Shown: positions 1 to 39,778 of the stretch, one piece after another
How the letters are laid out: every line of letters begins with the position of its first letter
Numbering within the stretch: position 1 is the first letter of the stretch
From: Clostridia bacterium
GTDB taxonomy: Bacteria > Bacillota > Clostridia > Oscillospirales > CAG-272
NCBI GenBank assembly: GCA_017403155.1
Contig: JAFQOP010000018.1
Span: 1-39,778 of the forward strand
DNA length: 39,778 nt
Direction: 5' to 3'
Made by a program: the position numbers and the translations under genes
Notes under the pieces: model-generated
Seen by the model: only the letters and a program-made list of their open reading frames with translations
Database searches by the model: none
What the model was told of the DNA's origin: nothing

Positions 1-83
1 CATCGGAAAATAAATTTTCCGAAAAATGTTATAATTGGTAATGTATTCAGCCCGAGCGATACTAATTGACCGGAGGGCGGAGT
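1..83 (+). rRNA. 23S ribosomal RNA, 3' end (partial)
   Basis: The first ~80 bases match the conserved 3' tail of bacterial 23S rRNA: the block GCGATACTAATTGACCGGAG corresponds to the GGTACTAATGAACCG / GAATACTAATCGATCGAGG tail of known 23S genes, preceded by the usual variable hairpin. The gene body lies left of the window. The exact 3' end (about 78-85) is inferred from family alignment by eye. Confidence 0.82.
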
Positions 84-221
84 ATGAATACTCGAACTGC
101 TTTTTGTGAATTGCAGTTCGGCAAAGCGCGAGAGCAAACAAATTCGTCGATTATACTAATTCGGTTTTCAATGCGTATTTTGTGCGCAAATAAGGTACGT
201 AAGTACCTTTTATTATACGGT
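84..221 (+). other. Spacer after 23S rRNA with hairpins, no 5S rRNA
   Basis: No 5S rRNA is recognisable; its conserved CCGAACACGGAAG-type core is absent. The stretch holds a stem-loop with arms CGAACTGC (93-100) and GCAGTTCG (113-120), and a second, AAGGTAC/GTACCTT around GTAA (192-209) followed by a short T-rich run. Either could be an rRNA-processing or termination structure. Confidence 0.5.
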
Positions 222-247
222 CTTGCCAAATGGCAAGGCTTTTTTTG
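222..247 (+). terminator. Rho-independent terminator of the rRNA operon
   Basis: Stem CTTGCCA / TGGCAAG with an AA loop (222-237), followed by GC and a T run to about 246. It lies after the 23S 3' end and before the next gene, so it probably ends rRNA transcription. Confidence 0.75.
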
Positions 248-311
248 GTTTTATGCGTCCCCTGATACAGAATTTACATTCGCGGATATGCGCGGAAAGG
301 AGAAAGAGAAA

Positions 312-848
312 ATGACAGACGAGATTATTGGCATGATAATTAGCATGGTCGGTATGGTAATTACCGTTATATCATTCCAAATAAAAAATAAGGCGCCCCT
401 CCTGCTTACGCAGAGCATAGGCTCCTTCTTCTTTCTTGTGTCTTATATATTTTCGGGCGGAGGTATTGCAATCTATGTAAATATCATATTCCTCGTTCGA
501 AACACCCTCTTTATGTTTATAGATTGCTCGCGCGGCAGCTTGAAATACATCGTGTGTGCCGCCTTGTGCGCGTCATATATTGCTACCTATACCTTGTACG
601 TTATCCTTGTGCCGGCAACGCTTGTGGAAAATCTTTGGCTCCTTCTGCCTGTTTTGGCAGCGCTGTTTGGCACGGTTGGTACCTCCTTTGAGAACGTTAA
701 CGTGTACAGAATGTGGAAGTATGGCGACTCGCTTTCCTGGCTTGCATTTAATTCGCATATCGGCTTTGGCGCTCTTGGCGGCATAATCGGCGAGGTTATC
801 AACCTTGCTTCAATCACCGTCGGTATAATCAGATACAGAAAAAAATAA
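312..848 (+). CDS. YgjV-like inner membrane protein
   Basis: A 178-residue polytopic membrane protein with about five or six hydrophobic segments over its whole length and a short basic C-terminus. The layout (an N-terminal segment of the type ISMVGMVITVISFQIKNK, then VNVYRMWKYGDSL before the last helices) fits the Imp-YgjV family of small inner membrane proteins, whose biochemical role is unknown. The ATG at 312 is chosen because a good site, AAAGGAGAAAG, sits just upstream; the same frame opens at 66, but that part overlaps rRNA spacer and terminator. It stands alone between the rRNA terminator and its own terminator at 850-882. Family call moderately sure; function unknown. Confidence 0.75.
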   Translation: MTDEIIGMIISMVGMVITVISFQIKNKAPLLLTQSIGSFFFLVSYIFSGGGIAIYVNIIFLVRNTLFMFIDCSRGSLKYIVCAALCASYIATYTLYVILVPATLVENLWLLLPVLAALFGTVGTSFENVNVYRMWKYGDSLSWLAFNSHIGFGALGGIIGEVINLASITVGIIRYRKK

Positions 849-849
849 A

Positions 850-883
850 AAGGCAGAGATTTTAGCATTCTCTGCCTTTTTTG
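850..883 (+). terminator. Terminator after YgjV-like gene
   Basis: AGGCAGAGA (851-859) pairs with TCTCTGCCT (870-878), followed by a run of Ts. It starts at the stop codon of the YgjV-like gene, and the mirror A run lets it also serve the LUD gene from the other side. Confidence 0.85.
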
Positions 884-905
884 TGCTTGGTGTAAGGTGG
901 TGCAA

Positions 906-1511
906 TCAATAACCAAGCTCCTCGTTTATGAGTATGATTTCATAGTCCATGCCGCGGGGCTTTGTCCAGAATACCGTCAGCGCGCGGCAAATTCTGTCGG
1001 GGCTGTTGCAGTTGTAGCAGCGGTCGCCCTTTATAGCGCAGGGGGTCTTTTTGTTGAGCCTCTTGGCGTTCTTGGGTGCTGCAACGTTGCGCGCGCGGTA
1101 GAGCGCGGCATCAAAGCTCTCTGCGAGCTTGTTCTTGCCTATAATAAGATATGCCTTTTTTGCACCGTGGAGAGTGGCGGAGATGCGGTTGCATCTGCCG
1201 TCGATGTTGATTATCTCGCCATTCTCGGACAGCGCGTTTACACTCGATATGTATATTTCGGCACCGTTTGCCTTCGCTATCGTCTCGTCTGCGGTCATAT
1301 CCTCACCGGGGTAGAGGTGCCACGCGACGTCGTTGTTCTCACGAAGCCTTTCGAAAAGCCCCATCTCCTTCACCGTCATCGAGCCGCCGATGCCGACCGT
1401 TTTGCCCGAAAGGGAGGTGGCGAGATATTCGGTCGCATCCTTTGCACTCTCAAATACCGACACGGTGTAGCCGAGGGATATAAGTCGCTTCTTTACCTTT
1501 TCAAAGCTCAT
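906..1511 (-). CDS. LUD-domain protein (lactate utilization / LutC-YkgG-like)
   Basis: 201 residues. The N-terminal part, with GKTVGIGGSMTVKEMGL near residues 37-53, and the middle (ADETIAKANGAEIYISS) are typical of the LUD (former DUF162) fold found in LutB/LutC-type proteins. The C-terminus carries four cysteines (C158, C165, C168, C175; pattern C-x6-C-x2-C-x6-C followed by R), usual for stand-alone clostridial LUD proteins and possibly metal-binding. The LUD family is linked to lactate oxidation in Bacillus, but no LutA/LutB partner is present, so a direct role in lactate use is not supported. The ATG at 1511 has AAGGAG upstream. It follows the YegP-like gene by 11 bases and is presumably co-transcribed. 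Confidence 0.85.
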   Translation of the reverse strand: MSFEKVKKRLISLGYTVSVFESAKDATEYLATSLSGKTVGIGGSMTVKEMGLFERLRENNDVAWHLYPGEDMTADETIAKANGAEIYISSVNALSENGEIINIDGRCNRISATLHGAKKAYLIIGKNKLAESFDAALYRARNVAAPKNAKRLNKKTPCAIKGDRCYNCNSPDRICRALTVFWTKPRGMDYEIILINEELGY

Positions 1512-1522
1512 ATTTTTTCTCC

Positions 1523-2146
1523 TTACTTCAGATAGCTCTTGTCGATCCTCGCACTCTTGCAATGCTTGATAACGCTTTCGATTCCGCTCTTGCAGGTCGA
1601 CTTCTGCGTATAGCCCTGCGAGCGGAGAATGGTTGTGCCGTTGCTCGCACGAAGGCGGAAGCGGAACTTGCCCTCTCGGTCTATGTATATCTCCCACTTG
1701 GGGAAGGAGCGGCGCTCGTATGCCTTGAGCGTCTGGTCCTCAAGCTCTGCCAAGGGCGCATTCGTTATGACACTACCGATACCCGATAGGGCATTCTGTG
1801 CCGAGGAGTAAACGCGAGAGGTGGCAACGGTCATTTTGTTCGCCGCGATGAGGTTGAATACGTAGCGGCCATCCCTCGAGCGCTTGACGTCAAAGGCACC
1901 GGAAAAGCCCTTTAGCCTTACCGATTTTGCCTCCTTGTCAGAGGCGATTTTCTCGGCTGCCTCGACCTCCTCGGCGCTACTCTCTTCGATAATATCAACA
2001 ATCTCTATCTGCTCTTCTGCCGTAGATTTTGCGCTGGAATTCTTTTTTCTTTCTCTTTTTGGGCGCTCCTCGCAGAAGTGCCTCTGCTGAGGGGCAGCCT
2101 CGCTGTCCTTCTTCTTTTTTCTCTTAAACCATGAGAACAAGCCCAT
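1523..2146 (-). CDS. Tandem YegP/UPF0339 (DUF1508) protein
   Basis: 207 residues. The first ~75 are charged and low-complexity (MGLFSWFKRKKKK, then Glu/Lys-rich), probably a flexible tether. Two DUF1508 units follow: residues ~78-130 (GAFDVKRSRDGRYVFNLIAA with a SRVYSS block) and ~145-200 (WEIYIDREGKFRFRLRASNG with a SQGYTQK block). Each has the family signature of a beta strand, D-G-x-a-x-F-x-L-x-A-x-N-G, then S-x-x-Y. The family function is unknown. The start has GGAGGT upstream. It is first in a two-gene unit with the LUD gene. Confidence 0.85.
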   Translation of the reverse strand: MGLFSWFKRKKKKDSEAAPQQRHFCEERPKRERKKNSSAKSTAEEQIEIVDIIEESSAEEVEAAEKIASDKEAKSVRLKGFSGAFDVKRSRDGRYVFNLIAANKMTVATSRVYSSAQNALSGIGSVITNAPLAELEDQTLKAYERRSFPKWEIYIDREGKFRFRLRASNGTTILRSQGYTQKSTCKSGIESVIKHCKSARIDKSYLK

Positions 2147-2184
2147 TGTATTACCTCCGCCGTCACAGTGTCTTCAGTGCCTTA

Positions 2185-2213
2185 ATTATAGCATATTTTG
2201 TGATGCTTGTAAA
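2185..2213 (-). promoter_or_regulatory. Sigma-A promoter of YegP-LUD operon
   Basis: On the minus strand TTTACA (2208-2213), 17-bp spacer, TATAAT (2185-2190), about 40 bases upstream of the YegP-like start. Confidence 0.8.
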
Positions 2214-2217
2214 TATA

Positions 2218-2242
2218 CAAGATAGCAAAATCTTGGCGAAAA
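2218..2242 (-). terminator. Weak stem-loop after tepA
   Basis: CAAGAT (2218-2223) pairs with ATCTTG (2230-2235), close behind the tepA-like stop. The T-rich stretch that follows on the minus strand overlaps the next promoter. A possible weak terminator. Confidence 0.35.
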
Positions 2243-2272
2243 GAGTTGTTCCTTTTTTTATAAAATAGTCCT

Positions 2273-2944
2273 TCATTTTTTCTTTTCCGTCATTTCCTTG
2301 AGATACGCGAGAGCCTCCTTGATGCCGCCCACCTCGTCGATAAGACCGCACCTCACCGCCTCAAAGCCGTCGAGGATAGATCCGATGTCGTTAACGAGCA
2401 TGTCGGTGCGCGCTATAATCCTGCGCAGATAATCCTCGTCAATATTCGAGTGCCCGACAACAAAGCGGATAATTCTGTCCTGCATTTTCTCCAGGTAGTC
2501 GAATGCCTGCGGCACACCCAGCACAAGTCCCGACGTCCTCACAGGGTGCACCGTCATAGTCGCGCTCGGCACGATGAAGGAGCGATCTGCGCTGACCGCC
2601 AGAGGTACGCCTATGGAGTGACCTCCACCGAGCACAATCGAGGCGGTAGGCTTCTCGAGGCTGGCAATGAGCTCCGCTATCGCGAGCCCTGCCTCCACGT
2701 CCCCCCCAAGAGTGTTGATAATTATGAGAATCCCGTCGACTCTGTCGTCCTCCTCGAGGGCTACGAGCAGGGGAAGAATGTGGTCGTATTTCGTCGCCTT
2801 CTGACTCTGCTCAAGGGCAAAGTGTCCCTCTATCTGACCGATAATGGATAAGCAGTAGTAGGTGCCGCTCTCTCCGTCCAGCTTAACACTGCCGCAGCTT
2901 TCTATCCCCTCGAGAGCATCCTCTTTATCCTTTTTCTTTTCCAT
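2273..2944 (-). CDS. tepA: TepA/ClpP-family serine protease
   Basis: 223 residues, a ClpP/crotonase-fold peptidase like Bacillus TepA (YmfB). The nucleophile elbow GGGHSIG puts the catalytic serine at residue 110, the histidine is in ATMTVHP at about 133, and the oxyanion segment is NTLGGDVEAG (77-86). The last third (DYLEKMQDRIIRFVVGHS...) follows TepA rather than true ClpP. Family members are cytoplasmic peptidases; Bacillus TepA was linked to pre-protein or spore-protein turnover. There is no signal peptide. The gene is divergent from the pduL operon, and an ATG with GGAGG just upstream sets the start at 2944. Confidence 0.88.
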   Translation of the reverse strand: MEKKKDKEDALEGIESCGSVKLDGESGTYYCLSIIGQIEGHFALEQSQKATKYDHILPLLVALEEDDRVDGILIIINTLGGDVEAGLAIAELIASLEKPTASIVLGGGHSIGVPLAVSADRSFIVPSATMTVHPVRTSGLVLGVPQAFDYLEKMQDRIIRFVVGHSNIDEDYLRRIIARTDMLVNDIGSILDGFEAVRCGLIDEVGGIKEALAYLKEMTEKKK

Positions 2945-3022
2945 AATATCCTCCCATTGCCACCTGTTGCGTTATTTTTCACGCTTTTTGCTATTTTCCG
3001 CAATAATATTTTAAATTATACA

Positions 3023-3051
3023 TTGATTTTCACGCAAAGTTATGCTACAAT
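3023..3051 (+). promoter_or_regulatory. Sigma-A promoter of pduL operon
   Basis: TTGATT (3023-3028), 17-bp spacer, TACAAT (3046-3051), about 45 bases before the pduL start, in an AT-rich divergent region. Confidence 0.75.
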
Positions 3052-3096
3052 ATATAAGGTTAAATTTTTATCAAATTCAAAAAGGAGTAATCCAAA

Positions 3097-3669
3097 ATGA
3101 AAGAAGTTCTTGTTGAAACGTCTGCAAGACACGTTCACGTGTCCCGTGAGGATCTCGACGTCCTCTTCGGAAAGGGCTATGAGCTCACCAATATCAAGGA
3201 TCTTTCTCAGCCCGGTCAGTTTGCCTGCGCAGAGAAGGTGCTTGTAGTTGGCCCCAAGGGTACCCTCAAGGCATCCATCCTCGGTCCCACCCGTCCTGCC
3301 AGCCAGGTTGAGATTTCTCTCACCGACGCGCGCACCATCGGTGTAAAGGCTCCCATCCGTGAGAGCGGCGACGTAGCGGGCAGCGCACCCTGCAAGCTCG
3401 TTAATCCCGAGACCGGTGCTGAGGTTGAGCTTAAAGAGGGCGTTATCGTAGCAAAGCGCCACATTCACCTCACCCCCGCGGCAGCTGCTGAGATGGGTGT
3501 TGCTGATAAGCAGATTGTTTCCGTAGAGATAAAGAGCGAGCGTACCACCGTTTTCGGTGACGTAGTCGTAAGAGTAAGCGAGAAGTTTGCTCCCGCTATG
3601 CACATCGATACCGACGAGTCCAACGCGGCTTGCGCATTCGGTACCGTTATGGGCACCGTAATTGTTTAA
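3097..3669 (+). CDS. pduL: Phosphate propanoyl/acetyltransferase, PduL type
   Basis: 190 residues, the usual PduL length. It moves an acyl group between CoA and phosphate (propionyl- or acetyl-CoA to acyl-phosphate), the step before ATP formation by acetate/propionate kinase. The three zinc/active-site blocks of the tandem beta-barrel fold are present: SARHVHVS (H12, H14), AKRHIHLT (H122, H124) and MHIDTDESNAA (H169, E174). No N-terminal encapsulation peptide is visible (the N-terminus is MKEVLVETSARH) and no microcompartment shell gene is near, so it is probably a cytosolic Pta replacement. RBS AAAAGGAG. First gene of the unit with the NifU-like and GGGtGRT genes (34-base gap). Strong codon bias suggests high expression. 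Confidence 0.93.
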   Translation: MKEVLVETSARHVHVSREDLDVLFGKGYELTNIKDLSQPGQFACAEKVLVVGPKGTLKASILGPTRPASQVEISLTDARTIGVKAPIRESGDVAGSAPCKLVNPETGAEVELKEGVIVAKRHIHLTPAAAAEMGVADKQIVSVEIKSERTTVFGDVVVRVSEKFAPAMHIDTDESNAACAFGTVMGTVIV

Positions 3670-3703
3670 TTCCAGGGCAAAAAATACATAAGGAGATAAA
3701 ACT

Positions 3704-4420
3704 ATGAGCAAAGTAAGTGAAATGCCTTACGCACAGAGCCTCGAGGTCGAGCATATGTGTAAGGTAACCAAGGGCTGCGATCATGGCCCCGCTCCCATTC
3801 CCGAAGAGGGCAAGTGGGTTCAGGCAAAACAGATCACCGATATTTCCGCATACACCCACGGTGTGGGCTGGTGTGCACCCCAGCAGGGAGCTTGTAAGCT
3901 CTCCCTCAACGTAAAGAACGGTATCATCGAGGAGGCTCTCGTTGAGACCATCGGTTGCTCGGGTATGACCCACTCCGCAGCTATGGCTGCTGAAATCCTT
4001 CCCGGCAAGACCCTCCTTGAGGCTCTTAACACCGACCTCGTTTGTGATGCTATCAACACCGCTATGCGTGAGCTGTTCCTTCAGATCGTATACGGCCGCA
4101 GCCAGTCTGCCTTCTCCGAGGGCGGTCTCGTTATCGGCGCAGGCATGGAGGACCTCGGCAAGGGCGAGCGCTCGATGGTTGGTACCATGTACGGTACCAA
4201 GGAGAAGGGCGTAAGATACCTCGAGATGACCGAGGGCTACTGCACCAGAATGGCTCTTGACGAAAACAACGAGGTTATCGGATACGAGTTCGTTTCTCTC
4301 GGCAAGATGACCGACTTCATCAAGAAGGGTATGGAGCCCAACGAGGCATACGAGAAGTCCAAGGGCACGTACGGCAGATTCAATGACGCTGCTAAGTACA
4401 TCGACCCCCGTAAGGACTGA
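3704..4420 (+). CDS. NifU-like iron-sulfur scaffold partner of GGGtGRT protein
   Basis: 238 residues. The stretch from ~50 to ~125 resembles a NifU/IscU N-terminal fold: conserved cysteines at 57 and 64 (GWCAPQQGAC), 85 (ETIGCSGMTHSAA) and 114 (DLVCDAINTAMREL). It belongs to the clostridial 'iron-sulfur cluster assembly scaffold' family nearly always found immediately before a GGGtGRT gene, as here (16-base gap). The C-terminal ~100 residues, including GLVIGAGMEDLGKGERSMVG and a final YGRFNDAAKYIDPRKD, are family-specific. Cluster scaffolding is inferred from family naming; no experimental role is known to me. RBS AAGGAG; strongly biased codons like both neighbours. Confidence 0.88.
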   Translation: MSKVSEMPYAQSLEVEHMCKVTKGCDHGPAPIPEEGKWVQAKQITDISAYTHGVGWCAPQQGACKLSLNVKNGIIEEALVETIGCSGMTHSAAMAAEILPGKTLLEALNTDLVCDAINTAMRELFLQIVYGRSQSAFSEGGLVIGAGMEDLGKGERSMVGTMYGTKEKGVRYLEMTEGYCTRMALDENNEVIGYEFVSLGKMTDFIKKGMEPNEAYEKSKGTYGRFNDAAKYIDPRKD

Positions 4421-4436
4421 TAGGAGGTAATGTGTA

Positions 4437-5435
4437 ATGGCAAAGTTTGAAGGTTACGAAAGACGCGAGGCGAAGATCCTCGCTGCTCTTAAGGAATACG
4501 GTATCAGCTCCATCGACGAGTGTAAGGAGATCTGCGATGCATACGGCATCGACCCCTACAAGATCGTTGAGGAGACCCAGCCCATCTGCTTCGAGAATGC
4601 AAAGTGGGCATACGTTGTAGGCGCCGCAATCGCAATTAAGAAGGGCTGCAAGAAGGCATCCGAGGCTGCTGCCGCTATCGGTATCGGTCTTCAGGCATTC
4701 TGTATCCCCGGCTCCGTTGCAGAGAACCGCAAGGTTGGTCTCGGCCACGGCAACCTCGGCGCAATGCTCCTCTCCGACGAGACCGAGTGCTTCTGCTTCC
4801 TCGCAGGCCACGAGTCCTTCGCAGCAGCAGAGGGCGCAATCAAGATCGCTCTTAACGCAAACAAGGTTAGAAACAACCCCCTCCGCGTTATCCTTAACGG
4901 TCTTGGCAAGGATGCGGCATACATAATCTCCCGCATAAACGGCTTTACCTATGTAAAGACCGAGTTCGATCCCTATACCGAAGAGGTTAAGGTTATCTCC
5001 GAGACTCCCTTCTCCAAGGGCCCCCGCGCAGCAGTTAAGTGCTACGGCTCGGACAACGTTCCCGAGGGTGTTGCAATCATGAGACTCGAGAACGTAGGCG
5101 TTTCCATCACCGGTAACTCCACCAACCCCACAAGATTCCAGCATCCCGTTGCAGGCACCTACAAGAAGTGGTGCAACGAGAACGGTGTTAAGTACTTCTC
5201 CGTTGCTTCGGGCGGTGGCACGGGCAGAACCCTCCACCCCGATAACATGGCTGCAGGTCCCGCATCCTACGGTATGACCGACACCATGGGTCGTATGCAC
5301 TCCGACGCGCAGTTCGCAGGCTCCTCCTCCGTTCCCGCTCACGTAGAGATGATGGGTCTTATCGGCGCTGGTAACAATCCGATGGTAGGAATGACGGTAG
5401 CAGTTGCCGTTGCCATAGAGGAAGCGAGCAAATAA
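4437..5435 (+). CDS. GGGtGRT family protein
   Basis: 332 residues. Carries the family name-giving motif GGGTGRT at residues 259-265, followed by LHPDNMAAGPASYG. The family is widespread in Clostridia and other anaerobes and is of unknown function; pairing with the NifU-like scaffold suggests an iron-sulfur or metal-dependent role, which is inference. Cysteines at 29, 33, 51, 71, 89, 118 and 120 could bind a cluster. RBS TAGGAGGT. The last 24 codons (5364-5435, encoding ...MTVAVAVAIEEASK) reappear, with mostly synonymous changes and one stop, at 7118-7189; see that feature. The hairpin array begins right after the stop codon. Confidence 0.92.
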   Translation: MAKFEGYERREAKILAALKEYGISSIDECKEICDAYGIDPYKIVEETQPICFENAKWAYVVGAAIAIKKGCKKASEAAAAIGIGLQAFCIPGSVAENRKVGLGHGNLGAMLLSDETECFCFLAGHESFAAAEGAIKIALNANKVRNNPLRVILNGLGKDAAYIISRINGFTYVKTEFDPYTEEVKVISETPFSKGPRAAVKCYGSDNVPEGVAIMRLENVGVSITGNSTNPTRFQHPVAGTYKKWCNENGVKYFSVASGGGTGRTLHPDNMAAGPASYGMTDTMGRMHSDAQFAGSSSVPAHVEMMGLIGAGNNPMVGMTVAVAVAIEEASK

Positions 5436-5686
5436 GATTTGCCGCTTCGGCAACTGCAATGAAATTTGCCCGATAAATCGGTCAAATGAAATACGCTAAA
5501 GCGAATGAAATGTTTGCTTGGCAAACGTGAAATGAGCCGCAATTTTCGAATTGCGGCTCATAAGTATCATAGGGCAAATTTCATTTCAACGATGCCGTAG
5601 GCATCATTTCATGAAGCACTTGTGCTTCATTTCATGTTATGTGCGAAGCAACACAACATTTCATGACGGCTTGTCCGTCATTTCAT
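5436..5686. repeat. Array of nine variable hairpins spaced by ATGAAAT / ATTTCAT
   Basis: Small palindromes follow one another with a constant heptamer between them. Left half: hairpins 5439-5453, 5466-5485, 5494-5503 and 5512-5526, followed by ATGAAAT (5459, 5486, 5505) and GTGAAAT (5527). Centre: an 11-bp-arm palindrome with TTCG loop at 5534-5559. Right half: ATTTCAT at 5578, 5606, 5629, 5658 and 5680, with hairpins 5591-5605, 5613-5628, 5636-5657 and 5665-5679. The heptamer flips to its reverse complement across the centre, so the array is a mirror image at spacer level while stem sequences differ. It fills the space between the convergent GGGtGRT and hydrolase genes and may act as a bidirectional terminator or be a repeat element. 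Confidence 0.85.
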
Positions 5687-5713
5687 TAAAATTGTAACAT
5701 TCAAATGAATTTT

Positions 5714-6700
5714 TTATTGCATAAATCTGTCAATATAATCGTATGCAAACTCACGCACCGAGTCGACGGTATCGTGACCGTCGCCGTGAATATAGAAGCA
5801 AAGGCGCTCGGGATGTTCAAGCAAGGCGTAAACCTTGTGTGCACTGAATACGCAATCATAGACTACAGTGGTATAGGGGTTATACTTATCGTTGAAGGGC
5901 TCAAGCAACAGTAGAGCACGCGGTGCGCAAAGTCCGAGCATTTCGTTTAACTCCCAGGGGGACTTGCCGTTTTTCTCAAGCATACGAGCCTCGTGAGGAT
6001 GAATTGGATGCTCTGTATGAACGAGTCTGTAAGCGTTGGTAGCGTGCGGGGAGATGCCGGTGGAGGGAACGGCGACGCGGATTCGTTCATCCATACCGGC
6101 GAGGTAGAGTGCCGCCTGACCGCCGAGTGAGTTGCCGATAGCACCGTAGCCGTCGTGCTTAACGTAATCAAGCGCATCCAGAACGTCGACGGCTCTCATA
6201 TGACCGAGCACACGGCGTCCGGTCAGCGACCAGTCGGGATAGTTCTTATAAAAGTCGGCAAAACGCGCCTTTCCTTCTTTGGTTTCCATATCTTCTCCGA
6301 AGCCAAATTGGTCGGGGGATATAGTGACATATCCACGCTTAGCAAGCTCGGTGGCATAGGCGCGGTGCGGAGTGTTTACAGGGTCCATAACACCGTATTT
6401 TCCGACTTCGTGATTCGTACCGTGAATGGTAACAACAGCAGGAGCACTTCCTGTCTTTTCAAGCCCTTTGGGAAGAATTATGACAGCGTAATCCCATTCA
6501 TCAGCGAATACGTGATAACGGATGCGAATATGGGTAAAACCGTACTCTTCGTAACGCCCGAGCTCCTCAAAATTCGCCTTTTGCGCTGCGAGCGGCACGG
6601 GACAAGCGCCGAGATTTTCACAAATGCGCGACTTAATCCTCTCTCGTATCGCTTCCCATTCTTCCTTTTTTGTATCTTTTAAAATCAGGTCATTAATCAT
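5714..6700 (-). CDS. Alpha/beta hydrolase (dienelactone-hydrolase / acetyl-xylan-esterase-like)
   Basis: 328 residues, no signal peptide. The nucleophile elbow is AIGNSLGGQAA (Ser191, GxSxGG type), the oxyanion strand VVTIHGTNHEVG (~89-100), the acid probably Asp in LLLLEPFNDKYNP and the histidine in IHGDGHDT near 310, giving a complete Ser-Asp-His triad. It resembles carbohydrate-associated esterases of the prolyl-oligopeptidase/DLH group; the substrate is unknown, and deacylation of oligosaccharides is only suggested by glycosidases elsewhere in the window. It has its own promoter and sits between the two copies of the GGGtGRT 3' end, so it may have arrived with an insertion. RBS is modest (GAAAGGAT). 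Confidence 0.8.
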   Translation of the reverse strand: MINDLILKDTKKEEWEAIRERIKSRICENLGACPVPLAAQKANFEELGRYEEYGFTHIRIRYHVFADEWDYAVIILPKGLEKTGSAPAVVTIHGTNHEVGKYGVMDPVNTPHRAYATELAKRGYVTISPDQFGFGEDMETKEGKARFADFYKNYPDWSLTGRRVLGHMRAVDVLDALDYVKHDGYGAIGNSLGGQAALYLAGMDERIRVAVPSTGISPHATNAYRLVHTEHPIHPHEARMLEKNGKSPWELNEMLGLCAPRALLLLEPFNDKYNPYTTVVYDCVFSAHKVYALLEHPERLCFYIHGDGHDTVDSVREFAYDYIDRFMQ

Positions 6701-6734
6701 AACGTGATTATCCTTTCGTTTTTGCGACGTCTAA

Positions 6735-6763
6735 ATTATATCACGCACACTCCGCGATGTCAA
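6735..6763 (-). promoter_or_regulatory. Sigma-A promoter of the hydrolase gene
   Basis: Minus strand TTGACA (6758-6763), 17-bp spacer, TATAAT (6735-6740), about 35 bases before the ATG; a consensus promoter. Confidence 0.85.
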
Positions 6764-7117
6764 GCAATCCGTAAAAAACAAAGATTGATTACATAATTAT
6801 ATGAAATAAGTGAGTAGTTGATGGTTTCGCACATGGAAATCACTTTAAAATCCGGTTACGAAAATTCAATAACGAAAAGTTCGATTACATCTTGGATAAT
6901 GATGCTTGCATCAAAAAGGGCTTTGTATTTTTAGCTATTCTGAATTACTCAGAGGCGTTGAAATGATTGGGCTTATATTCCCGACGAGCCACGCCTCTGC
7001 GCTACGCTTGATGCTTTGTGCTTCGCACCTTGTTGTGTTTCACGCAACGCTCGTGGAGCAATCTTCGCAGACTCGCTTACAAGCAGGGCTTGCAGATTCG
7101 CTCTGCGTCGATTATCC
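6764..7117. other. Non-coding or decayed stretch
   Basis: No convincing gene. The only open frame (plus strand, 6906-7145) lacks a ribosome binding site and has no recognisable protein. The right part (about 6960-7117) has coding-like base composition and may be decayed gene sequence, but I recognise nothing in it. Confidence 0.5.
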
Positions 7118-7189
7118 GGCGCAGGTAACAACCCTTAGGTTTTAATGACTGTTGCAGTTGCTGTTGCTATCGAAGAAGCAAGCAAGTAA
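7118..7189 (+). pseudogene. Orphan 3' fragment of a GGGtGRT gene (24 codons)
   Basis: These 72 bases read GAGNNP-stop-VLMTVAVAVAIEEASK-stop and align without gaps to 5364-5435, the end of the intact GGGtGRT gene. By my count 56 of 72 bases agree. Twelve of the 16 differences are at third codon positions; the other four lie in a Met codon turned TAG and a Gly codon turned TTA. The pattern means both copies diverged under coding constraint before this one decayed. It is either the original gene end displaced by an insertion that supplied a substitute end, or the remnant of a second gene copy. Confidence 0.85.
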
Positions 7190-7309
7190 TTGAACAAAAA
7201 GCGTGATTTTATCAAGTAAATAGCAAGTTTTTATCAACTTTGAAATAAATTTTGATAAACTCTCTAACAACTTGAAATCATCTTTTTACAAATTCCTATA
7301 AAAAAAGAG

Positions 7310-7361
7310 TTGGACACATCATTTACGTGGATTACGTGATGATGTGTCCAATTTATTTTAG
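7310..7361 (+). repeat. GGACACATCA stem-loop, copy A
   Basis: Arms TTGGACACATCAT (7310-7322) and ATGATGTGTCCAA (7339-7351) with an inner ACGT/ACGT pair, then the tail TTTATTTTAG. Arms and tail recur at 12997-13046 in the same orientation. It could work as a terminator on the plus strand. It lies directly before the truncated integrase gene. Confidence 0.8.
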
Positions 7362-7370
7362 GAGAAAAAG

Positions 7371-7556
7371 ATGAAAAAATTACGAATGGTTGAGCAGAAT
7401 TTTCTGACTTTGGAAGAGGGGTGTAACAAGTATTTAGACAACTCTCGAGCAAGAAATTTGCGTGAAGGAACGATAAATCACTATCGGCAGAGCTACACGC
7501 AGTTTTATAAGTTCTTCGATCCGCAAATGCCAATTAGTGATATTATGGTAAAATAA
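7371..7556 (+). pseudogene. Tyrosine recombinase (integrase), N-terminal fragment
   Basis: 61 residues with a good RBS (TAGGAGAAAAAG). FLTLEEGCNKYLDNSRARN and the following LREGTINHYRQSYTQFYKFF resemble the N-terminal SAM-like core-binding domain of phage/transposon tyrosine recombinases, which starts the protein and is normally followed by a ~180-residue catalytic domain with the R-H-R-Y residues. Here the frame stops after SDIMVK and no catalytic domain follows in any frame before the convergent GH20 gene. Interpreted as a truncated integrase left by a mobile element. Alternative: a small free core-binding-domain protein. Confidence 0.7.
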
Positions 7557-7731
7557 GTATAGCTCATATTGAATTTTCCTTTTGTTATTTGTTGAGTGTT
7601 AACTTCATTATAACACAGGATTTGATACGAGTCTTTTTTCTTAAAAGTGTTGCACTCAATAGTATAATTTACCATATAACATAATGGGGCTTCTTCATTT
7701 AGGCGCCACGAGGGATAGGGGGAAGGCACGC

Positions 7732-8970
7732 CTATCCGAGCATCTTTTTGATAAGTGCGGTGTAGTAGGGGCTTGCCAAATCAAAAAGCTCGTCTGCCTC
7801 GAAGCGTGATGGGGTGTCGCACCAAAGGCAGAAGCCAGCCCCTTTTATCATGTCGGTAGGCTCGGTTATAAGGTTGCCGGGGTTGAACGGCGGAAAAACA
7901 AAGGTGTTGTCGGTTGTGCATATAGAGTCGTTCGGTGCGAACAGGTAAGGGTGCCATTCCTTTAGTATTGCATCGGGCGTTATAAGCGAGGGGGCATCGT
8001 CGGGATAGAGGGTATAATAGGCATAGGGGTTTATAAAATTGTAGATTGCGTGGCCGCAATCAAGATAAAACCTTGCCGTGTTTTCGCCGTTGTTAGTAAG
8101 CGGACACCAGTACTGTATCTCGATAGAGGAGTCAAGATTTGTTGCCCCCTGCCACCCCGTATCAATTTTTCGGTACGCATCGTCATTCCACATCCTAACC
8201 GATTCATATCCAATGGACCTTAAAATTTCGCAAAGCTTATTCATATAAAGAATAAATGCGTCATATGCGACAGCCTGATCGTTTCCCGTTACTTTTTGGG
8301 CATATTCCTGCCAGTGGTCAAGATTTTGCCACTTTGGCAATGACTTGTCTATTACTCCGTCCTCTTGCCAGCCGAAAAGTTCATCGCCGCCGATATCAAA
8401 GTCACGGCAGCCGAGCTCATAGAAGAATTGTCCAAGCTCGCAGTGAAGATTGAACATAAATTCGCACGCCGCAGGATTTATAATATCGATACAGCGCGAG
8501 TAGCGCATAATGTCGAGGTCCTTTTTTGCGTTAACGTAGGGCACGGTTGCGCTTGTTCCGTTTTTACAAAAGTGCGCCGCAATATCCACTCCGTATTCAA
8601 GTAAATACCTTTTTATTGCGTATGTCATATGCCCAGGGGAATCTATCGACGGAATAACCTTCATTCCTCTTTCTGCGGCATAGCGGACGATATCCGCCAT
8701 CTGTGCCTGTGTTATGTACTTATCATCGTTTTCCTTCATTCCATACTCCCGACCGAAGTGGCACAAGGTATGGTCGCCGCCCGCAAGCCAGGGGTATATT
8801 TTCGATTCAATACGGAATCCGCAAATGTCGCTTAGGTGCAGATTTAATGCGTTGTAGCCGATGACACTTATTCTGTCAATAAGGCTTTTAATTTGTGTCG
8901 GCGTGAAATATTTTCTCGCGCAGTCGAGCATAAAAATTCGCTCTTTTACAGGGGACATTGCTGTGCTCAT
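7732..8970 (-). CDS. GH20-family beta-N-acetylhexosaminidase-like protein
   Basis: 412 residues, essentially the GH20 catalytic barrel without the usual N-terminal GH20b domain and without signal peptide. Signatures: ALNLHLSDICGFRIES (41-56), VIPSIDSPGHM (105-115) and the catalytic Asp-Glu pair in DFDIGGDELFG (D196, E197), which in GH20 enzymes orient the substrate acetamido group and act as acid/base. Expected to remove terminal GlcNAc/GalNAc or related residues from oligosaccharides in the cytoplasm. Third gene of the GRE operon (21 bases after the activase), so its product may feed or accompany the GRE reaction. RBS AAAAGGAG. Codons are more AT-rich (many ATA, AAA) than in the pduL operon. 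Confidence 0.85.
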   Translation of the reverse strand: MSTAMSPVKERIFMLDCARKYFTPTQIKSLIDRISVIGYNALNLHLSDICGFRIESKIYPWLAGGDHTLCHFGREYGMKENDDKYITQAQMADIVRYAAERGMKVIPSIDSPGHMTYAIKRYLLEYGVDIAAHFCKNGTSATVPYVNAKKDLDIMRYSRCIDIINPAACEFMFNLHCELGQFFYELGCRDFDIGGDELFGWQEDGVIDKSLPKWQNLDHWQEYAQKVTGNDQAVAYDAFILYMNKLCEILRSIGYESVRMWNDDAYRKIDTGWQGATNLDSSIEIQYWCPLTNNGENTARFYLDCGHAIYNFINPYAYYTLYPDDAPSLITPDAILKEWHPYLFAPNDSICTTDNTFVFPPFNPGNLITEPTDMIKGAGFCLWCDTPSRFEADELFDLASPYYTALIKKMLG

Positions 8971-8991
8971 ATATTCTCCTTTTACTTGGTG

Positions 8992-9810
8992 CTAAATAAC
9001 GTCAAGTCCTGTAATGGATTTTATAATTTTTTTTGCATTCTGTATATCCCCTTTTTGTGGGATTTTCTTCGGTAATGTGCTTTTAAGACCGAGAGCCTCG
9101 TATTTTGACTCGGCATAATTGTGATACGGCAAAACCCGCACTCGCACGATGCACGAAAGCCCTTTTATCAGATGGGCAATTTTTGGTATCTGCCCATCGT
9201 TAAGCCCGGGAACATAGGGGATGCGAATTTCGGTTTTCTTCCCAATCTCGTCAAGGTATCTCAGGTTTTCAATTATAATTTTGTTAGATGCGCCCGTACA
9301 GCGTATATGCACATCTTCGTCATATGCCTTTATATCGTAGAGGAATATATCGGTGTAGGGAATTACCTTTTCAAATTCCTTCCTTGATACAAGCCCCGAG
9401 GTGTCCACGGCGGTGCTTATGCCGTTATCCTTGAGCAATTTTAATATCTCGCGGCAAAAATCTGCCTGCATAAGACACTCACCGCCGGAAAGAGTTACAC
9501 CGCCGCCTGTCGTATCATAAAAATCCTTGTCCTCAAGCAGTATTTTCAAAAGCTCGATAGAGCTGATATGTTCCCCATAGCGTATTCGGGCGCCGCCAAG
9601 GCAATTGCCCGGAGCAAAATCCGCCCTTAGGCATTCTCCGCATCCTATGCATTTGTGCTGATAAAAGGCATCGGTTGCTGTGTAGGGGATGCCCTCTGGA
9701 TTGTGGCACCATACGCAAGCGAGGGGGCATCCCTTAAAAAACACGGTTGTGCGTATTCCGTCTCCGTCGTGAACCGAAAAACGCTTGAGGTCGAAAATAA
9801 ATCCATTCAT
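8992..9810 (-). CDS. Glycyl radical enzyme activase (radical SAM)
   Basis: 272 residues. The radical-SAM motif CPLACVWC gives C28-x3-C32-x2-C35; GGGVTLSGGECLMQ is the PflA-type SAM-binding block. The ferredoxin-like insert contains only one set of four cysteines (C54, C57, C60, C70) where many GRE activases carry two sets. It installs the glycyl radical on the GRE encoded just upstream using S-adenosylmethionine and a [4Fe-4S] cluster. The ATG at 9810 overlaps the GRE stop codon (ATGA) and has GGAGG just upstream; an in-frame ATG ten codons earlier would lie inside the GRE gene and lacks this site. Oxygen-sensitive chemistry fits an anaerobe. Confidence 0.92.
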   Translation of the reverse strand: MNGFIFDLKRFSVHDGDGIRTTVFFKGCPLACVWCHNPEGIPYTATDAFYQHKCIGCGECLRADFAPGNCLGGARIRYGEHISSIELLKILLEDKDFYDTTGGGVTLSGGECLMQADFCREILKLLKDNGISTAVDTSGLVSRKEFEKVIPYTDIFLYDIKAYDEDVHIRCTGASNKIIIENLRYLDEIGKKTEIRIPYVPGLNDGQIPKIAHLIKGLSCIVRVRVLPYHNYAESKYEALGLKSTLPKKIPQKGDIQNAKKIIKSITGLDVI

Positions 9811-11966
9811 AGGAGAGCCTCCGCCTGCTTTATAAAGCATTCCTGTTCGGTCCTTGATAAATTAACGAAATATGCGTTCCAGCCGCACACGCGCACCTGT
9901 AAGCCCTTATACCTGTGCGGGTGTAATTGCGCATCCCTCAGTGTTTGCAAGTCAAATATATTTGCGTGCATTGCAAAGCCGCCCTTTTTAAAATAGGTCA
10001 TAACAACACCCTGAAACGCCTCTAAGCCCTCTCTGTCGCTGACTGCCGAAGGGTGTAGCATAATATCTAAGACAGAGCCGGTAGGGAAGGATGCAAAATC
10101 AATTTTGGTTACCGAATTTATAAGGGCGGTTACGCCGCACCTATCCATACCGACCGTGGCACATAAATTTTTTGACAGAGGCTCGCCGTCATATCTTCCG
10201 TCAGGTGTTGCCGCTGTTCTCTCTCCAAGATGAACAAAGTGATTTATAGAGAAAAGCGCCGCCTTAAATACACCACCGCGTCCGTTTGGCATATTGTTGA
10301 TAAGGGTCGCACAAAATTCGGAAAGCTCGGCGGTAAGGGCGTCTGCCGTGGTGTTGCCGTTTCCGTATTTTTCTTCAAGATTCAAGGCTATGAGCCGCTC
10401 TCGCTCGAATCCGTTCCAGTTCAACGTAAGTATATCGCATAGCTCGGAGAATGTAAAGAGCTTTTTATCAAAAACGAGAGTTTTTACAGCGCAAATCGAG
10501 TCGACAAGGCTTGCAAGCGAATAAAAATAAAGAGAGCTGTTGTTGTATTTTGCGCCCCCATCGTATACGTCAACGCCGGCTTTCACACTGTTCTCATACT
10601 GTGCGGAAAGCAGGGGGTCTGGATTTATGCTCTTATAATGGCGCTCGATTTCTACTATATAATCGGTTGCCAATTTTGTCATATATCGAATCTGTACCTT
10701 GACGGCTTCAACAAATTCGGCAAAGCTTTGCGGGGCTGGGGTATTCACCCCGACGAGCCTGCCAATCCTTTGGTCGCATCCATTGTTAAGGACAAGCTCC
10801 ACCGCCTTAGCAAGGTTTACCCCGCCGTTGCCCGTGCATCCCATTTCCACCCCCCATACGGCGGGCTCATAGCACCCTATCGGAACGTAATCAATTGAAT
10901 CGTGCTCGCTTATTCCCACCCGACGGAGCGCTTCAATTCCTATTCTGTCATTAAAGAGCACAAAGCTTGAGTTTCCCTTGCGTATACACCTTAAAACCCT
11001 TTTGATAAAATTCCTTGGTGTTTTATCCGAGGTGCGGATATGTATTTTCGGGCTGTGTATATTGAGTGAGTCGTACGCCTCGATTATCATATATGATATT
11101 TCGCTCGTCGCATCAGCCCCGCTTTCGGTTAAGCCCCCGAGGCAAAAGGGAATATCATATGGCACCTCCATTATCCAAAGTGTGTAAAGGAAAAATTTAA
11201 GCATATTAAAAATCTGCTTTTTCGTGTAGGCATCGCTTTTAATAGCATTTTCGTAAAAGGGCTGAAGAAGCAGGTCGAGCCTTCCGAGTGTGCGGATTCT
11301 TGTGCCGCCAATATATTCGTGTATATAGAAATAGAAAATAAGAAGCTGAAGTGCCTCGTATATATCGGTAGGCGCACCGCTTGAAATTTGCCTTAGTGCG
11401 CGCGCATTTTCTGCGTTGTATGGCTCGATTTTGTCTGCAAATCTGTTCGCCGCACTTATTATTGCCTCAAGCACAATTTCGCAGGAGTGGTAAAAGTCTT
11501 CCTTTTCATTATCGCCGCAAGAATTGAGGGCGCATTTTTTCACCCTTGTAAGAATTCCCGAAAAGCCCTCACTTAGCAAAAGGCGCGTGTTTGGGGATGT
11601 GTGTCCGTAATCGCCCATTCCGTCATATGCTCCGAATATGCTCCAGGCCTGGCGGATGCTCTCGCTCTCCACTTTAAGATATTTCGCCTTGATTTCGGAC
11701 TCCCAGCGGAGCCGTTGCTCCCCCAAAAGCCCCTCGCCGATAATCTTGAATTGGAAAATAGAGCTTTTGTTAATATAAATTGCCCCCTTTTCTAAAATCA
11801 GTGCGAAGGAGCTTGCCTTTGCGATAGCACGGGATGGTGTGTACTTTTCTATTTTTAGTATTTCCTCGCCGAGCTCATCGCGGGAATAAATTTCCCCCTG
11901 AAGGGCGGATGTGGGCTCAAACGCAGAATATGAGGATCGTTTTCTTTTGTCAAAGTGTAAAATCAT
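9807..11966 (-). CDS. Glycyl radical enzyme of unknown substrate (PFL-like, dehydratase/lyase type)
   Basis: 719 residues, shorter than most dehydratase-type GREs (about 790-850). The C-terminal radical loop is VRVCGWNAYF with the radical glycine at ~695. The thiyl-radical cysteine is in PIGCYEP (C365) and, with E367, forms the C-x-E pattern of eliminating GREs (glycerol and propanediol dehydratases, choline and isethionate lyases) rather than the C-C pair of pyruvate formate-lyase. The substrate cannot be assigned. The operon with a GH20 hexosaminidase and an AraC regulator points to a sugar or sugar-derived substrate, which is inference. No microcompartment shell genes are nearby. RBS AGGAGG. 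Confidence 0.88.
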   Translation of the reverse strand: MILHFDKRKRSSYSAFEPTSALQGEIYSRDELGEEILKIEKYTPSRAIAKASSFALILEKGAIYINKSSIFQFKIIGEGLLGEQRLRWESEIKAKYLKVESESIRQAWSIFGAYDGMGDYGHTSPNTRLLLSEGFSGILTRVKKCALNSCGDNEKEDFYHSCEIVLEAIISAANRFADKIEPYNAENARALRQISSGAPTDIYEALQLLIFYFYIHEYIGGTRIRTLGRLDLLLQPFYENAIKSDAYTKKQIFNMLKFFLYTLWIMEVPYDIPFCLGGLTESGADATSEISYMIIEAYDSLNIHSPKIHIRTSDKTPRNFIKRVLRCIRKGNSSFVLFNDRIGIEALRRVGISEHDSIDYVPIGCYEPAVWGVEMGCTGNGGVNLAKAVELVLNNGCDQRIGRLVGVNTPAPQSFAEFVEAVKVQIRYMTKLATDYIVEIERHYKSINPDPLLSAQYENSVKAGVDVYDGGAKYNNSSLYFYSLASLVDSICAVKTLVFDKKLFTFSELCDILTLNWNGFERERLIALNLEEKYGNGNTTADALTAELSEFCATLINNMPNGRGGVFKAALFSINHFVHLGERTAATPDGRYDGEPLSKNLCATVGMDRCGVTALINSVTKIDFASFPTGSVLDIMLHPSAVSDREGLEAFQGVVMTYFKKGGFAMHANIFDLQTLRDAQLHPHRYKGLQVRVCGWNAYFVNLSRTEQECFIKQAEALL

Positions 11967-11993
11967 AATATCCCTCCTATGCTTGATGCTTTT

Positions 11994-12022
11994 ATTATAA
12001 ATCAGGTAAAAAATCCTTGCAA
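11994..12022 (-). promoter_or_regulatory. Sigma-A promoter of the GRE operon
   Basis: Minus strand TTGCAA (12017-12022), 17-bp spacer, TATAAT (11994-11999), about 30 bases before the GRE ATG. It lies back to back with the AraC promoter, so a regulator bound between them could control both. Confidence 0.75.
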
Positions 12023-12038
12023 TTACTATTCAAAACAC

Positions 12039-12067
12039 TTGACCTAATCGAAACAATTTGTTAAAAT
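12039..12067 (+). promoter_or_regulatory. Sigma-A promoter of the AraC gene
   Basis: TTGACC (12039-12044), 17-bp spacer, TAAAAT (12062-12067), about 20 bases before the GTG start. Confidence 0.75.
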
Positions 12068-12087
12068 AAAAAAAAGGAGAATTTGCC

Positions 12088-12912
12088 GTGGATATTTTAA
12101 ATAATGAGCTTGTTATATCAAGAATAGCGATAGCAATTTTTATGCCAAAGGATATGGGTATTCCTTATCAGAAGGATCGCCCGACACACGGATTTGTGTT
12201 CAACGTCGATTGCAGTGCAACCTATTTGTTCGATAACGGAGAGGAGCTGGTGTGTAATTCGGGGGAGCTTATTTATTTGCCGAAGGGATCGAATTATACG
12301 GCGAAAAGATCTATGTTGCGCGATAGTGGCGCAAGGGGGGTTTATGCGATAAATTTCGGTATACATCTTGAACAAAACGAAAATAAGCCCTGCGTTATAA
12401 GCGTGCGGTCTAAGGACACCATGTGTGCGCTTTTTTCAAGGGCAGCGGTGGCGTGGCGCAAAAAGGATGTCGGCTATTACGAGGAATGTATGGCAGATTT
12501 ATATAGCATAATCAGGCTTGTACGTCGGGAATGCTCGGACGGGCTCGGGGGCAAGTTAATCGATAAAAGGATATTGCCAGCACTTGAATATATCGATAGA
12601 AGCTTTACGAATGAGGTGATATCGGTTGAGCATATGGCGCAGCTTTGTAAAATGAGCTCTCCATATTTGAGAAGGCTTTTTAATAGGTGCTTCGGCACGT
12701 CTGTCGCAGTATATATAAGGAACAAAAGAATTAATCTTGCAATGGAGCTTCTTCTCACGCAGGAATGTTCTGTTACGGAGGTTGCAATGCTTTCGGGTTT
12801 TAATGACCCCTCCTATTTCACAAGGGAGTTCAAAAGGGCGACCGGTGTATGCCCGAAGGAGTTCGTTAAAATTAAGAGGGGCTCTGTCTTGCGCAATGAG
12901 CTCTGCTTTTAA
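12088..12912 (+). CDS. AraC-family transcriptional regulator
   Basis: 274 residues. The N-terminal ~150 form a cupin-like sensor (HGFVFNVDCSATYLF..., GELIYLPKGSNYTAK); the C-terminal ~100 hold two helix-turn-helix units (ISVEHMAQLCKMSSPYLRRL and SVTEVAMLSGFNDPSYFTRE). The start is GTG at 12088, set by AAAAAGGAGA seven bases upstream; no suitable ATG is nearby. Divergent from the GRE operon with overlapping promoter space, so it most likely senses the pathway sugar and activates that operon. The ligand is unknown. Confidence 0.88.
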   Translation: MDILNNELVISRIAIAIFMPKDMGIPYQKDRPTHGFVFNVDCSATYLFDNGEELVCNSGELIYLPKGSNYTAKRSMLRDSGARGVYAINFGIHLEQNENKPCVISVRSKDTMCALFSRAAVAWRKKDVGYYEECMADLYSIIRLVRRECSDGLGGKLIDKRILPALEYIDRSFTNEVISVEHMAQLCKMSSPYLRRLFNRCFGTSVAVYIRNKRINLAMELLLTQECSVTEVAMLSGFNDPSYFTREFKRATGVCPKEFVKIKRGSVLRNELCF

Positions 12913-12918
12913 GCCGTC

Positions 12919-12961
12919 ATTTCAAGCGCATAGCGCATTTCAAGCGAAGCCTCAGCTTCGC
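12919..12961. repeat. Short hairpin array with ATTTCAA spacers
   Basis: ATTTCAA (12919-12925), GCGC/GCGC hairpin (12926-12936), ATTTCAA (12937-12943), then GCGAAGC/GCTTCGC hairpin (12944-12961). Same construction as the large array at 5436-5686 with one base changed in the spacer. It follows the AraC stop codon directly and could end its transcript. Confidence 0.65.
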
Positions 12962-12996
12962 AAAACCGATACCGCAAAGTCAAATTCATAAAAATC

Positions 12997-13046
12997 GGAC
13001 ACATCATTTTCGCATTATGCGTTGTGATGTGTCCAATTTATTTTTT
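12997..13046 (+). repeat. GGACACATCA stem-loop, copy B
   Basis: GGACACATCA (12997-13006) pairs with TGATGTGTCC (13024-13033); the tail AATTTATTTTTTT follows. Same arms, tail and orientation as copy A at 7310-7361. It adjoins the cut-off SHOCT segment. Confidence 0.8.
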
Positions 13047-13059
13047 TAGAATGGCGGGC

Positions 13060-13176
13060 TTAACGTGTCCGAGCTTGTGTTATTAATCCTTGATCAAGCA
13101 GGTTTTTTAATTCTTTGAACTGAGATAAATCAATTTTGTCGTTAGATGCGTTGGTTTCGGTTTTCTTAGTTCTTGA
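13060..13176 (-). pseudogene. SHOCT-domain tail, in frame behind a stop codon
   Basis: Directly after the TAA of the upstream membrane protein gene, the same frame stays open for 38 codons and contains LSQFKELKNLLDQGLITQ, a clear SHOCT (short C-terminal) motif. It then breaks off as ARTR-stop, where a SHOCT domain would continue with about ten more residues (EEF..KK..LL). Two lesions are therefore seen: an internal TAA (13177-13179) and loss of the last part at the edge of the stem-loop element. Stop-codon readthrough is a less likely alternative. Confidence 0.75.
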
Positions 13177-14028
13177 TTAAATTTTTGGTTGAGCTTTTAT
13201 AAATCCCTTATCAGCAGAGTATTCTTTACTTGGCATCATACGCCTGAATAATAATAAAATTTCGTCTAAATTTTTTCCGCTGGCAATTGATTTTTCTGTA
13301 TAAGCTAAGTGTACTATAAGCACACGATCATCAACCTCTTCGGTTGTGGTGGTAATTTCAGTTCCTATTTGGCTACCGATGATTGCACCGGCTCCTCCGA
13401 ATAATAGACCGCCAGCCATAGCACCTTTTAGATTAGCACCTCCGCCTTGTACATTGTTTTTATAATGAATAGCACCACGTACTTCGTAATATTTTATGCT
13501 TGAGTAGCTAATAAATTCGATTTTTGATTCTAAATCTAATTCTTTCATTTCTGTCAGAAGATTGACACAATTTTCATCTGTAACAATTGGAGGCGTTTTG
13601 CTAAGCGTTGGGACATTATAAAGAATTGCCGTATTAGTCAGTGTGACTCCGTCGATTATTTTGCTATAGTTATACTTTTTCTTAAGATTGCTGTATTTTT
13701 CAGAAACTATGCTTTTGTAATATTTGCTCAAGGCATTTTGACACTCGTCAACTGTGGTGAATTTGCTTGCATTTATTCCGAGCGTATTTAAGTTTTTCTT
13801 AGCAACAAGTAATAGAGCCTCTCTTTTGAGTCCCAAATAACTTTTAATAAAAATAAACGCGGCGAAGGTTAATAAAATTACAAATTGTATGACGCCTATT
13901 AATGGAAGTTCTAAAACACAAAAAATCACTAAAAATAATGTTGCAAGTATAAAAAGTCCAATAGAACCCCAAATACCCAATATCGCTGATTTTTTAGGGT
14001 CTCTTTTCTTGTTATTTTTAGAATGCAT
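13177..14028 (-). CDS. Two-TM membrane protein, C-terminally truncated SHOCT family member
   Basis: 283 residues. Two transmembrane helices (about 15-38 and 41-64), a Lys-rich cytoplasmic middle, and a glycine-rich segment (GANLKGAMAGGLLFGGAGAI, about 210-230) that could associate with membrane, then a short strand-rich region. Function unknown. The missing C-terminal SHOCT motif is encoded in the same frame just past the stop (13060-13176), so the gene is probably a recent nonsense mutant or pseudogene. The ATG at 14028 (AAAGGAG upstream) is preferred over an earlier ATG at 14079, which would lie inside the terminator of the leader RNA. More AT-rich than most neighbours. Confidence 0.65.
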   Translation of the reverse strand: MHSKNNKKRDPKKSAILGIWGSIGLFILATLFLVIFCVLELPLIGVIQFVILLTFAAFIFIKSYLGLKREALLLVAKKNLNTLGINASKFTTVDECQNALSKYYKSIVSEKYSNLKKKYNYSKIIDGVTLTNTAILYNVPTLSKTPPIVTDENCVNLLTEMKELDLESKIEFISYSSIKYYEVRGAIHYKNNVQGGGANLKGAMAGGLLFGGAGAIIGSQIGTEITTTTEEVDDRVLIVHLAYTEKSIASGKNLDEILLLFRRMMPSKEYSADKGFIKAQPKI

Positions 14029-14065
14029 TTTCTTAATCGCTCCTTTAATTTTTTTGGTATAAATC

Positions 14066-14280
14066 AAAAAGTGCGGCAACCGGAGTTACCGCACTGAAAA
14101 ACGCAGACTCCAATTGTCGCCAAACAAAAACAACGATTAGGATATGACAACCCACAATAGTTGTGAAATCCGCGCTTTTACCGAATTTTGTCCAACTATT
14201 GTGAAAAAAATAAAAGGGTATAAAACCCCCTATAAAAAATAGGGAGCAAATCCTAAAATCGTTATTCGCTTTTGTTTGGC
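14066..14280 (-). ncRNA. Structured leader RNA with terminator, copy 1
   Basis: Starts with GCCAAACAAAA (14270-14280) exactly at the expected +1 of its promoter. This pairs with TTTTGTTTGGC, whose reverse complement is at 14119-14129. AACGAT and TAGGAT extend the closing stem. Inside lie hairpins CCCTAT/ATAGGG and CACAATAGTTG/CAACTATTGTG. After the closing stem come GACAATTGGAG and a terminator, AGTGCGG/CCGCACT plus Ts (14066-14095). CAATTGGAG is complementary to CTCCGGTTG in the terminator loop, so an antiterminator or pseudoknot is possible. It precedes the SHOCT-type membrane gene and has a relative at 26960-27129. Could be a cis-regulator or an sRNA; not recognised as a known family. Confidence 0.65.
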
Positions 14281-14286
14281 ATATCC

Positions 14287-14315
14287 ATTATACCACTATT
14301 TTAACAGCTTGTAAA
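14287..14315 (-). promoter_or_regulatory. Sigma-A promoter of leader RNA copy 1
   Basis: Minus strand TTTACA (14310-14315), 17-bp spacer, TATAAT (14287-14292). The transcript would begin at the G of GCCAAAC, seven bases on. Confidence 0.82.
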
Positions 14316-14434
14316 TAGAAAAAATAAAAATAACGTCTTTTGGCAGAGCTTGGAGGGGAAGAGAACGAAAAAAGGACGTGTAGGCTTGGTAATTTGCGCG
14401 CGGGGCGCTTTTGCTTTTTTGCAAAAAGGACTCG

Positions 14435-14463
14435 TTGACAAGAGCAAAGCGTTGTGATATACT
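14435..14463 (+). promoter_or_regulatory. Sigma-A promoter of ADP-ribosylglycohydrolase gene
   Basis: TTGACA (14435-14440), 17-bp spacer, TATACT (14458-14463), 50 bases before the ATG. Confidence 0.82.
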
Positions 14464-14514
14464 GATGTATGCGTAAGCAAGTAATAATTATAAAGCAATA
14501 TAGGAGAGCTTCGT

Positions 14515-16095
14515 ATGCTAAACTATGCTATACTCAGAGACAAAATACTTGGCTGCTTTAACGGAAAGAATGCGGGCGGTGCGCTTGGTGCGCCCTTTGA
14601 GCAGCTTTCTCGCCGCACAAACGACGTCAGCTACTACGTTCAGGAGAATATAGAGGGCAACCCACCGCCAAACGACGACCTTGACCTCCAGCTCGTCTGG
14701 CTTTATGCGGCAGAGAAATACGGTGCGAGAGTTAATTCGCACAACCTTGCCGACTGCTGGACAACCTTCATTACCCCCGACTGGGCAGAGTATGGCGCGG
14801 CAAAGCGCAATCTTGCCGCAGGAATGCTGCCTCCGCTCTCGGGCAGCGTAGGGAATATATACCGCGACTCTAACGGTGCGTGGATACGCACCGAGATATG
14901 GGCGTGTCTTGCGCCCGCACATCCCGACGTTGCGGTTCGCTATGCTATCGAGGATGCGATAGTCGACCACTCCGAGGAGGGTGTGTATGCAACGGCATTC
15001 TGTGCCGCGCTTGAGAGCTCGGCGTTCGTATGCTCGGATGTCAGAGAGCTTCTCGACATTGCCGCAACCTACCTTCCCGAGACCTCTGCCTGCCGCGATG
15101 CGGTGGATATTGCCAAGTCCTCTTATGCCGAGGGGGCAGACTGGGAGAGCTGCCGAAAGCGTATACTTGCCAAATACACTCCCTCCTTTGGTGTCGGTCA
15201 TTCCAAGCTCGGTGTGGTAAAGGACGAGTTCGTCGGCTTGGAGCGTCCCGGCTACGATGCGCCCGCGCACGTCGGCTTCGTTGCACTCTCACTTCTTTAC
15301 GGTGAGGGCGATTTTGAAAAAACAATCTGCATAGCCACAAACTGCGGCGAGGATACCGACTGCACGGCGGGTACGGTTGGAGCCGTTTTCGGTATTATTC
15401 ACGGTGACACGGCAATGCCCGAAAAATGGATGAAGCCCCTCGGCGGAATTATCAACACCTGCTGTATCGAGCTTAACGGCGGACTCGTCATTCCCAAAAC
15501 CACAGAAGAGTTTACAGACAGGATTATGCGCCTTATCCCGACGTTTCTCTCCCACAAGGTGCTTGACACAAGGGACGGCGACTATAAGCTGACTCCTGCC
15601 GACAGCCTCACCTGCGCGCCCGAGTGCGCTTACGTGCCCGAGGTCCTCGGCCACAACAAGGATTGCCGCCTCACCGTCAAGGAGCTTCTTTCTCTGTCTC
15701 CCTATGCCGTAAGACACGAGTTCTTTAATTTCGGTGTCATCCTCGATTATGCCGACGAGCCGTTTGTAAAGCAGGGCGACGAGCGCACCCTTACGCTTTA
15801 TCTGTACGACGTTATGGACGGCAGTGTCAGAGGTCACTTTGCGAATATCAGAATATATACCGACGAGGGAATAACCCTTCCGCTCGGTAACTACATAAGC
15901 GCACCCGTCTTTACAACGTATACCACGAAGACGAAGCTCGAGGTGCCCGTAAGAGTAGAGAAGATTACCTCTCCTAAAATGAACGTTATTTTCGATATCT
16001 CCTTTGAGGGCAGAGCTACCTCCGCACTTGTGAAGGCAACCCTCTACGCAGGAGGATATACCTCCGTTTGTGCCAAGCGCCCCGATATAAAATAA
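14515..16095 (+). CDS. ADP-ribosylglycohydrolase family protein
   Basis: 526 residues. The N-terminal ~330 match the all-helical ADP-ribosylglycohydrolase (DraG/ARH) fold: DKILGCFNGKNAGGALGAPF (9-28), the metal-site Asp pair in PPPNDDLDLQ, and CGEDTDCTAGTVGAVFG carrying the other magnesium ligands. The C-terminal ~190 residues look like a beta-rich accessory domain. DraG-type enzymes remove ADP-ribose from proteins; many long members in gut bacteria occur among carbohydrate genes and may act on other N- or O-glycosides, so the substrate is open. It is convergent with the MBL/SGNH/fucosidase operon and shares its terminator. RBS AGGAGA. Confidence 0.85.
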   Translation: MLNYAILRDKILGCFNGKNAGGALGAPFEQLSRRTNDVSYYVQENIEGNPPPNDDLDLQLVWLYAAEKYGARVNSHNLADCWTTFITPDWAEYGAAKRNLAAGMLPPLSGSVGNIYRDSNGAWIRTEIWACLAPAHPDVAVRYAIEDAIVDHSEEGVYATAFCAALESSAFVCSDVRELLDIAATYLPETSACRDAVDIAKSSYAEGADWESCRKRILAKYTPSFGVGHSKLGVVKDEFVGLERPGYDAPAHVGFVALSLLYGEGDFEKTICIATNCGEDTDCTAGTVGAVFGIIHGDTAMPEKWMKPLGGIINTCCIELNGGLVIPKTTEEFTDRIMRLIPTFLSHKVLDTRDGDYKLTPADSLTCAPECAYVPEVLGHNKDCRLTVKELLSLSPYAVRHEFFNFGVILDYADEPFVKQGDERTLTLYLYDVMDGSVRGHFANIRIYTDEGITLPLGNYISAPVFTTYTTKTKLEVPVRVEKITSPKMNVIFDISFEGRATSALVKATLYAGGYTSVCAKRPDIK

Positions 16096-16116
16096 AAGCC
16101 TTTTCGGATATAAAGA

Positions 16117-16154
16117 AAAAGAGAAAATTGCAGCCTGCAATTTTCTCTTTTTTT
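16117..16154. terminator. Bidirectional terminator between convergent genes
   Basis: GAGAAAATTGCA (16121-16132) pairs with TGCAATTTTCTC (16136-16147), flanked by A run and T run, between the ADP-ribosylglycohydrolase stop and the MBL gene stop. Confidence 0.88.
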
Positions 16155-16161
16155 ATTGCTT

Positions 16162-17004
16162 TTATAGCGTAACGGTAAGCCCGTCGTATGTAACAGCAAA
16201 GCCGTACTTGCTCCTTGCCACCTCCGCCAGCTCGTCGTAAATCATTCCGCCGTTGTGCGAAAAATGCGTGTAATAGAGCGCGGCGCCATCCTTTAGCAGT
16301 CCCCCCTCGGCAAATCTGTCGGCAATCCTGCGTCCCTCTGACATAGACATATGAACGTAATAATTAAATTCGTTGTCACATTTGGTGCAGTCCAGGCAGA
16401 GCAGGTCGATTTTTTTGCCCTCCCTCGCGAGAAAGGCGTCTGTCTCCTCGGAGAAAAAGCCCGTATCCGTTCCGTAGAAAAAAGCCTTGCCGTCCTCTTC
16501 TATAAGGTATATAAGAGCCTCGCCACAGCTTGCGTGAACGGCGGGGAGCGCCGTGACGGTATATTTACCGACGGGAAACGTGGTATACGGCTCTACAACA
16601 ATAAACTCGAAGCGCTTTCCAAGACTTTTCTTATCGAGTCCTCTTGCCGTGATGCATTTTTGCATAATGTCATAAGCGACAGAGCTGAGATATATCCTCA
16701 GTTTTTCTGTCCTGACGTTATATGCAATCCCCTCAAAGCGCGAGAAAAAATCCTCAAAGGTGAAGTGGTCGTCGTGGGCGTGGGTAATCAGCACGTGCTC
16801 GACGTTGCTAAGGGTTTTTCCAACGTTTATAAAGTTAGAGTAGCTGTCCCCCGAAAAGTCTATAAGCAAATCGTCGTTGATAAGCACCTGAGAGCGCCTC
16901 ATAATATTTCGTCCGCCTGCCGCTAAGGCGCGCCTGCAGGTGTCGCAAGCACAGAACATGGCAGGTATTCTCTCTGCAGCAGTTCCTAAAAATTGTAATT
17001 TCAT
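16162..17004 (-). CDS. MBL-fold metallo-hydrolase (PhnP-like)
   Basis: 280 residues. The zinc motif THAHDDH (H75, H77, D79, H80) and TDTGF further on define a metallo-beta-lactamase fold. The N-terminal CACDTC (C18, C20, C23) resembles the extra structural zinc site of PhnP-type phosphodiesterases, which cleave ribosyl cyclic phosphates; no phosphonate genes are nearby, so the substrate is unknown. Last gene of the three-gene fucosidase operon (46 bases after the SGNH gene). RBS AGAGGG. Cytoplasmic. Confidence 0.8.
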   Translation of the reverse strand: MKLQFLGTAAERIPAMFCACDTCRRALAAGGRNIMRRSQVLINDDLLIDFSGDSYSNFINVGKTLSNVEHVLITHAHDDHFTFEDFFSRFEGIAYNVRTEKLRIYLSSVAYDIMQKCITARGLDKKSLGKRFEFIVVEPYTTFPVGKYTVTALPAVHASCGEALIYLIEEDGKAFFYGTDTGFFSEETDAFLAREGKKIDLLCLDCTKCDNEFNYYVHMSMSEGRRIADRFAEGGLLKDGAALYYTHFSHNGGMIYDELAEVARSKYGFAVTYDGLTVTL

Positions 17005-17050
17005 TATCTCATCCCTCTGATAAAAATTGTTTTACAAGGAGGCAACCGAC

Positions 17051-18100
17051 TTACCTGTGCGGCAGCGCCTTGAGCATGGAGATTATAGCATTAGCTATGG
17101 CAACAAATCCGACGTCACCGGGGTGGATGTTGTCGGTCAGGGCGTTGTCCCTGACGGGCAGAAGAATCTCCGAGCCCGAAAGGAAATACACGTTTTTATC
17201 CCCGTTCTGTACTGCGTTTTTATAGGTGGTGTAAATTATTTGCTCTCTCTTTTTGTCGCCGTCGTTGGGGTATGGCTTCGGCGCCGACATAATTATTATC
17301 GGAAGTGAGGGCTTTGCCTCTCTTATTATTTTAAACATCCTCTCGTGCGTTGCCGCAAGATGCTCGGCGCTTGGTGCGTTGTAGTCGTAGTCATATACAA
17401 ATGCCGACATATCGAGTCCTGCTATGTACCTTGCCATAGCCTCCTCGCCAAGCGCGTTGCCTGCAAAGCCGAGATTGATAAAATCGGAGTCAAGCGCTCG
17501 GCTGACTATGTTTTCATAAGCGTTTCCGGGGCGCGAGGCGCAGGCACCCTGAGTGGTTGACGAGCCGTAAAATACTATGGGCAGCTCTTGCGTATAGCGC
17601 CCCCCTTTCGCTATTTTCGAGCCTCTTGCAACACCTATCAGAAGTCGCTTGACGTCACTGCAAATAGGGAAGTTTACCGTATATTCGTGTATTTTCCCGT
17701 CGTCAAACGGAACCTTGACTACACTCTCATAGGACTCGGTTGCGTGGAAGGGCGGAACGAACACACCAACGAATCTACCGCCGGAATATATATCAAAGCC
17801 CATCGTTGTGCTAAAGGAGTAATTCGGCAATTTTGCTACTCTGTTGTATTCGGCAATGATTGCAATTTTTGGGCTGTCGGTAGCAAAGCAAACGCGCCCA
17901 CCTGCCGTTTCGTATGATATTTCAAAAACGTTTTCCGATATTTTTCGTGCCTCGTCGGGATTGATTCTGCTGAATCCTCCGTCGGTGCTTTTTATACCGT
18001 AAAGGTCAAAGCCCGTCGCATCGTAAAAGGTAAATCCGTCCTTATCTATGCTGACGGGAACTATAAAATTTTTATCAAGAATTTTTTCTGTGTTTGCCAT
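17051..18100 (-). CDS. GxDLY-domain SGNH esterase
   Basis: 349 residues in two parts. The N-terminal beta-sandwich carries GFDLYGI (30-36), the hallmark of the GxDLY N-terminal domain of SGNH hydrolases. The C-terminal flavodoxin-like hydrolase domain has block I FYGSSTTQG (Ser ~181), block II NLGFAGNA and block V DNIHPGD with the catalytic Asp/His. Expected to deacylate a sugar ester. No signal peptide, so it likely acts on imported oligosaccharides, next to the fucosidase encoded 21 bases upstream in the same operon. RBS AAGGAAA. Confidence 0.88.
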   Translation of the reverse strand: MANTEKILDKNFIVPVSIDKDGFTFYDATGFDLYGIKSTDGGFSRINPDEARKISENVFEISYETAGGRVCFATDSPKIAIIAEYNRVAKLPNYSFSTTMGFDIYSGGRFVGVFVPPFHATESYESVVKVPFDDGKIHEYTVNFPICSDVKRLLIGVARGSKIAKGGRYTQELPIVFYGSSTTQGACASRPGNAYENIVSRALDSDFINLGFAGNALGEEAMARYIAGLDMSAFVYDYDYNAPSAEHLAATHERMFKIIREAKPSLPIIIMSAPKPYPNDGDKKREQIIYTTYKNAVQNGDKNVYFLSGSEILLPVRDNALTDNIHPGDVGFVAIANAIISMLKALPHR

Positions 18101-18121
18101 GGCATTTCCTTGCTTTTTTCA

Positions 18122-19804
18122 TTACTGAACTACTATATCGGGCTCGGTGGAAAAGCTCTTTTCGTATTCTATCAATATCTGATACGAGGTTCTGATAGGC
18201 TCGGGGAGCTTGTGGACCACGCGGTACTTTTTGGCAACGCCCTCGCCAATGGGGTAATATTTCGAGCCGTCAAAGGCATAGAGAGTGTATTTTCCTCCGT
18301 GCCAATGTGCGGAGAAGGCAATAGTATCAAATGGGAAAATACCTCCGAACATAACACGCGCCGACTTATTATCCTCGGAGAAAATTATTTCCGCCGATTT
18401 CAGCCTTGCAAGGTTCGTCTTGCCCGAGTCTGTTGCACCGCGCTCGCCCTCGCTGTCATACACGTTGAGCGAGAGAGTGCGCAGAGTGAGGGGCTTTGCC
18501 GCACCGACGAGCGTGAGGCGAAGGTGCTTTTTGTCCGTTTTGTCGAACCTTACAGCGCGAAGATAGCCGACCGACGTTCCGCTGCAAAGGAGCTGCGGCT
18601 CGCCCGAGTCAATAGCCTCGAGCTTAAACTCGGTAATTCTCTCGCCAAGTCTGACAAACTCACCGAGAAGGAGAACGTTATATTCGGGTGTGCCCTCGGG
18701 CAGAAGAATGTCCACCGTGGCGCGCCCGTCGCCCGAGGCATAGAAAAGCCCGTCATCGGGGAGGGTAGCCTTGATTATATCGGTGGCGTCGCAGTGTTGG
18801 CTGCTTGCAGATAGCTCGGCGCCCCAAAGCAGGTTAACCGAGAGCATTTTTTCTATGCGCTTATGTGAGGTTATGGCGTTTTTTATATCCGCTCGCGGAA
18901 GCCTGCCTCTCCTGTCGGGCGGAATGTTGAGGAGCATCATAGCGTTGTTTCCGACAGAGCGGAACCAAAGCTCGTCGAGCTCCAGCGGTGTTTTTACCAG
19001 CTCGTCCTGCTCCTCGTGGTAAAACCAACCGGGACGGATGGACACGTCTACCTCCGCGGGGATATATCTCTCTCCCTTCAGCCTGCCCGTATTGAGCACG
19101 CCAACGTCCTCTACAAAAAGGTCGTTTTCATCAATCGAGGCATAGTGCGTCCTTCCTGCAAAGCCTGCCTCGTTTCCTACCCAACGCAGGCTGACGTACG
19201 GTGTTGCACCCATAGAGCCGAAAATCTGTGCTGTTGGCTGATACTTCTTAATAAGATATGCCCAACGCCCCCAGTCATACGGTGTTTCTCGGCTTCCCGC
19301 GCCGTCCCACCAAATTTCGTCAATTTTGCCGTAGCCCGTCAGAAGCTCGGTGAGCTGATTTGCGTAGTAAACACTGTATTCGGCAGTGCCCCAATAGGGA
19401 GAATGCCTGTCCCAGGGGGAGATATATATACCCACCTTCATATTATATTCGTGGCAGGCGTCGGTAAACTCGCGTATAATGTCGCCGCGCCCGTTCTTAT
19501 ATGGGCTGTTTTTTATCGAGTGGGTAGTGTATTCGGAGGGCCAAAGGCAGAAGCCGTCGTGGTGCTTTGCCGTGATTATCGCGAGCTTAAAGCCCGCAGC
19601 CCTAGCGTCGCTTATCCACTCGCGCACGTTGCAGTCGGTTGGATTGAAGCTCTCCTCCATCTCACTGCCGTCGCCCCATTCCTTGTTGCAGAAGGTGTTA
19701 GTGCCAAAGTGGAAGAAAATCTTTTTGCCAAGCTCCATATGTGCCAGCTGCTCCTCCGTCGGCACCTGACCGAACGGGGCTATTCCGTAAAATTCTTCGT
19801 ACAT
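18122..19804 (-). CDS. Alpha-L-fucosidase, GH29
   Basis: 560 residues. GH29 barrel: FFHFGTNTF (30-38), ITAKHHDGFCLWPS (77-90), the conserved HSIKNSPYKNG segment, and the nucleophile Asp167 in IDEIWWDGAG. A C-terminal beta-sandwich (from ~330) follows, as in GH29 enzymes active on branched Lewis-type or plant fucosides. No signal peptide, hence cytoplasmic. Hydrolyses alpha-L-fucosyl residues with retention. First gene of an operon with the SGNH esterase and MBL protein, preceded by a ~120-base leader. RBS AAAGGAG. Confidence 0.9.
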   Translation of the reverse strand: MYEEFYGIAPFGQVPTEEQLAHMELGKKIFFHFGTNTFCNKEWGDGSEMEESFNPTDCNVREWISDARAAGFKLAIITAKHHDGFCLWPSEYTTHSIKNSPYKNGRGDIIREFTDACHEYNMKVGIYISPWDRHSPYWGTAEYSVYYANQLTELLTGYGKIDEIWWDGAGSRETPYDWGRWAYLIKKYQPTAQIFGSMGATPYVSLRWVGNEAGFAGRTHYASIDENDLFVEDVGVLNTGRLKGERYIPAEVDVSIRPGWFYHEEQDELVKTPLELDELWFRSVGNNAMMLLNIPPDRRGRLPRADIKNAITSHKRIEKMLSVNLLWGAELSASSQHCDATDIIKATLPDDGLFYASGDGRATVDILLPEGTPEYNVLLLGEFVRLGERITEFKLEAIDSGEPQLLCSGTSVGYLRAVRFDKTDKKHLRLTLVGAAKPLTLRTLSLNVYDSEGERGATDSGKTNLARLKSAEIIFSEDNKSARVMFGGIFPFDTIAFSAHWHGGKYTLYAFDGSKYYPIGEGVAKKYRVVHKLPEPIRTSYQILIEYEKSFSTEPDIVVQ

Positions 19805-19927
19805 AATGATGGTCTCCTTTTGGATGCTTTCTCGGGCTGTATCGGTAAGAAATTATTCAGTGCGTGGCTCTGCCACCTCTCATAATACCTGCCACCTCGA
19901 ACAGCGTGTAGCGGCAGGGTGCTACCG
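19805..19927 (-). promoter_or_regulatory. Long structured 5' leader of the fucosidase operon
   Basis: From the predicted +1 (about 19927) to the ATG. It can close on itself through CTCGG at the 5' end and CCGAG near the RBS, and contains GTAGC/GCTAC, CCTGCC/GGCAGG and GTGGC/GCCAC pairs plus a direct repeat, CTGCCACCT on the plus strand at 19870-19878 and 19889-19897. No known riboswitch is recognised. Confidence 0.4.
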
Positions 19928-19933
19928 AGCCAT

Positions 19934-19962
19934 ATTTTATCACGTTTTGCTTGATTTGTAAA
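19934..19962 (-). promoter_or_regulatory. Sigma-A promoter of the fucosidase operon
   Basis: Minus strand TTTACA (19957-19962), 17-bp spacer, TAAAAT (19934-19939). Confidence 0.78.
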
Positions 19963-20027
19963 TGCTTTTAAGAAAAATATAGCGCGCCTTCAGGCGGCGC
20001 GGCGGTGAAAAATACTAAAAAAACAGA

Positions 20028-20071
20028 AAACGGCAGAGGTACGAATGGTGCGTATCTCTACCGTTTTTTTT
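20028..20071. terminator. Terminator after the DUF2264 operon
   Basis: AACGG-AGAG-TACG arms (about 20029-20042) pair with CGTATCTCTACCGTT (20051-20065). Runs of T on both strands make it usable from either side; it lies at the stop codon of the acyltransferase gene. Confidence 0.8.
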
Positions 20072-20873
20072 ATTTTGTAATATCAATAAGTCCGCGACAG
20101 TCGTAGAATATCCGTCCTGCCATAGCCTCCTCGCGCAGCTGTGTCTGAAATCTGCCGACGGGTGTGATGTCGGGCAGCTGCTCTCGCGTGGCTCCGTTCT
20201 GAAAAACGAATCTGATTATATTGTCGCTTTCGTGGCGCGCAACGATTTCAAAGAGGGAGGCAAACCTCAATATATTGCTCCCCGTGCCGACAAGGTCGGC
20301 AATGGAGTTGTCGAGCAGCCAGGAGTAGCAGGATATATAGCGGTACTTATACTCGGGGAAGTGCCTTGCTATAAAGCTCTTTGCCTCCTCAATGGAGCGA
20401 ACGCAGTAGCCGTATTCCAATGGCTCACCTGCAGGCACGTGAAGCGCAACTATGCTATCCCCCTTTTTAAGACCCTTGCACGGAACGTCGGCAGGGGAGG
20501 GAATGAGGTCAAAATAAAACCTGCCTATCCTGAAACGCTCACACGAGAGATAGAGCCTGAACCAGCTCACGTCTCCAACGAGGAAATTTCCCTTCTCAAG
20601 ATAAGTGCCTTCAATCCTCGTCCTTATCTGGCTGACAAGCCTGTCGAAGACAGAGGAGTCTATGCCGCGCGCGGTATATTCGTCCTGCATCCGTTCGAGA
20701 AGGTAGAGAAGGATAAGAGCCGTTTTCTCACCCTCACCGCCGCTTAAATCGGCATTGTGCGCAGTCAGCTCGGCGGTGGGGAGCTCCCCCTCGAGAAGAG
20801 CAAGGAAGGCGCTGTCAAGCCGCCTGTCAAATCCGAGAGCGGAGTACCATTTTTGTATTATATTCTTTATCAT
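20070..20873 (-). CDS. Acyltransferase-like protein (NAT_N / GNAT_C type)
   Basis: 267 residues. The second half contains IVALHVPAGEPLEYGYCVRS, FIARHFPEYKYRYISCYSWL and SNILRFASLFEIV, which fit the GNAT_C domain of a little-studied family annotated as acyltransferase domain proteins (NAT_N + GNAT_C, about 270-300 residues). Catalysis is not demonstrated. Third gene of the DUF2264/PHP operon, 30 bases after PHP. The start is weakly supported: no clear Shine-Dalgarno lies before the ATG at 20873, so translation may be coupled. Cytoplasmic. Confidence 0.7.
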   Translation of the reverse strand: MIKNIIQKWYSALGFDRRLDSAFLALLEGELPTAELTAHNADLSGGEGEKTALILLYLLERMQDEYTARGIDSSVFDRLVSQIRTRIEGTYLEKGNFLVGDVSWFRLYLSCERFRIGRFYFDLIPSPADVPCKGLKKGDSIVALHVPAGEPLEYGYCVRSIEEAKSFIARHFPEYKYRYISCYSWLLDNSIADLVGTGSNILRFASLFEIVARHESDNIIRFVFQNGATREQLPDITPVGRFQTQLREEAMAGRIFYDCRGLIDITK

Positions 20874-20903
20874 AATTTTCAGTAAGCAGGGCTTTCCACA
20901 TCC

Positions 20904-21851
20904 CTAAATTTCATCCGCAAAGTAAGCCCTTGTATACGCCCTTTTACCGTCGGGGGCGGTAACCGTGACGCGGAAATACCTCTCGTCGGGTGCTGTGCGG
21001 TATGACGCCTCGGTAACAAGCTCGCCGCCCGTCTTTTCGGGCGTCACGTTTCTGCCTCTGCGCGACGAGGTGGAAAAACGCACACTCGCGGCAGGAGAGG
21101 TCTTGACTGTAACTGTTCCGTCCTCGATATACAGCTCGTGTATCTCGGGACCCTCGGAGGCATAGAAATCGCCTCTCTGAAGTGCGCGGAACACCGTCTC
21201 ATAGTCCAGCCCCTGTGCCTTTATCATAGCGAAGCCGCCGAAGGAGTCGTTGAAGTAGCGCGTGTTGTGGTTGTCGTCTGCTGCGACGCAGTATATGCGC
21301 TTGCCGCCTGCGAGCATATCGTCGTACTTGCTCTCGTTGTATTCGGGTGTTCCGCCCGCAATACAGTTGAAGTTGCTTATCTCGAGGCAGTCAAAGCCGT
21401 GAAAATTCATATAATCGTCGTATCTCTCGCGCGACCAGGTAGGATGATTGTAGGTAACGAAGAAGCCCTCCTCCTTCGCCTTCTTGATGAGGCTGTTCAC
21501 CTTCTCGCGTGAGTAGCCCTTGCCGAAATCTCTTGCCATCGGTGCCTCTGTAACGTCGGGGCTCGGAGCAAGCAGGCAGAGGTGACACACCTTTCTCCAC
21601 GCGTAATCGGGGTCGTCAATAATCTCCACGCAGCTCGCCTCATGCCCGTTGATAACGAGAAATTCCTCGTCGGTCAGCTCATTGTGCGTAACGAAGTTGT
21701 CGTGGTCGGTATAGGCAAAGACACTGTAGCCCTGCGCCTTGTACATTTCCTTCAGCTCCTCGGGCGTCCTCTCACCGTCCGAAACGGTGGAGTGGGAGTG
21801 CAGATTTGCCTTATAAAATTGTCCCTCCTTGGGCAAAAGATATTTTTTCAT
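20904..21851 (-). CDS. PHP-domain metal-dependent phosphoesterase
   Basis: 315 residues. PHP motifs: NLHSHSTVSDG (H18, H20, D25), AYTDHDN (D49, H50), TYNHPTW and CVAADDNHN, giving a full metal-binding set. The last ~80 residues are a beta-rich extension (IEDGTVTVKTSPAASVRFS...), common in PHP proteins from carbohydrate loci. Probably hydrolyses a phosphoester in the cytoplasm; substrate unknown. Middle gene of the operon, 21 bases after DUF2264. RBS AAAGGAG. Confidence 0.85.
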   Translation of the reverse strand: MKKYLLPKEGQFYKANLHSHSTVSDGERTPEELKEMYKAQGYSVFAYTDHDNFVTHNELTDEEFLVINGHEASCVEIIDDPDYAWRKVCHLCLLAPSPDVTEAPMARDFGKGYSREKVNSLIKKAKEEGFFVTYNHPTWSRERYDDYMNFHGFDCLEISNFNCIAGGTPEYNESKYDDMLAGGKRIYCVAADDNHNTRYFNDSFGGFAMIKAQGLDYETVFRALQRGDFYASEGPEIHELYIEDGTVTVKTSPAASVRFSTSSRRGRNVTPEKTGGELVTEASYRTAPDERYFRVTVTAPDGKRAYTRAYFADEI

Positions 21852-21872
21852 AGCTTTGTCTCCTTTAGCTTG

Positions 21873-23507
21873 TCAGGGATAAATAACCACGGTTTCTACC
21901 TCGTTTACACCCTTCGTGAAGGAGTATTTTACTGCCTTCATCTCGGTCTTGGGGTAGATGAGGTTGGAGTTTGGCTCGCAGGCGAGAGTAAGCTCCACGC
22001 CGCCCTCGCCGTGTATCTCTCCGCCGCCGCCCGGAGGTGTGGAAAAGGCGGTGTCGTAGGCTATGCAGTCAAAGTCGCACTCGACTCTGTGGCGTCTTAT
22101 GTGACCGACGTCGGTGGGTATAAGCGTTGTTTCAACCGATATTCCGCGACAGGGAGACCATCTCGAGTAGTGGGTGCCGTCCTCGGTCATACTGTATTCG
22201 TCGAGCCTCGTGCGGTAGAATATCCTTCCGTCAATATCGAAGGCGAGGGTGCTGTCGGGCGAGGCGTTATACATCGAGTCCATGCTGCGCGACACGCTGA
22301 AGGCATATCGGGTCGAATATGCGAATTTTGAATATTTCTCGGGCGCGTGTGTCATTCCCCAGGTTGCGTACTGACCGCCCGTGAGAGCCACGACATAGCC
22401 GTTAATCCTCTGCATTGTCATATATGCGCTCGGTATAGTCTTCATTTTTTCAAGCTCGGGCAGGGGAAGGGGCTCGGCACTGAAAAACTCGTCGTCCTCG
22501 TCCAGAGCGAGGAAAAGGAAGAACTTAAATGCCCAGTAGGGAGAGCCGTATGCGTTGTAATTCTCAGCCATATTGAGGTTGGGGTAGGCGTAGCCGACCG
22601 AGAGAATGCCGCCGTTGTCGAGAATGGGCTTGGACATCCACCATTCGAGGTGACGGGAGATAATACCCTTCATAACCCCGAGAGGGAAGGGCTTGACACC
22701 TGCCCACACGCAGGCGGAGAAGAAGGAGCACTGTGCAAAGCGGTAGGTGAGCGAGCGACCGAAGGCGAGCGCCGAGCCGTCCTCATCGATCCAGTAGACA
22801 AAGGATTTTGCAAACTCTGCCGCCCTATCCTTGAATATTTTTGAGTTCACGGGGTCCTCGTCCTCCATCACCTTTGCGTAGATGAGCGAGTAGAAGTGGA
22901 GGGCAAAGGCTATGTAGTAGTCCGATTGCTCGGTGTGACCGTCTCTGTACCAGCCGTCGGTGCGGTAGAAGCTGTGGCAAATCTCGACCGCCTCCCGAAG
23001 GCGCTCTCTGTCGTATGGCGCACCCACGTTTTTAAAGCCGAGGTTGACAAGCACGGGGAAGAGCTGCCAGTTGTTGTGGTTGAGAATTTTGCAGTTTACC
23101 TGCATAAGCCACTTATGGAAGTTTGCCTTCTCCCTCTCTGAAAGGGGGTCCCAAACGCGCTCGGGCGCGAGAATGAGAGCAAGACCGAGCGCCGCCATCT
23201 CAACGATAAGCTGGTCGCCCGACTCGGCGGGGATATCTCCCCAGTATTCGTCACTCTCGGGGTCGGTGCCGCTCGCGATGCCGCGACGGTATATCTCGTC
23301 AAACTCGCCTGCGGACTCACCGCTCGACCACAAGGGCGCAAGCCCCCACAGTATTCGTGCAAACGCCTCCATTCTCGCGGTCGAATCGGGGTAGACCGCC
23401 TCGGTGTGCCCGAGCTTGAGCCCTCCGCACCCCTTGGTATAATATTTTTTTAAGGGCTCGATAAGCCCGAGAAGACAGTCAGCAAAATCACGTCTTGAAT
23501 TAAACAT
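21873..23507 (-). CDS. DUF2264 protein (alpha/alpha-barrel, carbohydrate-active-like)
   Basis: 544 residues. Matches DUF2264 along its length: the opening RRDFADCLLGLIEPLKKYY, RMEAFARILWGLAPLW, HNNWQLFPVLVNLGFK, and QSDYYIAFALHFYSLIYAKV. The family has an (alpha/alpha)-barrel followed by a beta-rich part and is found in polysaccharide-use loci, possibly as lyases or hydrolases; activity is unproven. No signal peptide. First gene of an operon with PHP and acyltransferase genes. The RBS (GCGAGGT) is modest. Confidence 0.82.
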   Translation of the reverse strand: MFNSRRDFADCLLGLIEPLKKYYTKGCGGLKLGHTEAVYPDSTARMEAFARILWGLAPLWSSGESAGEFDEIYRRGIASGTDPESDEYWGDIPAESGDQLIVEMAALGLALILAPERVWDPLSEREKANFHKWLMQVNCKILNHNNWQLFPVLVNLGFKNVGAPYDRERLREAVEICHSFYRTDGWYRDGHTEQSDYYIAFALHFYSLIYAKVMEDEDPVNSKIFKDRAAEFAKSFVYWIDEDGSALAFGRSLTYRFAQCSFFSACVWAGVKPFPLGVMKGIISRHLEWWMSKPILDNGGILSVGYAYPNLNMAENYNAYGSPYWAFKFFLFLALDEDDEFFSAEPLPLPELEKMKTIPSAYMTMQRINGYVVALTGGQYATWGMTHAPEKYSKFAYSTRYAFSVSRSMDSMYNASPDSTLAFDIDGRIFYRTRLDEYSMTEDGTHYSRWSPCRGISVETTLIPTDVGHIRRHRVECDFDCIAYDTAFSTPPGGGGEIHGEGGVELTLACEPNSNLIYPKTEMKAVKYSFTKGVNEVETVVIYP

Positions 23508-23538
23508 AACGTACCTCGCTCATAAAATTTATACCTAG

Positions 23539-23567
23539 ATTTTAGCACAAATATATCTGTTTGTAAA
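23539..23567 (-). promoter_or_regulatory. Sigma-A promoter of the DUF2264 operon
   Basis: Minus strand TTTACA (23562-23567), 17-bp spacer, TAAAAT (23539-23544), about 35 bases before the ATG. Confidence 0.78.
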
Positions 23568-23587
23568 GATATTTAGCGCAAAAGAAA

Positions 23588-23616
23588 AGCGAGCCGTCAA
23601 AAAAACGGCTCGCTGA
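23588..23616 (-). terminator. Terminator of the second AraC gene
   Basis: AGCGAGCCGT (23589-23598) pairs with ACGGCTCGCT (23605-23614). On the minus strand TTTTCTTTT follows. It sits just behind the AraC stop codon. Confidence 0.82.
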
Positions 23617-23626
23617 TTGATGCTGT

Positions 23627-24421
23627 TTATTTTTCTCTCCTTAACGCAAGGGGGGAGGTGCCGTATCTCGCCTTGAATTCGCGGTTGAAGTGGGACTGGG
23701 TGTTGTAGCCGCACGTCTCGGAAATCTCGAGAATGGGATAGGAGGTTGAGAGGATGAGCTTTTTCGCATAGCGTAGCCTCTTTTCCCTTATATATTCCTT
23801 AAAGGTTTTGCCCGTATATTCCTTGAATATTTTACAGAAGTATCTCTCGTTCAGCATAACGTGCGCCGCCACCTCGCCGAGCGTCGGACAATCCTTGAAA
23901 TGCTCCTCGATATACAAAAGAGCGCGCTGAATATCGGGCGCCGCCTCCCTTGCCTCGATTTCGTTCTCCTTTAAGGTGTCAAGGAGGAGGCAAAGAATTG
24001 CCTCGACTATGCGCTGCCTCGCCTCCTCGCGCGGCTTTGTGCTCCCCGAGATGCAAAGAAGCACCGAGTGCAGTGCCTCGACGGAGCAGAGGGTATCCTC
24101 GGATAGGACAAACGAGCGTCTGCCTCCCTCGGCAATGCTGCGCAGCAGCGGCGAGCAAACGTCGTCGCCGTAGAACTGTATATTAAGTATGTCAAGCTGT
24201 GAGTCGGTGGGATATTCGTGCAGGTCCTCGGGCGTCATAAAATAAGCCTTGCCCCGCCTTGCCGTCTCGTCCTTGCCGTTTATTGCGGTGAGAGCCTCGC
24301 CGCCCGTGATAATATCAAGCTCATAGAAATCGTGCGCGTGCAGGGAGCAATCACAAAAGCACGCCGTTGCCTTTGCGCTGATGCCCTGATTGCTTTCCTT
24401 TTGTGCGAGCCTCGCCTTCAT
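23627..24421 (-). CDS. AraC-family transcriptional regulator
   Basis: 264 residues. N-terminal cupin-type sensor (LHAHDFYELDIITGGEALTA, then GKAYFMTPEDLHEY), C-terminal double helix-turn-helix (PTLGEVAAHVMLNERYFCKI and ILEISETCGYNTQSHFNREF). It is divergent from the GH130 gene and lies just upstream of the DUF2264 operon on the same strand, so it could control either or both. A sugar ligand is probable but unknown. The ATG at 24421 has AAAGGCGG upstream. Confidence 0.88.
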   Translation of the reverse strand: MKARLAQKESNQGISAKATACFCDCSLHAHDFYELDIITGGEALTAINGKDETARRGKAYFMTPEDLHEYPTDSQLDILNIQFYGDDVCSPLLRSIAEGGRRSFVLSEDTLCSVEALHSVLLCISGSTKPREEARQRIVEAILCLLLDTLKENEIEAREAAPDIQRALLYIEEHFKDCPTLGEVAAHVMLNERYFCKIFKEYTGKTFKEYIREKRLRYAKKLILSTSYPILEISETCGYNTQSHFNREFKARYGTSPLALRREK

Positions 24422-24448
24422 CGGGGTGTCCGCCTTTCGTTTTTCTTT

Positions 24449-24477
24449 ATTTTACTCCCTTTTATCTCTTTTGTAAA
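24449..24477 (-). promoter_or_regulatory. Sigma-A promoter of the second AraC gene
   Basis: Minus strand TTTACA (24472-24477), 17-bp spacer, TAAAAT (24449-24454). Confidence 0.75.
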
Positions 24478-24482
24478 TAAGA

Positions 24483-24533
24483 AATTCACAAAAAAGTGAA
24501 ATTTTGCATACTTTCTGTGAATGCAGATATATA
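24483..24533 (+). promoter_or_regulatory. Possible operator and promoter of GH130
   Basis: A palindrome TTCAC-N6-GTGAA (about 24485-24500) lies between the divergent promoters and may bind the AraC regulator. A plausible promoter follows: TTGCAT (24504-24509), 18-bp spacer, TATATA (24528-24533). Confidence 0.45.
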
Positions 24534-24584
24534 AATATACCCTTGTGGGTGGTAGAATAAAATAAAAACACCTAGGAGGCAGCT

Positions 24585-25655
24585 ATGGCAGAGTGGAGTC
24601 CAAAATTAAACGGAGCAAAATGTATAAGAAAGCTCGACAAGCCGATTTTGACAGCGGCAGATATTCCGTATAAGGCGCAGTTTGTGTTCAATGCGGGTGT
24701 TGCAAAAATCAAGGGTAAGTACGTTATGATTTTCAGAAACGATTATGACTTTGACCTTTCCTGCTACCCGAGGAGCTGGGGCGACAACCGCGGCATCTCT
24801 GTCGGTATTGCAGTGAGCGACAACGGTGTTGACGGCTGGCAGGTGCACGAGAAGCCCCTCGTCAACATGAAGTGGGCGAGGGGAGACAAAACCCCCGGCT
24901 ACGACCTTCTTGGCAGAGATTTCCCCGATTATCCCGACATTCTCCGCCTCTACGACCCGAGAATTATCCCGATGGAGGATGCGATTTACCTCTGCCTTGC
25001 TATGGATACCGTCCATGGACTGCGCGGCTGCATAGCAAGACTCAAGGACACCCTTGACGACTTTGAAATAATATCGGCATCCGTGCCCGACAACCGAAAT
25101 ATGGTGCTTTTCCCCGAGAGGATTGGCGGCTATTATCTCCGCCTTGAGCGCCCTTTTCCCGTGTACAGCCGAGGTAAGGACCGATTTGACATCTGGCTTT
25201 CCAAGTCCCCCGACCTGAGGTTCTGGGGAGAGTCTAAGCTCGTCCTCGGTGTGGAGGACGTGCCCTATGCCAACGACAAGATAGGACCTGCGGCACCCCC
25301 CGTAAGGACGGAGCACGGCTGGCTGACCCTCTTCCACGCAGTGGATAAGGAAACGGAGGGCAGGGGACAGACCGAGTGGGACCTTCTGTGGAACAAGAGA
25401 TACACCGCAGGTGTTATGCTCCTCGACCTCGAGGACCCCTCGAAGGTTATAGGTATGTCAAAGGAGCCCCTTATCGTGCCCGATATGCCGTATGAGCGCG
25501 ACGAGGGCTTCAGACAGAACGTCATTTTCCCGGGAGGTATGATAGTCGAGCCCGACGGAGAGGTAAAGATATACTACGGCGCCGCCGACTCGGTTGAGTG
25601 CGTTGCCTTCTCGACGGTTGACGAGCTCGTTGCCCTCTGTAAGGACAAGAAGTAA
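24585..25655 (+). CDS. GH130 family mannoside phosphorylase/mannosidase-like
   Basis: 356 residues, a single five-bladed beta-propeller. GH130 signatures: FVFNAGVAKIKGKYVMIFRN (33-52), the catalytic Asp in RLYDPRI (D124), NDKIGPAAPPVRTEHGWL, and IKIYYGAADSVECVA at the end. GH130 enzymes phosphorolyse or hydrolyse beta-mannosides such as mannosyl-N-acetylglucosamine of N-glycans or beta-1,2/1,4-mannobiose; subfamily cannot be fixed by eye. No signal peptide. Single-gene unit ending at its own terminator, divergent from an AraC regulator. RBS TAGGAGG. Confidence 0.88.
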   Translation: MAEWSPKLNGAKCIRKLDKPILTAADIPYKAQFVFNAGVAKIKGKYVMIFRNDYDFDLSCYPRSWGDNRGISVGIAVSDNGVDGWQVHEKPLVNMKWARGDKTPGYDLLGRDFPDYPDILRLYDPRIIPMEDAIYLCLAMDTVHGLRGCIARLKDTLDDFEIISASVPDNRNMVLFPERIGGYYLRLERPFPVYSRGKDRFDIWLSKSPDLRFWGESKLVLGVEDVPYANDKIGPAAPPVRTEHGWLTLFHAVDKETEGRGQTEWDLLWNKRYTAGVMLLDLEDPSKVIGMSKEPLIVPDMPYERDEGFRQNVIFPGGMIVEPDGEVKIYYGAADSVECVAFSTVDELVALCKDKK

Positions 25656-25690
25656 AAATACCGGCATACGGCAGGCAAACCGCCTCCTGC

Positions 25691-25716
25691 AAGGCTCCCC
25701 TTTGGGGAGCCTTTTC
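25691..25716 (+). terminator. Terminator of GH130
   Basis: AGGCTCCCC (25692-25700), TTT loop, GGGGAGCCT (25704-25712), then TTTCT. Confidence 0.85.
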
Positions 25717-25729
25717 TACCTCCTCTCCG

Positions 25730-26005
25730 TCACCTGCATCTATACCCCTCCTTATTATCTACGGTGCATTTCTCGATAAGCCCCTTCTCCTTCAGCGAGC
25801 TTAGCGCGCGACTTGCAGTGCTCGTCGACACTCCGCAGGACGCGGCAAGATGACTCTGTGAGCCCCAGTATAATCCACCCTTCCCGGTGGTAAAGGAAAA
25901 CAGAAACGCAAAGACGAGCAGCTCTGAGCCCCTCAGCCCGAATACCTGTGTCATGCATCCGTGTATCAGAAAGTCGGAATGTGCCTTTACTCTTTTCTTA
26001 ACCAT
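25730..26005 (-). CDS. Winged-helix DNA-binding protein (HTH_36-like)
   Basis: 91 residues. LRGSELLVFAFLFSFTTGKG, GLYWGSQSHLAASCGVSTST and ASRALSSLKEKGLIEKCTVD form a winged helix like the HTH_36 domain at the N-terminus of replication-initiation and plasmid/ICE proteins of Firmicutes; the short C-terminal end (NKEGYRCR) means it is only that domain. The ATG at 26005 is preceded by GGAGGATA. Upstream of it, 330 bases away, lie 22-bp direct repeats that could be its binding sites. It may be a replicon-derived remnant or a small regulator. Confidence 0.7.
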   Translation of the reverse strand: MVKKRVKAHSDFLIHGCMTQVFGLRGSELLVFAFLFSFTTGKGGLYWGSQSHLAASCGVSTSTASRALSSLKEKGLIEKCTVDNKEGYRCR

Positions 26006-26332
26006 TTTGTTATATCCTCCGTTTGTTGCTGTGAGACTATTGTAGCACAGAGCATAGGAAAAGTAAGTAAAGCACCCCTCCAAACCTTTGACAAATTCTG
26101 TGCACCCCTTTGTTGCACAATAAACAAAAAATGCCCACCGCGGAGGAGGGCAGGGCGGACGGACGTCAAAAAGGGAGGAGCAGGCTTGTGAAAGGTGAAC
26201 AAAACGGAGCTGCTGCAGGGTAGCCTTGAGCGCACCTCTCCCACAACACCCTCACTCACACCACGCGCGCGCGTCGCGCTAATAAGTGGGAGTTAATTAT
26301 TGTTTAACTTTTTTATCATTTTATTATTGTTG
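26006..26332. other. Non-coding region upstream of the winged-helix gene
   Basis: No gene with a ribosome binding site is seen. It contains a G+C-rich patch (about 26135-26280, with an alternating CGCGCGCG stretch) and then an AT-rich patch (26290-26330), a mix of the sort found beside replication origins. Confidence 0.4.
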
Positions 26333-26437
26333 CTCAAAATGATAAAGGTATATGCTCAAAATGATAAAGGTACATACTCAAAATGATAAAGGGGTATGCC
26401 CAAATTGGGGTAGGGGTATAGTCAAAATGGGACACCG
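26333..26437 (+). repeat. 22-bp iteron-like direct repeats
   Basis: Units beginning CTCAAAATGATAAAGG start at 26333, 26355 and 26377; degenerate units start at 26400 (CCAAATTGGGGTAGGGGTAT) and 26422 (TCAAAATGGGA). Spacing is 22-23 bp, close to two DNA turns, so the sites lie on one face. They sit next to an AT-rich stretch and upstream of the winged-helix gene. Iterons of a replication origin or stacked operators are both possible. Confidence 0.75.
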
Positions 26438-26519
26438 CACGGGCAAAGCCAAACGGCGAAAATCCGCCTTTTAACCCGTCGATTGCAGGTGAGGAGCACC
26501 CAAAACAAAAAGGGGCGGA

Positions 26520-26936
26520 TTACTCCAACCCCTTGTCCATATTCTTTTCCTTGATAACGAGCTTTGTTCCCTCAAAGAAGGTGTCAATCATGCCGAGTGT
26601 ATATTCATCGGTGCTTCCCTCGCGGTATTCGAGGAGGGCATCGTCGCAGTAGCCGAGCGTTATGTGGCATCTCACGGTTGTGTGACTCGGCAGCTCCAGC
26701 GCAACGGTCTGACCGGGGTAGGCATATGCGAGCACGCGACCCGTCTCCTCATTCCAGAAGGTGAAGCGCATGGATTCGTCAAGAGCCTCCTCCTTGCCTC
26801 CAAAGACACGGGCGCAGGAATTCACGTGTATATTTACCGTATTTAAATGGTTTTTAATCGGTGCGCCACAAAGCACGCAGACCTTCTCCTTTGATGAAAC
26901 AAGTCCGCCGCACTCAGAGCACTTTATATAAGGCAT
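26520..26936 (-). CDS. Zinc-ribbon protein of unknown function
   Basis: 138 residues. The N-terminal zinc ribbon (IKCSECGG...VCVLCGAP: two C-x2-C pairs at about 6-9 and 19-22) is followed by a beta-rich domain (~28-125) with YAYPGQTVALELPSHT. I do not recognise the second domain. The ATG at 26936 has GGAGG upstream and lies behind leader RNA copy 2, the same arrangement as the SHOCT-type gene at 13177. That shared leader is the main clue to a common, perhaps stress- or envelope-related, role. Confidence 0.65.
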   Translation of the reverse strand: MPYIKCSECGGLVSSKEKVCVLCGAPIKNHLNTVNIHVNSCARVFGGKEEALDESMRFTFWNEETGRVLAYAYPGQTVALELPSHTTVRCHITLGYCDDALLEYREGSTDEYTLGMIDTFFEGTKLVIKEKNMDKGLE

Positions 26937-26959
26937 AAAAATCGCTTCCTCCGTTAAAT

Positions 26960-27129
26960 AAAAAAGTGCGCCAACCGAGGTCGACGCACAGAAAACGCCG
27001 TCCTCCAATTGTCGCCAAACAAAATAACCAGCCACACCACTCTTGTGAGAGTATGTAGAAAGGGAGTGTGCGTTTTTAACGAAAAAAGCACCCTCTCGAG
27101 AGTAATATGGCTATAAAATTTTGTTTGGC
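26960..27129 (-). ncRNA. Structured leader RNA with terminator, copy 2
   Basis: Begins with GCCAAACAAAAT at the expected +1 (27129) and pairs with ATTTTGTTTGGC, whose reverse complement is at 27013-27024. A long inner helix (AGCCATATTACTC with GAGTGGTGTGGCT) and a GTGC/GCAC hairpin fill the interior, unlike copy 1. The distal part matches copy 1: GGCGACAATTGGAG, GCGTTTT, then a terminator with arms GTGCG/CGCAC and a T run (26960-26989). CAATTG-AGG can pair with CCTCGGTTG in the terminator loop, as in copy 1 with compensating changes. Confidence 0.65.
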
Positions 27130-27135
27130 AAGACT

Positions 27136-27164
27136 ATTTTATCATAAAACGCAGGATTTGTAAA
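27136..27164 (-). promoter_or_regulatory. Sigma-A promoter of leader RNA copy 2
   Basis: Minus strand TTTACA (27159-27164), 17-bp spacer, TAAAAT (27136-27141); +1 falls on the G of GCCAAAC, exactly as in copy 1. Confidence 0.8.
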
Positions 27165-27185
27165 TAGGAATAGAAAATCTTTTAA

Positions 27186-27221
27186 AAAAGGCGAGCGGAC
27201 AAAATTCCGCTCGCCTTTTTA
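27186..27221 (-). terminator. Terminator after the small ORF
   Basis: GGCGAGCGGA (27190-27199) pairs with TCCGCTCGCC (27206-27215), with A and T runs outside, so it can work in both directions. Confidence 0.85.
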
Positions 27222-27416
27222 TCACTGTCTTGCGTCGACAACCTCGCAGTAGCTGACGCTACAGTTGTCAACGAGATAATTGTGAAGTGCCTCCGCTATG
27301 GTCTTGGAGGGGAAGGAGGCTGCGCCATCAATAGTAGGGGAAAGCTCAACCTCATAATCTGAGTGGCTCTCATAGTAGCCCGCGCCTCCGTCGTGGATAA
27401 CGTATAAGTAGAACAT
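27222..27416 (-). CDS. Small hypothetical protein
   Basis: 64 residues, not recognised. Probably soluble and acidic, starting MFYLYVIHDGGAGYYESHSD and ending YCEVVDARQ. Supported as a real gene by a consensus promoter, an AAAGGA site before the ATG, and a terminator at the stop codon. Confidence 0.65.
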   Translation of the reverse strand: MFYLYVIHDGGAGYYESHSDYEVELSPTIDGAASFPSKTIAEALHNYLVDNCSVSYCEVVDARQ

Positions 27417-27448
27417 AGTATGTAAATCCTTTCTGCTTTTATAAGCAA

Positions 27449-27477
27449 ATTATATCAGATATGACTTTTTTTGTCAA
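27449..27477 (-). promoter_or_regulatory. Sigma-A promoter of the small ORF
   Basis: Minus strand TTGACA (27472-27477), 17-bp spacer, TATAAT (27449-27454): a perfect consensus. Confidence 0.88.
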
Positions 27478-27488
27478 TGTATTTTTCG

Positions 27489-28856
27489 TTATTTTCCGTC
27501 CTCGGAGTAGGGGTTTTCGGGGTAGACGCGCACGTAGTCGATAAGCATCTGGCACGGAAGGGCGTCTATGGACTCCTCTGTGCCCGAGCCTGCCCACGTA
27601 GCGCCCTCAACCGAGAGAATTATGTATCCGTCCAGGGGGCAGGGGTCGCACTCCTCGGCAGAAGCACTCCACACGACCGCACCGTCGATAAAGAAGGTGT
27701 AGCCCTCCTCGGTTCGCTCCACGGCAAAGGTGTGGTAGTTTCCGTCGTAGATATCAACGTCGTACATAGTGCCCGAGGTCACCGAGGTGAGCCCCTCACC
27801 GTAGCCGTCGAAGTGGAGCGCGTTGTTGTAGCCTCCCTTTTCGTTTCGTATCGACTCGATTATATCTATCTCAATTCCGTCGGCGGCAGAGCCGTCGGGA
27901 GCTACGTGCATATCTCCGCATATAAGCCAGAACGCACCCCAGATACCCTTGCACACGGGGAAGCGTATGCGCGCCTCATAGTATCCGTAGCCGCCCGAAA
28001 AGAGACCCTGGGTTCTTACGGAGCCGCAGACAACGCGCCCCTTTACCTCGTCCCATCTCGCACCGAGGACAAGATTGCCCTCACCGTCCAGGCTCGTCAT
28101 ACCGTCGTCCCACACGCTGTCGCCGCCTGCGCGCTCCCACTCGGGGGAGAGCTCCCAGTTCTCGGAGTTGAGCTCCGTTCCGTCAAAGTTATCCTCAAAC
28201 AGCGGCTCAAGCGGAGGAGTGTTCTCGCTCTCCTTGGCACCGCAGGGGCACGCGTGCTCTCTTGTGCCGCCCTCGAGGTAGGTCGGCTCCTTTGTCACAG
28301 TCCAATCGCCCCACGCGTGACCGGGGGAGGGCAGAGTGTCCTCATCCTCCTCGCCGCACTCGCACCTGCGCACTCTGAGTCCGTCCTCGGTGCAGCTCGG
28401 CTCATCCACCGTTACCCACTTACCGAAGGAGTGCCCGGGTGCAGGGGTCGTAGCTCGCTCTCGCTCACCGCACGCGCACTCGCGCACGCTGATGCCGTCG
28501 TTCGTGCAGTCGACCTCTCTGACAGTCTCCCACTCACCGAAGGTGTGACCGAGCGGAGCAAGGTCCTCCTCCTCGCGCTCACCGCATGCGCACTCGCGCG
28601 CTCTCTCCCCCCACATGGTGCAGCTTGCCGCTTCTATAACCTCCCACTCGCCAAAGCTGTGGGCAGCCTTTTCTACCTCGCGCTCCTCGCGCTCGCCGCA
28701 CTCGCATACGCGCGCGTCGAGTCCCGTCCTTGTGCACGTGGCGTCCCTTTCGGTCTGCCACTCTCCCCATTCGTGAGTGTGCTCGCCACCGCCGCACGCG
28801 GTGAGAATGAAGAGAAGCGCCGCGAGCAGGGAAATAATCAGAATAGCTTTTTTCAT
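27489..28856 (-). CDS. GH16 lipoprotein with five cysteine repeats
   Basis: 455 residues. A lipoprotein signal peptide ends in the lipobox LTAC (C21), so the protein is anchored outside the membrane. Residues ~28-217 are five tandem 38-residue repeats of the form H-x-F/W-G-x-W ... C-T-x-x-G ... R-x-C-x-C-G; the fifth lacks the first cysteine. A GH16 beta-jelly-roll domain follows, with EDNFDGTELNSENW, YYEARIRFP and the catalytic EIDIIE motif (Glu ~328 and ~333). It probably cleaves beta-glucans or a related galactan outside the cell, the repeats serving as cell-wall spacer or binding stalk. It has its own promoter and a long structured leader. The ATG at 28856 fits the signal peptide; an earlier ATG in frame does not. 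Confidence 0.88.
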   Translation of the reverse strand: MKKAILIISLLAALLFILTACGGGEHTHEWGEWQTERDATCTRTGLDARVCECGEREEREVEKAAHSFGEWEVIEAASCTMWGERARECACGEREEEDLAPLGHTFGEWETVREVDCTNDGISVRECACGERERATTPAPGHSFGKWVTVDEPSCTEDGLRVRRCECGEEDEDTLPSPGHAWGDWTVTKEPTYLEGGTREHACPCGAKESENTPPLEPLFEDNFDGTELNSENWELSPEWERAGGDSVWDDGMTSLDGEGNLVLGARWDEVKGRVVCGSVRTQGLFSGGYGYYEARIRFPVCKGIWGAFWLICGDMHVAPDGSAADGIEIDIIESIRNEKGGYNNALHFDGYGEGLTSVTSGTMYDVDIYDGNYHTFAVERTEEGYTFFIDGAVVWSASAEECDPCPLDGYIILSVEGATWAGSGTEESIDALPCQMLIDYVRVYPENPYSEDGK

Positions 28857-29025
28857 TTTAATCTCCATTCTGTCGCCCGAAGGCGACAGCACAAATGCTT
28901 AATAAATTTTCGGAACCGCCTTGGCGGCTATTCGGAATAAGGCTCCGAATGGCGAAAATTTGCGCGTGAATTAACCAAGGGCTCGACCATCACATTGTAA
29001 TAATTCACGCTAGTGCTCCATGGTT
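28857..29025 (-). promoter_or_regulatory. Structured 5' leader of the GH16 gene (possible riboswitch-like element)
   Basis: About 170 bases between +1 and the ATG. From the 5' end: GCGTGAATT/AATTCACGC (29002-29010 with 28964-28972) is crossed by AACCA/TGGTT (29021-29025 with 28973-28977), an H-type pseudoknot. Next is a three-way junction closed by AAATTTTCG/CGAAAATTT (28904-28912, 28953-28961) with arms CCGCC/GGCGG and ATTCGGA/TCCGAAT. Last is a stable hairpin CTGTCGCC/GGCGACAG (28870-28889) next to the RBS. I do not recognise a known family. Confidence 0.55.
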
Positions 29026-29032
29026 TTTATAT

Positions 29033-29061
29033 ATTTTACCACACACTTTAAATAAAGTAAA
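29033..29061 (-). promoter_or_regulatory. Sigma-A promoter of the GH16 gene
   Basis: Minus strand TTTACT (29056-29061), 17-bp spacer, TAAAAT (29033-29038). Confidence 0.7.
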
Positions 29062-29071
29062 TACAAAAAAG

Positions 29072-29100
29072 TTGACTAACTCCGAAAAAAGTGATAAAAT
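29072..29100 (+). promoter_or_regulatory. Sigma-A promoter of the membrane protein gene
   Basis: TTGACT (29072-29077), 17-bp spacer, TAAAAT (29095-29100), about 50 bases before the ATG. Confidence 0.75.
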
Positions 29101-29152
29101 GAGAAGAAAAAGCTCGAAATGCTCGGGTAATATGGGATAATAGGAGATAAAA

Positions 29153-29689
29153 ATGGAAGAAAATCAGTCACCGTATTATGCCGAATTTGTATATGAAAAA
29201 AGGGCGGAGGGTAAATTGCGCCTCGCAAAGCATCTGCTCGTTTTCGGCTACGTATTGTTTGCCCTTTTGTATTTTCTCTTCTGCTACCTGACGAGGCTTA
29301 TACCCCTCTTTGCGATATATCCGATACTCGCGTGGATGCTCGTTTTCTTTACCTGGAGATACGTCAGATTTGACGTTTATTATGCCTTCAATCACGGAGA
29401 GATGGATTTCGGCAAGGTAAAGGTATCAAAGCGCGCCAAGCGCCGCAGCAGCTGCCTCAAGGTGTCGGTGAAGGATGCTATTCTCATAGCTCCCTATGCC
29501 GAGGTGGCTGCAAGCGAAGAATACGCCTCCGTGAGGCGCGTCTATGACTTCTCCTCTCACTCCTCATCACCCACAAGGCTCGGGATGATTATCCCGTCTG
29601 CTCGCGGCAGGGCGCTTGTAATCTTTGAGAGCTCTCCCGCCGCCGACAAGCTCATAAGACTCTATTGCAAAAACACAAGTGGAATATAA
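29153..29689 (+). CDS. Two-TM membrane protein of unknown function
   Basis: 178 residues. Two adjacent transmembrane helices (about 25-46 and 50-68), then a soluble beta-rich domain of ~105 residues beginning FDVYYAFNHGEMDFGKVKVS with a basic stretch (KRAKRRSS). It resembles small membrane proteins of unknown function common in Clostridia (possibly the DUF6106 group), but I am not certain of the family. Single-gene unit with its own promoter, RBS (TAGGAG) and terminator. Confidence 0.7.
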   Translation: MEENQSPYYAEFVYEKRAEGKLRLAKHLLVFGYVLFALLYFLFCYLTRLIPLFAIYPILAWMLVFFTWRYVRFDVYYAFNHGEMDFGKVKVSKRAKRRSSCLKVSVKDAILIAPYAEVAASEEYASVRRVYDFSSHSSSPTRLGMIIPSARGRALVIFESSPAADKLIRLYCKNTSGI

Positions 29690-29690
29690 A

Positions 29691-29727
29691 AAAGAACGAA
29701 GAGCGAAAGGCTCTTCGTTCTTTTTCG
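29691..29727 (+). terminator. Terminator of the membrane protein gene
   Basis: AAAGAACGAAGAGC (29691-29704), GAAAG loop, GCTCTTCGTTCTTT (29710-29723), then Ts and CGTTCGGT. The same CTTTTT-CGTTCGGT end recurs after the hairpin at 29879-29915. Confidence 0.85.
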
Positions 29728-29745
29728 TTCGGTAGGCATAAGCCG

Positions 29746-29778
29746 TTAGCGTGAGCCCTTTTGCATTATCTCGGGGAA
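29746..29778 (-). pseudogene. Orphan copy of the last 11 codons of the SGNH lipoprotein gene
   Basis: On the minus strand this reads FPEIMQKGSR-stop, identical in protein to the end of the gene at 29946 (29946-29978) with two synonymous base changes, and lies exactly 200 bp from it. Both copies adjoin a hairpin ending in CGTTCGGT. Probably what remains of a tandem second copy, or a duplication of the gene end. Confidence 0.8.
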
Positions 29779-29809
29779 ACAGCGAGAGGGAGAAAACGGC
29801 GATAGAACG

Positions 29810-29866
29810 AAAAAACTAATTTAATGGAGAAATTCGTAGAATTTCAACCTCAGATAAAATAAATTA
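29810..29866. repeat. Nested inverted repeat in the duplicated interval
   Basis: ACTAATTT near 29816 and AAATTAGT near 29859 form outer arms, with GAAATTC/GAATTTC around GTA inside. Found between the two copies of the SGNH gene end; may be a small palindromic insertion. Confidence 0.45.
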
Positions 29867-29878
29867 GTACAAATATCA

Positions 29879-29915
29879 AAAGAGGTACTACGTAAAAACG
29901 TAATACCTCTTTTTT
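29879..29915. terminator. Terminator after the SGNH lipoprotein gene
   Basis: AAGAGGTA and ACGT arms (from 29880) pair with ACGT and TACCTCTT, T-rich on both sides, about 30 bases behind the gene end. Confidence 0.75.
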
Positions 29916-29945
29916 CGTTCGGTTATGCCCAAAGGCGGAGGTAAC

Positions 29946-31856
29946 TTATCGTGAGCCCTTTTGCATTATCTCCGGGAAGTCCGTGATGCACTGAACGTAC
30001 ATCGCGTATGCACCGAGAGTGTCGGGATGTACCTTGTCAGAGTAGAGCATACCCTCATACCAGGAGCTGCCCTTTTCCTCCGCACCAACCGCGAGTGCAA
30101 AATCGATATAGCGGTAGCCGGAGCTTCTTACCCACTCGTTCTTGTAGGACATATCGCGCTCGGGAACGTTGGGGGTGGTGGTGAGAATGGGAGTGATGCC
30201 CTTCGCGCTGCATATACTGAGAAATTCCTCCGTTGCGCTCTTGTAGCTTGCGTTGATGGCACCGTTGTCCGCGTCATTCATACCCATGCACCAAACGGCA
30301 TATTTGGGTGTGCCGTGGTCGAGCAGGGTCTTGAAGTCCTTGAGGGCTGTTGCGGTATTCCTGCCGGGGTATGCGGAGAGAAGAATCTCGGTGTAGCCGT
30401 TGTTAATGAGGTATGAGGTCCAGCGAAGGGGGGAATTGGTGCTGAAGTAGGAGTCGCCGAAGAGCCATACCTCCTTCGAGAAGTCGAGGCAGTTCCAGCG
30501 CATCTGAACGTCGGTAATCTCGCTGTTCAGAGTTGTAGCGAATATATTTCCGTTCTGACCGCCCCAGCTGACCTCTGGGGAGACGTAAACACCGCCGCCC
30601 GTGCTAACTGTTATTTTAGCCTTGGCATAGGTCTGGTCGATTGCGATATTTACAAAGTCCTTGAGGGTAAGCCCGTGCTGGAGTGTGGTAACCGTCTCAA
30701 GGGAGGTGTAGTACTGATATACTCTTATCTCGGTTGCGGTGAGTTCAATGTAAGCACCGCCGTAGGATTTCTCGCCGTGACCGAGTCTGATGAGGTCGTC
30801 CTCGGAGAAGGATGCCTTCCTGAAGGAGAGGGTGAGCTGCTTATTTGCAAGCACGTGGTTCTCCTCCAGGTAGATGTAGTTGTTCTTGGGAAGTCTGTCC
30901 TTCCTTGCATAGATGCTGTCTGCGCCGAGGGTGGATGTGACAATAACGTCAGAAGTCTCACCCGAGGAGGAGCTGCCCGTGTTCGTAAGCCTCTTTACAA
31001 TGGTGTAGATATCGTTAGCCGCTATCTCGGGTCTTACCGAAACTGCGGCAGCATCGGCGGTGAAGTAGCTCGCCCAGCTTGCAAAAAGCTCGGGGGCTGC
31101 GATCGTGATGAGCTCGAGGTGAGTCATGAGCGAGGATGAGTTGCCGAATGTGTCTATAAGCGCCTCAAACGTGCCGACAACAAACTCGTCGAGCGTGCCC
31201 TCAAAGGCAGAGTCTGCGTGATGCTTTCCGATGCCGACGGTGGTGCCGAGCATCTTGGTGCGCAGTGAGATATCAAACTCATATCCGTCAGTGAACGAAA
31301 TCTTATATACCGAATAGACACTGTTGCCGTTGGTTGCCTCTCTGTCGAAGGCAACGCTCTCAACCGTTACCACGATAGTCGCATTTCTCTGCACGTCAAA
31401 GGTGGCGGTTGAGCCGTCGGAGTAGGTCATGGTATAGGTGTCGGAAAGTCCGTCGGGGGACTGCGCCGTCTTTTCGCAGCTCTGGATTCTTACAGTCTCT
31501 CCGAGCGCCTTGACGCCGGTTATAACTCCGTCGATAACCCAGTAGCCGTCGTTTGAAATCTCGACGGTAGCACCGTCCTTGCCGGGCGCACCGTCCTTGC
31601 CTGCCGCACCGTCCTTGCCTGCTGCGCCGTCCTGACCTGCCGCACCGTCCTGACCGACAGCGCGCGTCTCGGTCTTTTCACCGTTAATTATCCAGTAGCC
31701 GTCGGAGCTGATGGAGACGGTCGGGGTAATGCCCGCCTCGCCCTTCTCGCCCTGATCGCCCTTTTCGCCCTTCGGTCCCTGCTCGCCTGCGCAAGACGCG
31801 AGCACAACAACAAGCGTGAGCACAAGTGCCAGGATTGCTAAAAGCCTTTTTTTCAT
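29946..31856 (-). CDS. SGNH/GDSL hydrolase lipoprotein with collagen-like Gly-X-Y segments
   Basis: 636 residues. Signal peptide with lipobox VLASC (C22). Two collagen-like Gly-X-Y stretches (about 24-42, and about 68-95 with repeated GKDGAAG units) alternate with two short modules containing ISxDGYWxIxG. After a ~300-residue middle of unknown fold comes a C-terminal SGNH domain: block I LFGDSYFS, block III WCMGMNDAD, block V SDKVHPDT. The enzyme is therefore an extracellular, membrane-anchored esterase probably held away from the cell on a stiff stalk; the substrate (acylated glycan?) is unknown. Own promoter; RBS GGGAG. The last 11 codons are duplicated 200 bp downstream. Confidence 0.85.
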   Translation of the reverse strand: MKKRLLAILALVLTLVVVLASCAGEQGPKGEKGDQGEKGEAGITPTVSISSDGYWIINGEKTETRAVGQDGAAGQDGAAGKDGAAGKDGAPGKDGATVEISNDGYWVIDGVITGVKALGETVRIQSCEKTAQSPDGLSDTYTMTYSDGSTATFDVQRNATIVVTVESVAFDREATNGNSVYSVYKISFTDGYEFDISLRTKMLGTTVGIGKHHADSAFEGTLDEFVVGTFEALIDTFGNSSSLMTHLELITIAAPELFASWASYFTADAAAVSVRPEIAANDIYTIVKRLTNTGSSSSGETSDVIVTSTLGADSIYARKDRLPKNNYIYLEENHVLANKQLTLSFRKASFSEDDLIRLGHGEKSYGGAYIELTATEIRVYQYYTSLETVTTLQHGLTLKDFVNIAIDQTYAKAKITVSTGGGVYVSPEVSWGGQNGNIFATTLNSEITDVQMRWNCLDFSKEVWLFGDSYFSTNSPLRWTSYLINNGYTEILLSAYPGRNTATALKDFKTLLDHGTPKYAVWCMGMNDADNGAINASYKSATEEFLSICSAKGITPILTTTPNVPERDMSYKNEWVRSSGYRYIDFALAVGAEEKGSSWYEGMLYSDKVHPDTLGAYAMYVQCITDFPEIMQKGSR

Positions 31857-31902
31857 TTTCTTGTTCTCCCTGTGTTTGTATAATATAATTCTTTATACCC
31901 AC

Positions 31903-31931
31903 ATTATACCACCGAACGCGCGTATAGTCAA
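31903..31931 (-). promoter_or_regulatory. Sigma-A promoter of the SGNH lipoprotein
   Basis: Minus strand TTGACT (31926-31931), 17-bp spacer, TATAAT (31903-31908). Confidence 0.82.
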
Positions 31932-31968
31932 GCGAGGTGTAATCAAAAATCAAAAACAGATGCTTTTA

Positions 31969-31997
31969 TTGACAAAGCGGTAGAAAAGTGGTAGAAT
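31969..31997 (+). promoter_or_regulatory. Sigma-A promoter of the GT4 gene
   Basis: TTGACA (31969-31974), 17-bp spacer, TAGAAT (31992-31997), 35 bases before the ATG. Confidence 0.8.
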
Positions 31998-32032
31998 AAA
32001 AGGGTAAATTCCGAATATGGAGGAATGCCATA

Positions 32033-33217
32033 ATGAGAATACTTATCACCACCGACCTCTTCACAACGAGGACAAACGGTGTCGTTACCTCAACGCATAA
32101 CCTTATCCACGACCTCAGACGCCGCGGCCACGACGTGCGCGTCATTACCTTCTCAAAGACGAAGGAAAGCTACGTCGAGGATGGGGTCTACTATATAAAA
32201 TCTGCATCCCTCGAGTGGATATATCCCGAGCTCCGTATGCCCACCTCGCGTGCAGGTAAGTTCGTAAAGGAGATTGTCGCCTGGGGACCCGAGGTTATCC
32301 ACACACAGTGCGAGTTCCTTTCCTTCGGCTTTGCAAAGCGCATAGCGAGGAGGACGGGAGCACCTATAATACATACCTACCACACGATGTATGAGGATTA
32401 CGTCGGCTACGTCATCCCCTTCAAGCGCTTCGGTCGCTGGTGCGTCCGCAGATTCGTAACGCGCCGCCGCCTTCGTCGGGTGCACACAATAATTGCCCCC
32501 ACTGCCAAGGTGCGTGACTACCTCGTTGACCGCTGTAAGGTGAAGAACAATACTGCCGTGATTCCGAGCGGTATATGCCTCGATAAGCACAAGACTCGCC
32601 TCACCGTTGAGGAGCGCAGAGAGGGCAGGGCTGCCTTTGGCTTTGACGACAGTCACACCGTCCTCATCAACCTCGGCAGACTCGGCACCGAGAAGAACCT
32701 CGAGGAGGTTATCGAGTATTTCTCCCGTGTTAAGGATAAGTATGATGGTGCTCGCCTGCTTATCGTCGGCGGAGGCCCTGCTCGCGAGAGCCTCGACAAG
32801 CTCGTCTCCGAGCTCGGTATCGGGGATAGGGTAGTGTTTGCCGGAATGGTTGACCCCGACACCGTAGCAAGATACTATCAGCTTGGAGACCTCTTTGTCT
32901 GTGCCTCCACCAGCGAGACCCAGGGACTAACCTATATCGAGGCGGCGGCAAACTGCCTGCCCCTCCTCTGTCGCAATGACCCCTGCTTTGAGGGGGTTGT
33001 TATCGACGGAGAGAACGGATACAGATATGAGAGCTTTGAGGAATATGCCGAAAAGCTCGACCTCATATTGTCCGACCCCGACTGGTGCAAGCGCGCGGGC
33101 GCGCGCTCGGGTGAGATATCCAACCTCTTCGACCGCACCGTATTCGGTGGCTCGGTAGAGTCGCTCTATCGCCTTGCCGCCTACGGAGAAGAGAAAAAGG
33201 ATACCGCACAGGTATAG
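32033..33217 (+). CDS. GT4-family glycosyltransferase (diacylglycerol glucosyltransferase-like)
   Basis: 394 residues, GT-B fold. The N-terminal domain has TNGVVTSTHNL (glycine-rich acceptor loop), HTYHTMYEDYVGY and a very basic segment (FGRWCVRRFVTRRRLRR) suited to membrane binding. The C-terminal donor domain has INLGRLGTEKNLEEVIEYF, LLIVGGGPARESL and the E-x7-E motif STSETQGLTYIEA. The pattern is that of Firmicute 1,2-diacylglycerol glucosyl/galactosyltransferases that make membrane glycolipids. Cytoplasmic face of the membrane. Single-gene unit; RBS TGGAGG. Confidence 0.87.
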   Translation: MRILITTDLFTTRTNGVVTSTHNLIHDLRRRGHDVRVITFSKTKESYVEDGVYYIKSASLEWIYPELRMPTSRAGKFVKEIVAWGPEVIHTQCEFLSFGFAKRIARRTGAPIIHTYHTMYEDYVGYVIPFKRFGRWCVRRFVTRRRLRRVHTIIAPTAKVRDYLVDRCKVKNNTAVIPSGICLDKHKTRLTVEERREGRAAFGFDDSHTVLINLGRLGTEKNLEEVIEYFSRVKDKYDGARLLIVGGGPARESLDKLVSELGIGDRVVFAGMVDPDTVARYYQLGDLFVCASTSETQGLTYIEAAANCLPLLCRNDPCFEGVVIDGENGYRYESFEEYAEKLDLILSDPDWCKRAGARSGEISNLFDRTVFGGSVESLYRLAAYGEEKKDTAQV

Positions 33218-33224
33218 CAAAACA

Positions 33225-33257
33225 AAAAAGAGACTCCGAGAGGGAGTCCCTTTTTGA
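33225..33257. terminator. Bidirectional terminator between GT4 and mscL
   Basis: GACTCC (33232-33237) pairs with GGAGTC (33243-33248), with A and T runs outside. Confidence 0.82.
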
Positions 33258-33262
33258 AAAAA

Positions 33263-33862
33263 TTACTTGCTTGCAAGCAGGTCGCGAATCTGCTTCAGAA
33301 GCTCCTCGGTGGAGTTCTCCTTAGCGATTCTTGCCGCCTCAGCTGCAGCAGCCGCCTCAGCAGCCGCAGCCGCAGCCTCCTTAGCTTCCTTCTCGTCAAG
33401 GTATGCCTTAACAGCCTCCTTGTCGGAGAGCTTAATGCCTGCTGCTCTGAGCTCTGCTCTTACTTCCTTGGTGATCTTGCCCTTGATCTTTGCCTTGCCT
33501 TCTTTAACGTTGTTGATAAATCTGACAATGCTGAAGAGCACGAATGCAATGATGAGGAAGTTGAGAACTGCATTGATGAACGAGCCCCAGTCTATGTAGA
33601 TAGAGTTTGCGAGGTCGATCTCCGAGGTTGCATTGCCTGCCTCGTCGAGGACGTAGGACGTCTTGAGGAAGGTGAACATCTCCTTGAGAGAGTCAGCTCC
33701 GAGAATCAGTGCGAGCACCCAGTTGATTATGGGCTTAAGGATGAAGTTGGTGAGTCCGTTTACAATAGCGGTAAAAGCACTACCAACAGTAACACCGACA
33801 GCCATGTCAATAACATTGCCGCGGGTAATGAATTTCTTGAATTCGCCAAAAAACTTTTTCAT
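33263..33862 (-). CDS. mscL: Large-conductance mechanosensitive channel MscL with long Ala-rich tail
   Basis: 199 residues. The first ~115 are canonical MscL: FKKFITRGNVIDMAVGVTVG, NGLTNFILKPIINW, the extracellular loop, and a second helix NFLIIAFVLFSIVRFINN. A pentameric channel that vents solutes on hypo-osmotic shock. MscL is usually 130-150 residues; here a ~50-residue extension follows, including an alanine/glutamate-rich helix (~160-182) and a final EELLKQIRDLLASK like the normal MscL C-terminal bundle. The tail could lengthen the cytoplasmic helical bundle that acts as a sieve. RBS AAAGGAG. Confidence 0.93.
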   Translation of the reverse strand: MKKFFGEFKKFITRGNVIDMAVGVTVGSAFTAIVNGLTNFILKPIINWVLALILGADSLKEMFTFLKTSYVLDEAGNATSEIDLANSIYIDWGSFINAVLNFLIIAFVLFSIVRFINNVKEGKAKIKGKITKEVRAELRAAGIKLSDKEAVKAYLDEKEAKEAAAAAAEAAAAAEAARIAKENSTEELLKQIRDLLASK

Positions 33863-33904
33863 AGCCTTCTCCTTTCTGAAAATTGCGTATTAAATACGAA
33901 CATA

Positions 33905-33933
33905 ATTATAACTCCGCGAGGGAATTTTGTCAA
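33905..33933 (-). promoter_or_regulatory. Sigma-A promoter of mscL
   Basis: Minus strand TTGACA (33928-33933), 17-bp spacer, TATAAT (33905-33910): perfect consensus. Confidence 0.88.
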
Positions 33934-33962
33934 TACATTAGTAAAAAAGTGAGGATATAAAA

Positions 33963-34166
33963 ATGAAACCGAAGGTAAGACTGAACGAAAATGCCGAGGT
34001 AGTCAAAACCGTCCGCGAGGGCCTCAAAGCAAAGGGAGGATACTGCCCCTGCCGCCTCGAGCGCACGGAGGACACCAAGTGCATCTGCCGCGAATTCCGC
34101 GAGCAGTTAGCAGACCCCGAGTTTGAAGGATACTGTCACTGTATGCTCTACTACAAGGAGAAATAA
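33963..34166 (+). CDS. Ferredoxin-thioredoxin reductase catalytic-domain protein (FTRc-like)
   Basis: 67 residues. Six cysteines in the FTR catalytic-chain pattern: CPC (28, 30), KCICREF (40, 42) and CHC (58, 60), which hold a [4Fe-4S] cluster next to a redox disulfide. In plants and cyanobacteria this chain reduces thioredoxin with ferredoxin; clostridial stand-alone versions probably link ferredoxin to a thiol partner, which is not visible here. The length fits the short bacterial forms. RBS GAGGATA; own terminator. Confidence 0.85.
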   Translation: MKPKVRLNENAEVVKTVREGLKAKGGYCPCRLERTEDTKCICREFREQLADPEFEGYCHCMLYYKEK

Positions 34167-34167
34167 G

Positions 34168-34197
34168 AAAAAAGAGTGTCGGAGGACACTCTTTTTT
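34168..34197. terminator. Bidirectional terminator between FTRc and GH36
   Basis: AAAGAGTGTC (34171-34180), GGAG loop, GACACTCTTT (34185-34194), T run. Confidence 0.88.
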
Positions 34198-34200
34198 CAT

Positions 34201-36255
34201 TTATAGGTCAATCTCGAGGAACACCGCGCGCTCCGTTTTGCCGAAGTCGAGCGAGAGTCGCTCGCCCTCGAGCGAGATGCGGACGGGGGAGGACGTGGGG
34301 TAGGCAACCCTTGCCGCCTTTGCCTTCTGCCCCAGCTCAACCGAGAATGCGCTCTCGCCGTGGAGGCACCATACAGCGAGGTATATCCTCTCCTCGGTGA
34401 TGAGACCTGCCGCCACGTGGGGCGCACCGTAGGTCGTGAAGCCCTCGGGGAAGTAGGGATGCGCCTTGCGCTTTACCTCCGTGAGGGTGTCATAGTATTC
34501 GATACCCTCCCTGATGAGGGCGCGCTTCTTCTCCGAGAGGAGGTCAACGTGGCTTGCCAGGTGCATCCTGCCGAGCAGGCTGTTTACCATATTTAAAACT
34601 ATTCTGTCCTCGGAGATATTCTCCTCGACCCACTCCTTATCCTTGTCGAAAACCTCGATTTTGTCGGTAGCAACGGGATAGCTCCATACCGCCGCCTGCT
34701 CGGGCACCACCGCCGCGAGGATATTGCCCGCAATATAGGGGTAGCAGAGATAGTTTATCTGGTCGGAGGTTGATACGAGAGAATATTCGGAGAGGGACTT
34801 GTAGTCTAATCTCATACCGCCCGAGGCACAGCCCTCAAAGATAACGTCGGGGAAGCGCTCGGTCATCTCGCGCACCCAGCCGAGGAATGCATCGGCACAT
34901 TCCATAAGTCCCTCGGCTGCCGAGAATGCAAGATAGTCGGTGCCTACTCCGCAGTCCTGGTTGTAGTCGAATTTTATGTAATCTGCGCCGTAGTCCTCTA
35001 CCATGCGACGTATCGTCTCGCTCATATATTCGCGCACCTTCGGTGAGCGATAGTCGAGGAAGTGTCTGCCCATCACGGAAAGGCGCTTGCCGTGCCTCTG
35101 CATAAAGCAGCTGTCGTCGTAATAGTCCAGCATCTCGGTGCACTTGATGCCGATTATCTCGGGCTCAATCCACAGTCCCGCCTTCATACCGAGAGAGCGG
35201 ATGTAGTCTGTGGTCTCTCTCACCCCGAGAGGAAATCTTGCGTGGCTTTCCTTCCACTGACCGACGTAGGGATATATCCCTTTTCCGGGCTCCTCGTTGT
35301 GCCAGCCGCAGTCGATAACGTAGTATTTCACGCCGAGCTTTGCCACCTCCGGTGCTAGTGCGCGAGTGTTCTCTGCGGTTGGACTGTCCCACGATAAATG
35401 CATATATTCGTTGAAAATCGTAGGCAGAGTTGCATCCTTGTCGGAATGGCGGACAAGCGCACGTCGGTAATCCGTCATCCCCGCTATCACGTCGTGCACG
35501 CTCGCCTCGGCAACGATTGCCACCGTCGGGCTGACGAATTTTCCGTCCCTTCCGAGGCAGACCTCAAAGCCGCCGAAGGGGAGTGTGGGGCCGCCGAGCC
35601 ACAGATAATATTTCTCGTTTTTGTCGGCTATCTCGAGGTACCAGGAGGCGCTGCTCTCAATCTCGAACATAAGAGATGCCCCCGTTTTTCTATCCTCGAT
35701 GATGCCCTGAGGCAGAGCCTCCTTCGTCGACCAGCTGCCCACGTTGCAGATGCCAATGCGCTTCTGGCTGTGGTCGTTCGCGCGGAAGAGCCCCTCCTCG
35801 CGGAAGGTGCGACTGATAGGCTGACACTCGGCGTGGTGGCTCTGTGTAAAACGGGTGAAGGAGAGTGAGTCGGTCTCGTCTATCGAGCCGATTCCGCCGA
35901 GCACGAATGCCGACGCCTCCTCGATTATAATATCACCGTTCGAGATGTTTTTGACCTCGGTATATATCCGGGTCACCGAGCCGTAGCGAACGAGGTGCGT
36001 AACAGTCTGTACCTTCTCCGAGCGCTGTACTATATCAAGGCTCTCCTCGCTCAGGGTGTGTGTAACGTAGCGGAGGCGATCACCCTCGGAGGAGCTTGTC
36101 ATTTTTGCACCCATATGAGTATCCTTATGCTCGCCCGCAAGATGCACCTCGACAAAGCATTCGCCCTCCTCGGAGAGAGCGATATCTCCGTACCGAGTGA
36201 GCCTTATGCGCCCGTCCTTTATGAGAAAGTTAAGCCCGTTAAATTCAATATTCAT
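34201..36255 (-). CDS. Alpha-galactosidase, GH36
   Basis: 684 residues with the GH36 domain order: N-terminal beta-sandwich (to ~270), catalytic barrel, short C-terminal beta domain. Signatures: YYVIDCGWHNEEPG (311-324), GLWIEPEIIG (360-369), nucleophile Asp430 in YIKFDYNQD and acid/base Asp484 in CASGGMRLDY. Releases alpha-galactose from raffinose-family or galactomannan oligosaccharides in the cytoplasm (no signal peptide). The ATG at 36255 has AAGGAGAGA upstream; an earlier in-frame ATG lacks one. Own consensus promoter; divergent from the two-component operon. Confidence 0.92.
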   Translation of the reverse strand: MNIEFNGLNFLIKDGRIRLTRYGDIALSEEGECFVEVHLAGEHKDTHMGAKMTSSSEGDRLRYVTHTLSEESLDIVQRSEKVQTVTHLVRYGSVTRIYTEVKNISNGDIIIEEASAFVLGGIGSIDETDSLSFTRFTQSHHAECQPISRTFREEGLFRANDHSQKRIGICNVGSWSTKEALPQGIIEDRKTGASLMFEIESSASWYLEIADKNEKYYLWLGGPTLPFGGFEVCLGRDGKFVSPTVAIVAEASVHDVIAGMTDYRRALVRHSDKDATLPTIFNEYMHLSWDSPTAENTRALAPEVAKLGVKYYVIDCGWHNEEPGKGIYPYVGQWKESHARFPLGVRETTDYIRSLGMKAGLWIEPEIIGIKCTEMLDYYDDSCFMQRHGKRLSVMGRHFLDYRSPKVREYMSETIRRMVEDYGADYIKFDYNQDCGVGTDYLAFSAAEGLMECADAFLGWVREMTERFPDVIFEGCASGGMRLDYKSLSEYSLVSTSDQINYLCYPYIAGNILAAVVPEQAAVWSYPVATDKIEVFDKDKEWVEENISEDRIVLNMVNSLLGRMHLASHVDLLSEKKRALIREGIEYYDTLTEVKRKAHPYFPEGFTTYGAPHVAAGLITEERIYLAVWCLHGESAFSVELGQKAKAARVAYPTSSPVRISLEGERLSLDFGKTERAVFLEIDL

Positions 36256-36285
36256 AAGAAATCTCTCCTTTTTTTTGTTGCTTAA

Positions 36286-36314
36286 ATTATACATAATTTA
36301 CCCTGCCGTGTCAA
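36286..36314 (-). promoter_or_regulatory. Sigma-A promoter of GH36
   Basis: Minus strand TTGACA (36309-36314), 17-bp spacer, TATAAT (36286-36291). Confidence 0.88.
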
Positions 36315-36384
36315 TATGCTACGGCGGTTTATTTTAAGTTTAGCCCGAGAGGATATAATAAAAGAACGAATTTAAGAAAAGCCC

Positions 36385-36413
36385 TTTATTTTTTCATAAT
36401 TGGGTTGTATAAT
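36385..36413 (+). promoter_or_regulatory. Promoter of the two-component operon
   Basis: TATAAT (36408-36413) with a weak -35, TTTATT (36385-36390), 17 bp apart; 22 bases before the start codon of the response regulator. Confidence 0.55.
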
Positions 36414-36435
36414 ATACTTATCGGAGGAATAGAAA

Positions 36436-37110
36436 ATGGTTAATATTCTGATAGTTGACGACGATAGAAATATACGCTTCGTTCTGCGCGAGGTGCTGGA
36501 GCTTGCCCGCTTCAACGTATTTGAGGCGCGTGACGGTGCGAGTGCCCTGGAGGTCTATGAGCGCGAGCACGTCGACCTCGTCATAGTAGATATAATGATG
36601 CCCGGTATGGACGGGTATGAGTTCACGCGTGAGCTCCGGGAGGCAGACGCGCGCCTTCCGATACTTATGATATCGGCAAAGCAGATGCCCGAGGACCGCA
36701 AGCGCGGCTTTGCCGTCGGCATCGACGACTATATGTCCAAGCCCCTCGACCCCGAGGAGCTTATACTGCGCATAAAGGCTCTTCTTCGCCGCGCAAATAT
36801 AGAGAGCGAGAGAAGAATAAAAATAGGGGAGGTCGTGCTCGACTATGATGCCTACACCGTCACGGGTCACGGCACGGTACAGGAGCTGCCGCAGAAGGAG
36901 TTCCAGCTCCTCTACAAGCTCCTCTCTTACCCCGACAAAATATTCACGAGAATTCAGCTTATGGACGAAATTTGGGGTGTCGACTGTGAAACGGGCTGGG
37001 AAACGGTTACCGTCCATATCGGCAGACTCCGCAAGAGATTTGAGGGCTGGGAGGAGTTCGAGATTGAGAACATCCGCGGCCTCGGCTACAAGGCAGTGAG
37101 GAAGGTATGA
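36436..37110 (+). CDS. OmpR/PhoB-type response regulator
   Basis: 224 residues. Receiver domain 1-120 with acidic pocket VDDD (8-10), phosphoacceptor Asp52 in VDIMMPGMDGYEF and Lys in MSKPLDPEE; winged-helix output domain ~130-224 (KEFQLLYKLLSYPDKIFTR, TVTVHIGRLRKRFE, RGLGYKAVR). Its stop overlaps the kinase start (ATGA), so the two are translationally coupled. RBS TCGGAGG. The divergent GH36 gene is a possible target, though the separate terminator and promoter do not prove it. Confidence 0.93.
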   Translation: MVNILIVDDDRNIRFVLREVLELARFNVFEARDGASALEVYEREHVDLVIVDIMMPGMDGYEFTRELREADARLPILMISAKQMPEDRKRGFAVGIDDYMSKPLDPEELILRIKALLRRANIESERRIKIGEVVLDYDAYTVTGHGTVQELPQKEFQLLYKLLSYPDKIFTRIQLMDEIWGVDCETGWETVTVHIGRLRKRFEGWEEFEIENIRGLGYKAVRKV

Positions 37111-38150
37111 AAAACAGGTTTGAAAAAACAAAAAAGAGGCTTAAATACCTCTATGCCGTGGGTATCGCTGCCGTGCTCCTGCTCTCCAGCTGGATAACGA
37201 CGAGCGTCGAGTTTATGCTCAAATCCTTCGGTATTTTATCGGAGGAGGCTCTTGAGAACTCCTGGTATATCGTCGGATTTGTGTCGGCGGTTACCTGCGC
37301 CATTATCGGCTTTGCGCTCTCGGGACTGACGAACCGCTTTATCCTTCGTCCCATCAACGTCCTCCTCGACGGCATGGACTCCCTCGCGGGCGGCAACTTC
37401 GCCAAGAGACTCGATTTCGGCAAGAATGAGGCGTTTGCCGCCCTTGCCGAGAGCTTTAATGCCCTCGCAGAGGAGCTTTCAAAAACCGAGATACTCCGCA
37501 ACGACTTTATAAACAACTTCTCTCACGAGTTCAAAACACCCATCGTGTCGATAAAGGGGCTTATCAGCCTATTGGAGAGCGGCAGGGTACCGCCCGAAAA
37601 GGAGAAGGAGTATCTGGCTATAATTGAGGAGGAGATAGACCGTCTCTCCTCTATGACCACCAACGTCCTCATGCTCACCAAGATTGAGAATCAGGGCATC
37701 CTCACCAACAACTCGAGCTACAATCTCTCCGAGCAGATTCGCACCTGCATCCTCCTCGAGGAGAGAAAGTGGACGGAGAAGAAGCTCGAGCTTTCGCTCG
37801 ACTTTGACGAATATACCGTCAGGGCGACCGAGGACCTTATGAAGCAGGTATGGCTAAACCTTATTGACAACGCCATCAAGTATTCGCCGCGCGGAGGCGA
37901 GCTTCGCATCGAAATAGGACGCATCGGCGGATACCTGGAGGTTTCCGTAATCAACAGCGGCAACAGGATAAGCGAGGAGGACCTTTCCAAGATATTCACC
38001 AAGTTTTACCAGGCGGACAAATCCCGTTCCAAGTCGGGCAACGGCATAGGACTCTCCATCGTCAAGAGCATAGTCGAGCTCCACGGTGGCACAGTCCGCG
38101 CCGAGAGCGCGGAAGGGAAGAACACCTTCACCGTAAGAATCCCCGCCTAA
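37107..38150 (+). CDS. HAMP sensor histidine kinase
   Basis: 347 residues. Two transmembrane helices (~14-36 and ~52-75) with only ~15 residues outside, so little extracellular sensing; the signal is probably perceived in or near the membrane. HAMP ~76-128, dimerisation box with His140 in NNFSHEFKTPIVSIKG, N-box NLIDNAIKYSPRGG, and G-box GNGIGLSIVKSIVELHGG. Phosphorylates the regulator encoded immediately upstream. Small extracellular loops are typical of kinases sensing cell-envelope stress or peptide antibiotics; that is only a hint. Confidence 0.92.
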   Translation: MKNRFEKTKKRLKYLYAVGIAAVLLLSSWITTSVEFMLKSFGILSEEALENSWYIVGFVSAVTCAIIGFALSGLTNRFILRPINVLLDGMDSLAGGNFAKRLDFGKNEAFAALAESFNALAEELSKTEILRNDFINNFSHEFKTPIVSIKGLISLLESGRVPPEKEKEYLAIIEEEIDRLSSMTTNVLMLTKIENQGILTNNSSYNLSEQIRTCILLEERKWTEKKLELSLDFDEYTVRATEDLMKQVWLNLIDNAIKYSPRGGELRIEIGRIGGYLEVSVINSGNRISEEDLSKIFTKFYQADKSRSKSGNGIGLSIVKSIVELHGGTVRAESAEGKNTFTVRIPA

Positions 38151-38153
38151 ACC

Positions 38154-38183
38154 AAAAAGCGCTCCGTGCGGAGCGCTTTTTTT
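38154..38183. terminator. Bidirectional terminator between kinase and LRR genes
   Basis: AAAGCGCTCCG (38156-38166), TG, CGGAGCGCTTT (38169-38179), T run. Confidence 0.88.
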
Positions 38184-38904
38184 ATATCAGCTTAACCTTG
38201 ATTCCGTGCTTTATCGCATAGTCGGCAATGCATGAAAGCTCGGGCGCCGTGACAACAAGCTCGCCATGACAGCCGTCAAAGACGCCCTTTCCTATGCTGA
38301 TAAGCTCGTCCGAGGCGACAACGCTCACAAGCGAGGCGCACCCCTTAAAGACGTAATCGGATATGCAGCTGACCGCGTCGGGCACAGCAATGCTGCCAAG
38401 TCTCTCACAGCCCTCAAACGAGCTTCGTCCGAGATAGGTAACAGAGTGGGGCAGGACAACGTCCTCCAGGTTGTAGCACCCTGCAAAGGCATAGTCGGCA
38501 ATGAAGCGGACGGGCTCGGGAATCACGATTCTGTCGAGCGCCACGCAGTCAGCGAATGCGAACTCCGCGATAATCTCGACCGAGCCGTCATTCGGTATAA
38601 CGCTGCCGCAGCAGCCGAGCACCACGGCACGGCGATAACCGTCAATCACGCAGCTTCCGTCGCTGAAATACTTCTTGTTGCCTGCCACCACCTCGATTTT
38701 CTCGAGCTGACAGCAGTCCGATACCGCGTAAGCTCCTATCTCGCTCACCGACGTGGGTATCGTTATGCTCTTAACCGCCCGACACCCCCCGAACGCAAAG
38801 CCCTCGATAGCCACAACCCCCTCGGGTATAACCGCGTGTGCCTCCTCGCCCACGTACCTCTTCAGCCTTCCGTCCTCTATTATAAAGTCACTCAATCTGC
38901 TCAT
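38182..38904 (-). CDS. BspA-type leucine-rich repeat protein (LRR_5), cytoplasmic
   Basis: 240 residues. About eight repeats of ~22 residues built on I-P-x-x-V-x-x-I-x-x-x-A-F-x-x-C (for example IPEGVVAIEGFAFGGC, IPEPVRFIADYAFAGC, LPHSVTYLGRSSFEGC). BspA-like repeats usually sit in surface adhesins, but this protein has no signal peptide or anchor, so it probably stays in the cytoplasm as a binding protein. Partner unknown. RBS CGGAGA; own promoter. Confidence 0.85.
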   Translation of the reverse strand: MSRLSDFIIEDGRLKRYVGEEAHAVIPEGVVAIEGFAFGGCRAVKSITIPTSVSEIGAYAVSDCCQLEKIEVVAGNKKYFSDGSCVIDGYRRAVVLGCCGSVIPNDGSVEIIAEFAFADCVALDRIVIPEPVRFIADYAFAGCYNLEDVVLPHSVTYLGRSSFEGCERLGSIAVPDAVSCISDYVFKGCASLVSVVASDELISIGKGVFDGCHGELVVTAPELSCIADYAIKHGIKVKLI

Positions 38905-38942
38905 ATATATCCGTCTCCGATTGTAAATTCATCAGTAACATA

Positions 38943-38971
38943 ATTATAATACAATCCCCCCACAATGTCAA
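38943..38971 (-). promoter_or_regulatory. Sigma-A promoter of the LRR gene
   Basis: Minus strand TTGACA (38966-38971), 17-bp spacer, TATAAT (38943-38948). Confidence 0.88.
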
Positions 38972-39004
38972 GCCACCCAACCTCGCAAAAGAGGGGGGGA
39001 GGGG

Positions 39005-39162
39005 TATGCGTGTTATCCTTAGCGGAGAACACGCATAACTAAGTTTGCCCTTACGGGCAAGTGAAGTTTACTGCGTAAGTGAAGTTATCCTGCGGATAGT
39101 GAAGTTTTGCCTTCGGCAAAGTGGGCAAGCTTAACTTCACTTGTGCGTAACACAAACTTCAC
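39005..39162. repeat. Second hairpin array, spacers GTGAAGTT / AACTTCAC
   Basis: After a TATGCGTGTT/AACACGCATA stem-loop (39005-39037), small palindromes lie at 39045-39060, 39069-39077, 39087-39097 and 39107-39119, with GTGAAGTT after the first three (39061, 39079, 39099). Beyond the centre the spacer flips to AACTTCAC (39133-39140) and ACTTCAC (39156-39162), flanking hairpin 39141-39155. Same design as 5436-5686, with a different spacer word and different stems. Confidence 0.82.
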
Positions 39163-39388
39163 TAGAGGGGGTTGACAGAATAAAGCCATCGGTGATTTCG
39201 TGTCCGCCATAGGCGGCAGCCTCCAATTCCTTGTGGAGGCTGTCGAAAGCACCTGCGGTGCGCAGTATGAGGTTGATTGACAGAGAAAAGCACGTGCGCA
39301 CCCTTTAACGCCAGATACCGCCGTAGGCGGTATGCGAACCCCGCGACATTCGTCGCAGGGTTCGTTACCGACCGACTGCGATAAAAAA
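39163..39388. other. Hairpin-rich non-coding stretch
   Basis: No gene seen. Several strong palindromes follow each other: GCCGCC/GGCGGC (about 39207-39221), AGCCTCC/GGAGGCT (about 39219-39242), GCACC/GGTGC (about 39249-39261), ATACCGCC/GGCGGTAT (about 39314-39332) and GAACCC/GGGTTC (about 39337-39364). They lack the fixed spacer of the array next door. Confidence 0.5.
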
Positions 39389-39420
39389 GAAGCACTCCGT
39401 GATTGGAGTGCTTCTTTTTT
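39389..39420. terminator. Terminator directly behind the tRNA-Ser 3' part
   Basis: GAAGCACTCC (39389-39398), six-base loop, GGAGTGCTTC (39405-39414), T run on the plus side and A run (39383-39388) giving Ts on the minus side. It ends the minus-strand transcript right after the CCA of the tRNA part. Confidence 0.85.
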
Positions 39421-39481
39421 GGCGCAGAGGGAGGGATTCGAACCCTCGTGTGCTTTTGGCACAAACTGATTTCGAGTCCGT
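39420..39481 (-). tRNA. 3' part of a tRNA-Ser (anticodon CGA), 5' half not canonical
   Basis: On the minus strand: anticodon loop CTCGAAA (anticodon CGA, 39472-39474) on a five-pair stem with one G-A mismatch, a class II variable arm TGTGC/GCACA, T arm GAGGGTTCGAATCCCTC, acceptor strand CCTCTGC, G and encoded CCA. The D arm and matching 5' acceptor strand (GCAGAGG expected) are not found in the right place; instead a hairpin GTTCG...CGAAC precedes. Either an attachment-site remnant or a degenerate tRNA. A heptamer GCAGCGG about 135 bases upstream (39562-39568) pairs with six of the seven acceptor bases, perhaps by chance. Confidence 0.62.
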
Positions 39482-39618
39482 TCGGCAACTTGGAAGTTAT
39501 CGAACAATGCTACCTCAATCCCGCCATATTTTAGAAGTTGTTTTCCAACTCTTAAATGCTTCCGCTGCGTTGAGTTCTCTCCTTGAATTTTGGAGAGAAG
39601 GTCAAACACGATGGCGTT

Positions 39619-39647
39619 ATTATAGCACAAAAACGCACGAAAATCAA
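39619..39647 (-). promoter_or_regulatory. Sigma-A promoter reading toward the tRNA-Ser part
   Basis: Minus strand TTGATT (39642-39647), 17-bp spacer, TATAAT (39619-39624). The transcript would run about 220 bases through a TTCTCTCC/GGAGAGAA hairpin and the tRNA part to the terminator at 39389. Confidence 0.75.
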
Positions 39648-39778
39648 GGGGTTTTGAGAAAATAATACCATTGTTAATATAAGTTTTTGAATAAAGTAGT
39701 CTAATTGGAACTTGACGGAATTATCTCCCTTTTGTTGATAACTGCCCGTCAAAATAAGAGCAATTCGAACTCACCAAA

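Follow-up and report, generated by a model that had tools for sequence, protein, structure and literature searches.

Mirrored hairpin arrays on constant heptamers are associated with IVP (PF05635) genes in gut Clostridia

We uncovered an association between genes of the 23S rRNA intervening-sequence protein family (IVP; PF05635) and a class of mirrored hairpin arrays, in which short palindromes of variable sequence are joined by a constant heptamer, with the arrays lying on the upstream side of the gene. The array around which this analysis is centered occupies positions 5436-5686 of the window, i.e., the whole 39,778-nt stretch of the Clostridia bacterium contig JAFQOP010000018.1 analyzed here. 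With a probability of roughly 0.6, we interpret it as a solo, non-autonomous, non-coding copy of an IVP-linked selfish element. Among the titles listed by our literature search, there is no paper that ties IVP genes in general to heptamer or hairpin arrays.

Anatomy of the array and its genomic setting

A first-pass annotation, made from the sequence alone, had described nine short palindromes separated by ATGAAAT on the left and its reverse complement, ATTTCAT, on the right of a central palindrome. The mirrored arrangement on a constant heptamer is confirmed: a hairpin-chain detector run for this arrangement gives the array a score of 6 and gives 200 of 200 dinucleotide shuffles a score of 0, none of them yielding a mirrored array; across 194 other 400-nt slices of the window, the score exceeds 0 in two, both over a second array (Table 1). 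The hairpins do number nine if the junction hairpin (HP0) preceding the first linker is included, but two (HP1 and HPc) are imperfect palindromes, and GTGAAAT stands in for one of the left linkers. ATTTCAT and ATGAAAT together occur 12 times in the window versus 6.1 expected, with eight of these occurrences inside the array. RNA folding of 5400-5720 gives z = -8.2 for the forward strand and z = -9.3 for the reverse strand. CRISPR-like storage was considered and is ruled out: what varies here is palindromic, the linkers come in mirror image, and the constant direct repeats with unique, non-palindromic spacers of a CRISPR array are absent from the window array.

Table 1. Coordinates of the two arrays, their parts and the adjoining gene in the window
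Feature	Position	Strand	Description
GGGtGRT protein gene (PF14057)	4437..5435	+	3' end adjoins the array
Junction hairpin HP0	5400..5457	+	GGGtGRT gene end (5400-5435) pairs with its own inverted copy after the stop codon (5436-5457)
Gut-1 (RF01706), sub-threshold match	5457..5538	+	39 bits, cut-off 50
Linker L0, ATGAAAT	5459..5465	+	
Hairpin HP1, imperfect	5465..5486	+	5' arm and L0 also pairable at long range (GAAATTTGCCC / GGGCAAATTTC)
Left half	5486..5533	+	Linkers ATGAAAT 5486, ATGAAAT 5505, GTGAAAT 5527-5533; HP2 5493-5504, HP3 5512-5526
Central palindrome HP4, 26 bases	5534..5559	.	
Mirror point	5571..5584	+	Complement of the HP1 5' arm plus reversed linker (AGGGCAAATTTCAT; ATTTCAT starts at 5578)
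Right half	5585..5686	+	HPa 5591-5605, HPb 5613-5628, HPc 5636-5657 (imperfect), HPd 5665-5679; ATTTCAT between, starting at 5606, 5629, 5658, 5680
Gut-1 (RF01706), sub-threshold match	5601..5688	-	31.5 bits, cut-off 50
Second array	39006..39163	+	Junction hairpin 39006-39036, then linkers GTGAAGTT / AACTTCAC

The array sits in a convergent intergenic space, as had been recorded, between the end of the GGGtGRT gene on the forward strand and that of an alpha/beta hydrolase gene on the reverse strand, which ends at 5714. The duplicated gene end that was placed next to it does exist, but lies 1.7 kb away, at about 7117-7190, in the form of a second GGGtGRT gene end. The segment 5436-7190 looks like a cassette inserted at the 3' end of the GGGtGRT gene, and this 3' end may be an integration hot spot. 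Beyond the second gene end there is a hairpin, GTTGGACACATCA...TGATGTGTCCAAT (7309-7352), and then a truncated ORF of 61 aa (7371-7556), which resembles the start of integrase-like ORFs found behind GGGtGRT at two other loci (L111 and L105) and had no match in NCBIfam. At two loci of relatives lacking an array at this place (L079 and L106), GGGtGRT gene ends are duplicated directly behind the intact gene.

Stems drift and linkers stay among copies in relatives

An array is present at the same GGGtGRT gene end in five relatives (G050, G004, G057, G028 and G046), and in two more (G047 and G011) what precedes it is another copy, or a remnant, of the gene end; G035 has the same neighboring gene pair with no array in between. 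The junction takes several forms: a fold-back of the gene end like HP0 is also seen in G050 and G011, the stop region belongs to the 5' arm of the junction hairpin in G028 and G046, and the hairpin begins at the GGGtGRT stop codon in G004 and G057.

The window array was aligned with six gene-end relatives (seven sequences in all, with the window structure as reference and one row, G028a, partly misaligned). Across this alignment the 51 pairs of the window structure are paired in 91.6%, with double changes in 21 of the 51. Counted by cells, 39 are double-changed versus four one-sided. On these measures the observed values are reached by 0 of 500 shuffles, and slid controls have 0-6 double-changed pairs as opposed to the 21 seen in true register; further pair types are not above the shuffles (26 versus 28.5). 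The linkers stay or change jointly, as typified by G057 and G028 with TTGAAAT on the left and ATTTCAA on the right. The outcome named beforehand as telling against the first-pass description, conserved stems with drifting spacers, is thus not what these gene-end copies display: here the stems drift and the linkers stay. An active process adding hairpins, which it suggested, may be at work: the junction fold-back and the tandem expansion of a unit in one relative both point toward it. At the latter locus (L062; G006:C68:8828-9292), a three-hairpin unit with the linker GTGATAT forms a long tandem expansion.

A common plan of linkers, stems, loops and array positions

Constant linkers with variable palindromes prove to be the rule across 62 distinct mirrored arrays that our own detector and thresholds picked out at the fetched loci (arrays visible by eye are sometimes missed, e.g., L209), with 202 of their 227 hairpin units being distinct. 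By eye, each array has its own linker, constant within it and reverse-complemented in the second half, and the linkers found across arrays of one genome include ATGAAAT, GTGAAGTT, GTGATATG, TATATCATCA, ATATCACG and ATGAAGC. A protein reading one fixed heptamer is ruled out by this variation within a genome. The earlier proposal of a heptamer-reading protein survives in modified form: it has a candidate, the IVP four-helix-bundle protein, but the linker would be array-specific. Conservation around the 6-base seed drops within 1-2 bases on either side in the 62 arrays, which sets the linker length at about 7-8 nt.

The arrays further share a long-range stem, whereby the 5' arm of the first hairpin reappears as its complement at the mirror point. 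A perfect long-range stem of at least 10 nt is present in 42% of the 62 arrays versus 7.5% upon swapping mid-pieces between arrays (with the same linker where another such array existed) and 0.6% upon shuffling. Departures from regular pairing in the stems are near parity, with 50 G-U and 48 A-C among 1665 pairs after dropping 20 units without a clear stem, and 37 and 34, respectively, among 1071 pairs in the orientation of the IVP strand. This parity leans against selection on RNA pairing, though as a test it is weak, because terminator-like hairpins from the same loci have a ratio of just 169 G-U to 119 A-C.

The loops are polar with respect to strand. On the strand antisense to the linker, triloops have the form G..A in 73 of 116 cases (four on the other strand) with C-G closure in 103 of 116, and tetraloops in 42 of 69 (none on the other strand) with C-G closure in 50 of 69; unlike in RNA GNRA loops, there is no purine restriction on the third base of the tetraloops. 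In DNA, loops of the GNA and GNNA type are of exceptional stability. The presence of C-GNA-G and C-GNNA-G loops on one strand hence suggests that the hairpins of the arrays act as DNA hairpins.

Array positions were analyzed for the 37 of the 62 arrays whose orientation is decided by the long-range stem. In 27 of the 37, the end of a hairpin with at least 10 stem pairs falls no more than 16 nt from the 5' boundary of the array (9.3% at random positions), and five T residues occur there in 17 (3.4% at random positions); the 3' side gives six. The hairpin-to-array distance is 0-4 nt in 24 of 30 arrays with stems of at least 8 pairs. The arrays mostly start directly behind a terminator or other hairpin, which in the window is the fold-back of the gene end.

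Resemblance to Gut-1 and spread of the arrays

Membership in an annotated Rfam family had been set as a further refuting outcome. In part it applies: the window array resembles Gut-1 (RF01706), and the second array scores 53.1 bits over 39036-39110, above the gathering cut-off of 50, but the array at 5436-5686 is itself below that cut-off in its two matches on opposite strands (Table 1). In the window genome (1.5 Mb in 21 contigs), there are 11 Gut-1 matches at E <=1, three of them above the cut-off; control genomes have matches at this E-value in 4 of 14, none above the cut-off. Among the sampled genomes of the genus, including that of the window, 57 of 60 have a match at E <=0.01 and 47 of 60 one above the cut-off, and the controls at E <=0.01 have matches in 2 of 14, again none above it. 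A phylum search with a stricter filter (E <=1e-6) recovered Gut-1 in 2 of 249 genomes, the window genome being one of the two. Judged by its GGGtGRT protein, the window genome has its closest named relatives among gut MAGs, which bear the label Oscillospiraceae or Clostridia. The section of PMC2864571 on Gut-1 counts it among the certain RNA candidates, with a non-coding RNA as its probable nature, and places it in human gut (environmental) sequences only.

G000, at two places, and G047 carry near-identical arrays (96% and 98%) whose upstream flanks are dissimilar; for these copies (C3/C14 and C17) the comparison covers the upstream flanks only, because a contig ends inside the repeat. The G000 contigs C3 and C14 (L019 and L020) both end within the same array, 96% identical over 167 nt, and such repeats therefore break assemblies. 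A separate segment of the window, 39423-39482, has weak Rfam matches to a plastid 3' UTR model and to tmRNA and looks like part of a tRNA; ARAGORN found no tRNA or tmRNA in the window.

Association with IVP genes

In G057 and G046, the ORF directly behind the array encodes an IVP (88 and 94 bits to PF05635), a family that is also captured by the four helix bundle protein model TIGR02436 and whose sequence matches PDB 2rld. In G028 the IVP gene lies behind a second, partial array, and in G050 a short N-terminal remnant of an IVP follows the array. The window has no match to PF05635, making the array at 5436-5686 a solo copy. All 15 genomes chosen non-randomly (the window genome, array-rich genomes and carriers of the gene-end array) have PF05635, with 56 matches of which 54 are above the cut-off.

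From the matches in the genus and family, 87 IVP genes with at least 350 bp upstream were sampled, which is part of the total. An array is found upstream of 56 of these 87 versus 2 of 48 control ORFs from the same loci. The 87 break down into 44 with mirrored arrays, 12 with hairpin chains (one with heptamers), 14 with heptamers alone and 17 with neither; the small control set of 48 has two with arrays and three with heptamers. In the first 61 genes, the detector found no mirrored array downstream of the IVP, and by eye, pieces of the right half trail the IVP gene in G057 and G028. The contigs bearing the two PF05635 matches of the window genome are free of its 11 Gut-1 matches. Across the 15 genomes, each has 2-7 PF05635 matches versus 9-53 Gut-1 matches, of which one array can give several.

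Heptamers at IVP genes elsewhere

At most of the IVP loci sampled beyond this family, the gene stands between two runs of tandem heptamers that mirror each other. PF05635 has matches in 45 of 249 genomes of the phylum. Of 30 phylum loci examined, 17 display a lag-7 periodicity on a side (shuffles 1/150), 21 an inverted match between the flanks exceeding the 99th percentile of shuffles, 23 either sign and seven neither. We also analyzed 16 plasmid loci, chosen from 25 listed out of 27 plasmid records with an IVP; the 16 comprise 13 from cyanobacteria and one each from Bacteroidota, Spirochaetota and Chloroflexota; of these, 14 have the lag-7 periodicity (shuffles 0/80), 13 the inverted match and 15 either. 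Small repeats of cyanobacteria were reportedly described by Elhai et al. in 2008. In a tree of 98 IVP proteins, in which many forks are unresolved and near-copies add to the clustering, the distinction between array and heptamer types needs four changes (shuffled mean 32.2); with unlabelled proteins included, the array label needs 12 (shuffled mean 41.0).

Several of these loci have settings of note. Six phylum loci resembling insertions in RNA genes were scanned: four have the IVP in 23S rRNA, and the other two (L264 and L267) have it, together with mirrored heptamers, within the gene for RNase P RNA (a 367-position model matches 775 nt, 1229-2003). In three loci (L187, L188 and L200), an IVP flanked by TTGAAAR heptamers is beside a tRNA-Leu gene, and another with such heptamers (L190) has tRNA-like pieces on both sides by eye, with none reported by ARAGORN. 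On plasmids, the genes for these four-helix-bundle proteins are found between cas2 and cas1 (L318 and L321), before cas1 (L326), or between DISARM/BREX, helicase-methylase or HEPN-type genes (L327, L328 and L329).

As to precedent, in the Coxiella 23S intervening sequence (IVS), which is excised by RNase III, tandem heptamers precede the S23p gene, and the Xanthomonas S23p is a pentamer (both in the passages of PMC4990558 on these systems); further 23S inserts are described in part of PMC2672173. Sections of PMC4692102, from whose main text the terms "four helix" and "intervening" are absent, state that many bacterial genomes have an excess of heptameric repeats, on which there is no detailed literature, and report 70 and 75 convergent heptamer pairs for two Xanthomonas genomes.

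Interpretation and alternatives

On the preferred reading, the fuller form of the element would be a mirrored hairpin array followed by an IVP gene. In this lineage, hairpins would have been interposed between the heptamers, with the heptamers becoming linkers and both halves coming to lie before the gene, and the copies may owe their spread to mobility of the element. Together, the mirrored linkers and the long-range stem could fold the insert into one compact structure, which might be tolerated behind transcription units in the manner of the excisable 23S inserts. The IVP is a likely partner acting on the heptamer array; solo arrays might rely on an IVP made elsewhere or be dead remains, and fold-back of host sequence is a possible origin of the hairpins. 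The IVP association, polarity, single mirrored linker, compensation, long-range stem, position and many matches per genome are observations, and so are those that run against this reading: solo arrays predominate, there are many more Gut-1 matches than IVP genes, and 17 of 87 IVP genes and 7 of 30 phylum loci fit neither type. The compared copies showed no transposition, target duplication or excision. As heptamer-type repeats flank the gene and here both halves precede it, the case for homology between linkers and heptamers is one made from pattern.

That the array is a Gut-1 non-coding RNA, acting in trans or as a structured 3' UTR with an incidental link to the IVP, would agree with the resemblance to RF01706, the compensatory pairs of the gene-end alignment and the classification of Gut-1 as a probable non-coding RNA in the relevant section of PMC2864571. 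We consider this improbable, as RNA pairing should favor G-U over A-C departures (weak though that argument is), double-changed cells greatly exceed one-sided ones, one half would be antisense in any transcript, and an association at 56 of 87 IVP genes can hardly be incidental when control ORFs show it at 2 of 48. Similarly unlikely, in our estimate, is a single-stranded DNA hairpin element akin to REP/BIME or the ends of IS200/IS605, in which linker plus hairpin would be the recognition unit and spread would proceed via single-stranded DNA: the strand-polar G..A loops closed by C-G, the want of a clear G-U preference in the stems and the abutment of arrays on hairpins all speak for it, but the palindromes vary here while being conserved in REPs, and the linkers differ among arrays of one genome. 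Least credible, and indeed very unlikely, is a passive repeat arising by template switching and slippage at palindromes, with neither function nor partner. It would account for the 5' junctions of the window, G050 and G011, where host sequence is folded back, as well as for the tandemly expanded unit in G006; nevertheless, the plan of long-range stem, mirror and loops is common to many arrays, and the IVP association stands against it as well.

The reading of the arrays as IVP-linked selfish elements can be extended to a joint proposal, which we offer tentatively and hold to be more doubtful than not: mirrored heptamers would be a general signature of IVP elements across bacteria, combined in this clostridial lineage with self-building by fold-back. 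Under this joint proposal, heptanucleotide repeats such as those of cyanobacteria and Xanthomonas would gain an owner. Each hairpin would be an inverted copy of the preceding sequence primed at GNA-type mini-loops; the priming would take place beside the IVP-read heptamer and start from a terminator or host gene end. The preferred reading by itself joins three orphans, namely the Gut-1 RNA, the 23S intervening-sequence protein and the unexplained excess of bacterial heptamers, and, if true, each would be testable through the others as one protein, repeat and array. Moreover, the passage from plain heptamers to hairpin arrays would offer a natural series for how bacterial DNA makes and keeps palindromes.

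Comparison with known systems

REP/BIME elements and IS200/IS605-type ends have a constant short motif beside a hairpin, occur in inverted pairs and are intergenic, and in REPs the palindrome is the conserved part. The arrays depart from these in their variable palindromes, their array-specific linkers and a partner that is an IVP rather than a Y1 transposase; the difference from REP/BIME drawn in the first-pass annotation is thus borne out by the preponderance of distinct units (202 of 227). With Gut-1 they share three hairpins spaced by GUGAAAU, and the second window array exceeds its cut-off, but the 77-position model corresponds to one half, leaving the mirror half, long-range stem, linker variation and IVP outside it. 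Like the heptameric repeats of Xanthomonas and Nostoc, they are built on heptamers, which there often form convergent pairs, although no hairpins are described between those heptamers in the parts of PMC4692102 that deal with them; the cyanobacterial plasmid IVP genes analyzed here likewise have mirrored heptamers.

A parallel to the preferred reading comes from the 23S IVS with its S23p/IVP gene: the fuller elements encode the same protein family, the mirrored repeats can form a stem, as those of the window array also can, and tandem heptameric repeats precede the gene in the Coxiella case covered in PMC4990558. Unlike the IVS, the arrays are intergenic and mostly behind terminators or hairpins, with the solo window copy lying between the GGGtGRT and hydrolase genes instead of in 23S rRNA; hairpins stand between the heptamers, and both halves come before the gene.
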